Source: Rhodococcus rhodnii NBRC 100604 (lineage in GTDB: Bacteria > Actinomycetota > Actinomycetes > Mycobacteriales > Mycobacteriaceae). From it: a DNA stretch of 64,000 nucleotides. Below the pieces are notes generated by a model. That model was not told where the DNA came from and searched no databases. It was given only the letters and a program-made list of their open reading frames with translations. The DNA is taken from positions 1 through 64,000 of the forward strand of contig NZ_BCXD01000021.1 of assembly GCF_001894925.1 (NCBI RefSeq), read 5' to 3'. This document shows, piece by piece, positions 1 through 64,000 of the stretch (positions are counted from its first letter, which is position 1; each line of letters starts with the position of its first letter). The translations under genes were made by a program, and so were the position numbers.

Positions 1-2
1 GT

Positions 3-611
3 CAGGCCAATCGGGCCTCGATGTCGTCGCTGCTCGAGTCGGGCAAGGCGACGATCGGCGTCGCCGCCTCGGCTCCGTGGGGGCCGGACATCCGCAGCAC
101 AGTGCTGTTCGAGTCGAGATACGCGTGCCTCTACGACCCGGCGTCGATCGGGCACACGGGAGCGCTCACGCTCGACGAATACCTCGCACTGCCGCACGTC
201 ATGATCTCGGCGGACGGGACCCGCGGCATCGTCGACGACGTCCTCGAGGCCGACGGGCTCTCCCGTCGCCGTGTCGCGTCCACCGCGCACTTCGCGATGG
301 TGCCGCTGCTGCTGCGCCAGGTCGCGGGCGTCGCGACGATGCCGCGTCACGCCGCCGAGGTGTTCGCCGGTCACGCTGACCTCGAGGTGTGCGATCCCCC
401 GATCGCCATGCCGACCTTCTCGCTCGCCGCACTCTGGCATCGCACCAGCGGCAGCGATCCGCGCACCGTGTGGATGGTGCGCACCCTCGGCGAACTCGCC
501 CGCACCGTCACCGCGCGCGGGCGTTCGCACTCCCCCACAGAACTCCCCGCAGCACTCGCGCCGGCAGAACTGTCCCCGGCGGACATCACCTCAGGAGGTA
601 CCTCGTCATGA
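3..611 (+). CDS. LysR-family transcriptional regulator, C-terminal part
   Basis: The open frame runs in from the left edge, so the N-terminal helix-turn-helix is outside the window. About 200 residues of the periplasmic-binding-protein-like effector domain are visible, including a typical strand after the ATIGVAAS segment and the VPLLLRQVAGVATMPRHAAEVF segment that matches the late LysR core. The C-terminal 40 residues are Pro/Ala/Ser-rich. The stop TGA overlaps the ATG of the nitrilase gene (ATGA), so the two are co-transcribed in the same direction. This is less usual for LysR genes, which often diverge from their target. The effector is unknown; a nitrile or its acid product is a reasonable inference from the coupling. 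Confidence 0.8.
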   Translation, partial: QANRASMSSLLESGKATIGVAASAPWGPDIRSTVLFESRYACLYDPASIGHTGALTLDEYLALPHVMISADGTRGIVDDVLEADGLSRRRVASTAHFAMVPLLLRQVAGVATMPRHAAEVFAGHADLEVCDPPIAMPTFSLAALWHRTSGSDPRTVWMVRTLGELARTVTARGRSHSPTELPAALAPAELSPADITSGGTSS

Positions 612-1576
612 CGGTCGTCGCAGTCGCCCAGGTCGGTTCGGTCACGTTCGATGCCGACGCCACGGTGGACAAGGCCGTCGCCCACATCGCGGAGGCGGCG
701 GCCGCGGGCGCGCGGGTCGTCGTCTTCCCCGAGGCGTTCGTCGGGACCTACCCCAAAGCGCTGTCGTTCGGCAGCCCGGTGGGACGCCGCACCGAGGAGG
801 GCCGTGACGAGTTCCTCCGTTCCTGGCGCGCGGCAGTGGAGATCGACGGCCCCGAGATCGGCCGCCTCGCCGACGCCGCCCGCGCCCACGACGTCTTCGT
901 CGTCACCGGCATCATCGAGCGTGCGGGCCGAACGATGTACTGCACCATCGTCATGATCGACGAGTCCGGCGCGGTCGTCGGCGCGCACCGCAAGGTGATG
1001 CCCACCGGATCGGAGCGGCTCATCTGGGGGTTCGGCGACGGATCGACACTGCCGGTGGTCGACTCGCCCGCGGGCAAGCTGGGGTCGGTGGTGTGCTGGG
1101 AGAACTACATGCCGCTGCTGCGTACCGCCATGTACGCGCAGGGCGTCGAGATCTACTGCGCGCCCACCGCCGACGACCGCGACACGTGGCTTCCGTCGAT
1201 GCAGCACATCGCGCTCGAGGGCCGCTGCTACGTGCTCACCGCGTGTCAGGTGATGCGCCGCAGCGACTACCCGGACGACTACGCCGCGACCTTCGCGACC
1301 GAGCCCGACGACGTCGTGATGCGCGGCGGCAGCGCGATCGTCTCACCCCGCGGCGAGGTGCTCGCGGGCCCGCTGTTCGACGAGGAAGCCATCCTGTACG
1401 CCGACGTCGATCTGTCCGAGATCGTTCGGCAGAGCCTCGATTTCGACGTCACGGGCCACTACGCCAGGCCTGACCTGTTCTCGCTGCACGTCGACACGGC
1501 CCCTGCGGCCGCCGTCCGGTTCGTCGACGACACCGCGCTCGACGTCAGCGCGGATACGGACGGATCTCGCGCCTGA
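608..1576 (+). CDS. Nitrilase (carbon-nitrogen hydrolase superfamily)
   Basis: A 322-residue cytoplasmic enzyme that should hydrolyse a nitrile to its carboxylic acid and ammonia. The catalytic triad is visible: Glu42 in FPEAF, Lys129 in HRKVMPT and Cys163 in the VVCWENYMPLLR signature. That Cys-Trp-Glu-Asn form is the true nitrilase version of the motif rather than the amidase one. The ATG at 608 is chosen because AGGAGG lies 11 nt upstream and the start overlaps the LysR stop. The longer frame upstream is only the shadow of the LysR gene. The 3' end overlaps the end of convergent recD by 32 bp. Substrate class cannot be read from sequence. Confidence 0.93.
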   Translation: MTVVAVAQVGSVTFDADATVDKAVAHIAEAAAAGARVVVFPEAFVGTYPKALSFGSPVGRRTEEGRDEFLRSWRAAVEIDGPEIGRLADAARAHDVFVVTGIIERAGRTMYCTIVMIDESGAVVGAHRKVMPTGSERLIWGFGDGSTLPVVDSPAGKLGSVVCWENYMPLLRTAMYAQGVEIYCAPTADDRDTWLPSMQHIALEGRCYVLTACQVMRRSDYPDDYAATFATEPDDVVMRGGSAIVSPRGEVLAGPLFDEEAILYADVDLSEIVRQSLDFDVTGHYARPDLFSLHVDTAPAAAVRFVDDTALDVSADTDGSRA

Positions 1577-3416
1577 GCCCGCTCGCGCGCAGCACCCGGC
1601 GCCGCACGCCGGCACGGACGGCCTCCTCGCTCCCGAGGATCCGGACGTGCCGGCGTGCGCGCGTCACGGCCGTGTACAACAACTCTCGCGTCAGCAGCGA
1701 CGACGACTCCTCCGGCAGGACGACGCTGACGACGTCGTACTGACTGCCCTGGCTGCGGTGGATCGTCATCGCGTACACCGTGTGCGTGTCCGCGAGCCTG
1801 CTCGGCGGGATCACCATCGCCTCGTGTCCCCGCGCGAAGGCCGCGCCGAGCGAGCCGTCCGGAAGCTGGACGACGACGCCCGTGTCGCCGTTGTAGATCT
1901 GCAGTTCGTGATCGTTCGCCGCCACGAGCAGCGGCTGGCCCGGACACCACCCGCCGGGATCGAGCGCCCGTCCCGTATCGGCGGCGACCCACTCCATCGC
2001 GTGCCGCGCCCACTGCCGAACCCCGTACGGCCCTTCGCGATGCGCACACAGCAGCCGATGCTCTTCGAGCCGCGCGAGGGCGCCGTCGGCGTCACCGGCG
2101 AGTGCCGCGCGCGTGACGTTCGCCGAGGACCGCACGACGTCGTCGCGCAGTTCCGCGATGTCGTCGCTCCCCCGCCACGAGACGGCGTCCGAGCCCGACG
2201 AGAGGACCTCGACGACGCGGTCGTCGTCGCCGTCCCGGATCGCGACGGCGAGCGCGGCGATGTCGCCGCCGAACCGGCGGCCTCGGCTCAGCCGGACGAT
2301 TCCGGACGCGAGCCGGCGGTGCTCGCCCGCCGAGAGCGCGGCCTCGTCGGGGTCCGACGCCGCGTCGAGATCGGACGAGACGAGTTCACGTACGGCGACA
2401 TCGATCTCGCCGTGGACGGGACGCGCCACGAGGTCGGCGAGCACGGCACCCGCGTCGACCGACGTCAGCTGATCGGGGTCGCCGACGAGGATCAGCCGCG
2501 CATCGGGACGCATCGCTTCGAGCACCCGGCACATGAGCGTCAGCGACACCATCGACGTCTCGTCCACGACGACGACGTCGTACGGGAGCCGGTTGTCGGC
2601 GTTCCACCGGAACCGTGACCCGCCGCCGCGGCGCCAGCCGAGCAGCCGGTGCAGCGTCATCGCCTTCGGTCCCGGCGGGAGACCGAGCACCCCACTCTGT
2701 TCGTCGATCGATTCCTGCAGGCGCGCAGCGGCTTTGCCCGTCGGAGCGGCGAGCCCGATACGCAATGGCCGCGGCGAGGCGCGGACGAGCAACGCGAGAA
2801 TACGTGCGACCGTATGGGTCTTGCCGGTACCGGGGCCGCCGGCGATCACCGTCGTCCACCGGCACGCCGCGAGCGCCGCCGCGATGCGCTGCCGATCGGG
2901 TGCGCGGGCAGGGCTGCCGTCGGCGGCGACGAACAGCGCGTCGAGCGCGGCGCGGACCTCGCTCGGCCGCACCCGGGGAACGTCCTCGGCGCGCACGTCG
3001 AGCAGCGTGCGGATCTGCTGTTCCTGCGCGAAGTAGCGTGCGAGATAGAGCAGTTCGCCCTCGTCGGAATCGACGAGCCGCAACGGGACGAGTGGCCCGC
3101 CCGCACCGCCGATCACGAGCGGGCTCTTCCGCAACTCCGCGACGACCTCGACGGGATCGGGCCACGGGAGCGCCGCGATGTCGTCGTCGGAGAGTTCGTC
3201 GACCGTGACCTCGCTCAGCCGCCGGACGTCGAGGCACACCGAGCCGGATCGGACGGCGCGCACGGCGAGTGCCGCGGCGAGCAGCACCCGCTCCGAGGCC
3301 TCGCCGCCGAGGCGGCCGAGACGGTGCGCGACGTGCACGTCGGCTGCGGTGAGCACACCCGCCTCCGCGAAGGCACCGACGAGTCCGCTCGCGGCCACCG
3401 GAACGAGGGCCTCCAT
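1545..3416 (-). CDS. recD: Exonuclease V subunit RecD (5'-3' helicase)
   Basis: A 623-residue SF1B helicase, the fast 5'-3' motor of RecBCD. Walker A GGPGTGKT is at residues 193-200, followed by VVVDETSMVS (Walker B) and, near the C-terminus, the MTIHRSQGSQYD and LLYTAVTRAR motifs typical of RecD. The first 170 residues form the RecC-contacting N-terminal region. The start ATG at 3416 shares one base with the recB stop (TGATG), so translation is coupled. It is the last gene of recC-recB-recD and ends convergently inside the nitrilase 3' end. The longer upstream frame is a recB shadow. Confidence 0.95.
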   Translation of the reverse strand: MEALVPVAASGLVGAFAEAGVLTAADVHVAHRLGRLGGEASERVLLAAALAVRAVRSGSVCLDVRRLSEVTVDELSDDDIAALPWPDPVEVVAELRKSPLVIGGAGGPLVPLRLVDSDEGELLYLARYFAQEQQIRTLLDVRAEDVPRVRPSEVRAALDALFVAADGSPARAPDRQRIAAALAACRWTTVIAGGPGTGKTHTVARILALLVRASPRPLRIGLAAPTGKAAARLQESIDEQSGVLGLPPGPKAMTLHRLLGWRRGGGSRFRWNADNRLPYDVVVVDETSMVSLTLMCRVLEAMRPDARLILVGDPDQLTSVDAGAVLADLVARPVHGEIDVAVRELVSSDLDAASDPDEAALSAGEHRRLASGIVRLSRGRRFGGDIAALAVAIRDGDDDRVVEVLSSGSDAVSWRGSDDIAELRDDVVRSSANVTRAALAGDADGALARLEEHRLLCAHREGPYGVRQWARHAMEWVAADTGRALDPGGWCPGQPLLVAANDHELQIYNGDTGVVVQLPDGSLGAAFARGHEAMVIPPSRLADTHTVYAMTIHRSQGSQYDVVSVVLPEESSSLLTRELLYTAVTRARRHVRILGSEEAVRAGVRRRVLRASGLRREIRPYPR

Positions 3417-6400
3417 CAGTGCACCTTCCCCGCGAGAACGTCGGACAGCTCGGTGACCAGGGCGGCCGGCGGCGTCCAGCCGTACACACCGCACTCGGGC
3501 GGCGTCTGCGGCCCCGCCATGCCGCGAACGAAGAGATACGCGCAGCCCCCGAGATGCTCCTCCGGGAGGTACCCCGGGAGCCGCTGCCGCAGATACCGGT
3601 GCAGCGCAACCGAATATATCAGCGCCTGCAGCGGATAGTGCGAGTGCACCATCGCCTCGGTCATCCGGTCGCGCGTGTAGTGCGCCGTGGTGAGCTCGTC
3701 GGGCGCGAGACGATTCGTCTTGTAGTCGACGACGACGAACCGTCCACCGACGCGCAGGACGGCGTCGATGCTGCCCGTGAGGAAACCGCGGATCGGAGCG
3801 GTGTCCAGCGCGTCGAGCGCGTCCGCGTAGTGCGCCAGTACATCGGTGCCCGGCAGGCGGCGCCGCAGCGTCGCCGCGACAGCGCCCAGATCGACGACGC
3901 CGTGGGTCGGCACCAGGCCGCCCGCGAGCGGAAGCTCGAAGTCGAGCTCGGCGAGCCGATCCCGGGGCGCCACGTCGGCGAGCGCGATCCCGGGCGCCCA
4001 CGACAGACCGAGCGGAGTGTGGAGCACGGGCAGCAGCCCCGTCGCCAGCGCGTCCGGGTCGACCGGCGCGAGGTGCGCGGCCACCGCCTCGCGGCAGTGC
4101 GTCGTCAGTTCGGTCGCGAGATCCGCCGCCGACGTGTCGACGTATTCGAGGATCTCGTGGACCAGCGTGCCGAAGGCGGTGCCGCCCGGGAAGTCGTTCA
4201 GGGGCGAGGGAATCGCGTCCACCACGTCGTCCGCGTCCACACGGGGCGCGAGCTCGTCGGCCTCCTCCGGCTCGTCCGTCTTCTGCGGAACCTCCGGCTC
4301 GCTCACCGGTGCGTCGTGCGCGGCCGCCGTGAGCGCCGAATAGGACGTCCGCCGCCATGCGGTGTCGAGCGTCCGCGTGAACACGGCCGCCGTCAGCGCG
4401 TCGTCGCCCGTGCCTCCGCTCGACCATCGCGCGTCGTCGTCGCGCGGCGCACCACCGGCCACGACCTCGATCGCGCCGTGGGCATCGGCGACCCGCGCCG
4501 CGAAAAGCTGTGCGACGGCACGATCGTCGGGGACGGGCGCACTCGCTTCGACGTCCGGAGCTCCGGCGGCGCGGCCGAACAGCACACGCTGCAGCGCCGA
4601 CCGCGACGTCGCCGACACCGGCGCCCACCACGCGACGACCCTGCTCTTCGCGCGGGTCAGCGCGACGTACAGGAGCCGCAGTTCCTCACCGGACTCCTCG
4701 GCCTCCGCGCGGGAGCGCCGCTCGCGATAGCCGGGTGCCGTGGGTCCGCCGACGTCGAGCACGCGACGCCCGTCCTCCGAATGCAACAGCAACGTCGCGG
4801 GTTTGGGATGGCGCGCGGCGTCCCACGCGAACGGGACGTACACGATGGGGAACTCGAGCCCCTTGCTCGCGTGGACGGTCGCGATCTGGACGGCCGCCGC
4901 GTCGCTGTCGAGCCGCCGGCTGCGGTCGCCCGTCGTCCCCATCGTCGGTTCGTCGATCCGTTCGCCGAGCCATCGCGCGAGCTCCGCGACGCCGTAGTCG
5001 TTCTCGAGCGCGACGCGGCCCAGCACCTGCGCGATGTGCCGTAGGTCGGTGAGAGCACGCTCCCCCGCGACCTCGGCCAGCATCCGCTCGTCCAGCCTCG
5101 AGCGCGCGGACAGCGTCTCGAAGACCGCGGCGAATCCGGTGGATTCGAAGAGTGCCGCGAGCTCGCGCAGTTCCGACCCGATCAGCGCGAGCGCGTCGTC
5201 GCGATGCTCGTCGAGATCCGCTGCACTCCACCCGAACAGCGGGGTGAGCGCGGCGAGGCGAACGCGGTCGGCGCGGTACGGCTGCTCGAGCGCCCGCAGC
5301 ACCCACGACCACTCGCGCGCGCTGCGGGTCGCGAAGACGCTCGTGCCCCCGGCGAGGACCGAGGGGATGCCGACCTCGTCGAGCGCATCGCGCACCAGGT
5401 CGATCTGGTTGCGTGTCCGCACGAGGACGGCGATGTCGCCCGGCTCCACGGACCTCGCCACCCCGTTCCGCTCGATCGTTGCACCGCTGCGCAGGAACGC
5501 GAGCATCGCCGACGCGACGTCGGACGCCACCGCCGAGCGCATCGCCGCGACGGGCGGAAATCCGTTCGGCGCCGGACGCGCCCGGGCAGCCGAACGAGGC
5601 AGTACGCGGATCTGCAACGGCGCGCCCCCGGGGCACGCAGACTCGGTGCGCACCGCCAACACCGGACGCACCACGATCTCGGGATGCCCGAGCGCGGCGC
5701 CGCCGTACACGTGCTCGAGCGCGCCGACGAGCGGTGCGTCGGTACGCCAGTTCGCGGTCAGCTCGGCGTGCGTCCCGGCATGGCGGACGGCGTCGAGATA
5801 GCTGAGCACCTCCGCGCCCCGGAAGGCGTAGATCGCCTGCTTCGGGTCGCCGACGAGAACGAGCGTCGTGTGCTCGTGGAACGCACGGCGAAGGATGTCC
5901 CACTGCAGCGGGTCGGTGTCCTGGAACTCGTCGATGAGCACGACGCGGTAGCGCTCCCGGATCCGGCGGCATGCGGACTCACCGGACTCGGGGTCCGACA
6001 CGACGGCGTGCAGCAGCACCAGCAGGTCGTCGAAGTCCCGGATCCCGCCCCGCTGCTTGCGCGCCGAGACCTCGCGTCGCACCGCGTCGGCGAACAGCAC
6101 CCGCTGGCCCCACTCGGTCTCCCGGTCGGGCTCCGGTTCGAGGATCGACTCGGCGTCGCCGACGGCGTCGCGGGCGAGCGCGAGTGCATCCTTCTCCGAG
6201 AACGGCACGACGTCGGACTTCGCGTAGGCCCGCAGGTAGATGTCGCCGACGACCTCCGCGACCAGATCGTCGACGGTCTCGACGAACTGGACGTCCGGAG
6301 CACGATCGCCCGCGACGCCGAGCCCGTCGAGCATGCGCTGACAGAAGCTGTGCGTCGTCACGATCGTGCCGGCGTCGAAGTCCGCGAGCGCCGACACGAG

Positions 6401-6715
6401 ACGTTCGCGGCGTTCACGGACGTCCTCGTCGGTTCCCGTCGCGAGATGACGCACCACGCCGTCCGGATGCTCCCGCGCGCCGGCGGGATCGGCGAGCGCG
6501 GTCGCCGTCGCGGTGAACCGCTCGCGCGTGCGTTCGCGCAGTTCCAGTGTCGCCGCGCGACTGAAGGTCACCAGCAGCAGATCCGAGATGCTCGCGACAC
6601 CCTCGGCGACGTAGCGCGTCGCGAGTCCCACGATGGTGTAGGTCTTTCCGGTTCCCGCACTGGCCTCGAGGACCGTCGTGCCGGTAGGCAGCGGCCCGAA
6701 CAGATCGAACGTCAC
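3416..6715 (-). CDS. recB: Exonuclease V subunit RecB (helicase-nuclease)
   Basis: A 1099-residue 3'-5' SF1A helicase with a C-terminal nuclease. Walker A EASAGTGKT is at about residues 18-26, motif II DEFQD at about 262-266, then VGDPKQAIYAFRGAE. The C-terminal nuclease keeps its active-site signature: a GSID segment followed by VVDYKTN, then the QALIYSVAL helix, so it should be active. The start is taken as the GTG at 6715, which overlaps the recC stop (GTGA); the ATG upstream would add 16 residues from inside recC. It processes double-strand breaks together with RecC and RecD. Confidence 0.95.
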   Translation of the reverse strand: MTFDLFGPLPTGTTVLEASAGTGKTYTIVGLATRYVAEGVASISDLLLVTFSRAATLELRERTRERFTATATALADPAGAREHPDGVVRHLATGTDEDVRERRERLVSALADFDAGTIVTTHSFCQRMLDGLGVAGDRAPDVQFVETVDDLVAEVVGDIYLRAYAKSDVVPFSEKDALALARDAVGDAESILEPEPDRETEWGQRVLFADAVRREVSARKQRGGIRDFDDLLVLLHAVVSDPESGESACRRIRERYRVVLIDEFQDTDPLQWDILRRAFHEHTTLVLVGDPKQAIYAFRGAEVLSYLDAVRHAGTHAELTANWRTDAPLVGALEHVYGGAALGHPEIVVRPVLAVRTESACPGGAPLQIRVLPRSAARARPAPNGFPPVAAMRSAVASDVASAMLAFLRSGATIERNGVARSVEPGDIAVLVRTRNQIDLVRDALDEVGIPSVLAGGTSVFATRSAREWSWVLRALEQPYRADRVRLAALTPLFGWSAADLDEHRDDALALIGSELRELAALFESTGFAAVFETLSARSRLDERMLAEVAGERALTDLRHIAQVLGRVALENDYGVAELARWLGERIDEPTMGTTGDRSRRLDSDAAAVQIATVHASKGLEFPIVYVPFAWDAARHPKPATLLLHSEDGRRVLDVGGPTAPGYRERRSRAEAEESGEELRLLYVALTRAKSRVVAWWAPVSATSRSALQRVLFGRAAGAPDVEASAPVPDDRAVAQLFAARVADAHGAIEVVAGGAPRDDDARWSSGGTGDDALTAAVFTRTLDTAWRRTSYSALTAAAHDAPVSEPEVPQKTDEPEEADELAPRVDADDVVDAIPSPLNDFPGGTAFGTLVHEILEYVDTSAADLATELTTHCREAVAAHLAPVDPDALATGLLPVLHTPLGLSWAPGIALADVAPRDRLAELDFELPLAGGLVPTHGVVDLGAVAATLRRRLPGTDVLAHYADALDALDTAPIRGFLTGSIDAVLRVGGRFVVVDYKTNRLAPDELTTAHYTRDRMTEAMVHSHYPLQALIYSVALHRYLRQRLPGYLPEEHLGGCAYLFVRGMAGPQTPPECGVYGWTPPAALVTELSDVLAGKVH

Positions 6716-9700
6716 GGCTGCCCCTCCGTCTCGTGCGCGAAGAGCCCGCCCCACAGGATGCACGCGGTCGCCCCGAACAGCGTCGACTCGGTCGCGTGAT
6801 CGGTACGCGCGGACGCGATCTCCTCGAACGGCGACTGCGGGCCGTACACGTACTCGATCGTGCGGTCCGTCGCGTCACCGAATCGATCGGCCCATCTGGC
6901 CGACGCCGCGGCGAGCGCCTCGTCCTCGCCCTCGCCGCGCGCGCGCCGCTCCGCGTACGCGGCGCTCGCCGTCGGACCGGCCGGCAACGGCCGCGCCAGA
7001 CCCGAGTCGCGCAGAGCGACGAGCGACCGCAGGATCGCATGCGGATCGTCCGGTGCCGTGAACGTCGATCGCCACGTCGGGCGCGATCCCCTGCCGCGTC
7101 CCGTGCACACCGCGCGCGTCGTCGACGACACACACGCCGCCGCGAGCAGCTGGATCCACGCCGCAATGCGATGTTTCGGGGCGAGGCGGGAGAAGGACGA
7201 CCGGACGAGTACGCCGTCGTGGAGACCCGTGACGGTACCGGTGAGGGTGCGGCCGCCACCGAGATCGATCGCGACGTCGACGACCGTCGCCGGTGCGGCG
7301 TACAGCGGCCGGCACGCGTCCGCCAGCCGATCGACGGTGTACTCGACCTCCGCGAGCCCGTGCGCACCCAGTGCGAACGGCGGCAGCGTCCCCCTCCGCC
7401 ACTCCGAGGCACGGAACTCGGCGGCGTCGTGCCCTGCGATGCGCGACGCCAGCATCCGTTCTCCCAGATCCCATTTCGCGAGCGGATCGAGGGTGGTGTC
7501 GAGCGAGTCGACGATCTCGTCGTCGTCCTCGGGGACACGTACCCCCAGTCGCTGCCGCACGAACCCTTGGACCGGGTGCTGCGCGAACGCGACCAGATCG
7601 GCGAGGTCCACGTCGCCCGGTTCGGCGGGACCGAGATCGACGTGGGCGAGTTCGCGCCGCGCCCGCTGCGGCGCCGCGGCTGCACGTGCCCCCGCGAGTG
7701 CGACGGTGTCGAACGAGAACGGGCGCTCGCGCACGCCCTCGATCCGGCGGAAGTTGCGGGCGTCGAAGGGCTGCAACGGATGTTCGCGCACGACCCGTGT
7801 GCGGTCGTCCTCACCCGTCATCGCGACGGCGACGTCGATCAGCCCGCCGACGGGCACCGCGGGCGGCTTGCGCGTACCGGTGACGGGGTCGAATCCGGTG
7901 TACAGCACGACGAGTCGCTCCGTCGCCGACATCACGGCGTCGAGCAGCAACTGCCTGTCCTCGCTGCGCGGATCACGTTCCCCCGCGAGCGGATTGCGGG
8001 CGAGCACGTCGTCGCCGTCGACGTCGAGCGTGCGGGGAAAGACGTCGTCGTCGAGCCCGAGCAGGATGACGACGCGGTGCGGCACCGAGCGCATCGGCAC
8101 CATCGTGCACACCGTGAGCTCCCCGGTCCGGAAGTTGGCGCGGGTCGGACGGCCCGCGAGCGTGCGTGCGAGCAGCGAACGCACGTCGGCGAGCCCCACG
8201 GTCGCCGCTTCGCCGTGCTCGGTGGCGGCGGCGAGTTCCCGGCGGGCGAGCGCGATCTGCCACGCATCGGCGGGAACGGTGGCGGTGAGCAGGTCGATCG
8301 CGGACGTCAGCGCCTGGACCCACGCCGCCACGGGCGCGTCGCCCCGCAGCGAGCCGAGGACGCGCGAGAGCCGATCGACGAACTCGGCGAAGCGCCCCGC
8401 GAGATCGATGTCCGACGAATCGACGTCGTCGAGCGGTGCGACGAGATCGAGCCAGCCGTCGGACGCGTCGGCGCACACCCCGAGCAGGATGCGGTCGAGC
8501 CCGACGCCGATCGTGTTCTGCGCGAACGAGCCGAGCCCGTAGTCGCTGCGCTGCGCTGCGTCGATACCCCAGCGCGCGCCCGAGGCCGTGACCCAGTCGC
8601 GGAGGCGCTCGAGTTCGTCGTCGTCCCAGCCGAAGCGGGTGCGCACGGGGCCGGCGGCGGCGAGATCGAGCAGTTCGGTCGCCGTGACGCGGCCGCTCGC
8701 GAGGTCCAGTACGCGTGCGACGACGGCGAGAATCGGATTCGTCTGCCGCAGTGAACGATCGGCCATCCGGACCCGCAACCTGTGCCCGGGGTGCGCATCT
8801 CCCGCGCCGCCGGGATCGAGCTGCCCGAACGCCGCACGCACGAGCGGGGCGTAGGTCTCGACGTCGGGGCACATCACGACGACGTCGCGCGGCTCGAGAT
8901 CCGGGTCGTCCTCGAACGCGTGGAGCAGTACCTCGCGCAGCACCTCGACCTGCCGCGGCGCGCCGTGGCACGCATGCACCTCGAACGAGCCGTCGGCTGC
9001 GGACGCGCTCCGCTCCGGCTCGCGGTCGTTCGCGATGTCGGCCTGCAGGCGGGCGAGCAGCGATGTCCCGGCGGGCTCCCCGGGACCGACGGTGTCGCTC
9101 TCCCCTCCCGTCGTGCGGGCGCGGAACTCGAGCTCACGGACGTCGCGGGCGAGGTCGGCGAGCAGCGGGTGCGCGACGGCGAGCGCGGACCGGTCGGCAG
9201 CTCGATTCTCGGGAATCGAATACTCCCGCAGGCGTTCCCACATCGCGGGGCTCGGGTGCGGCAGCCAGACGTGGACGTCGCGCCGGTCCGCGAGCGCCGC
9301 GAGGACGGTGAGTTCCTCGGTCGTGAGCCTGGTCGGGCCGAACAGCGAGAGCCGGGCGGGCAGGTCGATCGCGTCGGGATCGTCGCGAATCCGGCGGCAG
9401 TCCTCGTCGAGCGTCTCGGCGGGTGCGCCGCCCACCCGGTCCCGGACACCGCGGTACACCTCGATCTGCCAGCGGAGGTCGTCCGGAACGGTTCCACCGG
9501 CGCCGTCCGAGACGCCGCCGCGCCCCCAGTCCGCGAGCATCGCGGGGCGCGAGGCGCCGTAGCTTCGCAGCAGATCGGCGAGGTGGGCGGCCGTCGCGAG
9601 TCTGCGGCCCGAGCGGTCGGAGCCGGACGGACCGGTGTCTCCGCGCCCGAGATGGCGATCGAGCACCCGCGCCCACGGCAGGCCCTCGGCGTCGTCGACG

Positions 9701-10008
9701 ACGCTCAGCACCGTCCAGACCAGCCGCTCCTGCGACCACGGATCGCGCTCGGGATCGCGCCCGGTGGCCTGCGCGAGTACGTCGCGTACGAGCCGCGACG
9801 GGTGCGGGAACGCGATGTTCGCGGCGACGCCGTCACGCGATGCGCCACCCGACTCGGTGGCGAGGACCTGCGAGAGCCACCGCTCGACGCCCTTCGCGGG
9901 CACCGCGACGACCTCGGGCGCGAACGGATCCGGCAACGGTGCGGCGAGAACCTCCGCGAGACCGGTGGCGAGTGCGTCCGCACGCAGTGCCCGGTGCAGC
10001 CGCAGCAT
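6712..10008 (-). CDS. recC: Exonuclease V subunit RecC
   Basis: About 1098 residues, the scaffold and Chi-recognition subunit of RecBCD, an inactivated helicase fold. The N-terminus MLRLHRALRADAL and the following VPAKGVERWL match the conserved RecC start, which is why the ATG at 10008 is chosen; AAGGGG lies just upstream. An in-frame GTG a few codons further up (VEVFGPS) is an alternative. It heads the recC-recB-recD operon, coupled to recB by a GTGA overlap. The roughly 100 nt upstream, shared with the end of the esterase gene, contain two exact copies of CGACGGCCCG (10021-10030, 10054-10063) but no obvious promoter. Confidence 0.93.
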   Translation of the reverse strand: MLRLHRALRADALATGLAEVLAAPLPDPFAPEVVAVPAKGVERWLSQVLATESGGASRDGVAANIAFPHPSRLVRDVLAQATGRDPERDPWSQERLVWTVLSVVDDAEGLPWARVLDRHLGRGDTGPSGSDRSGRRLATAAHLADLLRSYGASRPAMLADWGRGGVSDGAGGTVPDDLRWQIEVYRGVRDRVGGAPAETLDEDCRRIRDDPDAIDLPARLSLFGPTRLTTEELTVLAALADRRDVHVWLPHPSPAMWERLREYSIPENRAADRSALAVAHPLLADLARDVRELEFRARTTGGESDTVGPGEPAGTSLLARLQADIANDREPERSASAADGSFEVHACHGAPRQVEVLREVLLHAFEDDPDLEPRDVVVMCPDVETYAPLVRAAFGQLDPGGAGDAHPGHRLRVRMADRSLRQTNPILAVVARVLDLASGRVTATELLDLAAAGPVRTRFGWDDDELERLRDWVTASGARWGIDAAQRSDYGLGSFAQNTIGVGLDRILLGVCADASDGWLDLVAPLDDVDSSDIDLAGRFAEFVDRLSRVLGSLRGDAPVAAWVQALTSAIDLLTATVPADAWQIALARRELAAATEHGEAATVGLADVRSLLARTLAGRPTRANFRTGELTVCTMVPMRSVPHRVVILLGLDDDVFPRTLDVDGDDVLARNPLAGERDPRSEDRQLLLDAVMSATERLVVLYTGFDPVTGTRKPPAVPVGGLIDVAVAMTGEDDRTRVVREHPLQPFDARNFRRIEGVRERPFSFDTVALAGARAAAAPQRARRELAHVDLGPAEPGDVDLADLVAFAQHPVQGFVRQRLGVRVPEDDDEIVDSLDTTLDPLAKWDLGERMLASRIAGHDAAEFRASEWRRGTLPPFALGAHGLAEVEYTVDRLADACRPLYAAPATVVDVAIDLGGGRTLTGTVTGLHDGVLVRSSFSRLAPKHRIAAWIQLLAAACVSSTTRAVCTGRGRGSRPTWRSTFTAPDDPHAILRSLVALRDSGLARPLPAGPTASAAYAERRARGEGEDEALAAASARWADRFGDATDRTIEYVYGPQSPFEEIASARTDHATESTLFGATACILWGGLFAHETEGQP

Positions 10009-10106
10009 CCCGCCCCTTCCCGACGGCCCGAACACCTCGACCGCCCCACTTTCCGACGGCCCGGATACTACCGGCGGCCCGGCCCGGATCGCCGGTGCGG
10101 CGCGCG

Positions 10107-11186
10107 TCAGCCCAGGGCGCGCACGATCGCGTCGGCGATGCGCAGCGTCGCGGTGCGTGCCGTCCGGCTCACGCCCGTGACGTTGATGTACGCGTGGATC
10201 AGCCCGGGTGCGCGATCGAGCGTCACGGGCACGCCCGCCTCCTCGAGCCGGCGGGCGTACGCGATGCCCTCGTCGCGCAACGGATCGAAGCCTGCGACAG
10301 CGACGAACGCGGGCGCCGTCCCCGACAGGTCGGGGGTGTGCAGCGGCGAGACCCGGGGGTCGGTCCGCTGGGCGCGGTCGGGGACGTAGCGATCCTTGTA
10401 CCACTCCATGTGCGTGCGCGTGAGGAAGAAACCCTCACCGAACTCGTGGTACGAGGCCGATTCGCCCGCGAGGTCGGTCGCCGGGAAGATCAGCGCCTGC
10501 AACGCGGGCGTGACCGCCGCGCCGCGCAGCCCGTTCGACAGCACGGCGCTGATGTTGCCGCCGGCGCTGTCTCCGGCCACCACGATCCGCGACGGGTCGA
10601 TCCCCCACCCGCGCGCGTTCGCCACCGCGAACTCCCATGCGGCGTGGGCGTCCTCGATCGCCGCCGGGAACGGATTCTCGGGCGCGAGGCGGTAGTCGAT
10701 GCTCAGCACGTCCACTCCCGCATGCAGCGCGAGGAAGCGGACCGGCGACTGCGTACTGAACCTGTTGCCGAGGACCCAGCCGCCGCCGTGGAAGTACACG
10801 ACGAGGCCGCGCGGCGTCCCCGCCGTCGCGCGGTACCTGGTCGCGGGGATCGTCCCGCCCGGGCCCGCGATCGCGAGGTCCTCCTCGAACGCGAACGGCG
10901 CGAAGTCCTCGGCGAAGAGCGCGGCCTCGAGGTCGAGGTGATCCCGTCCCTGGTCGACGGGGAGATCGACGAAGTCCTCACCCGGAAGGGCATCCAGTGC
11001 CAGCAGCGCGATCCGGATCTCCGAGGCCAGCCGCTCGCCGTCGGCGTTCGTCGTCGGCCGGACGTCGAGCGTGTCAAGGACGCGCTGCGGCAGCTTGGCG
11101 AAGCCCTGCAGCACCGAGCGCTGGACGCGGGCCGCGATGCCCAGCTCGGGGACCCTCCTCGTGATGGGACGGTCCGTTGTCGTCAT
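10107..11186 (-). CDS. Alpha/beta-hydrolase esterase, hormone-sensitive-lipase family
   Basis: A 359-residue esterase. The HSL-family oxyanion motif HGGGW is at residues 133-137 and the nucleophile Ser207 lies in GDSAGG. The DYRLAPENPFPAA block and a C-terminal Asp/His region (FDPLRDEG, GLIHAYIN) complete the family pattern. There is no signal peptide, so it is cytoplasmic. The ATG at 11186 has AGGAGG 5 nt upstream. It diverges from the PNPOx-fold gene across about 216 nt. Substrate is likely a short- or medium-chain ester; nothing more specific can be read. Confidence 0.9.
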   Translation of the reverse strand: MTTTDRPITRRVPELGIAARVQRSVLQGFAKLPQRVLDTLDVRPTTNADGERLASEIRIALLALDALPGEDFVDLPVDQGRDHLDLEAALFAEDFAPFAFEEDLAIAGPGGTIPATRYRATAGTPRGLVVYFHGGGWVLGNRFSTQSPVRFLALHAGVDVLSIDYRLAPENPFPAAIEDAHAAWEFAVANARGWGIDPSRIVVAGDSAGGNISAVLSNGLRGAAVTPALQALIFPATDLAGESASYHEFGEGFFLTRTHMEWYKDRYVPDRAQRTDPRVSPLHTPDLSGTAPAFVAVAGFDPLRDEGIAYARRLEEAGVPVTLDRAPGLIHAYINVTGVSRTARTATLRIADAIVRALG

Positions 11187-11402
11187 GACGCCTCCTGCTC
11201 GGCACGGGTGGGTCGATCACGAACCGGATGTCCGATTCGTCACTGCGTGCACTGGTTGTACCCGATCGGGCGTCGGGACAGAACACCAGCTGTGGCGCGC
11301 AGTGCGGATCACGCCGGAATCTCCGCCACGCCCGATCCCCGCGCGGGAGAATGGAGAAGATCTGCCGCAGCACAGCGGAACGGCCGCCGGGAAGGAACAC
11401 CG
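11187..11402. other. Divergent intergenic region
   Basis: 216 nt between the esterase and the PNPOx-fold gene. It should hold both promoters. I see no coding frame with support and no convincing dyad; ribosome binding sites lie at each end (AGGAGG for the esterase, GGGAAGG for the PNPOx gene). Confidence 0.4.
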
Positions 11403-11825
11403 ATGAGCGACTACGAGAACGTCACGGAACACGGCGGCGAGCACCTGACCGAACCCCAGTGCTGGGAGGCGATGGGCGACACCGGGCTGGGCCGCATCGT
11501 GATCGTCGCGGACGGCAAGCCCGAGATCTTCCCGATCAACTACGCCGCGCGCGGCGGAAAGCTGTTCTTCCGCACCGCCGAAGGCAGCAAGCTCGCCGGG
11601 CTCACACTGAGCCCCGAGGTCGCCTTCGAGACCGACCACGCCGACGACTCGGTGGCGTGGAGCGTCGTCGTGCACGGCACGGCCCGCACCCTCACCGCGT
11701 TCGGCGAGATCAACGAGGTCGACAGCCTCGGGTTGCAGGCGTGGGAGCCGACCGAGAAGTACAACTACGTCGAGATCACGCCTCGCGAGATCACCGGCAG
11801 GCGGTTCGAGCGCACACCGTCGTGA
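11403..11825 (+). CDS. Pyridoxamine 5'-phosphate-oxidase-fold flavoprotein
   Basis: A 140-residue single-domain split-barrel protein. The pattern of a strand pair (GRIVIVADGKPEIFPINYA), then GGKLFFRTAEGSKLAGL, then a central VAFETDH strand and SVVVHGTAR is that of small PNPOx-like proteins, which bind FMN, F420 or heme. The start at 11403 has GGGAAGGA 5-10 nt upstream. It is followed at 100 nt by a VOC protein on the same strand. The actual cofactor and reaction are not predictable; many actinobacterial relatives are F420- or FMN-dependent reductases. Confidence 0.8.
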   Translation: MSDYENVTEHGGEHLTEPQCWEAMGDTGLGRIVIVADGKPEIFPINYAARGGKLFFRTAEGSKLAGLTLSPEVAFETDHADDSVAWSVVVHGTARTLTAFGEINEVDSLGLQAWEPTEKYNYVEITPREITGRRFERTPS

Positions 11826-11925
11826 CGCCGATTCCCGAGTGAGTCCAGTTGTCTCGACAGCCCGCAGACCTGCCGCTTCCCGTCCTATCGTCGAGAGGAC
11901 CGGGTCAGCGAGCGAGGAGACGGCG

Positions 11926-12303
11926 ATGTCGGGCAGGATCACCCATTTCGAGATTCCCTACGACGACGGCGATCGCGCCCGCGCCTTCTACGGCGAGGCG
12001 TTCGGGTGGACGACCGAGTCCCCACCCGGGCTCGACTACACCTTCGTCGGGACGGGCCCCGTCGACGAGAACGGAATGCCCACCGAGCCCGGCTACATCG
12101 GCGGCGGGATGTTCCCGCGCAGCGGCGAGAGCTCCGGGCCCTCCGTCGTCGTCGAGGTGGACAGCATCGACGACGCCCTCGCGACGATCGAACGGCTCGG
12201 CGGAACGAAGCTCGACGACCGAACCCCCGTGGGCGACATGGGGTTCGCATCGCGGTTCCGGGACACCGAAGGCAATGTGATCGGCCTGTGGGAGAACGCC
12301 TGA
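11926..12303 (+). CDS. VOC (glyoxalase/bleomycin-resistance) family protein
   Basis: A 125-residue vicinal-oxygen-chelate protein. The start ITHFEIPYDDGDRARAFYGEAFGW is the classic first VOC half, and the end SRFRDTEGNVIGLWE is the classic second half with the metal-position Glu. The ATG at 11926 has GAGGAGA 8 nt upstream; the in-frame ATG 29 codons earlier lacks a site. It overlaps the probable start of the AlkA gene. No substrate can be assigned. Confidence 0.85.
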   Translation: MSGRITHFEIPYDDGDRARAFYGEAFGWTTESPPGLDYTFVGTGPVDENGMPTEPGYIGGGMFPRSGESSGPSVVVEVDSIDDALATIERLGGTKLDDRTPVGDMGFASRFRDTEGNVIGLWENA

Positions 12304-13157
12304 CCGACGGCACCCGCGCCCTCGCCCTGCCGCTGCACCCGCCGTTCGCGGCCGATCCGCTCCGGCGGGTGACGGCGGTGCACGCGGTGCCCGGCGTCGA
12401 GGAGGCCGACGACACCGGCGTCCGGCGCACACTGCGCACCCCGTCCGGGCCCGCGCACGTCGACGTCGCATGGCCGGAGCCCGGTGCCGACACCCTCACG
12501 CTCACCGCCGCGGGGCCGGGCGCCGGCGACCCCGCCGTCGAGACGTGTGTGCGCGGCTGGCTCGATCTCGACGTCGATCCCGACGCCGTCGGCAGTGCGC
12601 TGGCGCGGTTCGACGACCTCGCTCCCCTCGTTCGCGAACGCCCGGGGCTGCGCATCCTCGGCAGCGCCGATCCGTGGGAGACCGCGGCGTCGGTCGTTCT
12701 GGGACAACAGGTCTCGCTCGCCGGTGCGCGCACGCTCGTGGGCAGGCTCGTCACCCGGCTGCGCGACGAGCCCGGTCTCGCACCGTTCCCGACCGCCCGG
12801 CAGGTGCGCGATCTCGGTGTGGCCGAGGTGCGCGACGTCGTCCGCATGCCGCGCGGCAGGGCGCAGACCCTGCACGACCTCGCGGCGGCGGTGTGCGACG
12901 GCGACGTCGACCTCACGGCGTCGGGCCTGCGCGACTCGATGCGCGCAGCCCGCATCGCCGGAATCGGGCCGTGGACGACGGAGTACCTCGCGCTCCGGCT
13001 CGGCGATCGCGACGCCGCCCCGACCGGCGACCTCGTGCTGCGCCGAGCGCTCGGCGGCGTGACCGAGGCCAGGGCTCGCGCCGTCGTCGCGCCGTGGTCG
13101 CCGCTGCGCGCGTACGGGATATTCCACGTCTGGACGGCCGCGAGTTACAGCGCCTGA
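12288..13157 (+). CDS. alkA: DNA-3-methyladenine glycosylase II (AlkA-type)
   Basis: A helix-hairpin-helix base-excision glycosylase that removes alkylated purines. The core runs from ETAASVVLGQQVSLAGART through the hairpin GIGPWTTEYLALR to the catalytic-Asp segment PTGDLVLRRALGG. It lacks an Ada methyl-transfer domain. The start is uncertain: the frame has no ATG near the N-terminus, so the GTG at 12288, lying inside the end of the VOC gene, is my choice (289 residues); the CTG at 12300 overlapping the VOC stop is possible. Coupling to the VOC gene is likely. Confidence 0.85.
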   Translation: MGERLTDGTRALALPLHPPFAADPLRRVTAVHAVPGVEEADDTGVRRTLRTPSGPAHVDVAWPEPGADTLTLTAAGPGAGDPAVETCVRGWLDLDVDPDAVGSALARFDDLAPLVRERPGLRILGSADPWETAASVVLGQQVSLAGARTLVGRLVTRLRDEPGLAPFPTARQVRDLGVAEVRDVVRMPRGRAQTLHDLAAAVCDGDVDLTASGLRDSMRAARIAGIGPWTTEYLALRLGDRDAAPTGDLVLRRALGGVTEARARAVVAPWSPLRAYGIFHVWTAASYSA

Positions 13158-13287
13158 CCCGGCGTGCGATTTCGGTCCGGTGAAGATGTCGGCTCGCTAC
13201 CCTCGATTCGTGATCGCGACGTGACACCCGTCACCGGATCACAGCATCGTCTCCCGCCGTCGTTCCGTAGCGAAGCGAGGTCACGCC
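13158..13287. promoter_or_regulatory. Leader and promoter of the NlpC/P60 gene
   Basis: A -10-like TACCCT at 13198-13203 would start transcription near 13210, leaving an untranslated leader of about 78 nt. The leader contains a small dyad GTGAC-ACCC-GTCAC at 13221-13234 and a GCGAGG ribosome site before the GTG at 13288. A GTG at 13210 opens a frame of only four codons. The leader is too short and lacks the conserved blocks of the cyclic-di-AMP riboswitch often found before such genes. Confidence 0.35.
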
Positions 13288-13797
13288 GTGCACCGACACC
13301 ACCGCGTCGCCCTGTGGGCCGCCACAGCAGCCTGCGCCGCGGCCCTGGTCGCGCCGTCCGTCGCGCACGCCGAACCGACTCCCGCCGCGGGATCGGGCAG
13401 CACATCCGGCAGTTCCTCGGGTTCGGCGTTCGTGCCGATGCCGATCCCCACCCCGACCGGGCTCGCGGCCCTCGCCGCCGCCGCGACCCAGACCGGGAAG
13501 CCCTACCTCTGGGGCGGTGTCGGACCCCACGCCTGGGACTGCTCCGGACTCGTCCAATGGGCGTTTCGGCAGGTCGGCGTCGACCTGCCGCGCACCACGT
13601 GGGAGCAGGCCGAAGTCGGTACGAGCATCCCGCTGTGGGCGATCGCGCCGGGCGACATCGTCGTCCTCCACCGCGACGCGTCGCACATCGGGATCTACGC
13701 GGGCTTCGGGCAGGTGTTCAACGCGTACGGCCTCGGTGTCCCCGTCGGCCTGACGCCGCTGTCGAACTTCCACGTCTACGACATTCGCCGCTTCTGA
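13288..13797 (+). CDS. Secreted NlpC/P60 cell-wall peptidase
   Basis: A 169-residue exported cysteine peptidase. A Sec signal peptide covers residues 1-28 with an Ala-His-Ala cleavage site, followed by a Gly/Ser-rich linker to about residue 47. The NlpC/P60 domain has the nucleophile Cys85 in WDCSGLVQWAF and His133 in SHIGIYAG. It should cut peptidoglycan stem peptides. Length is near minimal for a single-domain member, with no SH3 or LysM module. The start is the GTG at 13288. Its end overlaps the convergent hydrolase by 22 bp. Confidence 0.9.
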   Translation: MHRHHRVALWAATAACAAALVAPSVAHAEPTPAAGSGSTSGSSSGSAFVPMPIPTPTGLAALAAAATQTGKPYLWGGVGPHAWDCSGLVQWAFRQVGVDLPRTTWEQAEVGTSIPLWAIAPGDIVVLHRDASHIGIYAGFGQVFNAYGLGVPVGLTPLSNFHVYDIRRF

Positions 13798-14876
13798 CCC
13801 ACCCGCACCGTCCACTCGCGTCCCGCGCGGACCAGGCCCCGGAGCGCACCGGCGACGTCGGGCCACGCCGGCTCGACCGGAACCTGCTCGACGGCGCGGG
13901 TCACGAGATCGTCGAGCAGACCGCCGACGAGATCCGGGCATTCGAGTTGCAGCATGTGACCGGCACCGGGCACCTGCACGAACTCGGCGTCCGGCAGCGC
14001 GCGAGCGATGAACTTCGAGTTGCCGAGCGGGGTCAGCATGTCCTTCGTCCCGCACGCGACGACCGTCGGCACGAGCGCGAGAACGCCGACCGACGCCGTC
14101 TCGTCGTGCAGCTCGAACGTCGGCAGGAAATCGGTGAGCGTGCGCAGCGACGTCTCGTTGATCATCCGGTCCGAGAATCGCGCGACGACGGGATCGACCC
14201 GGCGATCACCGAACGACGCCGACTTCACGATCGGGGCGATGACCCGCTTCGCCGCGTCGCGACCGCCCTGCACGACACGCGGTGCCCGCGCCGCCGCCAT
14301 CCGGAACGCCGACACGATCGGCGTGTTGAGAGTGCGGGCGACGCCCGAGCGTGACAACGCGCCCGCCGACGTCGAGACGAGCCCCACGCCCACTACGCGC
14401 TCCGCGACGACCTCCGGGAACATGCCCGCGTACGCGAGCACCGTCATCCCGCCCATCGAATGCCCGACGAGAACGATCGGTCCCGACGGGACCATCGCGC
14501 GCAGAACGGAATCGAGATCGTGGGCGAGATGGCCGATCGTGCACGTCTCCCTCGGGGCGACGTCGGAGCGCCCGTGACCGCGGTGGCCGTAGAAGACCAT
14601 CCGGATCCGGGCGCCCCACTCGCGTTCGAGATGCAGCCGCTGCAGCGCCCAGCCGTCCATCCGATTGCAGAAGCCGTGCACGAACACGACCGTCAGCGGC
14701 GCGTCGTGGGGCCCGACCTCGCGGACGGCGAGCGCGACGCCGTCGTCGGCCGCGACGGTGCAGCCACGATCGTGTGCGAACACGTCGAACGGAGCCGAGT
14801 CCTCGAGTCGGCCGGGGGCGGCGTCGTCCCCGGTGGCGCCGCGCTCTGCGTCGCGGCGAACTGCAGCACTCGTCAC
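13776..14876 (-). CDS. Alpha/beta hydrolase
   Basis: A 366-residue alpha/beta-hydrolase. The oxyanion strand VVFVHGFCNRMDGW and the nucleophile Ser140 in GHSMGG are clear. The C-terminal block VVACGTKDMLTP provides the acid and GAGHMLQLECP the catalytic His. The start is the GTG at 14876 with GGAAGGGG upstream. It follows the next hydrolase on the minus strand after 24 nt, so the three genes 16741-13776 form an operon. The reaction is unknown. Confidence 0.88.
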   Translation of the reverse strand: MTSAAVRRDAERGATGDDAAPGRLEDSAPFDVFAHDRGCTVAADDGVALAVREVGPHDAPLTVVFVHGFCNRMDGWALQRLHLEREWGARIRMVFYGHRGHGRSDVAPRETCTIGHLAHDLDSVLRAMVPSGPIVLVGHSMGGMTVLAYAGMFPEVVAERVVGVGLVSTSAGALSRSGVARTLNTPIVSAFRMAAARAPRVVQGGRDAAKRVIAPIVKSASFGDRRVDPVVARFSDRMINETSLRTLTDFLPTFELHDETASVGVLALVPTVVACGTKDMLTPLGNSKFIARALPDAEFVQVPGAGHMLQLECPDLVGGLLDDLVTRAVEQVPVEPAWPDVAGALRGLVRAGREWTVRVGQKRRMS

Positions 14877-14900
14877 CTCTCGCCCCTTCCGCCGCCCGCG

Positions 14901-15677
14901 TCAGTGAACCGGACGGATCTCCGACGAGTATGCGGGAACGAGCGAGTGGACGAAACGTGACAGGGCCGCGGCGAGTTCGCCGGGCGCCGACAGCTGGGGT
15001 GCGTGATCGCAGTCGAGCGAGCACACCTCGGCGCCGGGCACCAGCTCACGCATGCGGCGCTGCGTCGCGACCGGCAGCGAGCGGTCGCGCGTCGCCTCGA
15101 CGTAGAGCCGCGGCAGCGACCCGAACCGGTCGGGCGTCCAGGTCGGTGCGACGAGCCGCGCCGATTCGAGCTGGGGAACGAGCCGGCGTGCCGCCGCCAC
15201 GGCGTCCGCGGGTGGCGCGTCGTGGAAGAAGACGGAAGCCCCGGCCTCGGGCGGGACCACCGTCGCACGGCCACCCGCGGCGGGTTCGAGGAACGCCGAG
15301 ATACCGACCGGCGGAGCGAGTCCGACGTCCTCGCACAGCGTGCCGTACGACCAGCCCGGCGGCAGCATCATCCCCGCGACGTAGGCGACACCCACGACAC
15401 GCTCGGCGATGCGCTCGGCGACGTCCGTCGCGACGACACCTCCGCCGGAGTGCCCGACGATCACGAGCGGCCCGTCGACGTCCGCGATCCGGTCGAGCAC
15501 AGCCTCGACGACGTCGTCGAGCGTCACGTCGTCCTCGGGCAGATCGGAGCCGACGCCCGGAAGCGTCACCGGTATCGGGCGCAGCCCCGCGTCCGCGAGC
15601 GGGCCGGTGATCGTGTCCCACACCCACGGTCCGGCCCAGGCGCCGTGAACGAGAACGACCGCGGGTGCCTCCGTCAC
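14901..15677 (-). CDS. Alpha/beta hydrolase (small esterase-like)
   Basis: A 258-residue hydrolase of the compact type related to plant salicylate-binding and methyl-ketone esterases. VLVHGAWAGPWVW is the oxyanion region, Ser77 sits in GHSGGG, and the C-terminal DRSLPVATQRRM and DCDHAPQLSAP segments supply the Asp and His region. The start is the GTG at 15677 overlapping the stop of the upstream oxygenase (GTGA), so the oxygenase and this hydrolase are coupled and may act in sequence. The much longer open frame upstream is a shadow of the oxygenase gene. Confidence 0.87.
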   Translation of the reverse strand: MTEAPAVVLVHGAWAGPWVWDTITGPLADAGLRPIPVTLPGVGSDLPEDDVTLDDVVEAVLDRIADVDGPLVIVGHSGGGVVATDVAERIAERVVGVAYVAGMMLPPGWSYGTLCEDVGLAPPVGISAFLEPAAGGRATVVPPEAGASVFFHDAPPADAVAAARRLVPQLESARLVAPTWTPDRFGSLPRLYVEATRDRSLPVATQRRMRELVPGAEVCSLDCDHAPQLSAPGELAAALSRFVHSLVPAYSSEIRPVH

Positions 15678-16741
15678 GATCCGGCCCGCTCCGCCGCCGC
15701 GAGAACGCGCGCCGCCTCGCGCACCGCTGCGGTGTTCGCCTTGCCCTGCCGCGATCCCGCGAGCTTCGCGGCGATGTGATCGCGCACCGTGATCGGCTCG
15801 TACGCGAGTCCGTCGTCGGCATCGAGATGGCTCGGCAGCGTCTCGACGACGGCGTCGACGTTGCCGTCGTGGAAGAACGCGACCGAGCGGCGGCGCACGA
15901 TGCTGCCGTCGACGATCGGCGGCTTGACGCGATGCAGCGTCGAGAGCCAGCGGTCGTTGGTGAGCCTCGCCGTGAGGTCGCCGAGGTTGACGAGCAGTGC
16001 ACCCTCGGCGGGCGCGACGTCGTGCCAGATCCCGTCGCCGCCGAGGACCTGCAGGCCCGCGACGCGGTCCGCCCACAGCACCGTGACGAGGCCGAAATCC
16101 GTGTGCTCGCCCATGCCCGTGAGATCGCCGTCGAGGCTCACGGTGCCTTCGGGGAGCGCGTAGTTGTTCATCCGCAGGACGTCGATCGAGTGATCGGTGA
16201 GAGCGTCGAAGAAGTCTGCGTCCCGGCCGAGCGCGTCGGCGAAGACCGTCGTGAGCGTCCGCGCGACCCGGGACGCGTGCCCGAAGTAGGCCTCGACGCG
16301 CTCGCGGAAGCCGTCGACGTCCGGCCACAGGTTGATCCCGTAGTCGCGTTCGTCGAGGTCCAGGGCCGTGAACGATCGCGCCTCGACGCCGACGTTGTAG
16401 GCCTCGAAGAAGTCGTTCATCCGGCTGGCCGACTCGACACCGAGACTCAGGCTCAGCGATTCGCTCTTGGGCGGGCTGTACCCGCGGTTCGCGCCGTCGA
16501 CGCGGTAGTCCTTCTTGGTGTCGAGCGGGAGGCCGAAGAAGTCGTCGACGGCGCTCGCGAGGCCGTCGGTCACGTTCTCGGGAACGCCGTGGCCGAGGAT
16601 CTGGACGAAGCCGACGGTGCGGCACGCCTCGTCCATCTGCCGTGCGACCTCGGCACGCGCCTCGGCACCGCCACCGGCGACGTAGGGTGCGATGTCGACG
16701 ATCGGGACTTCGAAGCCGGGGACCTCGACTCTCGAGCTCAT
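15674..16741 (-). CDS. 2-oxoglutarate/Fe(II) oxygenase, isopenicillin-N-synthase-like
   Basis: A 355-residue non-heme iron oxygenase. The iron triad is present: His213 and Asp215 in GEHTDFG and His270 in STLHRV. The RxS pair (Arg284/Ser286) binds the 2-oxoglutarate carboxylate in most members. The N-terminal DIOX_N region starts at VPIVDIAPY. The ATG at 16741 is preceded by GGAGG at 6 nt; an upstream ATG ten codons earlier has no such site. It diverges from an XRE-cupin regulator, which probably controls it and the two downstream hydrolases. Substrate unknown. Confidence 0.9.
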   Translation of the reverse strand: MSSRVEVPGFEVPIVDIAPYVAGGGAEARAEVARQMDEACRTVGFVQILGHGVPENVTDGLASAVDDFFGLPLDTKKDYRVDGANRGYSPPKSESLSLSLGVESASRMNDFFEAYNVGVEARSFTALDLDERDYGINLWPDVDGFRERVEAYFGHASRVARTLTTVFADALGRDADFFDALTDHSIDVLRMNNYALPEGTVSLDGDLTGMGEHTDFGLVTVLWADRVAGLQVLGGDGIWHDVAPAEGALLVNLGDLTARLTNDRWLSTLHRVKPPIVDGSIVRRRSVAFFHDGNVDAVVETLPSHLDADDGLAYEPITVRDHIAAKLAGSRQGKANTAAVREAARVLAAAERAGS

Positions 16742-16890
16742 ACGAACCTCCGATACTGGGGAAACCTGCACCGAATATTCTTCTGATCAAACTTTTCTAA
16801 TCTGAGTCAATCGTGTTACGGGGTGTTACACGCGGCGACGGCGTCGGACGGATGCCAGGTCACATGCCTGTGGTTGCTAGCGTCACCCGC
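16742..16890. promoter_or_regulatory. AT-rich divergent control region with GTGTTAC direct repeat
   Basis: This 149-nt gap is markedly more AT-rich (16770-16812) than its surroundings. It contains the palindrome GAATATTC (16773-16780) and two exact GTGTTAC heptamers at 16813-16819 and 16823-16829, ten bases start to start, so on one face of the helix. A TAGCGT -10 box at 16878-16883 lies 7 nt before the GTG of the XRE-cupin gene, fitting a leaderless transcript. The repeats are natural candidates for the site of the regulator. Confidence 0.45.
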
Positions 16891-17457
16891 GTGAGCAGCG
16901 ACGAATCCCAGGCCCTCGCGCGGTCACTGGGCGCCACGATCCGCGCCATTCGGAAAGAAGCGGGCCTGACCCTGGCGACACTCGCACAGCGGTCGGGACT
17001 CTCCCAGCCGTTCCTCAGCCAGACCGAGAACGGCAACGCGATGCCGAGCGTCGTCAACCTCCACCGCATCGCCCAGGCCCTCGGCACCACCGCGCACGCA
17101 CTGCTCGAACGCGGCACCCGCAGCAGCACCTCCCTCGTCCGCGCCGGAGAAGGGCGCACCGTCGAGTACACGAGCGACGCCACGGTGCGCTTCCTCGTCG
17201 ACGGGCACCGCATCATGGAACCCAACGAGGTCACCGCAGGCCCTCACTCCCACACCGACGGCACGACGAGCCACGCCGGCGAAGAGTTCGTCTACGTCGT
17301 CGCCGGCACCGTTCGGATGACACTCGAGGGCGAACCCGATCACGTCCTGCACGCCGGCGACACGCTCTACTACCCCGCGACCGTCCCGCACGCATGGTTC
17401 AACGACACCGACCAGCCCGCACGCTTCCTCATCACCAGTTCACCGCCGGGATTCTGA
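16891..17457 (+). CDS. XRE-family regulator with C-terminal cupin domain
   Basis: A 188-residue regulator. An XRE helix-turn-helix covers roughly residues 8-65 (IRAIRKEAGLTLATLAQRSGLSQPFLSQTENG), and a cupin barrel fills the C-terminus with the metal-type HSHTDGTTSHAGEEFVYV and HAGDTLYYPATVPHAW motifs. The start is taken as GTG 16891 because the -10 box lies 7 nt before it; ATG 16864 or the start at 16813 are longer alternatives. It diverges from the 2OG oxygenase operon and probably senses a small molecule related to that operon's substrate. Confidence 0.88.
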   Translation: MSSDESQALARSLGATIRAIRKEAGLTLATLAQRSGLSQPFLSQTENGNAMPSVVNLHRIAQALGTTAHALLERGTRSSTSLVRAGEGRTVEYTSDATVRFLVDGHRIMEPNEVTAGPHSHTDGTTSHAGEEFVYVVAGTVRMTLEGEPDHVLHAGDTLYYPATVPHAWFNDTDQPARFLITSSPPGF

Positions 17458-17518
17458 ATCACGCTGCAACGCAGGTTGTCCACAGCTCCGCGGTTGTCCC
17501 CAACTGGGAAAATGGGTC

Positions 17519-17547
17519 TTGTGTCGAACGGGTGTGCGAGATAGATT
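17519..17547 (+). promoter_or_regulatory. Promoter of the DUF222 gene, leaderless
   Basis: TTGTGT (17519-17524) and TAGATT (17542-17547) are separated by 17 nt. The ATG at 17554 follows the -10 box by 6 nt, so transcription should begin at or next to the start codon, and no ribosome site is present. Confidence 0.55.
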
Positions 17548-17553
17548 CGTCGC

Positions 17554-18876
17554 ATGGGGTCGGGGGATTCACACACAGCACACGGCGTAGACGCCGCATG
17601 CGTCGAGCCGTGGCAGCTCGGCGATCCCGAGTTGTCCACGGCGGTGCTGGACGTGTCGCGGCAGATCGAGGTGTTGCAGGCCCGGCGGATCACGCTGATG
17701 GGTGAGCTCGCCGACCGTGGTCTCGCGACCGCAGCGGGCTACCGGGATGCCGGAGCCTGGCTCGCCGCACACACGATGCTCGAGATCGGTGAGGCACGCG
17801 ACGTCGCAGCGCTGGGAACGAGCCTGCGGACCGAGCCGGAGATCGCTGCCGCTGTCGCCGAACAGCGCATCTCGCCGCGGCACGCGGCGATGCTGTGTGG
17901 ATTCTTCGACACGCCGCCGTCGCTGCTCGCAGCGCTGGCGGAGAACGATCCGGACGAGCACGCGGCAGTGATCGCCGCATGCCGCGATGCGCTGTTGGCG
18001 GCCGCAGTGCCGGGCCCGGAGACCGCGACGAAGTCGGTGCGCACCGCGATCGAAACGCTGCGGGCACGCCTCGACATCGACACCGAGGGGCCGACGACCC
18101 GCGAACGCGAAGACCTCAACACGCTGACCGTTTCGAACACCCTCAACGGGCGAGTGGTGCTGCACGGCGACTTCGACGCCCTCTCGGGTGAGATCCTGTC
18201 GACTGCCCTGTCGAAGTCGTCGGCACCGCGCCCATCAGCGGACGGGACCCGTGATCCGCGCTCGGCCGGGCAACGCCGCGCGGACGGGCTGATCGAGATC
18301 TGCCGACGTCACCTCGACACCGGCGACAGTGGGTTCGAAGCCGCCGAGAAGCCGCACGTCACCGTCCTCATCCACCAGCGAGACCTCGAAAAACCGCCCG
18401 CAGACAAGGGTGACCGCGTCAGCGTTTCGGTGACGGCACTACTCGACGGCATCGGTCTGCCGTGGATGCCGTGGGGCGGCACCCTCACACCCGAGACCGC
18501 ACGGGCCGTGGCGTGCGATGCGCACGTGACCCCGGTGATCATCGACGATCACGGTGTTCCGCTCTCGATGGGCCGGACCACCCGCCTCGTCACCCCGGCG
18601 CAACGCCGCGCACTCACCGTCCGCGACCGTGGCTGCGCGTTCCCGAACTGCACAGCACCCGCGAGTTGGTGCGAAGCACACCACATCGAACACTGGGCCG
18701 ACGGCGGAGCAACCGACCTCGACAACACAGTTCTGTTGTGCGGCAAGCACCACCGGCATGTTCACCACAGCACCTGGCGGATCGTCCCGACACCGCGAGG
18801 GCGACCCCGCTTCGAACCACCTGGCGAACCATCCAGCTCCCGACCACCGGGTCCGCCACCACCGATCGTCGCGTGA
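17554..18876 (+). CDS. DUF222 / HNH endonuclease-domain protein (13E12 family)
   Basis: A 440-residue protein. The N-terminal DUF222 helical region (about 25-250) is followed by an HNH nuclease domain near the C-terminus: DRGCAFPNC, EAHHIEHWADGG, then an Asn and LLCGKHH. The paired cysteines and the His-Asn-His pattern are intact. The last 40 residues are Pro-rich. This family is multicopy in actinobacteria; in M. tuberculosis the 13E12 copies serve as prophage attachment targets, which is established knowledge and not shown here. No repeats or integrase flank this copy. Confidence 0.9.
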   Translation: MGSGDSHTAHGVDAACVEPWQLGDPELSTAVLDVSRQIEVLQARRITLMGELADRGLATAAGYRDAGAWLAAHTMLEIGEARDVAALGTSLRTEPEIAAAVAEQRISPRHAAMLCGFFDTPPSLLAALAENDPDEHAAVIAACRDALLAAAVPGPETATKSVRTAIETLRARLDIDTEGPTTREREDLNTLTVSNTLNGRVVLHGDFDALSGEILSTALSKSSAPRPSADGTRDPRSAGQRRADGLIEICRRHLDTGDSGFEAAEKPHVTVLIHQRDLEKPPADKGDRVSVSVTALLDGIGLPWMPWGGTLTPETARAVACDAHVTPVIIDDHGVPLSMGRTTRLVTPAQRRALTVRDRGCAFPNCTAPASWCEAHHIEHWADGGATDLDNTVLLCGKHHRHVHHSTWRIVPTPRGRPRFEPPGEPSSSRPPGPPPPIVA

Positions 18877-18890
18877 CGGGCGATCGGTGA

Positions 18891-18896
18891 CAAGAT
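18891..18896 (+). promoter_or_regulatory. Weak -10 box, DUF6986 gene
   Basis: CAAGAT ends 6 nt before the GTG at 18903, the same spacing seen at other probable leaderless genes in this window. The first base departs from TANNNT, so this is a weak call. Confidence 0.3.
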
Positions 18897-18902
18897 CGGG
18901 CG

Positions 18903-20159
18903 GTGACTTCCCAGCCGCCGCGCACACACCTGTCCGACGACGCGCTCAGCCGGATCGACGCGCTGTTGGAGCCCGTCGACACGGCACTCGCACGCGACTA
19001 TCCCGGCGACGATCCGCAGGGCCAGCCGCTGCACACCGTCTACGTGAGCGCCGCCGACGCGTCGCCCGACACACCCCGCGAGTGGGGCACGCAGGCGCTC
19101 GACCTCGTCGAACGCACGACCTCGGCACTCACCGCCCTGAGCGACGACGCCGTCGTGGACCTCGTACGGGAGACGCTGACGCGCCGTCCCGTCGCCGATC
19201 TGCGCATCGACTTCGAGGACGGCTACGGGTGGCGCGGCAACGCCGTCGAAGACGACGCGGCACGCGCAGCCGGCGCCACCCTCGCGACGCTGGCCGCGGA
19301 CCCGGCGGGCCCCCGTTCGCTCGGCATCCGCGCCAAGGGACTCGCGCCACACGAGCGAGCGCGCGGCATCCGGACGCTCGAACTGGTCCTCGACGGCGCG
19401 GGCGGTGTGCCCGCGGGCTTCGTGTTCACCGTCCCGAAACTCCGTGCACCCGAACAGGTTCCCGCGGTCGTCGCGCTGTGCGAGGCGCTGGAGCAGGCCC
19501 ACGGACTCCCCGAGCGGTCGCTGCGTTTCGAGTTGCAGATCGAGAGCCCGCAGGCGGTGATCGCCGCCGACGGCACCGTCACCGTCGCGAAGGCGATCCA
19601 CCTCGCCGACGGCCGCGCCACCGGGCTGCACTACGGAACGTACGACTACAGCGCCGCGTGCGGCATCGCGTCGAAGTTCCAATCGCTCGATCACCCCGTC
19701 GCCGATCACGCGAAGGCGGTCATGCTGGTCGCCGCCGCGCAGACCGGCGTGTGGGTGTCCGACGGATCGACCCAGGTCACCCCGCAGGGCACCGACGACG
19801 AGATCCGCCGTGCGATCGACCGGCACTTCCGCCTCGTGACCCGCTCGCTCGAACGCGGCTACTACCAGGGCTGGGACATGCATCCCGGCCACCTCGCGAC
19901 CCGGTATCTCGCCAACTTCGTGTTCTTCCGCGACGCCCTCTCCGCCGCGGCGCCGCGTCTGCAGGCCTATCTCGACCGGCAGGGTGGCGCCGTGATGGAC
20001 GAACCCGCGACAGCACAGGCCCTCGCGGCGGTCGTGCTCCGGGGACTCGCGGCCGGCGCCTTCACCGCCGACGACGTCCTCGCGCTCGCCCCCGCGTGCA
20101 CGGAGGACACCCTCACCGACCTCCTGACCAGGTCGATCGCGCCGAACATCTCCGCGTAA
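18903..20159 (+). CDS. DUF6986 family CitE/HpcH-like aldolase or lyase
   Basis: A 418-residue TIM-barrel protein of the CitE/HpaI/malate-synthase superfamily. The metal/CoA-type segments are visible: LRIDFEDGYG around residue 100, GIRAKGL around 141, RFELQIESPQAV around 212 with the metal-ligand Glu, and LHYGTYDYSA around 242. It is longer than CitE (about 290). It lies directly upstream of allantoicase and allantoinase. The family's reaction is not established to my knowledge. Handling of glyoxylate or ureidoglycolate, the end products of this pathway, is an inference from fold and position. The start GTG fits a leaderless pattern. Confidence 0.82.
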   Translation: MTSQPPRTHLSDDALSRIDALLEPVDTALARDYPGDDPQGQPLHTVYVSAADASPDTPREWGTQALDLVERTTSALTALSDDAVVDLVRETLTRRPVADLRIDFEDGYGWRGNAVEDDAARAAGATLATLAADPAGPRSLGIRAKGLAPHERARGIRTLELVLDGAGGVPAGFVFTVPKLRAPEQVPAVVALCEALEQAHGLPERSLRFELQIESPQAVIAADGTVTVAKAIHLADGRATGLHYGTYDYSAACGIASKFQSLDHPVADHAKAVMLVAAAQTGVWVSDGSTQVTPQGTDDEIRRAIDRHFRLVTRSLERGYYQGWDMHPGHLATRYLANFVFFRDALSAAAPRLQAYLDRQGGAVMDEPATAQALAAVVLRGLAAGAFTADDVLALAPACTEDTLTDLLTRSIAPNISA

Positions 20160-20170
20160 CACGCGCGCTC

Positions 20171-20197
20171 TAGACTTTCCGGCAGCTGCAAGGAGGT
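20171..20197 (+). promoter_or_regulatory. -10 box and ribosome site of allantoicase
   Basis: TAGACT at 20171-20176 would start a transcript near 20183. AGGAGGT at 20191-20197 lies 10 nt before the GTG start at 20208. This gives allantoicase-allantoinase their own promoter, separate from the DUF6986 gene. Confidence 0.45.
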
Positions 20198-20207
20198 AGA
20201 TCCACCC

Positions 20208-21218
20208 GTGTCCGATCCGCAGAACACCGCGCCCACGCGCGGCTTCCGTCATCTTCCCGATCTCGCACTGCGCACGCTCGGCGGCGCGGTCGTCTGGGCC
20301 AACGACGAGCTCTTCGCCGAGCGCGAGAATCTCATCCGGCCGACCGCCCCCGGCTATCAGGCCGCGACGTTCGGGCACAAGGGTCAGATCTACGACGGCT
20401 GGGAGACGCGGCGACGACGCGAAGCCGGTGTCGACGAGGCGATCGTGCGCCTGGGTGTTCCCGGAGTGATCCACGGCGTCGTCGTCGACACGGCGTGGTT
20501 CAAGGGCAACTACCCGCCCGAGATCTCGATCGAAGCGACCTCGGTCGACGGCTACCCGTCGCCCGACGAGCTCGCGAAGTCCGCGGACTGGACGACGATC
20601 GTGCCGCGCGCCGCGGTGCAGGGCGACACCGAGAACCCCTTCACCGTCGACTCCCGCGAGCGGTTCACGCACGTCAAGCTCACGATGTATCCCGACGGCG
20701 GTGTCGCGCGGCTTCGCGTGCACGGCCTCGGCAGGCCCGATCCGCGCCTGCTGGCGGCGGGCCCGGTGGATCTGGCCGCGATCGAGAACGGCGCGCACGT
20801 CACGGGCTGCTCCAACATGTTCTACGGCTCGCCCGCGAACATGCTGCTGCCGGGAACGGCGCGGGTCATGGGCGACGGCTGGGAGACCTCGCGGCGCCGC
20901 GACGACGGCAACGACTGGGTCGAGGTCTCGCTCGCGGGCCGCGGCACGGTGGCGATCGCGGAACTCGACACGTCGTACTTCCTCGGCAACGCCCCCGGCT
21001 CCGCGAGTGTCCTCGGCCGCGACGGCGACGGCGACTGGTTCGAACTGCTCCCCCGGACGCGGCTGCAGCCCGACACGCGTCACCGCTTCGTCCTGGACGA
21101 GACCGCTCCCGTCACCGAGGCGCGGCTCGACATCCATCCCGACGGCGGCATGGCCCGCTTCCGGCTGTGGGGTTCGCTGACCGGCGACGCCCTCGCTGCG
21201 CTGGACGAGACGGAGTGA
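20208..21218 (+). CDS. alc: Allantoicase
   Basis: A 336-residue enzyme that splits allantoate into ureidoglycolate and urea. The two tandem allantoicase repeats are visible. The first runs from about residue 24 (GGAVVWANDELFA, YDGWETRRRR, KGNYPPEISIEA, FTHVKLTMYPDGGVARLRVHG). The second starts near 200 (CSNMFYGSPANMLLPG, GDGWETSRRRDDGNDW, LDIHPDGGMARFRLWG). Length fits the family. The GTG start at 20208 follows a strong AGGAGGT. Its stop overlaps the allantoinase start, coupling two consecutive pathway steps. Confidence 0.95.
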   Translation: MSDPQNTAPTRGFRHLPDLALRTLGGAVVWANDELFAERENLIRPTAPGYQAATFGHKGQIYDGWETRRRREAGVDEAIVRLGVPGVIHGVVVDTAWFKGNYPPEISIEATSVDGYPSPDELAKSADWTTIVPRAAVQGDTENPFTVDSRERFTHVKLTMYPDGGVARLRVHGLGRPDPRLLAAGPVDLAAIENGAHVTGCSNMFYGSPANMLLPGTARVMGDGWETSRRRDDGNDWVEVSLAGRGTVAIAELDTSYFLGNAPGSASVLGRDGDGDWFELLPRTRLQPDTRHRFVLDETAPVTEARLDIHPDGGMARFRLWGSLTGDALAALDETE

Positions 21219-22192
21219 CCGAGCAGGCCGGGGTCCACCGCGCGCCGCGGCTCGGGTTCGACCTCGACTACCCGCGCGACATGGTCGGCTACGGCCGCAC
21301 CCCGCCCGACCCGCAGTGGCCGGGCGGCGCGAAGATCGCGGTGCAGTTCGTCCTCAACTACGAGGAGGGTGCGGAGGACAACGTCCTCGACGGCGATCCG
21401 GCGTCCGAGGTGTTCCTGTCCGAGATGACGCCCGCGACGGCGTTTCCCAACCGGCACATGAGCATGGAGTCGCTGTACGAGTACGGCTCGCGTGCAGGGC
21501 TGTGGCGGGTGCTCCGGGTGTTCGAGCGCCGTGGGCTTCCGCTCACGATCTTCGCCGTCGCGCAGGCGATGCAGCGCAATCCCGAGGCGGTCGCCGCGTT
21601 CACCGAGTTCGGTCACGAGATCGCATGCCACGGATACCGTTGGCACAACTATCAACTCGTCGATCCGGACGTCGAACGCGAGCACATGAGCCGCGCGGTG
21701 GAGATCCTCACCGATCTCACGGGCGCCGCTCCGCTCGGGTGGTACACCGGACGCGACTCGCCGCAGACCCGGTCGCTGCTCGTGCAGCAGGGCGGATTCG
21801 AGTACGACTCCGACAGCTACGCCGACGATCTCCCCTACTGGCTGACGGTGCCGCGCATCGGCGCGGACGGCGGCGAGGAGAGCGTCGATCATCTCGTGGT
21901 GCCGTACACGCTCGACACCAACGACATGCGGTTCGCGTCGCCCGCGGGGTTCCCGAGCGGCGATCAGTTCTTCGCGTTCCTTCGCGACGCCTTCGACACG
22001 CTCTACGCCGAGGGCACCGCGGGTGCGCCCAAGATGCTGTCGGTCGGGCTGCACTGCCGGATCGTGGGGCGGCCGTCACGGACTGCGTCGCTCGAACGGT
22101 TCCTCGATCACGTGCAGTCGCACGAGGACGTGTGGATCACCCGGCGAATCGACATCGCGCGCCACTGGCGTGCGGTTCACCCCGCGTCCTGA
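21215..22192 (+). CDS. puuE: Allantoinase, PuuE (polysaccharide-deacetylase-fold) type
   Basis: A 325-residue metal-independent allantoinase that opens allantoin to allantoate. The N-terminus DYPRDMVGYGRTPPDPQWPGGAKIAVQFVLNYEEG is diagnostic for PuuE, as are EIACHGYRWHNYQ and the SVGLHCRIVGRPSR C-terminal block. It is unrelated to the amidohydrolase-fold AllB. The start is the GTG at 21215 overlapping the allantoicase stop (GTGA). The earlier frame is an allantoicase shadow. It acts just before allantoicase in the same operon. Confidence 0.94.
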   Translation: MTEQAGVHRAPRLGFDLDYPRDMVGYGRTPPDPQWPGGAKIAVQFVLNYEEGAEDNVLDGDPASEVFLSEMTPATAFPNRHMSMESLYEYGSRAGLWRVLRVFERRGLPLTIFAVAQAMQRNPEAVAAFTEFGHEIACHGYRWHNYQLVDPDVEREHMSRAVEILTDLTGAAPLGWYTGRDSPQTRSLLVQQGGFEYDSDSYADDLPYWLTVPRIGADGGEESVDHLVVPYTLDTNDMRFASPAGFPSGDQFFAFLRDAFDTLYAEGTAGAPKMLSVGLHCRIVGRPSRTASLERFLDHVQSHEDVWITRRIDIARHWRAVHPAS

Positions 22193-22198
22193 CAGACT
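22193..22198 (+). promoter_or_regulatory. -10 box of GntR gene, leaderless
   Basis: CAGACT is followed by 7 nt and then the GTG start of the GntR gene. No ribosome site lies upstream, so a leaderless transcript is the simplest reading. Confidence 0.35.
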
Positions 22199-22205
22199 CT
22201 GCTCC

Positions 22206-22922
22206 GTGCCGCCTCGCCGCCGAACCGATCTCGTCGATCATCTCGGCGCGGGGCGGCCCGGCAGCAGGCAGGACGTCGTGCTGGAGGAGTTGCGGCGCGT
22301 GATCCTCGGCGGGGCGGCCCGCCCCGGTTCGGCGATCCCCGTCGACGAGGTCGCCGAGCACTTCGGCATCAGCCGCATCCCCGTGCGCGAGGCACTGAAG
22401 ACCCTCATCGGCGAAGGGCTCGTCGATCACCGCGCGAACTTCGGGTACTGCGTCGCGCAGCTGACGATCGGCGAGCTCGAGGAGCTGTATCTCGTTCGGG
22501 GAGTGCTGGAGTCGGCCGCTCACGCGATCGCCGTCACCGCGGCGAGCGAGGCGGACGACGACGCGGCCCGCGCGGCCTACGCGGCCCTGGATCGTTCGCT
22601 CGCCGAGGACGATCCCGTCGCCTACCACCGCGAGAGCCGCAACTTCCACGTCGCCCTGGTGGCGCCGTGCGGGATGCCACGGCTGCTCCACATGTTCGAG
22701 TCGGCGTGGAACGTCACCGAACCGGTGCAGACGATGTCGCAGGTCGCGACTCCCGAACGACTGCAACTGCATCGGGATCATCGCGCGATGCTCGACGCGT
22801 TCGTCGCTCGCGACGGCGCCGCGCTGCGCGCCGCGACGCAGCGCCATCACGGCCGGCTCGACGTCGTCATCGCGGCGCTGCCGACCGACACGGGGATCTT
22901 CCGCGACGAACCGCAGGATTGA
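22206..22922 (+). CDS. GntR-family regulator, FCD (FadR-type) effector domain
   Basis: A 238-residue regulator. The winged helix covers about residues 20-90 (ILGGAARPGSAIPVDEVAEHFGISRIPVREALKTLIGEGLV). The FCD all-helical effector domain follows, with its metal/effector histidines in HRESRNFHVALV and a late HRDHRAMLDAF. It sits between the allantoin-degrading genes and the NCS1 permease. It probably represses one or both in the absence of a ureide. The start is the GTG at 22206. Confidence 0.9.
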   Translation: MPPRRRTDLVDHLGAGRPGSRQDVVLEELRRVILGGAARPGSAIPVDEVAEHFGISRIPVREALKTLIGEGLVDHRANFGYCVAQLTIGELEELYLVRGVLESAAHAIAVTAASEADDDAARAAYAALDRSLAEDDPVAYHRESRNFHVALVAPCGMPRLLHMFESAWNVTEPVQTMSQVATPERLQLHRDHRAMLDAFVARDGAALRAATQRHHGRLDVVIAALPTDTGIFRDEPQD

Positions 22923-23103
22923 AACGGACGTTTCGGACACCGATGCCGGTGCGCCGCAAGATATATCCTTCCCGTCATCGCGCGGAAATGCTCACTCACA
23001 CACCCGCAACACTCGATCCCTAGATTCCCTGACGTCACCGATTCCCGTGACGACACCGATTCCCCGTGACATCACCGTCAGCGGAACGAACAGGAGCGAG
23101 AAC
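22921..23103 (+). promoter_or_regulatory. Permease control region: palindrome, -10 box and three tandem repeats
   Basis: A perfect dyad GAAACG-GA-CGTTTC (22921-22934) begins within the GntR stop codon and is a candidate GntR operator. A TAGATT -10 box lies at 23021-23026. Immediately after it are three imperfect tandem units of 18-19 nt starting at 23030, 23048 and 23067. Each begins TGAC and contains CACCG; the first begins with the palindrome TGACGTCA. The leader of about 70 nt ends in AGGAG before the permease ATG. Confidence 0.45.
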
Positions 23104-24648
23104 ATGACGCGGATCGAGCCTCCACCGCCCGGCCCCGCCACCACGGGCGGCGCCGCTCTCGCCGGCGCGGCGATCGTCAAGGACGACTACCACCCGCGCC
23201 TCACGAACGAGGACCTCGCACCGCTGAAGAACCAGAAGTGGTCCTGGTACAACATCTTCGCGTTCTGGATGTCCGACGTGCACAGCGTCGGCGGCTACGT
23301 GACCGCGGGGAGCCTGTTCGCACTGGGGCTCACGAGCTGGCAGGTGCTCGTCGCCCTCGTCGTCGGCATCGTGATCGTCAACGTGTTCGCGAACCTCGTC
23401 GCGAAACCCAGCCAGATCACGGGCGTTCCGTACCCGGTGATCTGCCGCGCGTCGTTCGGCGTGCTCGGCGCGAACGTTCCGGCGGTGATCCGCGGCCTGA
23501 TCGCCGTCGCGTGGTACGGCATCCAGACGTATCTCGCGTCCCACGCGTTCGTCGTTCTGGGACTGAAGCTCTGGCCGTCGCTCGCGCCCTACGCCGACGT
23601 CGATCAGCACGGGCTGCTGGGGCTGTCGTATCTCGGCTGGGCCGGGTTCCTGGCAATGTGGGTGCTGCAGGCACTCGTGTTCTGGCGTGGCATGGAATCG
23701 ATCCGCAAGTTCATCGACTTCTGCGGTCCCGCGGTCTACGTCGTGATGCTCATGCTCGCGATCTACCTCGTGAGCGAAGCCGGCTGGTCGAATATCGGGT
23801 TGAGCCTCGGCGGTGTCGAACACACCGGTCTGGCAGCGGTTCCCGTGATCCTCGGTGCTATCGCCCTCGTCGTCTCGTACTTCTCGGGCCCGATGCTCAA
23901 CTTCGGCGACTTCTCCCGCTACGGACGCAGTTACGCGGCCGTCAAGCGCGGCAACTTCCTGGGTCTGCCGCTCAACTTCCTGTTCTTCTCGATCCTCACC
24001 GTCGTGACGGCGTCGGCGACGCTGCCCGTGTACGGCGAGCTCATCACCGACCCCGTCGAGACCGTCGCGCAGATGGATTCGGTGTTCGCCGTCGCGCTGG
24101 GTCTACTCACGTTCATCGTCGCGACGATCGGCATCAACATCGTCGCCAACTTCGTCTCGCCCGCCTTCGACTTCTCGCACGTCTCACCGCAGAAGATCAG
24201 CTGGCGGATGGGCGGCATGATCGCGGCGATCGGCTCGGTCCTCATCACGCCGTGGAATCTCTACAACAATCCCGAGGTCATCCACTACACGCTCGAAACG
24301 CTCGGCGCGTTCATCGGGCCGCTGTTCGGTGTTCTCATCGCCGACTACTACCTCGTCCGCAAGCAGCGGGTGATCGTCGACGAACTGTTCACGATGTCGC
24401 CGTCCGGCTCGTACTGGTACCGGCGCGGCACGAATCCGATCGCGGTGGCCGCGACGATCGCCGGCGCCTTCTTCGCCGTCGTCCCGGTCGTGTTGCAGGG
24501 CAAGCCGTTCGGCATCGACATGTGGGGAATGGCGGGTGCTGCGCAGTACTCGTGGTTCATCGGCGTCGCGGTCGCGGGCGTCGTCTACACCGCCGCGTCG
24601 GGCCGGCTCCGGCGCGCACACGAGGTCCCGAGCACAGATGCGTCCTGA
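23104..24648 (+). CDS. NCS1-family nucleobase/allantoin permease
   Basis: A 514-residue membrane transporter of the nucleobase:cation symporter-1 family. The conserved start of the family is visible (NEDLAPLKNQKWSWYNIFAFWMSDVHSVGGYVTAG), as is GVPYPVICRASFGVLGANVPAVIRG in helix 3. About twelve hydrophobic segments follow. Position in an allantoin gene set argues for allantoin, urate or hydantoin uptake. The ATG at 23104 has AGGAG 7 nt upstream; the open frame begins 19 codons earlier without a site. The racemase gene starts within its last codons. Confidence 0.92.
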   Translation: MTRIEPPPPGPATTGGAALAGAAIVKDDYHPRLTNEDLAPLKNQKWSWYNIFAFWMSDVHSVGGYVTAGSLFALGLTSWQVLVALVVGIVIVNVFANLVAKPSQITGVPYPVICRASFGVLGANVPAVIRGLIAVAWYGIQTYLASHAFVVLGLKLWPSLAPYADVDQHGLLGLSYLGWAGFLAMWVLQALVFWRGMESIRKFIDFCGPAVYVVMLMLAIYLVSEAGWSNIGLSLGGVEHTGLAAVPVILGAIALVVSYFSGPMLNFGDFSRYGRSYAAVKRGNFLGLPLNFLFFSILTVVTASATLPVYGELITDPVETVAQMDSVFAVALGLLTFIVATIGINIVANFVSPAFDFSHVSPQKISWRMGGMIAAIGSVLITPWNLYNNPEVIHYTLETLGAFIGPLFGVLIADYYLVRKQRVIVDELFTMSPSGSYWYRRGTNPIAVAATIAGAFFAVVPVVLQGKPFGIDMWGMAGAAQYSWFIGVAVAGVVYTAASGRLRRAHEVPSTDAS

Positions 24649-25402
24649 GCTTCCTCACGGTCCCGCTCCCGATCCGACCCGGATCCTGGTGGTCAATCCC
24701 AACACGTCGGTCGCGATGACCGCGGCGATCGGAGAGATCGCCGCGGCCGTCGCGGCCCCGGGATTCCGGGTCGACGCGGTGTGCCCGGCGACCGGTCCCG
24801 AGTCGATCGAGAGTCACTACGACGAAGCGCTCGCCGTTCCCGGTCTGCTCGCCGAGATCGCGCGCGGCGAGGCAGCGGGGGTCGGCGGCTACGTCGTCGC
24901 GTGTTTCGGCGATCCGGGTCTGCAGGCCGCGCGCGAACTCGCGTCGGGCCCGGTCGTCGGGATCGCCGAGGCCGCGATGCACACGGCGTCGATGCTCGGG
25001 CGCGGCTTCAGCGTCGTGACGACCCTCGCCCGCACGCGCGGGCGTGCGTGAGATCTGGCGGAGCAGTACGGCATGACGCGGTTCTGTCTCGGTGTGCACG
25101 CGTGCGACGTTCCGGTGCTCGCACTCGACGATCCGGCGGCACACGACGCGGTGGCGCGCCTGTGCGCGCAGGTGGTGGCCGAGGACGAACCCGACGCTCT
25201 CGTCCTGGGGTGCGCGGGCATGGCGGGCCTACGCGCTCGGGTCGAGGAGGAGACGGGAGTTCCGGTCGTCGACGGCGTCGCCGCCGCGACGCTCACGGTG
25301 CAGTCGCTGCTCGTGCAGGGACTGCGCACGGGTGCGCGGGGCGAGTTCGCGGCGCCGCCACCGAAGCGCTACGCGGGCGTCACAACAGCGGATCGTGCCT
25401 GA
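24638..25402 (+). pseudogene. Asp/Glu/hydantoin racemase family (allantoin racemase-like), interrupted by in-frame TGA
   Basis: The frame encodes a full-length HyuE/HpxA-type racemase of 254 codons, beginning RILVVNPNTSVAMT, but codon 138 (25049-25051) is TGA. Family residues continue in the same frame straight after it (DLAEQYGMTRFCLGVHACDVPVL), so this is a nonsense change and not a frameshift. The two catalytic cysteines fall on opposite sides: Cys89 (VVACFGDPG) before and Cys192 (VLGCAGM) after. A truncated product would therefore be inactive. The start ATG overlaps the permease end. It would interconvert allantoin enantiomers. A base-call error is possible. Confidence 0.85.
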
Positions 25403-26537
25403 TGCGGTTGTCGATTCCCGCCGCGCGCAGCCGGAACAACGTCGAGTTCACCATGCCCGGTGAACCGCTGACCTGGATGTCGTGCCCGGTCCACGAGCGA
25501 TAGTCGGCGATGATCTTGCCCGCCTGACCCGTGATCCTGCGGCGCATGCCCTGCGGCGAGAGCATCGGCTCGGTGACCCACCACGGATCGTCGTCGCGCT
25601 CCGACACGGGCGTGACGGTGAGCCACGGGTTCGCGAGTTCGATCTGTGCGAGTTCGTCGTAGCAGTACAGGTCGCTCGGATGGACGCCCGTCACGAAGAG
25701 GTGCACGCGGGGGTTGTCGCGCCGCTGCGCCATGTCGAGGATCTGCGCCCGGAGGGGAGCGACACCTGTCCCGGCACCGACCATGAGCATGTCGTCGCCA
25801 CCGGCGGCCGGGACGCCGAGATCGCCGATCGGCGACGACAGCTGCCACCGCTCCCCGACCTCGGTGCGGCCGACGATCGCCGGCGAGACCCAGCCGCCCG
25901 ACACGCGCCGGACGTGGAACTCGACGATGTTCTCGTCGTTCGGCGGCGTCGCCATCGACAGGTAGCGCCACATCCGGGGACGCGACGGGATCTGCACGCT
26001 CACGTACTGGCCCGGCGTGTAGTCGAACGCGGCGTCGGTGCGCAGCCGGACGACGACGAGATCGGCGAGCACCTCACGGCGTTCGATCACGGTCGCGCCG
26101 GTCGTGGCCGGACCCGCTTCGGCGTCGGCGGCGTCGATCATCGTGCCCGCGAGGAGAGCGATCGCGTCGCTCCACGCGGCCTCGGTGTCGTCGGTCCACG
26201 GTTCAGTGCACTCGAAGCGGCCGAGCGCCGTCAGCAGTGCGGACCCGACGGCCCGATAGTGCGACTCGTCGATCCCGTACTTGCGGTGATCGCGCCCGAG
26301 CTGGGTGACGAAGGGCAGGACGTCGTCGACCGTGTCGAGGTGGTCGACGACGTATCCGATCGCCGCGACGAGCCGATCTCGCTGAACATCCATCGCGGCG
26401 GGGAACAGCTCGCGTACGGTCGGGTTCTCTGCGAACAGGATCGAGTAGAACGACGCGGAGAGGCGACCGGCGCCGCCTTCTTCCGCAGCCACCGCTTTGA
26501 AGTGGCTGCGTACCAGAGAAATGGCCCGTTGATCCAC
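25380..26537 (-). CDS. Flavohemoglobin-like globin/FAD/NAD(P) oxidoreductase
   Basis: A 385-residue three-domain protein. The globin domain covers residues 1-140, with the proximal His84 in GRDHRKYGI. An FAD domain follows from about 148, with the Arg-Tyr-x-Ser type motif in WRYLSMA around 190. An NAD domain has VGAGTGVAPLRAQ at 253-265. This is the architecture of NO dioxygenases that turn NO and O2 into nitrate. The GTG at 26537 has GGGAGG 8 nt upstream. It is divergent from a nitric oxide synthase gene, so removal or handling of that NO is the obvious role; electron supply to the synthase is an alternative. It ends convergently inside the racemase 3' end. Confidence 0.9.
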   Translation of the reverse strand: MDQRAISLVRSHFKAVAAEEGGAGRLSASFYSILFAENPTVRELFPAAMDVQRDRLVAAIGYVVDHLDTVDDVLPFVTQLGRDHRKYGIDESHYRAVGSALLTALGRFECTEPWTDDTEAAWSDAIALLAGTMIDAADAEAGPATTGATVIERREVLADLVVVRLRTDAAFDYTPGQYVSVQIPSRPRMWRYLSMATPPNDENIVEFHVRRVSGGWVSPAIVGRTEVGERWQLSSPIGDLGVPAAGGDDMLMVGAGTGVAPLRAQILDMAQRRDNPRVHLFVTGVHPSDLYCYDELAQIELANPWLTVTPVSERDDDPWWVTEPMLSPQGMRRRITGQAGKIIADYRSWTGHDIQVSGSPGMVNSTLFRLRAAGIDNRIRHDPLL

Positions 26538-26693
26538 TTCGGATCCTCCCTGTCGTTCCCGGACCGGTGGGCTCCGCATTCGGCCACGTAGCGCGCCCCC
26601 GCCGGATGCATGGCACTGTAGTCGACGCACCGGCGGCACCGCCCGCCGGGAGTTCGCGGCGGGGCGAGAACTACAGCAGAGGAAGGGTGACCA
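26538..26693. promoter_or_regulatory. Divergent control region between flavohemoglobin and NOS genes
   Basis: This 156-nt gap serves both genes. It holds a 7-bp inverted repeat CCGGCGG-N6-CCGCCGG (26630-26636 and 26643-26649) roughly in its middle, a possible operator or hairpin. AGGAAGG lies before the NOS start and GGGAGG before the flavohemoglobin start. I could not recognise a consensus for a known NO sensor. Confidence 0.4.
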
Positions 26694-27869
26694 GTGATCA
26701 CCGTGGTCGAGGGCACGAACGACGACGAGAAGAACGGCTTGTCTCCGCATCGGGCCGGGGTGCCCGCGCAACGTCTCCGTGAGTGTTCGGAGTTCTTCGC
26801 GCTGCCAGAGCTGGCACACCTCCCCGCCTCACGTGCACGCGAGGCCCTCGAGGAGTTCGCGACGACGGGGACCTACACCCACACGGCGGAGGAGCTTCTC
26901 GTCGGCGCGAAGATCGCGTGGCGCAATCATGCGCGCTGCGTCGGGCGCAAGCACTGGCGGACGCTCGAACTCATCGACCGGCGCGATGCCGAGACCGCCG
27001 AGGACCTCGCGCAGATGTGCTGGGATCACCTTCGCCGCGCGACGAACGGCGGCGCGCTGCGGTCGGTGATCAGCGTCGGGCCGCCCCGCGTCGCTGGGCG
27101 CGAGGACTACAGCATCGTCAGCCCGCAGCTCATCCGGTACGCGGGCTACCGCGAGCCGGACGGCACAGTGACCGGCGATCCGGCCCATCTCGAGCTCACC
27201 CGCATCGCGCAGGAGCGCGGCTGGAAGGGCGCGCACACGGCGTTCGACGTCCTGCCGCTCATGGTGTCGACGCCGACCGAGGGGCTGCGCCTGTTCGACG
27301 TCCCCTCCGATCTCGTGCTCGAGGTCGACATCGAGCATCCCGAGCACGAGTGGTTCGCCGAACTCGGGCTCAAGTGGCACGCGGTCCCCGTCGTCGCGGA
27401 CATGAACCTCGAGGTCGGCGGGCTCGTGTATCCGTGCGCACCGTTCAACGGGTGGTACGTCAGCACCGAGGTCGGTGCGCGCAACTTCGCGGACACCGAC
27501 CGGTACGACATGCTCGCGCCCGTCGCCGACCGGCTGGGCCTGGACCGCAGCACCGATCGCACGCTCTGGAAGGACCGCGCGCTCGTCGAACTCAACCGTG
27601 CCGTCATCCACAGCTACCGCGCGGCGGGGGCGTACATGGTCGACCACCACACCGTCGCGAAGCAGTTCGTCGACTTCGTCGAACGCGAGGAGCGCGCCGG
27701 ACGGGAGTGCCCGACCGATTGGACGTGGATCAATCCGCCGATGTCGTCGGGCGTCACGCCGACGTTCCACCGTTACTACGACGCCCCCGACATGGACGTG
27801 CGCCCCAACTACGTGCGCCGCGACGGCGCCGGTGGCGGGTGCCCCGTCCACCACGCGACGACGAACTGA
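26694..27869 (+). CDS. nos: Bacterial nitric oxide synthase, oxygenase domain
   Basis: A 391-residue heme enzyme that oxidises L-arginine to citrulline and NO. The heme-thiolate Cys82 lies in WRNHARCVGRKHW. The substrate-binding Glu259 lies in NGWYVSTEVGARNFAD. The pterin-site tail WTWINPPMSSGVTPTFHRYY is also intact. As in other bacterial NOS there is no attached reductase, so electrons must come from another protein. Length is usual for the family. The start is the GTG at 26694 after AGGAAGG. The C-terminal extension ends GGCPVHH. It is divergent from a flavohemoglobin and convergent with a deacetylase gene. Confidence 0.96.
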   Translation: MITVVEGTNDDEKNGLSPHRAGVPAQRLRECSEFFALPELAHLPASRAREALEEFATTGTYTHTAEELLVGAKIAWRNHARCVGRKHWRTLELIDRRDAETAEDLAQMCWDHLRRATNGGALRSVISVGPPRVAGREDYSIVSPQLIRYAGYREPDGTVTGDPAHLELTRIAQERGWKGAHTAFDVLPLMVSTPTEGLRLFDVPSDLVLEVDIEHPEHEWFAELGLKWHAVPVVADMNLEVGGLVYPCAPFNGWYVSTEVGARNFADTDRYDMLAPVADRLGLDRSTDRTLWKDRALVELNRAVIHSYRAAGAYMVDHHTVAKQFVDFVEREERAGRECPTDWTWINPPMSSGVTPTFHRYYDAPDMDVRPNYVRRDGAGGGCPVHHATTN

Positions 27870-27873
27870 GCCG

Positions 27874-28707
27874 TCACGGCTCGCCGAGCAGCCGGAACGT
27901 CGTCCCCGCCGCACGCAGCGCGGGGAGCGCTCGGGCAAGGCCCGACGCGGTCCCGCCGTGCGGCTGATTCATGTGCGCGAGCACGATCGCACCGTCCCGC
28001 GCACCGGCGAGCGCGTGCTCGACCGCCGCGGGATTCGCGGTCGCGCCGGCGTCGCCGTTGACGGCGAACCCCGCGACGCCGAGACCGAGGTCGGTGAGGA
28101 GATCGACGGCGACGTCGTCGTAGTGCGCCGTTCCCGCACGGAACCATCGCGGGGTTCGTCCCGCGACGTCGGTGAGGGTGCGTTGGTTCGACTCGATCTC
28201 CGCGCGCGCGTCGGCGTACGACGTGGTCCCGGCGATGCCGTACGCGGCGCGGCCGTCGACCGACAGCGGGAGGTGCCGCGACCCGTGGTTCTCGATCTGG
28301 AACAGCGGGTCGGCCGCGAGCTCCGCCGTGAGCTGTTCGTGCGCGCGGACCCAGCGCTCGTTGAGGAACAGCGTCGCCGGTATCGCCTCGGCGCGCAGCA
28401 GGTCGAGCAGAGCGTGGTCGACACCGCTCCCGGACGGACCGCCGCACGCGTCGAAGGTGAGCGCGACCCCGCCGTCGACGACGTCGCGGATTCCGGGCAG
28501 GTGCGTCCCCCACGCGACGGGCGTGCGTCCGGGTGCCGCGAGATCGGCGGCGACGGGCACGGTCGTGACAGGCGGGGTCGGGGCGGGAGTCGCGGGCGCC
28601 GCCGGAGCTCCGGGTGCGGGATCTGCGGGCGGACGCGGCGAGCACGCCGCGACGAGAGCGAGCGGGGCGAGCGCGAAAAACCGGCGGCGCGCGAGGGTCG
28701 GCGTCAC
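27874..28707 (-). CDS. Polysaccharide-deacetylase-family lipoprotein with twin-arginine signal
   Basis: A 277-residue exported protein. The N-terminus LARRRFFALAPLALVAAC combines a twin-arginine motif with a lipobox (Cys about 20), followed by a long Pro/Ala linker. The NodB-type deacetylase core begins VALTFDACGG, with the His pair in ENHGSRHLP and the late IVLAHMNQPHGGTASG. The Asp in TFDACGG replaces the more common TFDD. Gram-positive relatives remodel cell-surface sugars. The link to neighbouring genes is unclear; it ends 4 nt from the convergent NOS stop. The start is the GTG at 28707. Confidence 0.85.
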   Translation of the reverse strand: MTPTLARRRFFALAPLALVAACSPRPPADPAPGAPAAPATPAPTPPVTTVPVAADLAAPGRTPVAWGTHLPGIRDVVDGGVALTFDACGGPSGSGVDHALLDLLRAEAIPATLFLNERWVRAHEQLTAELAADPLFQIENHGSRHLPLSVDGRAAYGIAGTTSYADARAEIESNQRTLTDVAGRTPRWFRAGTAHYDDVAVDLLTDLGLGVAGFAVNGDAGATANPAAVEHALAGARDGAIVLAHMNQPHGGTASGLARALPALRAAGTTFRLLGEP

Positions 28708-28761
28708 CGACGCAGCGTGCCACAGCCGCCCGCCCGGGCCGCAGCGGGACACGCCGTCGTC

Positions 28762-28767
28762 TAGAGT
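28762..28767 (+). promoter_or_regulatory. -10 box of purine operon (amidohydrolase to 8-oxoguanine deaminase)
   Basis: TAGAGT lies about 97 nt before the ATG of the first amidohydrolase. The five genes that follow overlap or nearly touch, so this is the probable promoter of the whole operon 28865-33430. Confidence 0.35.
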
Positions 28768-28864
28768 TCTCGGCACGCTGCTCATGGCTGTAACGGGCAG
28801 CGGGCGAGACCGGCATCGCACGCTCGCGAACCAGCTGCACCCGTGACTCCCCTGGAGGATGCAG

Positions 28865-30256
28865 ATGGATCCGCTCGCCGTCGCCGACGCCCGTCCCGCC
28901 GTCTCGCTCGTGTCCGACGCCACCGTGTACACCGGCGGCCGGTGGCTCACCCACACCGACGTCCACATCGCCGACGGCGTCGTCACGGCGATCACCGAAC
29001 ACGATTCCCGTTCCGCGCCCGGCGCTCTCGACGCCACCGGAACACTCGACGCCACTGCAACACTCGATGCCGCCGGTGCCCATGTCGTCCCGGGATTCGT
29101 CAACACCCACACCCACCTGCAGCAGTCCCTCATGCGCGGGCTCGGCGAGGGCCGTCCGCTGCTCGACTGGCTGATCGAGATCGGTGATCACACCGCGGCG
29201 ATCACTCCCGAGCGGGCGTACCTCGCGGCCGTCGCCGCGTGCCTCGACGGACTGCGCAGCGGCACCACGACGCTCGTCGAGCACATGTGGCCGCATCCGT
29301 CCGACGAGGTCCACGACGCCGTCGTCCGCGCGCTGGAGGACACCGGGGTACGCGCGCTGCTCGGCCGCGGCTGCGCCGATCGCGCCGACGCGACGCGCGT
29401 GTGGGGAATGGATCCGCGCGTGCTGCAACCGCTGGGTGAGGTGTTCGATCACGCGGATCGGCTCGCGGCGCGGACCGCGGGCAGTCGTATCCGGATCGGG
29501 CTCGCCGTGCCGAATCCCCGGTGCGTGACGCCGGACGGGATGGCCGCGATCCGCGAGTACTCCGACACCCGCGGCGCGACGGTGTCGATCCACCTCCTCG
29601 AGACGACGACCGACGACGACCGCTGCCGGGAGCACACCGGCCGCTCCGCCGTCGAGTACCTGGGCGACAACGACTTCCTGTGGGACCGGCTGATCGCGGC
29701 GCACTGCGTCCGGCTCGACGGCGACGGTCGCAGCGCCCTCGCCGAGCACGGCGTCGCCGTCTCGTACAACCCGCTGAGCAACATGCGGCTCGGGTCGGGC
29801 GTCGCACCGCTGGGCGAGTGGCTGCGCGCCGGGATCGACGTCGGGCTCGGTGTCGACGGCGCCGCGAGCAACGACACCCAGGACATGCTCGAGACGATGC
29901 GGATCGGGGCCTACGTCCAGCGTGCGGTGCACGCGCGCGCCGACCTGTTCCCGTTCGCGGAGATGCTCGATCTCGCGACGGGCGGCGCGGCCGGCGCACT
30001 CGGGCACGTGCCGCACGTCGGCGGCGTCACGGTGGGCGCGCCCGCCGATCTCACCCTCGTGCGGTTCGATCGCGACTTCGGTGCGCTTCCCGTGCACGAC
30101 CCCGGCGCGACGATGCTCACCACCGGCAGCAGCCGGACTGTCGATACGGTTCTGGTGGGCGGCGAGATCGTCGTCGAGGACGGGCACTCGACCCGGATCG
30201 ACGACGCCGAACTCGTCGCACGGCTGACCGACCCCGCGATCGGAGGACACGCGTGA
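28865..30256 (+). CDS. Amidohydrolase, guanine/8-oxoguanine deaminase-like
   Basis: A 463-residue metal-dependent deaminase of the AtzA/TrzN/guanine-deaminase group. The metal ligands are visible: HTHLQQ (about 77-79), the mid-chain His in SIHLLETTTDDD, the His in AAHCVRLD, and Asp in GVDGAASNDTQ. Two ATGs lie two codons apart; the second (28865) is chosen because GGAGG then lies at 6 nt. It opens an operon with OHCU decarboxylase, HIU hydrolase, uricase and a second, diverged deaminase. Guanine to xanthine is the likely reaction. A Ser/Thr/Ala tandem (GTLDATATLDAAG) sits in the N-terminal beta domain. Confidence 0.85.
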   Translation: MDPLAVADARPAVSLVSDATVYTGGRWLTHTDVHIADGVVTAITEHDSRSAPGALDATGTLDATATLDAAGAHVVPGFVNTHTHLQQSLMRGLGEGRPLLDWLIEIGDHTAAITPERAYLAAVAACLDGLRSGTTTLVEHMWPHPSDEVHDAVVRALEDTGVRALLGRGCADRADATRVWGMDPRVLQPLGEVFDHADRLAARTAGSRIRIGLAVPNPRCVTPDGMAAIREYSDTRGATVSIHLLETTTDDDRCREHTGRSAVEYLGDNDFLWDRLIAAHCVRLDGDGRSALAEHGVAVSYNPLSNMRLGSGVAPLGEWLRAGIDVGLGVDGAASNDTQDMLETMRIGAYVQRAVHARADLFPFAEMLDLATGGAAGALGHVPHVGGVTVGAPADLTLVRFDRDFGALPVHDPGATMLTTGSSRTVDTVLVGGEIVVEDGHSTRIDDAELVARLTDPAIGGHA

Positions 30257-30786
30257 ACACCCCGCACGAGGACAGCGGACGGAGCGTCGCTGCATTCGAC
30301 GCCGAGCTCGCCGCGCAGGCGCGCTCGGAGCTCGAGGCAATCTGCAGTTCGCCCGCCTGGGCCGAGCGCATCACCCAGCGGCGGCCGTTCCGGACGCTGG
30401 AGACGCTCCAGGCCGTCGCGGAACGGACGCTGCGCGAGCTGAGCGAGAGCGAGATCGACGACGCACTCGCCGGCCATCCGAGGATCGGCGACCGCGCCGA
30501 CAACGCGTCGTCGGCGCGCGAGCAGGCCGCCGTGACGACGGCCGGCGACGACGTGCGCGCGCGGCTGCGCGAGGGCAACGCCGAGTACGAGCGCCGCTTC
30601 GGCCACGTGTACCTCGTGTGCGCGTCAGGCCGTTCGGCCGAGGAGTTGCTCGCGATCCTCGAGGCGCGCCTCGGCAACGACCCCGAATCCGAGCGCGCGA
30701 TCCTGCGCGACGAGCTGGCCGCGATCAACCGGCTGCGGATCGCACGCGCCTTCACCGACGACGCCGACACCACCGAGGAGCGCTGA
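30253..30786 (+). CDS. uraD: 2-oxo-4-hydroxy-4-carboxy-5-ureidoimidazoline (OHCU) decarboxylase
   Basis: A 177-residue all-helical enzyme that converts OHCU stereospecifically to S-allantoin. The catalytic His75 lies in the invariant GHPRIG motif. The following NASSAREQAAV and NAEYERRFGHVYLVCASGRSAEELL blocks match the family, as does the terminal EL-A-I-x-RLR helix. The start is the GTG overlapping the upstream stop (GTGA) and its own stop overlaps the next ATG, so it is fully coupled in the operon. Confidence 0.95.
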   Translation: MNTPHEDSGRSVAAFDAELAAQARSELEAICSSPAWAERITQRRPFRTLETLQAVAERTLRELSESEIDDALAGHPRIGDRADNASSAREQAAVTTAGDDVRARLREGNAEYERRFGHVYLVCASGRSAEELLAILEARLGNDPESERAILRDELAAINRLRIARAFTDDADTTEER

Positions 30787-31112
30787 TGAGCAAGACCCTG
30801 AGCACGCACGTACTCGACGCAGTGAGTGGCGATCCCGCGGTGGACGTCGCGGTGCGCGTCGAGTCCGGCGGCGCCGTCGTGGCATCGGGGCGGACCGACG
30901 ACGACGGGCGAATCGCCACGCTCGCCGACGCCCCGCTCCCCGCCGGGACGTACCGGATCGTGTTCGATTCGGGCGAGTACTTCGAGCGGAGCGGGACCGA
31001 CCACTTCTATCCCGAGGTGATCGTGACGTTCCGTTCCGACGGCAGTGGACGCGGGTACCACGTCCCGATCCTGTTGTCGCCCTTCGCCTATTCCACCTAT
31101 CGCGGCAGCTGA
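30786..31112 (+). CDS. uraH: 5-hydroxyisourate hydrolase (transthyretin-like)
   Basis: A 108-residue transthyretin-fold enzyme that opens the ring of 5-hydroxyisourate. The N-terminal STHVLD with His8 and the C-terminal STYRGS signature are both intact, along with HFYPEV and YHVPILLSPF. Length is exactly that of the family. The ATG shares a base with the uraD stop. It acts between uricase and uraD. Confidence 0.96.
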   Translation: MSKTLSTHVLDAVSGDPAVDVAVRVESGGAVVASGRTDDDGRIATLADAPLPAGTYRIVFDSGEYFERSGTDHFYPEVIVTFRSDGSGRGYHVPILLSPFAYSTYRGS

Positions 31113-31136
31113 GCCGACTCACGAACGGAGTACGAC

Positions 31137-32048
31137 ATGACCGAGCCGAGTGGAAAGATCGTGCTGAGCGGCCATCAGTACGGCAAGGCCGAGAATCGGG
31201 TGGTGCGCATCGTGCGCGACTCCCCGCGGCACGAGATTCGCGACATGAACGTGTCGACCTGCCTGCGTGGCGATTTCGCCGAGGCGTATCTCAGCGGCGA
31301 TCAGAGCAAGGTGCTGCCGACCGACACGCAGAAGAACACCGCGTTCTCGTACGCGAAGGAGGTGGGCACCGAGTCGATCGAGCAGTACGGACTCGCGCTC
31401 GCACGGCATTTCGTCGACTCGGTCGCTCCCGTCTCGGGCGCGCGCATCGAGGTCGAGGAGTACGCGTGGTCGCGCGTGTACGTGGACGGCGCCGAGCACG
31501 ATCACACGTGGGTGCGGTCGGGCCAGGAGACACGGACGGCCGCGATCACCGTGGACGCGGACGGCACGTGGGTCGTCGGCGGGCTGAAGGATCTGGTCCT
31601 GCTCAAGTCCACGGGCAGCGAGTTCCACGGCTTCCTCGAGGACGAGTACACGACGCTCGCGCCGACGAACGACCGCGTCATGGCGACCTCGCTCGTCGCA
31701 CAGTGGCGGTTCACGCGGACCGACATCGACTGGAACGAGACCTATCTCGGCATTCGCGACGTCGTGACGTCGACGTTCGCGACGGTGCACTCGCTCGCGC
31801 TGCAGCAGACGCTCTACCAGATCGGCAAGAACATCCTGGAGCGCTACCCGTTCGTCGCGGAGGTGCGACTGTCGGCGCCGAACAAGCATCACTTCGAGTA
31901 CGACCTCGGCCGGTTCGGCGTCGCGAACGCGAACGAGGTCTTCCATGCCGACGACCGGCCGTACGGGCTGATCCAGGCCGCCGTCTCGCGTGAGGGCGCT
32001 CCTGCCGCGGGACCCGCGTGGGACGGCTACGCAGGCTGGCTCGCGTGA
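31137..32048 (+). CDS. Urate oxidase (uricase)
   Basis: A 303-residue cofactor-free T-fold oxidase that turns urate into 5-hydroxyisourate and hydrogen peroxide. The catalytic Lys17 lies in HQYGKAENR and Thr62 in LPTDTQKNT. The family signature NKHHFEYDLGRFG is near the C-terminus. ATG 31137 has a GGAG site at 7 nt. Its stop overlaps the start of the next deaminase gene (GTGA). No peroxidase or catalase is adjacent. Confidence 0.96.
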   Translation: MTEPSGKIVLSGHQYGKAENRVVRIVRDSPRHEIRDMNVSTCLRGDFAEAYLSGDQSKVLPTDTQKNTAFSYAKEVGTESIEQYGLALARHFVDSVAPVSGARIEVEEYAWSRVYVDGAEHDHTWVRSGQETRTAAITVDADGTWVVGGLKDLVLLKSTGSEFHGFLEDEYTTLAPTNDRVMATSLVAQWRFTRTDIDWNETYLGIRDVVTSTFATVHSLALQQTLYQIGKNILERYPFVAEVRLSAPNKHHFEYDLGRFGVANANEVFHADDRPYGLIQAAVSREGAPAAGPAWDGYAGWLA

Positions 32049-33430
32049 GCGAGTCCCGCCCGATCGTGATCGGGTCCGGTCCGATCGTGATCGAGGGCGC
32101 CTACGTCGCGACGGTCGATGCGGCGCGCACCGAGCACACCACCGGGCACGTCGTGGTGCACGGCAATCGCATCACCGCCGTGGGCGCGGGCCCTGCCCCG
32201 GACGTCGAGGGTGCCGAGGTGATCGACGGCCGCGGGTGTCTGCTCACGCCGGGCCTCGTCAACACGCATCACCATCTCTACCAATGGATCACGCGAGGGC
32301 TCGCGGCCGACTCGACGCTGTTCGAGTGGCTGCAGACGCTCTACCCCGTGTGGGCGGGCATCGACGAGGACTCGGTGCGGACGGCGGCGACGGGCGGGCT
32401 CGCGTGGCTCGCGAAGCACGGCTGCACGCTGACGACCGATCACCACTACGTCGTGCCACGCGACGGTGGCGACGTGTTCGCGGCGGAGATCGACGCCGCG
32501 CGCGTCGTCGGGCTGCGGTTCCATCCGACGCGCGGCTCGATGGACCTCGGGCGCAGCAGTGGCGGGCTGCCACCGGATTCGGTCGTCGAGACCTTGGACG
32601 GCGCGCTCACGGGAACGGCGGACGCCATCGCGCGGTGGCACGACGACTCGCCCGACTCGATGCTGCGGATCGGCGTCGCACCGTGCTCGCCGTTCTCGGT
32701 GACGACGGAACTGCTCCGCGAATCCGCCGCGCTGGCGCGCGAATCGGGCGTGCTGCTGCACACCCATCTCGCGGAGACGCTGGACGAGGAGCAGTTCTGC
32801 CTCGACCGGTTCGGTTGCACGCCCGTCGAGTACATGCGCGAGGTGGGGTGGCTCGGCGACGACGTGTGGTTCGCGCACGCCGTCCATCTCGACGACGCCG
32901 CCGTCGAGACGATGGCGAGCACCGGCACCGGGGCGGCGCACTGCCCGACGTCGAACGCGCGTCTCGGTGCGGGCATCGCGCGGGCCGCGGACCTGCACGC
33001 GGCGGGTGTCCGGCTGGGGCTCGGCGTCGACGGCGCCGCGAGCAACGAGGCGTGCTCGATGATCGAGGAGGCGCGGCACGCGACGCTGTTCGCGCGGGCG
33101 CGCGGCGGCCCCGATGCCATGTCGGTGCGAACGGCGCTCGAGCTCGCGACGATCGGCGGGGCGCGCGTGCTCGGGCGTGACGGCGACCTCGGCTCGATCG
33201 AGCCGGGCAAGCTCGCCGACCTCGCGTTGTGGCGCGTCGACGCCCTCGGGCATGCCGGGATCACCGACCCGGTCGCGGCGCTGGTGCTGGGTGCGACGCC
33301 GCCCCTCGAGCGCCTGTTCGTCGACGGCCGTGTCGTGGTGGAGTCCGGCCGGACCGTGACCGTCGACGAGGAGTCGGTGGCGCGGGAGGTGGCGCGGGCC
33401 CACGACGCCCTCGTCGCCGGAGCCGGCTGA
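32045..33430 (+). CDS. 8-oxoguanine deaminase-like amidohydrolase
   Basis: A 461-residue metal-dependent deaminase, paralogous to the amidohydrolase at the head of the operon. The ligands are visible: NTHHHLYQWITRG, LLHTHLAET, WFAHAVHLD and GVDGAASNEACSM. The HHHLYQ form and the DHHYVVP block resemble proteins characterised as 8-oxoguanine deaminase, giving urate directly. That fits its position straight after uricase. The start GTG overlaps the uricase stop. A large inverted repeat follows 21 nt after the stop. Confidence 0.85.
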   Translation: MSESRPIVIGSGPIVIEGAYVATVDAARTEHTTGHVVVHGNRITAVGAGPAPDVEGAEVIDGRGCLLTPGLVNTHHHLYQWITRGLAADSTLFEWLQTLYPVWAGIDEDSVRTAATGGLAWLAKHGCTLTTDHHYVVPRDGGDVFAAEIDAARVVGLRFHPTRGSMDLGRSSGGLPPDSVVETLDGALTGTADAIARWHDDSPDSMLRIGVAPCSPFSVTTELLRESAALARESGVLLHTHLAETLDEEQFCLDRFGCTPVEYMREVGWLGDDVWFAHAVHLDDAAVETMASTGTGAAHCPTSNARLGAGIARAADLHAAGVRLGLGVDGAASNEACSMIEEARHATLFARARGGPDAMSVRTALELATIGGARVLGRDGDLGSIEPGKLADLALWRVDALGHAGITDPVAALVLGATPPLERLFVDGRVVVESGRTVTVDEESVAREVARAHDALVAGAG

Positions 33431-33451
33431 CCCCGCCCCCTCCGTCCGGCG

Positions 33452-33529
33452 GTTCTGCACCCCTTTTCGCATTCTGCACCCCGTTCAGCTGCCCGAACGG
33501 GGTGCAGAATGCGATTCGGGGTGCAGAAC
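33452..33529. terminator. 35-bp near-perfect inverted repeat with duplicated 11-mer
   Basis: Arms 33452-33486 and 33495-33529 pair over 35 positions with 3 mismatches around an 8-nt loop. Each arm carries the 11-mer TTCTGCACCCC twice (33453-33463 and 33472-33482, with the complements opposite). It lies 21 nt after the last gene of the uricase operon and has no U-run. It could end transcription or be a REP-like extragenic palindrome. Confidence 0.6.
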
Positions 33530-33588
33530 GGCGGGGCCGGAACGTGCGGAGTGGGCGCTGAGTGAGTGGCCGTGGGAGACTGGCGGCC

Positions 33589-33654
33589 ATGGACGATCGG
33601 GAGCACGCCGCGCACCACGCGTGGCCCCAGGGGTGCATCGCACACGGACGATAG
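33589..33654 (+). CDS. Possible leaderless 21-codon leader peptide
   Basis: ATG 33589 follows a GAGACT box (33576-33581) by 7 nt, the same spacing as other probable leaderless starts here, and opens a 21-codon frame ending in TAG. The product is His-rich (AAHHAW, IAHGR) and matches nothing I know. It lies upstream of the xanthine dehydrogenase genes and is followed at once by two hairpins. It may equally be chance; there is no codon-bias support in so short a frame. Confidence 0.28.
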   Translation: MDDREHAAHHAWPQGCIAHGR

Positions 33655-33702
33655 GCGAGGACCCGAGCCTCGCCCGCCCCTGCTGCGCGCCCGATCGCGC
33701 AG
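33654..33702 (+). promoter_or_regulatory. Two tandem hairpins before the xanthine dehydrogenase operon
   Basis: Hairpin 1: GGCGAGG (33654-33660) pairs with CCTCGCC (33668-33674) over a 7-nt loop, beginning at the last base of the small frame's stop codon. Hairpin 2: CTGCGCG (33683-33689) pairs with CGCGCAG (33696-33702) over a 6-nt loop. The ATG of the FAD subunit is 22 nt further on. This arrangement suits leader-peptide attenuation or a structured leader. Confidence 0.35.
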
Positions 33703-33723
33703 CTCGATCTCGCAGGACACGTC

Positions 33724-34542
33724 ATGGATCTCTCGTTCGTCGACGAGGTCGTCCTTCCCCGCAGTCGCGACGACCTCCCTCCGCCCTCCCCCGGCACGGC
33801 CTTTCTCGCCGGCGGGACGTGGCTCTACTCCCAGCAGCAGCCCGACGTCACGCGCGTCGTCGACCTCACGACGCTCGGCTGGCCCGCACTCACGGTCCAC
33901 GACGACGCACTCGAGATCGCCGCGACGTGCACGATCGACTCGCTCGCGCATGCGGAGTTCCCCGAACACTGGACGGCCGTACCACTCTTCCGGCGGTGTG
34001 CCGAGTCGCTCGTCGCGTCGTGGAAGATCTGGCGGACCGCGACGATCGGCGGCAACCTCGCACTGAGCCTGCCCGCCGGCGCCATGACGACGGCGATGTG
34101 CGCGCTCGGCGGCGAACTCACCGTGTGGACGCCGGACGGCGGGGCACGGACCGAAGCGGCCTCGACGTTCGTCGTCGGTGAAGGACGCAACACGCTCGCG
34201 CCGGGTGAGATCGTCCGCTCGATCCGGATCGGCGAGACAGCACTGCGCGGGAACGTCGCGGTGCGCAAGGTCGCGTACACGGCGCTCGGACGGTCGGGCG
34301 CGCTGCTCGTCGGCAGGCGCGGCGACGACGGCGTCACGCTCACCGTGACGGCGGCGACGGTGCGGCCGTCCGTCGTGCACTGGCAGGGCGTCCCGACCGC
34401 GGCCGAGGTCGCCGCCGCGATCGACGCGATCCCCGAGACCGATTGGCTCGACGATCCGCACGGCGAACCGGCGTGGCGGGCTCACGTCACGGCCGTGCTC
34501 GCCGAGGAGATCCGTACCGAACTGGCGGGAGACGCCCGATGA
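33724..34542 (+). CDS. Xanthine dehydrogenase family, FAD-binding subunit
   Basis: A 272-residue FAD subunit of a xanthine-dehydrogenase-type enzyme. The FAD pyrophosphate loop appears as LAGGTWLYS near residue 29, and [13 protein letters not shown] around 103 is the second FAD motif. The C-terminal CO-dehydrogenase-type domain is short. The ATG at 33724 has AGGA upstream. Its stop overlaps the start of the FeS-Mo gene (ATGA), so both would be made together. Without an intact Mo subunit it cannot work as xanthine dehydrogenase. Confidence 0.9.
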
Positions 34543-37243
34543 GAATCACCGTCGACGGACGCGACATCGACACGGCCCCACGCCCCGGCCAGTGCCTGCG
34601 CACGCTGCTCCGCGAGAACGCGACGTTCGCCGTCAAGAAGGGCTGCGACGCCGGCGACTGCGGTGCGTGCAGTGTGCTTCTCGACGGCGCGCCCGTGCAC
34701 TCGTGCGTCGTCCCCGCGCATCGCGCCGACGGCGCCGAGGTGACGACGGCCGCGGGACTCGGCGAGCCGGGCGATCTGCACACGACGCAACAGAACTTCG
34801 CCGATGCGACCGGCTTCCAGTGCGGTTTCTGCACCGCCGGCATGGTCGTGACAGCGTCGGCCCTCGACGACGCTCAGCGCGCGGACCTGCCGAGCGCACT
34901 GAAGGGAAATCTGTGCCGCTGCACGGGATATCGCTCGATCTGCGACGCCGTCGCCGGCGTGAAGGCCGTCGAGAACGACGAACCGGGCGACTCGTTCGGG
35001 CGGTCGGTGCGTCCACCCGCCGCCGAGCGCGTCGTGTCGGGTCGCGAGCCCTTCACGCTCGACACCACGATGCCCGGGGTCGCACACATCGCCGTGCTCG
35101 GCAGCCCCGTCGCGCACGCCCGCATCGTATCCATCGACACGAGCGCCGCCGAGAGCCTGGACGGCGTGCATGCCGTTCTGACGCACCGTGATTCGCCCGA
35201 CGTGTACTTCTCGACGGCGCGCCACGAGAACCGTGCCGACGATCCCGACGACACCCTCGTGTTCGACACCGTCGTGCGGTTCGTCGGCCAGCGCGTCGCC
35301 GCCGTGGTCGCCGAGTCGGTGGACGCCGCACGCCGCGCCGCCGCGCTGATCACGGTCGAGTACGACGAGTTGCCGGCCGTCCACGACCCGGACGCCGCGA
35401 GCGCCCCGGACGCCCCGCGCCTGCACGGCGACAAGTCGCACGAGTCCCGGATCGCCGATCCCGCACGCAATCTCGTCGCCGAGTTGCACGGTCACGTCGG
35501 GGACGTCGAAGCCGGGCTCGCCGAGGCGCGCAGCACCGGCGCCGTCGTCGAGAACACGTGGCAGACGGCGCGCGTCCAGCACGTCCATCTCGAGACGCAC
35601 GGCGCGATCGGCTGGCTCGACGACGACGGCCGGTTGACGATCCGGTCGAGCACGCAGGTCCCGTTCCTCGTCCGCGACGAGATCGCCCACATCTTCGGCC
35701 TGGACCGCAGCCGGGTGCGCGTGCTCGCGGCCCGCGTCGGCGGCGGCTTCGGCGCGAAGCAGGAGATGCTGCTCGAGGATCTCGTCGCGCTCGCCGTCCT
35801 GAAGACGGGCAGGCCGGTGCAGTTCGAGTTCACGCGCGAGGATCAGTTCACCGTCGCACCGTGCCGTCATCCGATGCGCGTGAAGGTCCGGGTCGGCGCG
35901 GGTGGCGACGGCGTGCTCACCGCGCTCGCGATCGACGTCCTGTCGGATGCGGTGCGTACGGCAATCATTCGGTCGGCGTCATGTTCCATGCCTGCAGCGA
36001 GTCGACGGCGCTGTACCGCAGCCCGAACAAGAAGGTCGACGCGCACGCCGTCTACACCAACAATCTCCCGTCGGGCGCCTTCCGTGGATACGGCCTGGGC
36101 CAGGTGATCCATGCGATCGAGTGCGCGCTCGACGAACTCGCGGCCGAACTCGGCATCGACCCCTTCGAACTCCGCCGCCGCAACGTCGTCGTGCCCGGCG
36201 ACGATCTGGTCGACGCCGAGGTGCAGCGCGACGATCTGACGTTCGGCAGCTACGGACTCGATCAGTGTCTCGACCTCGTCGAGGACGCGATGCGCCGCGG
36301 CAATGGCGCGAGTGCACCCGACGGCTGGAGGACCGGTGAGGGGATGGCGGCGTCGATGATCGCGACGGTACCGCCGCGCGGCCACTTCGCGACGGCGTCG
36401 TGCACGCTCACCGTGGACGGCCGCTTCGAGGTGCGTGCCGGCACAGCCGAATTCGGCAACGGCACGTCCACCGTCCACACCCAGATCGCGGCGTCGGCGC
36501 TCGGCACGACCGCCGACCGGATCACCCTGTTCCAGTCGGACACCGACATCACCGAACACGACACAGGCGCATACGGTTCCGCGGGCAGCGTCGTCGCGGG
36601 CACCGCCGTGCGCGACGCCGCGCGCCGCCTCGCCGACACCCTGATCGCGACGGCACGCGCCGTGAGCGGCGGCACCGGCGACGCCTGGCTCACGAACGAC
36701 GGCGTCGCGATCGACGACGCCCTCGTCCCGTACGGCGACCTCGTGCGGGGCGGTCCGATCACCGCCGACGGCAACAACGGCGGCAGCCCGCGCTCGCTCG
36801 TGTTCAACGTGCAGGGCTTCCGCGTCGCGGTGAACGAGACGACCGGTCAGGTGAAGATCCTGCAATCGGTGCAGGCGGGCGACGCCGGGACGATCCTCAA
36901 CCCCAACCAGTGCCGGGGCCAGGTCGAGGGCGGCGTCGCGCAGGCGATCGGCTCCGCTCTGTTCGAGGAGATGCTGCTCGAGAACGGCCGCGTCACGAAT
37001 CCCACGCTGCGCGGCTATCACATCCCGCAGCTCTCGGACGTTCCCGAGACCGAGGTGTACTTCGCCGACACGTACGACGAGGTCGGCCCGCACGGGGCGA
37101 AGTCGATGAGCGAGTCGCCGTACAACCCGGTCGCACCGGCACTGTCCAACGCGATCGCGGACGCCGTCGGCGTCCGGCTCCGGACACTACCGATGACGCC
37201 GGCCCGGATCTGGGCGGCGATGCGCGACACGCAGGACGGGTGA
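34539..37243 (+). pseudogene. Xanthine dehydrogenase, fused 2Fe-2S and molybdopterin subunit, frameshifted
   Basis: The N-terminal part carries two 2Fe-2S clusters: Cys36/41/44/56 ([11 protein letters not shown]) and Cys95/98/126/128 (CGFC, LCRC). It leads straight into the Mo-cofactor domain ([22 protein letters not shown]). Near 35949 the frame is lost: the first frame runs on to a stop at 36107 with unrelated residues. The family sequence resumes one base off, at [18 protein letters not shown], and continues to 37243 ([34 protein letters not shown]). One missing base between 35948 and 35952 would restore about 901 residues. It may be a real lesion or a sequence error. Confidence 0.88.
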
Positions 37244-37263
37244 CCGCGCCGGGCCGACGAAAC

Positions 37264-37303
37264 GAGAAGACTCGATGCGGGTTCACCGCCTAGTCTTCTC
37301 GCC
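37264..37303 (+). promoter_or_regulatory. Promoter of UvrA-like gene with 9-bp dyad
   Basis: TAGTCT (37291-37296) is followed by 7 nt and the ATG at 37304, fitting a leaderless transcript. GAGAAGACT (37264-37272) and AGTCTTCTC (37292-37300) form a perfect 9-bp inverted repeat whose right arm covers the -10 box, so a bound repressor would block the promoter. Confidence 0.5.
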
Positions 37304-39664
37304 ATGACCTCGTCTCACGCCGCCGACGCCCACGACCGCATCCGGGTACACGGCGCACGGGTGAACAACCTCCAGGACGTGAGCCTCGACTTGCCGAAAC
37401 GTCGCCTCACCGTCTTCACCGGCGTGTCCGGGTCGGGCAAGAGTTCGCTCGTGTTCGGGACGGTCGCGGCCGAGTCGCAGCGGCTCATCAACGAGACGTA
37501 CAGCGCGTTCGTGCAGGGGTTCATGCCGTCGCTCGCGCGTCCCGACGTCGACGTCCTCGAGGGCCTGACGACCGCGATCATCGTCGACCAGGAACGCATG
37601 GGCGCCAACCCGCGCTCGACCGTCGGCACCGCGACGGACGCCAACGCGATGCTGCGCATCCTGTTCAGCCGGCTCGGGCAGCCGCACATCGGCTCGCCGC
37701 AGGCGTTCTCCTTCAACGTGGCGTCGATCAGCGGGGCCGGCGCCGTCACCGTCGAGAAGGCGGGCCGCACCGTCAAGGAGCGGCGCGCCTTCAGCGTCAC
37801 CGGCGGCATGTGTCCCCGGTGCGAGGGCATGGGCACGGTCTCCGACTTCGATCTCACCGCGCTCTACGACGACACGAAGTCGCTGAACGAGGGCGCCCTC
37901 ACGATCCCCGGTTACTCGATGGACGGCTGGTACGGCCGCATCTTCCGGGGTGCCGGGTTCTTCGATCCCGACAAGCCGATCGCGACCTTCACGAAGCGGC
38001 AGCTCGACGATCTGCTCTACAAGGAGCCCACGAAGATCAAGGTCGACGGCATCAACGTCACGTACGAGGGACTGATCCCGAAGATCCAGAAGTCGATGCT
38101 GTCGAAGGATCGTGAGGCGATGCAGCCGCACATCCGGGCGTTCGTCGACCGCGCGATCACCTTCCAGACGTGTCCCGAGTGCGGCGGCACACGCCTGAGC
38201 CCCGAGGCGCGGTCGTCGACGATCGAGGGCAAGAGCATCGCCGACGTGTGTGCGATGCAGATCAGCGACCTCGCGGAGTGGGTCCGCGGGCTCGACGAGC
38301 CGTCGGTCGCGCCGCTGCTCGACGCCCTGCGCGACACGCTCGACTCGTTCGTCGAGATCGGGCTCGGCTACCTGTCGCTCGACCGCCCCGCGGGCACGCT
38401 GTCGGGTGGTGAGGCGCAGCGCACCAAGCTGATTCGTCATCTCGGGTCGTCGTTGACCGACGTCACGTACGTGTTCGACGAGCCGACGATCGGGTTGCAC
38501 CCGCACGACATCGACCGGATGAACACGCTGCTCCTGCAACTGCGCGACAAGGGCAACACGGTGCTCGTCGTCGAACACAAGCCGGAGGCGATCGCGATCG
38601 CCGATCACGTCGTCGACATCGGTCCCGGTGCCGGTACCGACGGCGGGCGGATCGTGTTCGAGGGGACGGTCGCCGAACTGCGCGAGGCGGACACACTCAC
38701 GGGCCGCCACCTCGACGATCGCACGACGCTCAAGGACGCCGTCCGCGAGCGGTCGGGTGCCCTCGAGATCCGGGGGGCGAACAGCCACAACCTCCGCGAC
38801 GTCGACGTCGACCTTCCGCTCGGCGTACTCACCGTCGTCACGGGTGTCGCCGGATCGGGCAAGAGTTCGCTGATCACGGGCTCGGTCGCGCGCCGCGACG
38901 GCGTCGTGACGATCGATCAGGCCGCGATCAAGGGCTCGCGGCGCAGCAATCCCGCAACCTACACGGGCCTGCTCGACCCGATCCGCAAGGCGTTCGCGAA
39001 GGCCAACGGCGTCAAGCCCGCCCTGTTCAGCGCGAACTCCGAGGGCGCGTGCCCGAACTGCAACGGCGCCGGAGTGGTGTACTCCGACCTGGCGATGATG
39101 GCCGGCGTCGCGACGACGTGCGAGGTGTGCGAGGGCAAGCGCTTCATGGCCGAGGTCCTCGAGTACACCTTCGGCGGCAAGGACATCAGCGAGGTCCTGG
39201 GAATGTCGAGCGCGCAGGCCGAGGAGTTCTTCGCCGGCGGCGACGCGAAACTCCCTGCTGCGCACAAGATCCTGCGTCGACTCGTCGACGTCGGGCTCGG
39301 ATACGTGAAGCTCGGCCAGCCGCTCACGACACTGTCGGGCGGCGAACGGCAGCGCCTCAAGCTCGCGTCTCACATGGGTGAGAAGGGCGAGGTGTACGTG
39401 CTCGACGAGCCGACGACGGGCCTGCACCTCGCGGACGTCGAGCAGCTCCTGGCGCTGCTGGACCGGCTCGTCGACTCGGGCAAGTCGGTGATCGTCATCG
39501 AGCATCATCAGGCCGTCATGGCGCACGCCGACTGGATCGTCGACCTCGGGCCCGGCGCGGGCCACGACGGTGGGCAGATCGTGTTCGAGGGAACCCCCGC
39601 CGACCTCGTCGCGGATCGGTCGACCCTCACAGGACGCCATCTCGCCCAGTACGTCGGGGCGTGA
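37304..39664 (+). CDS. UvrA-like ABC ATPase (UvrA2/DrrC type)
   Basis: A 786-residue tandem-ABC protein. Both halves have the UvrA form of Walker A (GVSGSGKSSL near 39 and GVAGSGKSSL near 523), signatures LSGGEAQR and LSGGERQR, and zinc-type cysteine pairs (CPRCEG, CPECGG, CPNCNG, CEVCEG). It is about 150-170 residues shorter than housekeeping UvrA, as in class II UvrA and the drug-resistance protein DrrC. That shortening usually reflects a missing UvrB-interaction region. It lies 4 nt from the convergent DrrB-like gene. Confidence 0.9.
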   Translation: MTSSHAADAHDRIRVHGARVNNLQDVSLDLPKRRLTVFTGVSGSGKSSLVFGTVAAESQRLINETYSAFVQGFMPSLARPDVDVLEGLTTAIIVDQERMGANPRSTVGTATDANAMLRILFSRLGQPHIGSPQAFSFNVASISGAGAVTVEKAGRTVKERRAFSVTGGMCPRCEGMGTVSDFDLTALYDDTKSLNEGALTIPGYSMDGWYGRIFRGAGFFDPDKPIATFTKRQLDDLLYKEPTKIKVDGINVTYEGLIPKIQKSMLSKDREAMQPHIRAFVDRAITFQTCPECGGTRLSPEARSSTIEGKSIADVCAMQISDLAEWVRGLDEPSVAPLLDALRDTLDSFVEIGLGYLSLDRPAGTLSGGEAQRTKLIRHLGSSLTDVTYVFDEPTIGLHPHDIDRMNTLLLQLRDKGNTVLVVEHKPEAIAIADHVVDIGPGAGTDGGRIVFEGTVAELREADTLTGRHLDDRTTLKDAVRERSGALEIRGANSHNLRDVDVDLPLGVLTVVTGVAGSGKSSLITGSVARRDGVVTIDQAAIKGSRRSNPATYTGLLDPIRKAFAKANGVKPALFSANSEGACPNCNGAGVVYSDLAMMAGVATTCEVCEGKRFMAEVLEYTFGGKDISEVLGMSSAQAEEFFAGGDAKLPAAHKILRRLVDVGLGYVKLGQPLTTLSGGERQRLKLASHMGEKGEVYVLDEPTTGLHLADVEQLLALLDRLVDSGKSVIVIEHHQAVMAHADWIVDLGPGAGHDGGQIVFEGTPADLVADRSTLTGRHLAQYVGA

Positions 39665-39668
39665 GGCG

Positions 39669-40472
39669 CTAGCGGCTGACCGCCTTCTTGTAGCGGTGGA
39701 TCGCGAACGGCACGAATACGACGAGGATCGCGACCGACCACAGCACCGACGCGAGTTCGGCGTGACGCAGCGGCCACACGTCGGGCGGCGGGACGGCCGG
39801 ATTCGTGTTGCCGAAGAGATCGCGCGCCGCCTGCGTCACGGCCGAGACCGGATTCCATTCGGCGATCACGCGCAGCGGGCCGGGTAGCGACGACGGATCG
39901 ACGAAGGTGTTCGCGATGAACGACAGCGGAAAGATGACGATGAAACTTGCATTGTTGAACACTTCCGGCGTCCTGATCCACATGCCGACGACGGCCATCA
40001 CCCACGACAGCGAGTACGCGAACAGCAGCAGGAGCAGGTAGGCGGCGAGCGCCCGCAGTGGGTCGGTGTGGATGCGCCAGCCGACGACGAGTCCCGTCAG
40101 CGACATCACCGCGAGGCTCACGACGTTGATGAGGACGTCGGACGTCGTGCGGCCCACGAGCACCGCGGACGACGACATCGGCAGCGACCGGAAGCGGTCG
40201 ATGATGCCCTTCTGCAGATCCTCGGCCATGCCGAGGCCCGTCCAGGTCGAGCCGAAGATGACGGTCTGCGCGAAGATTCCGGCGATGAGGAACTCGCGGT
40301 AGGACAGTCCGGGGATGTCGATCGCGTTCCCGAACACGTACGCGAACAGCAGGACGAACATGATCGGCGACAGGATCGTGAACACGAGCAGATCCGGAAC
40401 GCGCTTGATCTTGATGACGTTGCGCTTCGCGATCGTGATGCCGTCGCCGAGCGCGTACCCGATCGTGCTCAT
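39669..40472 (-). CDS. ABC-2 exporter permease, DrrB type
   Basis: A 267-residue membrane protein with six predicted helices. The family features are FTILSPIMFVLLFAYVFGNAI, the cytoplasmic loop DRFRSLPMSSSAVLVGRT, and FPLSFIANTFVDPSSLP between the last helices. These are typical of daunorubicin-type drug and lipid exporters. Its start overlaps the stop of the ATPase gene (ATGA). Together they make a two-gene exporter. Confidence 0.92.
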   Translation of the reverse strand: MSTIGYALGDGITIAKRNVIKIKRVPDLLVFTILSPIMFVLLFAYVFGNAIDIPGLSYREFLIAGIFAQTVIFGSTWTGLGMAEDLQKGIIDRFRSLPMSSSAVLVGRTTSDVLINVVSLAVMSLTGLVVGWRIHTDPLRALAAYLLLLLFAYSLSWVMAVVGMWIRTPEVFNNASFIVIFPLSFIANTFVDPSSLPGPLRVIAEWNPVSAVTQAARDLFGNTNPAVPPPDVWPLRHAELASVLWSVAILVVFVPFAIHRYKKAVSR

Positions 40473-41488
40473 CGGTCCTTCTCCTTCGCTGCGCCGTCGT
40501 CGCCGTCGACCTCGCGTCCGGTGAGGGTCAGGAAGACCTCGTCCATCGTCGGACGGCGCAGCCCGACGTCGAACACCTCGATGTCGGCCCGCGAGAGCCT
40601 GGTCAGTGCGTCGACGAGCGAGTCGGCGCCTGCGTCCACCGGAAACGTCACTCTGCGTGCCTTGACGTTGACGTCGATGTCGCCGGCCGACACGTCGCCG
40701 AGGACGGAGCGGATCCGGTCCAGGTCGGTGCCGTTCTCGACGCTGAGCTCGATCCGTTCGCCGCCGATGCGCTCCTTGAGTGCGTCGGCGGTTCCGCGCG
40801 CGATGACGCGGCCGCGGTCGATCACGGCGACGTCGTCGGCGAGCCGTTCCGCCTCGTCCATGTACTGCGTCGTGAGCAGGAGCGTCGTCCCGCGCGAGAC
40901 GAGGTCGTCGATGACGTCCCACAGCGAGAGGCGTGCGCGGGGATCGAGGCCCGTCGTCGGTTCGTCGAGGAAGAGCACCTCGGGCTCGGCGACGAGTGCG
41001 CCCGCGAGATCGAGCCGGCGCCGCATCCCGCCCGAATAGCCCTTGACGGGCCGGTCGCCGGCCTCCGCGAGGTCGAACCGATCGAGCAGTTCGCGCGCTC
41101 GACTGCGTGCGGCGCGCGTACCCAGGTGATAGAGCCGTCCGACCATCTCGAGGTTCTCGAAGCCCGTCAGGTACTCGTCGACCGCCGCGTACTGGCCGGA
41201 CGCACCGATGCGTGCGCGCAGGTCGTCGGCCTCCGCGACGACGTCGAGCCCGAGAACGCGCGCACTGCCCTCGGTGGGAGTGATCAGCGTCGTCAGGACC
41301 CGGACGGCCGTCGTCTTGCCCGCACCGTTGGGGCCGAGCAGCGCCATGACGGTGCCGCTCGGAACCCGCAGATCGATGCCGGCAAGCGCATCGAGGTCGC
41401 CGTACCGTTTGACCAGACCTTCGATGACGATCGCGTCGTCCGTGCTCGTGCCGTCTGTGATCGTGTCGCCTGTGATCGTGCCGTCCAT
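40469..41488 (-). CDS. ABC exporter ATPase, DrrA type
   Basis: A 339-residue ATPase. Walker A GPNGAGKTT is at about 52-60, signature YSGGMRRRLD, Walker B VLFLDEPTTGLD, and a C-terminal DrrA-type extension ends RRPTMDEVFLTLTGREVDGD. ATG 41488 has AGGAG 6 nt upstream. The N-terminus contains a small repeat (ITGDTITDGT) caused by near-duplicated GTGATCGTG units. A TTGACG -35 element lies at about 41529-41534 on this strand. It is followed by the permease. Confidence 0.93.
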   Translation of the reverse strand: MDGTITGDTITDGTSTDDAIVIEGLVKRYGDLDALAGIDLRVPSGTVMALLGPNGAGKTTAVRVLTTLITPTEGSARVLGLDVVAEADDLRARIGASGQYAAVDEYLTGFENLEMVGRLYHLGTRAARSRARELLDRFDLAEAGDRPVKGYSGGMRRRLDLAGALVAEPEVLFLDEPTTGLDPRARLSLWDVIDDLVSRGTTLLLTTQYMDEAERLADDVAVIDRGRVIARGTADALKERIGGERIELSVENGTDLDRIRSVLGDVSAGDIDVNVKARRVTFPVDAGADSLVDALTRLSRADIEVFDVGLRRPTMDEVFLTLTGREVDGDDGAAKEKDR

Positions 41489-41570
41489 ACCGATCTCCTG
41501 CCGGTGTACCCATTCCCTCGACCACAACTCGTCAAGTGTGACCCCGGGCACCGACAGAAGTCATCGGAAC

Positions 41571-41602
41571 GCAGCACTACTTCATCGCAGCACTACTTCA
41601 TC
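41571..41602. repeat. 16-bp perfect tandem duplication
   Basis: The 16-mer GCAGCACTACTTCATC occurs at 41571-41586 and again at 41587-41602. The second copy contains the stop codon of the ABC permease gene, so the first copy lies just past the stop. It looks like a recent slippage or duplication event that leaves the coding frame intact. Confidence 0.8.
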
Positions 41603-43113
41603 GCCGAGGTGCTCGATGCGAGAGACCGCACGGACAGCGCGGTGAAGACTGCGGCAGCAGTCAGGGCGACCGGGATCGTGACGATCAGGGCACCCGTGTC
41701 CAGGTTTCCCGCCCAGGCCCACGGGACGTACATCCCGAACGCCGACCGAAGCCCGTCGTTGCCGCCGACGAGCACACCGGCGATCGTGCCGGCGACCGCG
41801 ACCAGCAAGGTCGGGAGAAGTCCGACGGACGAGGTCAGGAACGTACCGAACGCCAGCAGCATCATCCCGAAGACCACGAACACCACACCGATCCGAAGCC
41901 CCACGACGAACCCGGGCCCGATGACGAACACCGAACCGGCCACAGCAGACGTGAGAACGAGACTCTCCGCCGCGATCAGCCGACGAGCATGTTTCCGAAC
42001 GGAGACAGGACGGATCGCGATCCCGCGAGCACCGCGTCGCCACCGCGACACCGCGATCAGGGGCAGAACGGAGCACCCGAGCGGAAGAACGAGAAGCGCG
42101 AAGACCGTCGCGGTCTCGCCGGGCTCCAGGTACCGGCGCAGCCAGCCGACCGTCACGATCGCCAGCGCCGTCAGGACGAGGAGCCCGGATCCGCGGAGCG
42201 CAGCAGCCGGCATGCGATCGAGAATCCCGAGGGATCCGCGTCGCGGCCGCGCGGTCGGCCCCCCGGAAGCGGCAGCGCCGAGTGAGGTCTCGACTACTCG
42301 CCCGCCGCTCGGCATCCGCCGCATTCTGCTGTCCGACCGGGCCGACACTCCGGCTCGCGCGAGGACGAGCGCGGTACCGCTGATCAGCGAGAGTGCCACG
42401 GCTACAACCGAACCGGAGATCACGACCCCGTTCAGCGCTTCACCGTTCGCATGTGTTCCGATCAGACTCAGGGTGGGCCGGATCTGCCACGCCGACGGGA
42501 CGAACGGCCAGAGACGGGTCTCGGCCGTCGTCGCCCCTGCGACGACGAGGAGCAGGGTGGCGACGAGCGCGCCACCGAATCCCGTTGCCTCGCCGACCAG
42601 TCGCACGAGAACGACGAAGGCCGTTCCCCCGAGCACACAGACCCACGCCAGCGTCGCCGTGTCCCGGAACGCCTCGCCGAGACCCGCCGTCCGTTCACCG
42701 ATCACCGCGTAGGCGAGAAAGGCGGTCCCGACATGCGTCGAACAGAAGACGAGCATCCACCAACCCAGAACGCACGAACCGGCGAGGGTTCTGCGCCAAG
42801 GAGCGACGGATCGCACGTTCACGGCAGGACCGGCACGTCGTTCCGTGACCGCGATGTATGCCGCCACGGCTCCGACGAATCCCGGACCGACGGCGACGAT
42901 CCACATGTTCTGATGTGCGAGAACACGTTCCCAGGTCGCCGGACCCGACGCCACCAGCAGAACCACGGACGCCAGCGACACGAGGCATACGACCGGCACG
43001 GCCAGCAGGATCGGTGACGGCACCCAGACCCGGAGCCCGGCGAGGACGGCGGATCCACGCACACGACCGCTGCCCCGAGCAGCCGACGGCACCGCATCGC
43101 TTCGCACGATCAT
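41593..43113 (-). CDS. Large ABC exporter membrane protein
   Basis: A 506-residue protein with about a dozen hydrophobic segments. It has a cytoplasmic Arg-rich linker near the middle (SDSRMRRMPSGGRVVE to TARPRRGSLG), suggesting two fused six-helix halves. I recognise no specific family motif. Its start overlaps the stop of the ATPase gene 43110-43808, so it is that ATPase's membrane partner. Regulation by the divergent two-component system is likely, a layout seen with antibiotic-sensing exporters. The substrate is unknown. Confidence 0.8.
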   Translation of the reverse strand: MIVRSDAVPSAARGSGRVRGSAVLAGLRVWVPSPILLAVPVVCLVSLASVVLLVASGPATWERVLAHQNMWIVAVGPGFVGAVAAYIAVTERRAGPAVNVRSVAPWRRTLAGSCVLGWWMLVFCSTHVGTAFLAYAVIGERTAGLGEAFRDTATLAWVCVLGGTAFVVLVRLVGEATGFGGALVATLLLVVAGATTAETRLWPFVPSAWQIRPTLSLIGTHANGEALNGVVISGSVVAVALSLISGTALVLARAGVSARSDSRMRRMPSGGRVVETSLGAAASGGPTARPRRGSLGILDRMPAAALRGSGLLVLTALAIVTVGWLRRYLEPGETATVFALLVLPLGCSVLPLIAVSRWRRGARGIAIRPVSVRKHARRLIAAESLVLTSAVAGSVFVIGPGFVVGLRIGVVFVVFGMMLLAFGTFLTSSVGLLPTLLVAVAGTIAGVLVGGNDGLRSAFGMYVPWAWAGNLDTGALIVTIPVALTAAAVFTALSVRSLASSTSAMK

Positions 43114-43808
43114 CCCTGCGCCGCCGTCGTCACCGCGAAGTACGCCGCTTCGAGATCACCGTCGGGTGCGAAACCGGACAGGGACCCCGAATACGCCGTC
43201 CGTCCCGCAACGATGCACGTGACGTCGTCGGCGACGGCGGCGACCTCGCCGAGAACGTGGGAGGAGAAGAGCACGGCCTTCCCCGAGCTTCTCAGCCTGC
43301 GTACGAGTTCGCGGATCTCCCTGACACCTTCGGGATCGAGCCCGTTCTGCGGTTCGTCGAGGATGACGAGTTCGGGATCGCCGAGCAACGCGATCGCGGT
43401 CGCCAGGCGGCTACGCATGCCCGTCGAGAACGTGCGAGCGCGACGATGCTGGACGTCGGTCAGTCCTGCGATCGTCAGAGCACGGTCGACGGCACCGCCG
43501 TCCACTCCGATCAGCGATGCATGAACGGCGAGATTCCTTCGCGCGCTGAGGTGGCCGTAGAAGCTCGGGCCGTCGACCGACGCACCGACCCTCGCGAGCG
43601 ACGACCGCGTCCACGGCTCGCCGAAGAGCCGTACGCTCCCGGACTGCGGCGGCAACAGTCCCAGGAGCACTCGCAGGGTCGTGGACTTCCCGGCTCCGTT
43701 CGGGCCGAGCAGTCCGGTCACCGACCCGGGCTTCACCTGCAGATCCACTCCGCGCAACACCTGCCGACGGCCTCGCCGTCGCCACACCTGCGTCATCTCG
43801 ACGATCAT
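43110..43808 (-). CDS. ABC exporter ATPase
   Basis: A 232-residue ATPase. Walker A GPNGAGKST is at about 35-43, a degenerate signature FSTGMRSRLA replaces LSGGQ, and Walker B is LVILDEPQNGLD. This combination is typical of BcrA/lantibiotic-type ATPases. ATG 43808 begins at MIVEMTQVW; an in-frame ATG at 43844 would add 12 residues. It pairs with the overlapping membrane gene. Confidence 0.9.
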   Translation of the reverse strand: MIVEMTQVWRRRGRRQVLRGVDLQVKPGSVTGLLGPNGAGKSTTLRVLLGLLPPQSGSVRLFGEPWTRSSLARVGASVDGPSFYGHLSARRNLAVHASLIGVDGGAVDRALTIAGLTDVQHRRARTFSTGMRSRLATAIALLGDPELVILDEPQNGLDPEGVREIRELVRRLRSSGKAVLFSSHVLGEVAAVADDVTCIVAGRTAYSGSLSGFAPDGDLEAAYFAVTTAAQG

Positions 43809-43863
43809 GCGAACACGCTCGCATTCGACGCCGCGGCGGCACATCCGCCGACGGAACGAACCG

Positions 43864-43891
43864 GTCGTCTCCTCCTGTCGTAGGAGATGAC
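43864..43891. promoter_or_regulatory. 28-bp dyad in the exporter / two-component divergent region
   Basis: GTCGTCTCCT (43864-43873) and AGGAGATGAC (43882-43891) form 10-bp arms with a single mismatch around 8 bases. It sits about 55 bp upstream of the ABC operon and 80 bp upstream of the kinase gene, where a response regulator would be expected to bind. Confidence 0.5.
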
Positions 43892-43971
43892 CTTCCGCCG
43901 GGCCCCATGGCGGAAGATCCAGGGCACAACCGACCTGGTGCGGTCGTGGCGCTCCCGGCAAGAATCCGTCC

Positions 43972-45243
43972 GTGCCCGGGGGACTGTCGCGAATGCTGTC
44001 GAGCGACTCGACGACGAAACACCCTCGGCAACCCACCGGGCCCGGGCCGACGGTCGGCCGGACGGCGACGTCCGTGTTCGCACGGACGCACGGCGTCGAT
44101 CGAGTGCTCGCAGCAGCGGGATCCGCCGTTGCCGCGCTCTACTGGGTCGCGGCCTCGTCTCCCGGCGCCGGTGCCTCGGATCTTGCTCTGGCACTGTCGA
44201 ATACCGGCCTGGTCTGCTGTCTCCTGTTCCGCTCGGCCTTTCCGATTTCTGCCGCTTCCGTCACGGCGCTGCTGTGCGGTGCGATGGCCGCGGTCGGTCT
44301 GGTCGGCCCCACCCCGGTGAGCGTGTCGCCGCTGCTCGTCGCCGCGCCGTTGGCGCTGAGCGCGATCACCTACCGAGCTCCGGCTACGACCGCCGGGCTC
44401 GTCGCGCTGATCGCAGCGGCGATCGGAAGCGCTGCCAGCCCGATCGTGCAGAACTCCGCTGCACCGCTGTGGGCGTACAGCGCTCACCTCGCCGTTCTCC
44501 TGATCGTCCATCTCCGGGCGCGGTGGCGACGGAAGGAGCGAGCCTTCCGCCGGAAGGAGATCGAATCAAGGGCCGCCCTCGCGCGAGCGGACGAGCGCGA
44601 CCGGCTCGCGTCGGAGCTGCACGACATCCTCGGCCACGGCCTCACCGTCATCCATGCCCACGCGAACGCCCGGCTGGCCCATGCCGATGCCGATGCCGAT
44701 GCCGATGCGAGCACCGAGACCACCGATTCACTCCGCACGATCAGGTCGATCGCGAAAGCATCGATACGCGACCTGCGATTCCTGGTGGGAGCGACGAGTG
44801 CCCCGTCCGATGCGACACACGAGGGACTTCGCGAGATTCCCGGTCTGCTGGCGGCATCACGGACAGCCGGTGTCGATCTGCGAACATCGGTGCCCGATCC
44901 CGCAGCGCTGTCGACCTGGGACGCCGAAGTGAACGCCGATACGAGACACGTGATCGTTCGGTGTCTTCGAGAAGGTCTCACCAATGCGCTACGCCACGGC
45001 GACGCCTCCGGCCACGTCGACGTGGAACTGTCGCGCCACTCCGGCAACCTGGAGTTGGTGATCCGAAACAAGCCCTCGGACGTCGAGGCCGAGCGGCTCC
45101 GACCGCCCGGCACGGGGCTCTCGACCCTCCGACGACGCGTCGAGGCCGTGGGCGGGCACCTCGGTGCGGGCCTCGACGCCCACGTCTTCCGGCTGCAGGT
45201 CCAGCTGCCCCTCGACGTGAACCGGGCGGGGAGAGTTCGGTGA
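43972..45243 (+). CDS. Sensor histidine kinase (HisKA_3 / NarL-partner type)
   Basis: A 423-residue kinase. Hydrophobic segments cover about residues 44-180, with no long extracellular loop, as in intramembrane-sensing kinases. The phospho-accepting His217 lies in ASELHDILGHG. The ATPase domain has EGLTNALRHG (N box) and GTGLSTLRRRV (G box). Just after the dimerisation helix is an (Ala-Asp)n run, residues 238-246, coded by a hexanucleotide repeat. GTG 43972 is taken as start, 6 nt after an AAGAAT box; ATG 43993 is an alternative. Confidence 0.9.
   Translation: MPGGLSRMLSSDSTTKHPRQPTGPGPTVGRTATSVFARTHGVDRVLAAAGSAVAALYWVAASSPGAGASDLALALSNTGLVCCLLFRSAFPISAASVTALLCGAMAAVGLVGPTPVSVSPLLVAAPLALSAITYRAPATTAGLVALIAAAIGSAASPIVQNSAAPLWAYSAHLAVLLIVHLRARWRRKERAFRRKEIESRAALARADERDRLASELHDILGHGLTVIHAHANARLAHADADADADASTETTDSLRTIRSIAKASIRDLRFLVGATSAPSDATHEGLREIPGLLAASRTAGVDLRTSVPDPAALSTWDAEVNADTRHVIVRCLREGLTNALRHGDASGHVDVELSRHSGNLELVIRNKPSDVEAERLRPPGTGLSTLRRRVEAVGGHLGAGLDAHVFRLQVQLPLDVNRAGRVR
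44681..44706 (+). repeat. (ATGCCG) hexanucleotide tandem repeat
   Basis: Four complete ATGCCG units run from 44681, followed by a partial fifth (ATGCGA). They encode alternating Ala-Asp within the histidine kinase, between the two dimerisation helices. Because the unit is six bases, changes in copy number would alter length by two residues without frameshift. Confidence 0.75.
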
Positions 45244-45890
45244 TCAGAGTCGGAATCGTCGACGACCAGCCGCTCCTCGTCTCGGCATTCGCGGCACTCG
45301 TCGACACCGCCCCGGACATGAGAGCGGTTGCCACCGGACACGACGGCGACGACGCGATCGACCTGGCCACCACGCGACAGCTCGACGTACTCCTGCTGGA
45401 CGTGAAGATGCCCGGTACGAGCGGGCTCGACGCCGCCCGCATCGTCGCCGGTATGCCCGACGCCCCGCGCATCCTCATGCTGACGACGTTCGATGTCGCC
45501 GACTACGTGATCGAGGCGCTCCGCAACGGTGCACACGGATTCCTCCTCAAGGACGCCGATACCGCCGAGTTCCTCGACGCGGTACGCACGGTGCATGCGG
45601 GCCGAACCGTCCTGGCAGCCGAAGCCGCAGGACACGTGGCCGAGGCACTGCGGTCCGCCCCACGAGCCCCGAGCACGATCCGCACCGACGTGACGCCGCG
45701 CGAACGCGACGTCCTGGTGCTCGTGGGCGAGGGCCTGACGAACCCTGAGATCGCGCATCGACTCTTCATCGCGGAGACCACCGTGAAGTCCCACGTCAGC
45801 AGCCTTCTGGCGAAACTCGGGTGCCGCGATCGCGTCGCTCTCGCCGTACTCGCCAACTCCCCCGAGCCGCCCCGCCCGCGCCCGCGGTGA
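45240..45890 (+). CDS. NarL/LuxR-family response regulator
   Basis: A 216-residue two-domain regulator. The receiver has Asp9/Asp10, the phospho-accepting Asp54 in LLLDVKMPG, Thr in LTTFD and Lys in LLKDA. The LuxR-type helix-turn-helix is TPRERDVLVLVGEGLTNPEIAHRLFIAETTVKSHVSSLLAKLG. The start GTG overlaps the kinase stop (GTGA). It is the cognate partner of the kinase and likely regulates the divergent ABC exporter. Confidence 0.94.
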   Translation: MIRVGIVDDQPLLVSAFAALVDTAPDMRAVATGHDGDDAIDLATTRQLDVLLLDVKMPGTSGLDAARIVAGMPDAPRILMLTTFDVADYVIEALRNGAHGFLLKDADTAEFLDAVRTVHAGRTVLAAEAAGHVAEALRSAPRAPSTIRTDVTPRERDVLVLVGEGLTNPEIAHRLFIAETTVKSHVSSLLAKLGCRDRVALAVLANSPEPPRPRPR

Positions 45891-45893
45891 CCC

Positions 45894-46733
45894 TCAGCCG
45901 GTCACGCGTGCCGCCGTTCCGGCGTCGATCGGAACGACGATGCCCGAGATGTGGGCGCTGTCTCGGCTCGCGAGGAAGAGCACGACGCGGCTGACCTCGA
46001 ACGGTTCGAGCCACGGGACGGGCTGTGCGTGCAACGACTCGAAGACGGGGGCGACGTCCTCGGGAGTCGGATTGTCGAGGTCGGGACGCAGGTGCGAGTA
46101 CAGCGCGTGGTTGTGGATCATCGGCGTCGAGATGTTGCCGGGCGCGACGGCGTTGACGGTGATGCCGTGATCGGCGAGGTCGAGCGCCGAACTCTTGGTG
46201 AGCCCGATGACGCCCCATTTCGACGCCGCGTACGCGGCCATGTTGGGACCACCGCTGCGGCCCAGCATCGACGACACCGTGACGATGCGCCCGTACCCGC
46301 GCGCGATCATCCCGGGGGCGACGGTCGCGATCGTGTTGAACACGCCCGTCAGGTTCGTGCCGATCGCCTCGTCCCACCGTCCGCTCGACATCGACTGGAC
46401 GGGCGACGGGATCGAGACGCCCGCGTTGGCGACGGCGATGTCGATGCGGCCGAACTCCGCCTCCGCGCTCGTGACGACGTGCTCCATCGCCCCTCGGTCT
46501 GCCGTGTCGGCGCGCAGGGCCAGGACGCGGCGCCCGGTCGCCTCGACCATCCGCACCGTCTCGGCGAGGTCCTCCTCGGTCGCGAGCGGATAGTCGACGT
46601 GGGGTGAGCCGTCGAGCCGGTCGCACAGCACGACGTCGGCCCCCCGCTCCGCGAATGCGAGCGCATGCGCGCGCCCCTGCCCTCGTGCACCGCCCGTCAC
46701 GAGTGCCACCTGCCCGTCGAAAGCGTGCTCCAT
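45894..46733 (-). CDS. Short-chain dehydrogenase, mycofactocin-coupled subfamily
   Basis: A 279-residue SDR. The NAD-binding TGGARGQG is at 13-20, catalytic Ser155, Tyr168 and Lys172 in the YxxxK motif. The insert PLATEEDLAETVRMVEATGRR after strand 2 is the hallmark of mycofactocin-dependent SDRs, which keep NAD bound and pass electrons to mycofactocin. No mycofactocin biosynthesis gene lies in this window. The ATG at 46733 has AAGGAGA at 6 nt. It is convergent with the response regulator and divergent from the trehalose-phosphatase fusion. Confidence 0.9.
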   Translation of the reverse strand: MEHAFDGQVALVTGGARGQGRAHALAFAERGADVVLCDRLDGSPHVDYPLATEEDLAETVRMVEATGRRVLALRADTADRGAMEHVVTSAEAEFGRIDIAVANAGVSIPSPVQSMSSGRWDEAIGTNLTGVFNTIATVAPGMIARGYGRIVTVSSMLGRSGGPNMAAYAASKWGVIGLTKSSALDLADHGITVNAVAPGNISTPMIHNHALYSHLRPDLDNPTPEDVAPVFESLHAQPVPWLEPFEVSRVVLFLASRDSAHISGIVVPIDAGTAARVTG

Positions 46734-46892
46734 CGGCTCTCCTTGCCCTCCACTCGATCGTCGCCGACCGACGCCGCGCATGTGCGCACTTCGGCGAGGC
46801 GCTGTCGACTCACACCCTGTCGCGCCGCGGATGTGACGGGACCCACTCCTCCCGGTGACCAGGAGTTGCAGGTGCGCAGTCCGCCGCTGCCG

Positions 46893-46922
46893 TTCACTCC
46901 GGCACCTGTGATCGCCTAGATT
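46893..46922 (+). promoter_or_regulatory. Leaderless promoter of the trehalose-phosphatase/GH15 gene
   Basis: TTCACT (46893-46898) and TAGATT (46917-46922) are 18 nt apart, and the GTG start at 46929 follows by 6 nt. Upstream, ACTCCT (46845-46850) and AGGAGT (46861-46866) form a 6-bp dyad with a 10-nt gap, a possible operator shared with the divergent SDR. Confidence 0.5.
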
Positions 46923-46928
46923 CGACAT

Positions 46929-49475
46929 GTGAGCGCACAAGACCTCCCCGCCCCGCTCCGGCGAGCACTCGTCACCGTCGCCCGCACGCCACGCCTGCTC
47001 GTGGCGTCGGACTACGACGGCACGATGGCGCCCATCGTCTCCGATCCCGAGAAGGCGTTTCCGCTGCCGGAGGCCGTACGGGCGCTGCGCTCGATCGCGA
47101 ATCTCCCCGGCACGGCGGCCGCCGTCGTGTCGGGCCGCGCGCTCAAGGACCTCGCGGTGCTCTCGCGCCTGCCGGCCGAGGTGCAACTCGTCGGCAGCCA
47201 CGGGTCGGAGTTCGACGCCGGGTTCATCCACGCGATCGACGCCGAGGCCCGCGACCGGCTCGAACAGATCACGCGCACGCTCGAGGAGATCGCGGCGCGT
47301 CACGCCGGCACCGCCGTCGAGGCCAAGCCCGCGAGCGTCGCCCTGCACGTCCGCAACGCCGAACCCGCCGCCGCCCAGTACGCGCTGAACGAGGCCCGCG
47401 CCGAACTGCCGTCGTGGCCCGGTGTCCAGGTCACCGAGGGCAAGGCCGTCATCGAGTTCGCGGTCATCGCGACCGACAAGGGACAGGCACTCGACATCCT
47501 CCGTCATCAGGAGGGTGCATCGGCGGCCGTGTTCATCGGCGACGACGTGACCGACGAGAAGGCGTTCCGCCGGTTGCAGGGCCCCGACGTCGGCATCAAG
47601 GTCGGCGACGGCGACACCCTCGCCGAGTACCGGATCGAGAGCCCCGAGCAGGTCGCGACGACGCTCGCGTTCCTGCTCGACGAACGCCGCACGTGGCTCT
47701 CGGGTGCCGACGCGTCGCCGATCGAGCGGCTCTCGATGCTCGCGAACCCCCGCACCGTGGCGCTCGTGACGCCCGACGCCACGCTCACGTGGCTGTGTCA
47801 CCCGGAACCCGATTCGGCCGCGGTGTTCGCGCACCTGCTCGGCGGCACGGCGGCCGGTCACTTCACGGTCGGCCCGCAACGGCACGGCCTGCCGCTCAGC
47901 CAGCGCTACGTCGACGGCACGATGACGGTGCAGACGCGCTGGGCGAGCCTGTCCGTCACCGACTACCTGCCGCACGACGTGGGACCGGGACGCACCGACT
48001 TCACGCGCGTCGTCAGCGGCCGCGTGCCCGCCGTCGTGACGTTCGCGCCGCGCCCCGAGTTCGGCCAGTCGCAGGTCTCGTTCGAGATCGTGCCCGACGG
48101 CCTGCGCGTGCACGGCACGAACGATCCGTACGTGCTGCGCTCCCCCGGCGTCGAGTGGCACGTCACGACGGACGGCAATCAGGAGACGGCACACGCGACG
48201 ATCGATCCGTCGGCAGGCGACGTGGTGCTCGAACTACGATGCGGCACAGAGGACATCGGGCCGTCGGTGATGACGGAGAACGAGCGCCGCGCGCTCGCCG
48301 AGTCGTACTGGCGCGACTGGGTCGGCGACCTCGAACTGCCCGGCGTGAAGCCCGATCTCATGAAGCGCTCGGCACTCACGCTGCGCGGCCTCGTGCACGC
48401 GGATTCCGGGTCGATCATGGCGGCGGCCACGACGTCGCTGCCCGAGGAGATCGGCGGTGTCCGAAACTGGGACTACCGCTACTGCTGGCTTCGCGACGCC
48501 GCGCTCACGGCGTCGGCGCTGGTCTCGCTCGGCTCGCTCGGCGAGGCCGAGGACTACCTCGACTGGGTGCACACGGTGCTCGAGAGCCTGCCCGGCCCCG
48601 AACGCCTCCATCCGCTCTACACGCTGTGGGGCACGGCGCTGCCGCCCGAGGCCGTGATCGACTCGCTGCCCGGGTACGCCGGGTCGCGGCCGGTGCGCGT
48701 GGGCAACGCCGCCAACCAGCAGGTGCAGCTCGACGTCTTCGGCCCGATCGTCGAACTCGTCTCGCACCTCGCACACGCGCGCGAGAAGAAGGGGCTCCGG
48801 CCCGGCGTCGCGCTCGCCGATCGCGACTGGGAACTCGTGCAGGCGATGGTCGAGGCCGTCGAGCGCCGGTGGTTCGAGCCCGACCACGGTATCTGGGAGA
48901 TCCGCGACAACCCGCGTCACCACGTGTACTCGAAGGTCATGGGCTGGGTGACGGTCGATCGGGCGCTCACGCTCGCCCAGCACTTCGGACGGCCCGCAGG
49001 CACGAACTGGAAGGCGCTGCGCGACGAGATCGCCGCGGAGGTGCTGGAGAAGGGCTGGAACGACGACGTCCGTTCGTACACCGCCGCGTACGACGGCACC
49101 GACCTCGACGCCGCGACCCTGCACATCGGGCTGTCGGGCCTGATCGATCCGCAGGACGAACGGTTCCGGCTCACCGTCCTCGCGACCGAAGCGGAACTGC
49201 GCAGCGGTTCGACGGTCTACCGCTATCACCACGACGACGGCCTCCCCGGCACGGAGGGCGGCTTCCACCTGTGTGCTGCATGGCTCGTCGAGGCGTACCT
49301 GCTCGTCGGCGCGCGCTCGCAGGCGGAAGCACTGTTCGCGCAACTCGTCTCGGCAGCGGGCCCGACCGGCCTGCTCAGCGAGGAGTACGACCCCGTCGCC
49401 GAGCGGTCGCTGGGCAATCACCCGCAGGCGTACAGCCACATCGGCCTGCTGCGGTGCGCACAGCTCCTCGCCTGA
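46929..49475 (+). CDS. Fusion of trehalose-6-phosphate phosphatase and GH15 glycoside hydrolase
   Basis: An 848-residue two-domain enzyme. Residues 1-250 are a HAD phosphatase of the OtsB type: nucleophile Asp28 and Asp30 in SDYDGT, VVSGR, and the late VFIGDDVTDEKAF. Residues 260-848 are a GH15 domain with WDYRYCWLRDAALTASAL, NAANQQVQLDVFG, and the general-base region LLSEEYDPVAERSLGNHPQAYSHIGLL. Mycobacterial GH15 proteins include a trehalase, so the fusion could both make and cleave trehalose; a glucoamylase role is the alternative. No otsA is adjacent. The start is a leaderless-type GTG. Confidence 0.92.
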   Translation: MSAQDLPAPLRRALVTVARTPRLLVASDYDGTMAPIVSDPEKAFPLPEAVRALRSIANLPGTAAAVVSGRALKDLAVLSRLPAEVQLVGSHGSEFDAGFIHAIDAEARDRLEQITRTLEEIAARHAGTAVEAKPASVALHVRNAEPAAAQYALNEARAELPSWPGVQVTEGKAVIEFAVIATDKGQALDILRHQEGASAAVFIGDDVTDEKAFRRLQGPDVGIKVGDGDTLAEYRIESPEQVATTLAFLLDERRTWLSGADASPIERLSMLANPRTVALVTPDATLTWLCHPEPDSAAVFAHLLGGTAAGHFTVGPQRHGLPLSQRYVDGTMTVQTRWASLSVTDYLPHDVGPGRTDFTRVVSGRVPAVVTFAPRPEFGQSQVSFEIVPDGLRVHGTNDPYVLRSPGVEWHVTTDGNQETAHATIDPSAGDVVLELRCGTEDIGPSVMTENERRALAESYWRDWVGDLELPGVKPDLMKRSALTLRGLVHADSGSIMAAATTSLPEEIGGVRNWDYRYCWLRDAALTASALVSLGSLGEAEDYLDWVHTVLESLPGPERLHPLYTLWGTALPPEAVIDSLPGYAGSRPVRVGNAANQQVQLDVFGPIVELVSHLAHAREKKGLRPGVALADRDWELVQAMVEAVERRWFEPDHGIWEIRDNPRHHVYSKVMGWVTVDRALTLAQHFGRPAGTNWKALRDEIAAEVLEKGWNDDVRSYTAAYDGTDLDAATLHIGLSGLIDPQDERFRLTVLATEAELRSGSTVYRYHHDDGLPGTEGGFHLCAAWLVEAYLLVGARSQAEALFAQLVSAAGPTGLLSEEYDPVAERSLGNHPQAYSHIGLLRCAQLLA

Positions 49476-49492
49476 ACGACGCCGTCCGAACC

Positions 49493-49562
49493 CCGACGCT
49501 CCCCGATTCGTGGTCGCGCTCCCTCACCAGGGTCAGCGTGAGCGCGAATCGGGGAGCGTCGG
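49493..49562. terminator. 18-bp perfect inverted repeat
   Basis: CCGACGCTCCCCGATTCG (49493-49510) is exactly repeated in inverse at 49545-49562, with 34 nt between. An inner alternative stem TCGCGCTC/GAGCGCGA lies in the spacer and competes with the outer arm. It follows the fusion gene by 17 nt and lacks a U-run. It may be a terminator or an extragenic palindrome. Confidence 0.55.
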
Positions 49563-49590
49563 CGATTGGTCTCGTTCCACCGATATCCGC

Positions 49591-49615
49591 TACAGTCTTA
49601 TGGTAATGGTTCCCA
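49591..49615 (+). promoter_or_regulatory. Promoter with Zur-like box, zinc ABC operon
   Basis: The 15-mer TGGTAATGGTTCCCA at 49601-49615 fits the TGNNAATNRTTNNCA outline of actinobacterial Zur boxes. It sits directly after a TACAGT -10 box (49591-49596), across the expected transcription start. It is an imperfect match outside the core. Confidence 0.55.
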
Positions 49616-49640
49616 ATTGCGATAAGACAGGACGTACCCC

Positions 49641-50621
49641 GTGCGCGTGACGCCGATTCTCCGAACCGCTGCCGCCGCGACCGGCCTCGTGCTCGGTGCC
49701 GCAGCCCTCACGGCCTGCGGCTCGTCGCCGACCGGTGACGACGAGCTGACCGTCGTGGCCTCGACGAACGTGTGGGGCAGCGTCGCACAGGCCGTCGCGG
49801 GAGACTTCGTCCAGGTCGAGTCCATCATCGAGGACCCGAGCGCCGACCCGCACTCGTACGAGGCGAGCCCGGCCGACGCCGCGGCACTGATCGACGCGTC
49901 GCTCGTCGTCTACAACGGCGGCGGCTACGACCACTTCGTCGACGACGTCGTCGCGGGCGACACCGATCAGCGCAGCGTCGCCGCATTCGACCTCTTCGAG
50001 GACGGCGCGCACGCCGGCGAATCGCACGATCACGGCACCGACGATCACGATCACGGCACCGACGATCACGATCACGATCACGGTCACAGCCACGGCGCCG
50101 TCAACGAGCACGTCTGGTACGACCCCGCGACCGCGATCGCCGTCGCGCACGCCGTCGCCGACAACCTCGCGGCCCTCGACCCCGCCAACGCGGAAGCCTA
50201 CGAGCGGAACGCGATGTCGTTCGAGAGCGGGATGGCCGCCGTCACCGACATCACCGGCGAGATCGCACAGAACCACCCCGGTGCCCGCGTCGCACAGACC
50301 GAGCCGATCGCGCAGTACCTCATCGAGGGCGCGCAGCTCACCGACGCGACACCCGAGGAGTTCCAGAACGCCATCGAGAACGGCACCGACCCGTCGCCGA
50401 CGTCGATCGCCGCGGCACGCGGGCTCATCGGCGACGGCTCCGTCGAAGCGCTGGTCTACAACATCCAGACCGAGGACCGCGTGACGCAGGACCTCCGTGC
50501 CGTCGCCGAGCAGGCGGGCGTTCCGGTCGTCGAGGTTACGGAGACCCTGCCCGAGGGCGTGGACTACATTCGGTGGCAGACCGAGGCGGCCCAGTCGCTC
50601 GCCACCGCGCTCGATCGCTGA
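49641..50621 (+). CDS. Zinc/manganese-type ABC substrate-binding lipoprotein (cluster A-I)
   Basis: A 326-residue lipoprotein. The signal peptide ends at a lipobox with Cys26 (LTAC). Metal-site residues include His71 (DPHSYE) and His157 (NEHVWYDP). A histidine/aspartate-rich loop at residues 124-151, with about ten His, lies just before the second ligand; this is typical of zinc-specific ZnuA proteins. GTG 49641 is chosen; GTG 49647 is two codons later. It opens a three-gene importer preceded by a Zur-like box. Confidence 0.92.
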   Translation: MRVTPILRTAAAATGLVLGAAALTACGSSPTGDDELTVVASTNVWGSVAQAVAGDFVQVESIIEDPSADPHSYEASPADAAALIDASLVVYNGGGYDHFVDDVVAGDTDQRSVAAFDLFEDGAHAGESHDHGTDDHDHGTDDHDHDHGHSHGAVNEHVWYDPATAIAVAHAVADNLAALDPANAEAYERNAMSFESGMAAVTDITGEIAQNHPGARVAQTEPIAQYLIEGAQLTDATPEEFQNAIENGTDPSPTSIAAARGLIGDGSVEALVYNIQTEDRVTQDLRAVAEQAGVPVVEVTETLPEGVDYIRWQTEAAQSLATALDR

Positions 50622-50686
50622 GTCGCCGCCACCCGCTGATCGGCCGCCCCCGATCAGTCCCCGCTCTCCTGGAGTCCGCACCACCC

Positions 50687-51562
50687 ATGCCACCGAATCC
50701 GTCCGCACCCGACCCCGAGAGTCGCTCCGCCGCAGTGGAGCTGAGGGGAGCCGAACTCTCGTTCGGTGATCGCGTGCTGTGGCAGGGCCTCGACCTGTCG
50801 ATCGCGCCCGGCGAGTTCGTCGCGATCCTCGGGCCGAACGGCTCGGGCAAGACGTCGCTGCTGCGGGTGCTCCTCGGCGAGCTCGATCTCGTGTCGGGAA
50901 GCGCCGAGATCGCGGGAATCCCTGCCCAGCGGGCGAATCGGAACGTCGGCTACGTCCCGCAGCAGAAGTCGATGGACGAGGGCCTGCCGCTGCGCGGGCG
51001 CGATCTCGTCGGCCTCGGTGTCGACGGCCACATGTGGGGTACCGGACTGCTGCGCCGTCGCCGCCGGATGCAGATCGTCGACGACGCGATCCGCAAGGTC
51101 GGCGCCGAGGCGTTCGCCGACGCCCCCGTCGGCCTGATGTCGGGCGGTGAGCAGCAACGGCTGCGCATCGCGCAGGCACTCGTCGGCGATCCGTCGGTGC
51201 TGCTGTGCGACGAACCGCTGCTGAGCCTCGACCTCGCGAACCAGGATCTCGTCTCCTCGCTCATCGACCGCAGGCGTCACGAACACGACACCGCCGTGCT
51301 GTTCGTGACGCACGAGATCAACCCGATCCTCCCGCTCGTCGATCGCGTCCTCTATCTCGTGGACGGGCAGTTCCGCATCGGCACACCGACGGAGGTCATG
51401 ACGTCCGAGGTGCTCTCGGAGCTGTACGGGACGGACGTCGAGGTGCTGCACGTGCGCGGCCGCCTCGTCGTCGTCGGCACCGGCGACGCGATCGACGCGC
51501 TCGGAAGCGCGGGCGGGCTGCGTCCCGGCGAAGGAGTCCACCACCACGACGGAGATCACTGA
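50687..51562 (+). CDS. Zinc/manganese-type ABC ATPase
   Basis: A 291-residue ATPase. Walker A GPNGSGKTS is at about 49-57, Q loop VPQQKS, signature MSGGEQQRLR, Walker B LLCDEPLLSLD and switch VTHEIN. The C-terminus is His-rich (VHHHDGDH). The ATG at 50687 lies 12 nt after GGAG. Its stop shares a base with the permease start (TGATG). The long upstream frame is a shadow of the binding protein. Confidence 0.93.
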   Translation: MPPNPSAPDPESRSAAVELRGAELSFGDRVLWQGLDLSIAPGEFVAILGPNGSGKTSLLRVLLGELDLVSGSAEIAGIPAQRANRNVGYVPQQKSMDEGLPLRGRDLVGLGVDGHMWGTGLLRRRRRMQIVDDAIRKVGAEAFADAPVGLMSGGEQQRLRIAQALVGDPSVLLCDEPLLSLDLANQDLVSSLIDRRRHEHDTAVLFVTHEINPILPLVDRVLYLVDGQFRIGTPTEVMTSEVLSELYGTDVEVLHVRGRLVVVGTGDAIDALGSAGGLRPGEGVHHHDGDH

Positions 51563-52461
51563 TGAGCGACCGCTTCACCGACGCGATGTCGCGCATGTTC
51601 GAGTTCTCCATCACCGGAGATCTGCTGCGGTACGACTTCGTGCAGCAGGCGCTCGTCGCGGGTGCGATCCTGGGATTGCTCGCGGGCATCATCGGCCCGC
51701 TCATCATCAGCCGGCAGATGTCGTTCGCCGTGCACGGCACGAGCGAACTCTCGCTCACGGGCGCGTCCGCCGCGCTGCTCGTGGGAATCGGGGTCGGGAC
51801 GGGCGCGATCATCGGCTCGGTCGTCGCTGCCGTGCTCTTCGGCCTGCTCGGCGCGAAAGCACGCGACCGCGACTCGGTGATCGGCGTGATCATGTCGTTC
51901 GGTCTCGGCCTGTCGGTGCTGTTCATCTGGTCCTACGACGGCCGCACCGGCACGAGTTTCTCGCTGCTCATCGGGCAGATCGTCGCGCCGGGCGGGCAGG
52001 GCCTCGCGCTGCTCACCGTGTGCGCGGTGTTCGTCGTGCTCGTCCTCGCCGTCATCTACCGGCCGCTGCTCTTCGCGAGCACCGACGCCGAGGTGGCCCG
52101 CGCACGCGGCGTCCCGGTGCGCGCGCTGTCGATCGTGTTCGCGGTCGTCCTCGGCGTCACCGCCGCGCTCGGCGTCCAGGTCGTCGGCGCACTGCTCGTG
52201 ATGGCGCTGCTCATCACGCCCGCGGCGGCGGCGAGCTACGTGACGGCCAATCCGCTCACCACGACGATCCTCGCGGTCGTGTTCGCGGAGATCGCCGCGG
52301 TCGGCGGCATCCTGCTCTCGCTCGCCCCCGGCGTCCCGGTCTCGAGCTTCGTCACGGCGATCTCGTTCGCGATCTACGTGCTGTGCCGCATCTTCGGCCG
52401 CAGCCGCCGACGCAGTGCGGGGCGCGTGACCACCGGCCACGGCCACGCACACGCGCACTGA
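51562..52461 (+). CDS. Zinc/manganese-type ABC permease
   Basis: A 299-residue permease of the ABC-3 family with about eight hydrophobic segments. Family features are FVQQALVAGAILGLLAGIIGPLIISRQMSFAVHGTSELSLTGAS and the late LGVQVVGALLVMALLITPAAAA. The tail ends GHGHAHAH, a likely metal-binding patch on the cytoplasmic side. It completes the importer and ends 18 nt from a convergent peptide-transporter operon. Confidence 0.93.
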   Translation: MSDRFTDAMSRMFEFSITGDLLRYDFVQQALVAGAILGLLAGIIGPLIISRQMSFAVHGTSELSLTGASAALLVGIGVGTGAIIGSVVAAVLFGLLGAKARDRDSVIGVIMSFGLGLSVLFIWSYDGRTGTSFSLLIGQIVAPGGQGLALLTVCAVFVVLVLAVIYRPLLFASTDAEVARARGVPVRALSIVFAVVLGVTAALGVQVVGALLVMALLITPAAAASYVTANPLTTTILAVVFAEIAAVGGILLSLAPGVPVSSFVTAISFAIYVLCRIFGRSRRRSAGRVTTGHGHAHAH

Positions 52462-52479
52462 CCCACGGCTCGCACCGGC

Positions 52480-54120
52480 TCACAGTTCGCGCTGTCCCGG
52501 GATCGACGCGACGAGCGTCCGCGTGTACTCCTGCTCGGGTTCGCGGAGGATCTGCCACGGCGTCCCCTCCTCGACCACACCGCCCGACCCGAGCACCACG
52601 ACGCGGTGCGACAGCCGGTCGATCACGGCGAGATCGTGACTGATGAACAGGCACGCGAACGCATGGCGCCGCTGCAGTTCCTCGAACAGATCGAGGACGG
52701 CAGCCTGCACCGACACGTCGAGCGCACTCGTCGGCTCGTCGGCGACGAGCAGTTCGGGCCCGAGGACGAGCGCCCGCGCGAGATTCGCACGCTGGCGCTG
52801 ACCTCCGGACAACTCGTGCGGATATCGGTCCACGACGCCCTTCGGCAGGTGCACCGAGTCGAGGACGTCCTCGACCGACCGGCGCACCGCTGCGCCGCGG
52901 GTACTGCCGTGGACGACGAGCGGCTCGGCGACGCAGTCCCCGACGGTGAGCCTCGGGTTCAGCGCCGTCGCCGGATCCTGGAAGACGAAGCCGATCCGGC
53001 GCCGCACGTCCCGCAACTGCCGCCGCGACAGTGCGAACAGGTCCTCGCCGTCGATCGTCACCGTGCCCGACGTCGGCCGCTGCAGCGCTGCGACGCAGCG
53101 CCCGATCGTCGACTTCCCCGAACCCGACTCGCCGACGAGCCCGATCGTCTCGCCGCGATGCACCCGGAACGAGACGTCGTCGACCGCCCGGAACCGGTGA
53201 CGCCCGGCACCCGGGAACTCGACGACGAGACGATCGACGTCGAGCACCGGCGGCCCCGTTCTGTCGACGGGCCGCAACGACTCGGCGGGCGCGAGCGCCG
53301 GCACCGCGTCGAGCAGCGCCCGCGTGTACTCCGCTGCCGGGGAACGGAACAGCTCGTCGACGGGTGCCTCCTCCACGACGACGCCGTCGCGCATCACCAC
53401 GACCCGATCGGCGACGTCCCGGACGACACCCATGTTGTGCGTGACGAGCACGATCGCGCAGCCCAGGCGGTCGCGGAGATCGAGCAGCAGCCGCAGGATC
53501 TCGGCCTGCACCGTCACGTCGAGGGCCGTCGTCGGCTCGTCGGCGAGGATCACCTCGGGATCGTTCGCGATCGCGATCGCGATCATCACCCGCTGCTTCT
53601 GCCCGCCCGACAGCTCGTGCGGATAGAACTTCCACCTGCGCTCGGGTTCCGGGATCCCCACGGCGTCGAGGAGTTCGACGGCACGCTCGCGCGCCTCCGC
53701 CCTGGTGCGGCGGCGCCCGCCCGCGGCCGGGTGCGCGCGGAGCGCCTCGACGAGCTGCGAGCCGACGGTGCACAGCGGATCGAGCGCCGCGCCGGGCTCC
53801 TGGAACACCATCGCGACGTCCTTGCCGCGCAGCGCCGTCCACTGCTTGTCCGACAGGTGCGAGACGTCGGTTCCACCGAGTACGACGCGCCCGCTCACGT
53901 GGGCCGTCGGCGGGAGCAGGCCGATCGCGGTGCGCGCCGTCACCGATTTGCCGGACCCGGATTCGCCGACGACGGCGAGCACCTCGCCGGGTCGCACCCG
54001 GATCGTCACTCCCCGTACGGCGTCGAGCGGCCCGGCGTCGGTGTCGAACGAGACGGTCAGCGATTCGACGTCGAGCGCGTTCGCCGCTGCCGCATCGGTC
54101 TCGGGAGTTGTCGTCGTCAT
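52480..54120 (-). CDS. Dipeptide/oligopeptide-type ABC ATPase with two fused nucleotide-binding domains
   Basis: A 546-residue protein joining the usual DppD and DppF subunits. Half 1 has Walker A GESGSGKS at 52-59, LSGGQKQR and ILADEPTTALD. Half 2 has a second GESGSGKST near 338, LSGGQRQR and LLVADEPTSALD. Each half ends with the Opp-type LFRSP/EY or LREPEQEYTRTL region. ATG 54120 follows GAGGGAA and overlaps the permease stop. It is the last gene of the importer operon. Confidence 0.93.
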   Translation of the reverse strand: MTTTTPETDAAAANALDVESLTVSFDTDAGPLDAVRGVTIRVRPGEVLAVVGESGSGKSVTARTAIGLLPPTAHVSGRVVLGGTDVSHLSDKQWTALRGKDVAMVFQEPGAALDPLCTVGSQLVEALRAHPAAGGRRRTRAEARERAVELLDAVGIPEPERRWKFYPHELSGGQKQRVMIAIAIANDPEVILADEPTTALDVTVQAEILRLLLDLRDRLGCAIVLVTHNMGVVRDVADRVVVMRDGVVVEEAPVDELFRSPAAEYTRALLDAVPALAPAESLRPVDRTGPPVLDVDRLVVEFPGAGRHRFRAVDDVSFRVHRGETIGLVGESGSGKSTIGRCVAALQRPTSGTVTIDGEDLFALSRRQLRDVRRRIGFVFQDPATALNPRLTVGDCVAEPLVVHGSTRGAAVRRSVEDVLDSVHLPKGVVDRYPHELSGGQRQRANLARALVLGPELLVADEPTSALDVSVQAAVLDLFEELQRRHAFACLFISHDLAVIDRLSHRVVVLGSGGVVEEGTPWQILREPEQEYTRTLVASIPGQREL

Positions 54121-55082
54121 GATTCCCTCTTCGTTCGACGGCGCGTGCGCAACAACGGATTCATGCTCTCGCTCAACGACTCTCCGACGAGCGTCATCCC
54201 GAGCACGACGAGCACGATCGCGAGCCCCGGGAACACCGACGTCCACCAGATGCCGTTGGAGATGTCGGGCAGCGCCTTGTTGAGGTCGTAGCCCCACTCG
54301 GCCGCCGACGTCGGTTCGATGCCGAAGCCGAGGAACCCCAGCCCCGCGAGGGTGAGGATCGCCTCGGCCCCGTTGAGCGTCACGATCACCGGAAGCGACG
54401 ACGTCACGTTGGAGAAGATGTGCCGCCGCAGAATCCGGCCCGTCGACGCGCCCGACACCCGCGCGGCGTCGACGTACGGTTCCGTCTTCACCGCGAGCGT
54501 CGCATTGCGGACGACGCGGAAGTACTGCGGCACGAAGATCGCGGTGATCGCGATCGCCGCCGACAGCACACCACCGAAGCTCGACGACTGCCCACCCGCG
54601 ACGACGATCGACACGACGATCGCGAGCAGCAGCGTCGGGAACCCGTACAGCGCGTCCATCACGAGCACGAGAACCCGGTCGGGCCAGCGGCCGACGTATC
54701 CCGAGATCAGGCCCAGCGGAAGCCCGATCGCGAGCGACACCACGAGCGAGATCGTGATGACGAGCAGCGCCGTCCTGGCTCCGTAGAGCACGCGGGAGAG
54801 CACGTCCTCGCCGCGTACCGAGGTGCCCAGCAGGTGATCCGCGCTGGGCGCCGCCTGCCGCGCGAACTCGACTCCACCGGCCGACGTCTGCGAGAAACCG
54901 TAGGGCGCGAGCACCGGAGCGAGCAGCGCGACGAGGACGAACCCACCGATGAGGATCAGTCCGGCGACGAGGGTCCAGCGCTGCAGACCGGACGTCGCCG
55001 CGAGGGCGCGCAGCGGCGCCGGCCGCCGCGACGGCCCCGACGAGAGTGCGCCCGCGTCGGGAAGAGCGGTTTCGACTGCCAT
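54117..55082 (-). CDS. Dipeptide/oligopeptide-type ABC permease, DppC-like
   Basis: A 321-residue permease. The N-terminal helix is followed by HLLGTSVRGEDVLSRVLYGARTAL, the hallmark of DppC/OppC. The EAA-type loop YVDAARVSGASTGRILRRHIFSNV contacts the ATPase. The start at 55082 shares a base with the preceding permease stop (TGATG). It belongs to the four-gene importer. Confidence 0.93.
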   Translation of the reverse strand: MAVETALPDAGALSSGPSRRPAPLRALAATSGLQRWTLVAGLILIGGFVLVALLAPVLAPYGFSQTSAGGVEFARQAAPSADHLLGTSVRGEDVLSRVLYGARTALLVITISLVVSLAIGLPLGLISGYVGRWPDRVLVLVMDALYGFPTLLLAIVVSIVVAGGQSSSFGGVLSAAIAITAIFVPQYFRVVRNATLAVKTEPYVDAARVSGASTGRILRRHIFSNVTSSLPVIVTLNGAEAILTLAGLGFLGFGIEPTSAAEWGYDLNKALPDISNGIWWTSVFPGLAIVLVVLGMTLVGESLSESMNPLLRTRRRTKRES

Positions 55083-56173
55083 CAGAACCTCACTCGGGGA
55101 TCGACGATCGCGACGATCGCGTCGGTCACGAAACTGACGACGGCGACGACGAGCGCGATCGCCGTCACGATGCCCTGGACCGCGACGAAGTCACGGGCCT
55201 GCAGATAGCGGGAGAGCTCGAAGCCGAGTCCCTGCCACTCGAAGGTCGTCTCCGTGAGGATCGCCCCGCCGAGCAGCATCGCAATCTGCAGCCCGACGAC
55301 GGTGACGACGGGAATCATGGAGTTGCGCAACGCATGCCGCCACGTGACGACGCGGTCCGGAACACCTCGCGCCTTCGCTGCGTCGACGTAGCCGGCCTGC
55401 AACGACTGGAGCAGGTTGACCCGCACGAGCCGCAGGAACACGCCCGCGGTGAGCAGGCCGAGTGCGAGCGCGGGAAGCACGGCGTGTGACAGGACGTCGA
55501 GAAGATATCCGGTGTCGCCGTAGAGGATCGCGTCGATCACCAGGATGTTCGTCTTCGGCGAGACGTTCTGCAACGCGAGCTGGGTGTCGATCGACGCCCG
55601 GCCCGCGACGGGCAGCCAGCCCAGCTGCACTGCGAAGACGAGCTTGAGCAGCATGCCGACGAAGAACACCGGCGCGGCGTAGAACAGGATCGCGAGGAGC
55701 CGCAGCCCGACGTCGGACGCACGGTCGCGGTGGGTCGCAGCGTAGATGCCGAGTGGTACGCCCACCACGAACGCGACGAGCAACGCCCAGAACGAGAGTT
55801 CCAGTGTCGCAGCACCGCTCGTGAGGACGACGTCCGCGATATCCCGGTTGTCGGTGGCGCCGCGACCGAAATCACCGCGCAGCAGCCCGGTCAGGTACTC
55901 CCAGTACTGCACGAGCAACGGCCGGTCGTAGCCCGCCTGGGCTCTGCGCTCGGCGAGCTGGTCGGGCGGGAGCCTGCCGCCGAGTGCCGCGGTGATCGGA
56001 TCACCGACCACCCGCATGAGGAAGAACACGACGGTGACGAGAATCCAGGCGGTGGGCACGATGAGCAGCAGGCGCACACCGAGGTAGCGGGCGAGGGCAC
56101 TGTATCTGCTCTGCGCACCCCGCCCGCCGCCACCCCCATCGGAGTCGACGAGCACGTCCGTGGCGGTGCTCAT
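55082..56173 (-). CDS. Dipeptide/oligopeptide-type ABC permease, DppB-like
   Basis: A 363-residue permease of the DppB/OppB type. It shows the N-terminal LGVRLLLIVPTAWILVTVVFFLMRVVGDP, the YDRPLLVQYWEYLTGLLRGDFG block and the EAA loop YVDAAKARGVPDRVVTWRHALRNSMIPVVTV. It is longer than usual because of an extracytoplasmic loop after helix 3. The start at 56173 is 2 nt from the binding-protein stop. Confidence 0.93.
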   Translation of the reverse strand: MSTATDVLVDSDGGGGGRGAQSRYSALARYLGVRLLLIVPTAWILVTVVFFLMRVVGDPITAALGGRLPPDQLAERRAQAGYDRPLLVQYWEYLTGLLRGDFGRGATDNRDIADVVLTSGAATLELSFWALLVAFVVGVPLGIYAATHRDRASDVGLRLLAILFYAAPVFFVGMLLKLVFAVQLGWLPVAGRASIDTQLALQNVSPKTNILVIDAILYGDTGYLLDVLSHAVLPALALGLLTAGVFLRLVRVNLLQSLQAGYVDAAKARGVPDRVVTWRHALRNSMIPVVTVVGLQIAMLLGGAILTETTFEWQGLGFELSRYLQARDFVAVQGIVTAIALVVAVVSFVTDAIVAIVDPRVRF

Positions 56174-56175
56174 CC

Positions 56176-57837
56176 TCAGCCCTTCGAGATCGGGGTGAAC
56201 CGGAACTTGAACGACGCGTCGAGCGTCGTCTCCACGCCGCTCACCTCCGACGTCGCGATCGCGACCTGCTGCCCTTCGAGCAGCGGCAGCGTCGAGATGT
56301 GGCCGGACGCCATCTTCTGCTGGATCTCCGCGATGATCTCGTCACGAGTCGCGGGATCGGTCTCACTGCGCTGACGGTCGATCAGTTCGGTGATCTCGGG
56401 ATTCTCGAAGTGGTTGCCCAGGAAGTTGTCCGGCATGAAGAACGGCGTCAGGTAGTTGTCGGCGTCCGGGAAGTCCGGGTACCACCCGAGCTGGTAGGCC
56501 GGATAGACGTCGGACGTGCGCTCGTCGCTGTAGGTCGTCCACTCCGTCGACTGCAGGTCGACGGCGAAGAGCCCGGTCGCCTCGAGCTGCGCCTCGACAG
56601 CGGCGTACTCCTCCGACGAACTCGGCCCGTAGTGGTCCGGGCTGTACTGAAGGTTGAGAGGAACCGGTGTCGCGACGCCGGCCTCCTGCAGGAACTGTGC
56701 TGCGGCTTCGGGATTCGGGGCGCCGCCGTAGACCTCCTCGAACGCCGGGACGGAACCGTCGACGCCGCTCGGGATGTTCGAGTACGCGGGGCTGTAGGTG
56801 CCCTTGTAGACCCCCTCCGAGAGCGCGTTTCGGTCCACGAGCGACGCGATCGCCTTGCGCACGGCGAGCTTCTGCTCGGGTGTGTCACCCGGCATCGTGT
56901 TCAGGTTGAACACCATGTAGCGCAGTTCGCCGCCGGGACCGTGATGGACCTCGATGCCGTCGACCTGTTCGAGCGACTCCACGTCCGTCGGTGTGAGCGC
57001 GCGCCACGCGACGTCGATCGCCTTGTTCTGGATGTCGAGCTTGAGATTGTCCGAGCTCGCGTAGTACCGGAGCGAGACCGAGTTCGACTGCGGTTCACCG
57101 AGAATGCCGTCGTAGCCGTCGCGCCCGGAGAACGAGATCAGCTGGTTCTTCTCGTGGCTTCCGATCGTGTACGGACCCGCGAACGGCGCCCCGTCCACGA
57201 CCGCGTTGTCGTCGAGCACCGCGTCGGCGGGGAACACCTCCTTGTCGACGATCGGGCCTGCCGGGCTCGCCAGCACCTGCGGGAAGGTCTGATCGTTCGG
57301 CGCCTTCAGCGTGAACTCGACGGTCGTGGCGTCCGGGGCCGCCACGGAGGCGAGATTGGCGAGCAGCGACGCCGGGCCGTTGGGGTCGTCGATCGCGACG
57401 ACCCGATCGAACGAGTACTTGACGGTCTCGGCGTCGAGCGGGTTGCCGTTCTCGAAGGTGACGCCGTCGCGGAGTGTGCAGCGGTACACGACATCCGACG
57501 TGAACTCGCAACGCTCGGCGGCGTCCGGTTCGAGTTCGTCGCTGCCCGGCGCGTAGTTCAGGAGGAACGGATAGACCTGGTTCATCACCATGAACGATCC
57601 GTTGTCGTACGAGCCCGCGGGATCGATCGACGTCACGCGGTCGGTGGTGCCGACGACGAGCGAGCCGCCGTCGGCGGCGGCGGCTCCGTCGTCGGTGCGG
57701 CCCGACCCGCACGCGGCGAGCACGAGAACGCCCGCACCGAGCAGTGCGAGAGAAGGAAGGATGCGGCGAGAGCTGCTACGACGACGGAGCGAGGCGGGCG
57801 GCTGTCCGCCCGCCGAAGGGTGTCCCGAAACAGACAT
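56176..57837 (-). CDS. Dipeptide/oligopeptide-type ABC substrate-binding lipoprotein
   Basis: A 553-residue family-5 binding protein. A long n-region precedes the lipobox with Cys43 (LVLAAC). The SBP_bac_5 core shows TDRVTSIDPAGSYDNGSFMV, YRCTLRDGVTFENGNPLDAETVKYSFDRV, and RKAIASLVDRNALSEGVYKGTYSPAYSNIP. It would capture a peptide or related solute outside the membrane. It opens the operon; the start ATG 57837 has only a weak GGGGAA site. Ligand not predictable. Confidence 0.92.
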   Translation of the reverse strand: MSVSGHPSAGGQPPASLRRRSSSRRILPSLALLGAGVLVLAACGSGRTDDGAAAADGGSLVVGTTDRVTSIDPAGSYDNGSFMVMNQVYPFLLNYAPGSDELEPDAAERCEFTSDVVYRCTLRDGVTFENGNPLDAETVKYSFDRVVAIDDPNGPASLLANLASVAAPDATTVEFTLKAPNDQTFPQVLASPAGPIVDKEVFPADAVLDDNAVVDGAPFAGPYTIGSHEKNQLISFSGRDGYDGILGEPQSNSVSLRYYASSDNLKLDIQNKAIDVAWRALTPTDVESLEQVDGIEVHHGPGGELRYMVFNLNTMPGDTPEQKLAVRKAIASLVDRNALSEGVYKGTYSPAYSNIPSGVDGSVPAFEEVYGGAPNPEAAAQFLQEAGVATPVPLNLQYSPDHYGPSSSEEYAAVEAQLEATGLFAVDLQSTEWTTYSDERTSDVYPAYQLGWYPDFPDADNYLTPFFMPDNFLGNHFENPEITELIDRQRSETDPATRDEIIAEIQQKMASGHISTLPLLEGQQVAIATSEVSGVETTLDASFKFRFTPISKG

Positions 57838-57926
57838 GTGAGTACTCGTTCCCCGGGCCGTTCGCAGCGTTCATCACACGACGTCCGTGGGCACGGAAGT
57901 GCCTCGCGGGGTCGCCGCTGCGGCGG

Positions 57927-57948
57927 TCCGATAGGTGGTGGTATCGGA
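57927..57948. promoter_or_regulatory. 22-bp perfect dyad between peptide importer and BCCT genes
   Basis: TCCGATA (57927-57933) and TATCGGA (57942-57948) form a perfect 7-bp inverted repeat with an 8-nt gap, the geometry of a dimeric regulator site. It lies in the 240-nt divergent region 57838-58077, 90 nt from the binding-protein start and 129 nt from the BCCT start. A second small dyad CGTAT-GCGCG-ATACG is at 58011-58025. No coding frame is evident in the gap. Confidence 0.5.
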
Positions 57949-58077
57949 ATGCGAGCAAGGTACCCACAGGCGCGGACCTTCGCACGCCGAACGGAATCCG
58001 GAAATCCTCGCGTATGCGCGATACGGTCGAATCCCGGCACACCCCGATCCCCGACCGTCCGATATTCAGGAGCGACC

Positions 58078-59766
58078 ATGCTCACGAAGCTGCACGACGC
58101 ACTTCGCCTCCGAACATCACCCGGAATCTTCTTCTCCGCGTCGGCGGTGGCGCTCGTCTTCGTCGTCGCGACGATCGTCGCGACCTCCGCCGTCGACTCC
58201 GCCTTCGAGAGCGCATCGTCGTGGATCATGACGAACCTCGGCTGGTTCTACATCCTCGGCGTCTCCTCGTTCCTGATCTTCCTGATCTACATCGCGATGA
58301 GCCGATACGGATCGGTCCGGCTCGGCAGCGACGACGAGCGACCCGAACACTCGAATCTCACGTGGTTCACGATGCTGTTCGCGGCCGGCATCGGCACGAT
58401 CCTGATGTTCTGGGGTGTCGCCGAGCCGATCTCACACTTCGCCGAACCGCCGATGGGCGATGTCGAACCCGGCACCGCGGCGGCCGCGAACGAGGCGATC
58501 GGCTTCACGCTCTACCACTTCGGCCTGCATACGTGGACGATCTTCGCGCTGCCCGCACTCGGGTTCGGCTACTTCATCTACAAGCGCAAGATGCCCCCGC
58601 GCGTGAGTTCGATCTTCGGCCCGATCCTCGGCAGCCGGATCTACGGTCCGATCGGCAAGACCATCGACGTCGTCGCCGTCGTGGGCACGATCTTCGGTGT
58701 CGCCGTCTCGGTCGGACTCGGTGTGCTGCAGATCAACGCCGGTGTCGCTCAGCTGTTCGGCTGGGGCGAGAGCGGCGCGGTCCAACTGCTCATCATCTTC
58801 GCCGTGACGGTCGTGGCCGGCATCTCCGTCGCACTCGGCCTCGAAAAGGGCATCAAGCGACTGTCGAACATCAACATCGGCCTCGCCGTGATGCTGCTGA
58901 TCTTCGTCCTCGTGACGGGACCGACGCTGTTCCTGCTCAAGGGAACGGTCGAGGCCACCGGCACCTACCTGAGCTACCTTCCGACGCTGTCGTTCTGGAA
59001 CGACACCTTCGCGGACACCGGCTGGCAGAACACCTGGACGGTCTTCTACTGGGCGTGGACGATCACGTGGTCACCGTTCGTGGGAATCTTCATCGCCCGC
59101 ATCTCGCGCGGCCGCACCATCCGGGAATTCGTGTTCGGCGTGCTCGCGCTCCCCGTCACGTTCTCGGTCGCCTGGTTCGGCATCTTCGGAATGGGATCGT
59201 TCCATATCGAACTCGAAGGCGACGGCGGTCTCGTCGAGCGGGTCGTCGACGACGGCGACATCCCCGGTGCCCTCTTCGAGTTCCTCTCGAATTACCCCGC
59301 CGCCACGCTGATCTCGGCGATCGCGATCCTGATCGTGGTCGTCTTCTTCATCACATCGGTCGACTCCGCGTCGCTGGTGCTCGACTCGATGGCGTCGGGC
59401 GCCGACGATCGAGGCCCGCTGCACCAGCGGCTCTACTGGTGCGTACTCATGGGGCTCGTCGCTGCGACGCTGCTCGTCGCGACCGGTGAGGACGGGCTCG
59501 AAGCGCTCCAGATGGTCATCATCGTGGTCGGCCTGCCCTTCTTCGTGATGGGCTGGGTGATGATGTTCAGCCTCCTCAAGGGCATCAAGAACGACCTCGG
59601 CGCGAAGGCCGAACCCGTCACCCGGCAGTGGGAGGAGACGCACAGCCCGGAGGAGCTCGAGCGCCAGGAGGCCGCCCCGTCACCCGAGCCGATCGCGCCG
59701 ACGTACCACATTCCCGACGAGAACGGCCACGACCGCAGCACGGGGAACGGCCGCGACGACAGCTGA
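58078..59766 (+). CDS. BCCT-family betaine/choline/carnitine transporter
   Basis: A 562-residue transporter with twelve predicted helices. The BCCT signature is clear: WAWTITWSPFVGIFIARISRGRTIREFV, preceded by MFWGVAEPISHFAEPP and followed by FFITSVDSASLVLDSMASG. The C-terminal tail of about 60 residues is acidic and may be regulatory, unlike the basic osmosensing tail of BetP. The ATG at 58078 has AGGAG at 6 nt. Import of glycine betaine or a relative is the likely role. It is convergent with rlmB across a small hairpin. Confidence 0.94.
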   Translation: MLTKLHDALRLRTSPGIFFSASAVALVFVVATIVATSAVDSAFESASSWIMTNLGWFYILGVSSFLIFLIYIAMSRYGSVRLGSDDERPEHSNLTWFTMLFAAGIGTILMFWGVAEPISHFAEPPMGDVEPGTAAAANEAIGFTLYHFGLHTWTIFALPALGFGYFIYKRKMPPRVSSIFGPILGSRIYGPIGKTIDVVAVVGTIFGVAVSVGLGVLQINAGVAQLFGWGESGAVQLLIIFAVTVVAGISVALGLEKGIKRLSNINIGLAVMLLIFVLVTGPTLFLLKGTVEATGTYLSYLPTLSFWNDTFADTGWQNTWTVFYWAWTITWSPFVGIFIARISRGRTIREFVFGVLALPVTFSVAWFGIFGMGSFHIELEGDGGLVERVVDDGDIPGALFEFLSNYPAATLISAIAILIVVVFFITSVDSASLVLDSMASGADDRGPLHQRLYWCVLMGLVAATLLVATGEDGLEALQMVIIVVGLPFFVMGWVMMFSLLKGIKNDLGAKAEPVTRQWEETHSPEELERQEAAPSPEPIAPTYHIPDENGHDRSTGNGRDDS

Positions 59767-59771
59767 CCCCC

Positions 59772-59786
59772 GAGCCGGAACGGCTC
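59772..59786. terminator. Short bidirectional hairpin between BCCT and rlmB
   Basis: GAGCCG-GAA-CGGCTC forms a perfect 6-bp stem with a 3-nt loop in the 23-nt gap between the two convergent stops. There is no U-run; it is a plausible bidirectional terminator. Confidence 0.4.
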
Positions 59787-59789
59787 CCG

Positions 59790-60773
59790 TCAGGCCTGCC
59801 GGCGGCCGCGGGCGATGTCCGACAGGACGACGCCCGCGGCCACCGAGGCGTTGAGCGACTCGACGGGGCCCGCCATCGGGATCGAGACGATCGCATCGCA
59901 CGTCTCGCGGACGAGCCGAGCGAGTCCCTTGCCCTCCGACCCGACCACCACGACGATGGGAGTGGTGCCGTCGAGTTCGTCGAGCGACATGTCGCCGTCG
60001 GCGTCGAGACCCACGACCATCACGCCCTTCGACGCCCAGTCCTTGAGCGTGCGCGTGAGATTCGTGGCGCGCGCGACGGGCAGCCGCGCCGCGGCCCCCG
60101 CACTCGTCCGCCACGCGACAGCCGTGACCGCCGCACTGCGACGCTCCGGGATGAGCACGCCGTGGCCGCCGAACGCGGCGACGGATCGCACGACCGCGCC
60201 GAGATTGCGCGGATCGGTGATGTGATCGAGCGCGACGAGGAGCGGCTGCTCGTGGTTGTCGCGTGCGGCGGCGAGGAGGTCGTCGGGATGCGCGTACCGG
60301 TACGGCGGCACCTGCAGCGCGATGCCCTGATGCAGCCCGTTCGAGCTCATCCGATCGAGATCGGTGCGCGGCACCTCAAGGATCGAGATCCCGGTGTCGG
60401 CGGCGATCTGCACCGACTCCTTCAGCCGATCGTCGCTGTCGGTGCCCACCGCGACGTAGAGCGCCGTCGCGGGGACACCCGCGCGCAGGCACTCGACGAC
60501 GGGATTGCGGCCGAGCACCATCTCGGGGCCCTCACCCTTTCCGCCCGGTCCGCGCCCCGCCGGGCCACGGCCGCCGCCGCGCTGCGGCGACTGAGCGGCC
60601 TTGGCCGCCTTCGCCGCCCGCTTGGCCGCGGGATGCTTCGTGCGCGCCTCGGCAGGCGGGGTCGCGCCGCGCCCCTCGAGGCCGCGGCGACGCTTGCCGC
60701 CGGACCCGACGACCTGCCCCTTCTTGGTTCCCGACTTGCGGATCGCACCGCGTCGGCTCGAATTGCCGGCCAT
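59790..60773 (-). CDS. rlmB: 23S rRNA (guanosine-2'-O-)-methyltransferase RlmB
   Basis: A 327-residue SPOUT methyltransferase. The first 85 residues are basic and low-complexity (Lys/Arg/Gly-rich), an rRNA-binding extension usual in actinobacteria. The substrate-binding L30-like domain begins [14 protein letters not shown]. The catalytic domain has [32 protein letters not shown], and [20 protein letters not shown]. It follows cysS with no gap, in the conserved cysS-rlmB pair. Confidence 0.95.
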
Positions 60774-62168
60774 CTACTTGTCAGCCTCCAGTGACCACTC
60801 GGGTCCGTCGGGTGTATCGGTGACGGCCACGCCCGCCGCGGCCAGCCGATCACGGACCTCGTCCGCGACCGCCCAGTTCTTCTCCGCCCTCGCCTGCTGG
60901 CGACGCTCCAGATCCGCGCGCACCAGCACGTCGAGCGCGCCCAGTGCAGGAGCGGAACTCGTCGCGCCCGCCGCCCAGTGCGGATCGAGCGGATCGACCC
61001 CCAGCACCGAGGTCATGGCGCGCACCGCTCCCGCGATGTCGCGTGCGGTGTCGAGCTTTCCGGCTTCGAGAGCCGTGTTCCCCTCCCGGACGGCGCCGTG
61101 GATCTCGGCGAGCGCCGCCGGGACGGCGAGGTCGTCGTCCAGGGCTCGTTCGAACGCCTCGGGCCGGACGCCGATCTCGACGGCACCCGCGCGAGTGGAC
61201 ACCCGCGTGACGAACGATTCGATCCGCCGGTACGCGGCGGCTCCTTCGTCGAGCGCCTCGGGCGAGTACTCGAGCATCGACCGGTAGTGCGCCGAACCGA
61301 GGTAGTACCGCAGCTCCTGCGCCCGGACCCGTTGCAGGACATTGGGAATCGACAGGACGTTGCCGAGCGACTTCGACATCTTCTCGCCGCCCAGCGTGAC
61401 CCAGCCGTTGTGCAGCCAGTACCGCGCGAAGTCGTCTCCGGCGCACCGCGCCTGCGCGACCTCGTTCTCGTGGTGCGGGAACACGAGATCCATACCGCCG
61501 CAATGGATGTCGAAGGTCGAACCGAGATAGTAGACCGCCATCGCCGAGCACTCGATGTGCCAGCCGGGACGGCCCGGCCCCCACGGCGTCGGCCACGACG
61601 GCTCACCGGGCTTCGCGGCCTTCCACAGCGTGAAGTCGCGGGGATCGCGCTTGCCCTCGCCCGCACTCTCGCCCTGATGGACGTCGTCGATCCGGTGCCC
61701 CGAGAGGAAGCCGTACTGCGGATCGCTGAGCACGTCGAAGTAGACGTTGCCGTTCGAGGCGTACGCGTGACCGCGCTCGATCAGCCGTTCCATCATCTCG
61801 ACCATCTGTGTCACGTGCCCGGTCGCACGCGGTTCGACCGACGGCGGCAGCACGCCGAGCCGACGGTACGCGTCGTCGAAGGCCCGCTCGTAGGTCGCGG
61901 CCCATTCCCACCACGGACGGCCGTGTTCGCCCGCCTTGCGCAGGATCTTGTCGTCGATGTCGGTCACATTGCGGACGAAGGCCACGTCGACGTCGCGCGC
62001 GAGCAGCCAGCGTCGCAGAACGTCGAACGCGACACCGCTGCGGACGTGGCCGATGTGCGGTTCGCCCTGCACCGTCGCGCCACACAGATAGATCGACGCG
62101 TGGCCGAGGTCGCGCGGGACGAAGTCACGCACGGACCGGGTGGCGGTGTCGAACAGGCGCAGAGTCAC
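60774..62168 (-). CDS. cysS: Cysteinyl-tRNA synthetase
   Basis: A 464-residue class I synthetase. Zinc ligand Cys29 (YLCGATVQG), the HIGH signature at 38-41, HIECSAM and HHENE for the other zinc ligands, and KMSKS near 266 are all intact. The frame begins 11 codons earlier, but GTG 62168 gives the normal N-terminus [18 protein letters not shown] box on this strand (62177-62182) lies 8 nt upstream, so cysS appears to have its own promoter with little or no leader. Confidence 0.96.
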
Positions 62169-62176
62169 GACATACG

Positions 62177-62182
62177 ATCCTA
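62177..62182 (-). promoter_or_regulatory. -10 box of cysS-rlmB
   Basis: TAGGAT on the minus strand, 8 nt before the GTG of cysS. It lies just beyond the hairpin that follows ispF, so the housekeeping run is split into two transcription units. Confidence 0.4.
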
Positions 62183-62199
62183 CCTGCCGGGATCGGGTC

Positions 62200-62217
62200 A
62201 CCGGACAGGCGTCCGGT
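62200..62217 (-). terminator. Hairpin after ispF
   Basis: ACCGGAC-AGGC-GTCCGGT forms a perfect 7-bp stem with a 4-nt loop, starting 6 nt after the ispF stop. No U-run follows. It likely ends the carD-ispD-ispF transcript before cysS. Confidence 0.45.
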
Positions 62218-62222
62218 ACGGC

Positions 62223-62714
62223 TCATACGAGGTCGGAGCGCACGACGAGCGCCGTCGCCGTCGCCGCGATCCCCTCACCGCGGCCCGTCAGCCCGAGGCC
62301 GTCGGTCGTGGTCGCGGACACCGAGACCGGCGCACCGGCCAACTCGCTCAGCACGCGCTCGGCCTCGTCGCGGCGCGGGCCGATGCGGGGCCGATTGCCG
62401 ATCACCTGCACGGTCGCGTTGACGACCGTCCATCCCTGCTCCGCGATCAGCGAACGGACGTGCGCGAGCATCCGCGCACCGGTCACGCCGTCCCACTCCG
62501 GTCGCCCGGTTCCGAACACCGTGCCCAGGTCCCCCGAGCGCGTCGCCGAGAGCAGCGCATCGCACAGCGCATGGACGGCGACGTCGCCGTCGGAGTGTCC
62601 CGCGCAGCCGTCCTCGCCCTCGAACAGCAGTCCGGCCATCCAGCACGGCCGCCCCGCCTCGACGGGATGTACGTCGGTGCCCGAACCGATACGGAGTGCG
62701 TCGACGAGCGTCAT
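62223..62714 (-). CDS. ispF: 2-C-methyl-D-erythritol 2,4-cyclodiphosphate synthase
   Basis: A 163-residue MEP-pathway enzyme. The metal site GTDVHPV near residue 13 and [17 protein letters not shown] near 39, followed by the [19 protein letters not shown]-terminal block, are diagnostic. The start ATG overlaps the ispD stop (ATGA), so the two consecutive pathway enzymes are coupled. Confidence 0.96.
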
Positions 62715-63481
62715 CGTGCGGCGCCCCGCTCGTGCGCATCGCTGTCCTGTGCGGCGAGAGTGCTCGCCAGGAGAAGGTCGAGCGGAGTCGTGATCTTGAA
62801 TGCGAGCGGATCGCCGTCGACGCAGGTCACCGTCTCGCCGATGCGCTCGACGAGCCCGGCGTCGTCGGTCGCGACGTCCGCGGCGGCGTCGTAGGCGGCG
62901 TGCAGGACGCTGGCGTCGAAACCCTGTGGCGTCTGCACCGCCCGCAACCGCGTGCGGTCGGGTGTGTGGACGACGCACACGTGACCCTCGGCGTCTCCTG
63001 CGGGATGTCCTTCGGCGGCGACCGTGACGTCCTCCACCTCTTTCACGGTGTCGGACACCGGTAGCACCGGAACCACCGCGCGCCGTCCCGCCCGCAGGGC
63101 GTCGACGACGCGACGAATCAGTTCGGGAGGGGTCAACGCGCGCGCGGCGTCGTGGACGAGGACGAAATCCGCGTCACGGGCCTGATCGAGCCCGGCACAC
63201 ACGGAGTCGGTGCGCTCGGCACCGCCCGCTGCCACCGTGACGCGATCGGGAAGCCGATCGGCGACGGATTCGAGCATCTCGGACGGGACCACGACGACGA
63301 CGTGGTCGACCACGCCCGACGCGAGCAGCCCACGAACGGCGCGCGCGATCATCGTCTGGCCGGCGACGTCCACGAACGCCTTGGGCATGTTCATGCCGAG
63401 ACGCTCGCCCCGGCCGGCCGCCGGTACGAGCGCGACGACGCGGCCCGAGCGAGCTGTGTTCACTCCGGTCTCGGTGGTCAC
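62711..63481 (-). CDS. ispD: 2-C-methyl-D-erythritol 4-phosphate cytidylyltransferase
   Basis: A 256-residue CTP-dependent enzyme. The nucleotide-binding start [39 protein letters not shown] and TPQGFD are all present. The GTG at 63481 is 5 nt from the carD stop; an internal GTG eight codons later is possible. Together with carD and ispF it forms the conserved mycobacterial-type order. Confidence 0.95.
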
Positions 63482-63486
63482 TGCTG

Positions 63487-63996
<510 letters not shown>

Positions 63997-64000
63997 TCAC

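Follow-up and report, generated by a model that had tools for sequence, protein, structure and literature searches.

In the tryptophanase operon of E. coli, a ribosome translating the TnaC leader is held at the stop codon and blocks Rho, and SpeFL is an ornithine-sensing leader peptide in which sensing of the small molecule leads to arrest at termination, both as described in the available part of PMC8429421. For the copper-related CruR/DUF2946 upstream ORF, the involvement of Rho was shown, according to the available part of PMC9426467. Among the literature matches listed, as far as their titles and abstract openings go, none deals with leader peptides that act on xanthine dehydrogenase or on purine genes, or that occur in Rhodococcus. 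Metabolite-sensing leader peptides are, to our knowledge, few. A known regulator of purine catabolism in actinobacteria is the transcription factor XdhR of Streptomyces. Canestrari et al. 2020 are said to have found that poly-cysteine leaderless small ORFs of mycobacteria act as attenuators. Here we describe a leader before the xanthine dehydrogenase genes of a Rhodococcus that is likely to be a translation-controlled switch of purine use not described before, and that belongs to a lineage-restricted leader-peptide family before purine-use genes, well supported for a family of three.

Like TnaC, as the accessible portion of its source presents it, the leader is a short ORF before a catabolic operon, residues near its stop are conserved, and its layout would fit a ribosome arrested on the stop codon. 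Unlike TnaC, to which we noticed no sequence relation, it has purine genes behind it and a hairpin that begins inside the stop codon, and arrest and Rho are putative here. The likeness to SpeFL, again to the extent that its source could be consulted, is that of a small-molecule-sensing leader with termination arrest, which for the present leader is presumed; the peptide, the organism group and the presumed ligand are all different. With CruR, in those parts of its description that were at hand, the leader shares a conserved C-terminal motif, a position at the operon head, a long G+C-rich spacer and an independent downstream start. The CruR proteins, by contrast, form a larger family marked by CXXC and RAPP motifs, and the present leader has neither. 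As in the mycobacterial poly-cysteine ORFs, the small ORF would be leaderless in the genome studied here (G000), and the organism is a related actinobacterium; unlike them it contains no cysteine run, its single Cys is a Gln in a further genome of the genus (G002), and the G002 ORF is not leaderless. A putative arrest-type, purine-responsive action of the leader may reasonably be inferred.

The leader lies in the window, the 64,000-nt stretch of Rhodococcus rhodnii NBRC 100604 DNA that was analysed, inside a purine-degradation cluster with amidohydrolases and uricase upstream and xanthine dehydrogenase genes downstream. The amidohydrolase stop (33430) and the ATG of the FAD subunit (33724) are separated by 293 nt, which contain a palindrome, a weak -10-like box, a 21-codon ORF, two hairpins and a Shine-Dalgarno-like AGGA. 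All features given here are on the + strand, except the palindrome, to which no strand is assigned. The box, GAGACT (33576..33581; GACACT in the relative G022 described below), shares 3 of its 6 bases with TATAAT and stands 7 nt 5' of the leader ATG at 33589, where the initial annotation had placed it together with the 21-codon frame. The ORF (33589..33654) encodes MDDREHAAHHAWPQGCIAHGR, the codons of its conserved decapeptide AWPQGCIAHG occupying 33619..33648, and ends with the TAG at 33652-33654. The annotated merging of this stop with a 7-bp hairpin is confirmed, as the G of TAG is the first base of a perfect stem (33654..33674, arms 33654-33660/33668-33674). A second hairpin before the FAD start (33682..33703, arms 33682-33689/33696-33703) had also been annotated; it is present, with 8 bp instead of 7. 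It is followed by GCAGGACAC with the AGGA (33712..33720), 6 nt before the FAD-subunit ATG. The FAD subunit of xanthine dehydrogenase (33724..34542) was assigned by family match to PF00941, and the fused 2Fe-2S and molybdopterin subunit follows (34539..37243). The latter carries one frame change near 35951, at which, compared with G022, the frames join at the relative's residues 470/471; the break is either a sequencing error or a real inactivation.

The palindrome (33446..33535) belongs to a dispersed repeat family and lies between the upstream gene and the promoter region of the leader. Its arms are 41 nt long, with TTCTGCACCCC units in both. The unit is present in 54 exact copies at 18 sites of this genome (the window and L126-L142; reversed control, 1) and, among 142 loci, occurs outside this genome as a single unit in L012. 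We take the dispersed palindrome to resemble a REP/REPIN-type repeat.

By themselves, the small frame and the hairpins of the window genome are barely above chance. When 33431-33723 was shuffled by mononucleotides, 2055 of 5000 sequences held a frame of 20 or more codons opening with ATG, and the folding of 33576-33723 gave z = -1.65, with 13 of 200 shuffles folding equally well. Positions 33652-33723 hold three seven-pair windows (two stems), and shuffles held at least one in 134 of 2000 cases and at least two in 37 of 2000. Rarer is a 7-bp stem beginning exactly at the last base of the stop, which was obtained in 132 of 20000 dinucleotide shuffles. Between 33300 and 33900 of the window, a consensus promoter scan returned no promoter, and a scan for intrinsic terminators (a hairpin followed by a T run) returned 0 terminator-like sites. 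It is the comparison with relatives that lends credibility to the small frame and to the first of the hairpins.

The nearest relative searched is G022, a contig of Rhodococcus sp. HNM0569, whose FAD-subunit protein is 70% identical. Its leader, MTVHRRVALGSDAWPQGCIAHGN, is followed by TAG, a hairpin and then the identical GCAGGACAC ahead of the FAD start; the peptide end AWPQGCIAHG is unchanged and precedes the FAD-subunit gene as it does in G000. The ten codons shared by the two genomes differ at 0/10, 0/10 and 5/10 of codon positions 1, 2 and 3, and all five differences are synonymous (Fisher p 0.0018). For the FAD gene, 54, 48 and 114 of 269 codons differ at the same three positions. The DNA match between the window and G022 starts at 33619, inside the leader ORF, and no earlier; GGCCGTG stands just 5' of the -10-like box in both genomes. 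The spacers of G000 and G022 differ by 14 nt, which does not keep the frame, and on this ground we rejected the idea that the ORF extends the FAD subunit at its N terminus. The hallmark of codon-run amino-acid attenuators, a class that includes the poly-Cys leaderless ORFs, is lacking: the conserved end contains no run, and the His-rich part of the G000 frame is lost in G022.

The gene in front of the G022 FAD gene is a divergent DAO-type oxidoreductase, thus a promoter in the short intergenic region is the simplest reading. We compared FAD-subunit neighbourhoods at 30 loci, 29 besides the window. In 22 of the 29, an amidohydrolase stands directly ahead of the FAD gene, and the -1 to 9 nt between the two are too short to hold a leader; for one of these loci (L021) the assignment rests on no more than a match of 44 residues. 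In 7 of the 29, G022 included, the amidohydrolase was undetected within the available stretch. A related-locus search with the FAD subunit as query confirmed no relative.

We built a profile of the G000 and G022 peptides and compared it with 28 genomes of the genus. The next best match was in G002, ...AHATAWPKGQIAHGR, with E 0.0016 for one genome, or about 0.045 over 28 genomes; at a permissive limit of 10 the same profile gave some match in 27 of the 28. The G002 peptide, ...SHAHATAWPKGQIAHGR, is followed directly by TAG, its end reading AWPKGQIAHGR before the stop. The gene behind this leader matches PF06516 (387 bits) and encodes a purine nucleoside permease, a family found in 1 of the 28 genus genomes, namely G002, the FAD-subunit homologue of which is found in ordinary gene order with a 4-nt gap (L019). 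That the G002 match is a coincidence, leaving a two-species leader before the FAD subunit only, is very unlikely. The E value over 28 genomes and the lack of any other genus match bridging the two forms would suit such a coincidence, whereas the stop position, the stop-fused 7-bp stem (41 of 20000 shuffles) and the purine permease all lie outside the profile and nevertheless agree. An RNA model also matched at the G002 leader (E 0.0125), a result that is not independent of the profile match since it uses the same bases.

The permease gene (C1:1324932-1325858) was likely gained horizontally by G002. As a protein query it found homologues in 2 of 397 genomes of the order, and no such leader accompanies either of the two. 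Upstream of the G002 leader ORF (L089), after a DAHP-synthase-like gene named by eye, we observed an inverted repeat, GATAACC-TCCCTC-GGTTATC, that might serve as an operator or mark where the upstream unit ends.

Across the three genomes, the leaders (21, 23 and about 30 residues) are conserved only at the peptide end, and TAG ends the frame in all three. We thus find in three genomes what is expected of a nascent-chain leader, a short ORF directly upstream whose end is conserved at the amino acid level. It is unlikely that the conserved element is instead an RNA or DNA site, such as a structured leader or a protein-binding site, that falls in a chance open frame whose peptide has no role. Such a site would explain why GGNNNNATCGCNCACGG is common at the DNA level and why the hairpin is conserved, and the third-position excess between G022 and G002 is not significant (p 0.31). 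Against it, the five G000-G022 differences are all third-position and synonymous (p 0.0018), the excess is also seen between G000 and G002 (p 0.005), the frame is closed by TAG in 3/3, and no Rfam family matches. Indeed, a riboswitch or other Rfam RNA was rejected with 0 matches at the gathering score in the window, G022 (L010) and G002 (L089); the best sub-threshold matches were microRNA models on the perfect palindrome at 33442-33539. Even less probable, indeed extremely unlikely, is a micropeptide acting in trans. The conserved residues would be in keeping with one, but they are confined to the end, the lengths vary, and two unrelated proteins are encoded behind. Searches of Pfam and NCBIfam with the three peptides gave 0 families at E up to 10, a comparison weakened by the very short queries.

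A perfect hairpin of 7-8 bp starts at the last base of TAG in G000, G022 and G002. Counted from this base, the seven stem pairs are Watson-Crick in 21/21 cases across the three genomes, and four of the seven (pairs 2, 3, 5 and 6) have changed on both sides among species. The pairs were aligned by hand because automatic three-row alignments left the G002 arms unaligned. Stop-fused stems of the observed length arose in 11 and 41 of 20000 shuffles for G022 and G002, next to the 132 for G000; with a start allowed anywhere within six bases, the counts were 97, 10 and 42 of 5000 (G000, G022, G002). Of the initial annotation's proposals for relatives, then, conservation of the small frame and of the first stem, with its two-sided pair changes, is borne out, and the second stem, absent in G022, is specific to the window genome in this comparison. 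The purine-gene context extends to all three genomes, each with a purine-use gene behind the leader. The description of the frame as His-rich does not carry over to G022, nor does the leaderless start generalize: the G002 ORF has a GGAGG-like site ahead of its GTG start.

The distances from leader stop to downstream start are 69, 55 and 116 nt in G000, G022 and G002, and the spacers are C-rich (C:G = 31:21, 30:13 and 45:33). This excess of C over G is compatible with Rho, without being proof of it. In G002 the bases just 3' of the stop can pair over 10 bp with a segment upstream of the permease start (5 of 5000 shuffles), and this pairing and the G002 stop hairpin are mutually exclusive. The counterpart in G000 has just 5 bp (3299 of 5000 shuffles), and G022 has none of at least 5 bp. 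No structure hiding the downstream start was found to be common to the three, and the difference that a ribosome on the stop codon makes to the computed folds is not consistent among them; therefore we claim no masking mechanism. The spacers also bear on a distinctly unlikely explanation, simple translational coupling or a weak effect of the uORF, in which the spacer is kept open or ribosomes are delivered to the next start without any sensing. A uORF whose stop carries a hairpin, ahead of a gene with its own AGGA, suffices for this. It leaves unexplained, however, the ten residues conserved up to the stop, and 55-116 nt are long distances for re-initiation. Such distances were called incompatible with coupling by the CruR authors, in the available text of PMC9426467.

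Together these data point to a cis-acting leader-peptide switch that tunes purine-use genes via ribosome occupancy of the stop codon, a reading to which we give a probability of roughly 60%. Weighing against it are the small number of instances, three in all, the modest E value of the G002 match over 28 genomes, the non-significant third-position excess between G022 and G002, the inconsistent fold changes, the poor promoter match and the frame break in the window's dehydrogenase gene. Transcription would start just before or at the small ORF, and a ribosome would translate it, AWPxGxIAHG and one further residue bringing it to the TAG that opens the hairpin. While dwelling at TAG, the ribosome would cover ~12 nt downstream and keep the hairpin open; upon its departure the hairpin would form and change what becomes of the C-rich spacer of 55-116 nt, through Rho access or through pairing around the downstream start. 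Ribosome-protected fragments of M. tuberculosis end 12 nt 3' of stop codons (PMC9094748, in the part available). A ribosome waiting at TAG would therefore hold the 5' arm, which means that the hairpin is placed to report stop occupancy. Since conservation is confined to the peptide end, this occupancy is most likely determined by the nascent chain, as in TnaC or CruR. The chain would set the dwell time, probably on a purine-related signal, as the leader precedes either xanthine dehydrogenase or a purine nucleoside permease; both the signal and the direction of the effect are presumed.

More tentatively, the leader may be a portable purine-sensing arrest peptide, a version of the switch that we consider possible though doubtful. 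In this case AWPxGxIAHG would read a purine base or nucleoside and hold the ribosome at TAG with the hairpin open, switching on xanthine oxidation in two species and nucleoside uptake in one. If this were true, a nascent peptide would read a ligand of the nucleobase class, in a module that had travelled from one purine gene to another, unrelated one. The presence of one leader before two unrelated genes itself suggests that the regulatory module was either transferred or lost repeatedly. A purine-linked peptide family before two unrelated genes would offer a test of whether a nascent chain can read a nucleobase or nucleoside, and its conserved ten-codon end is short enough for mutational dissection. 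If real, the switch would add a translation-level layer to the control of actinobacterial purine catabolism.

The leader was found in 3 of the 28 genus genomes (G000, G022 and G002). With up to 3 mismatches, the pattern WPQGCIAHG was exact in G000 and G022 and gave one 3-mismatch site in G022, which was rejected as it lies inside long open frames without a stop. In 397 order genomes it was exact in G000, every other match having 3 mismatches. A scan of the named genome collection returned one record, that of G022; the pattern required Cys and was blind to the G002 form, so this single record understates the possible spread, and the window's own record was possibly left out. A pattern of the three instances, circular for its own members, found just these three among the 28 genomes at up to 3 mismatches (reversed control, 11 matches). 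With any stop allowed, it matched G000 exactly and 17 sites at 3 mismatches in the 397 order genomes; 6 of these sites were inspected in their surroundings, and none of the 6 is a leader. A looser exact pattern found G000 only among 394 class genomes, a plasmid search gave one match (E 7), and viral contigs gave 0 matches to the leader. Besides G000 and G022, the DNA search returned four short matches (E 4e-4 to 9e-4; G019, G018, G001 and G024), each of which falls within a long open frame, and the next-ranked RNA-model matches (G000 C13, G010 C7) lie within long genes. Furthermore, the heptapeptide QGCIAHG is also found in a PknG-like kinase of G007 (L088 2254-4809, ...YEVQGCIAHGGLGW; closest solved relative PknG, 2pzi), where it presumably falls in the glycine-rich ATP loop. 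Same-scoring profile matches at the same model positions occur in 13 genus genomes, of which G007 is the one checked, and the overlap with the kinase is possibly a coincidence.
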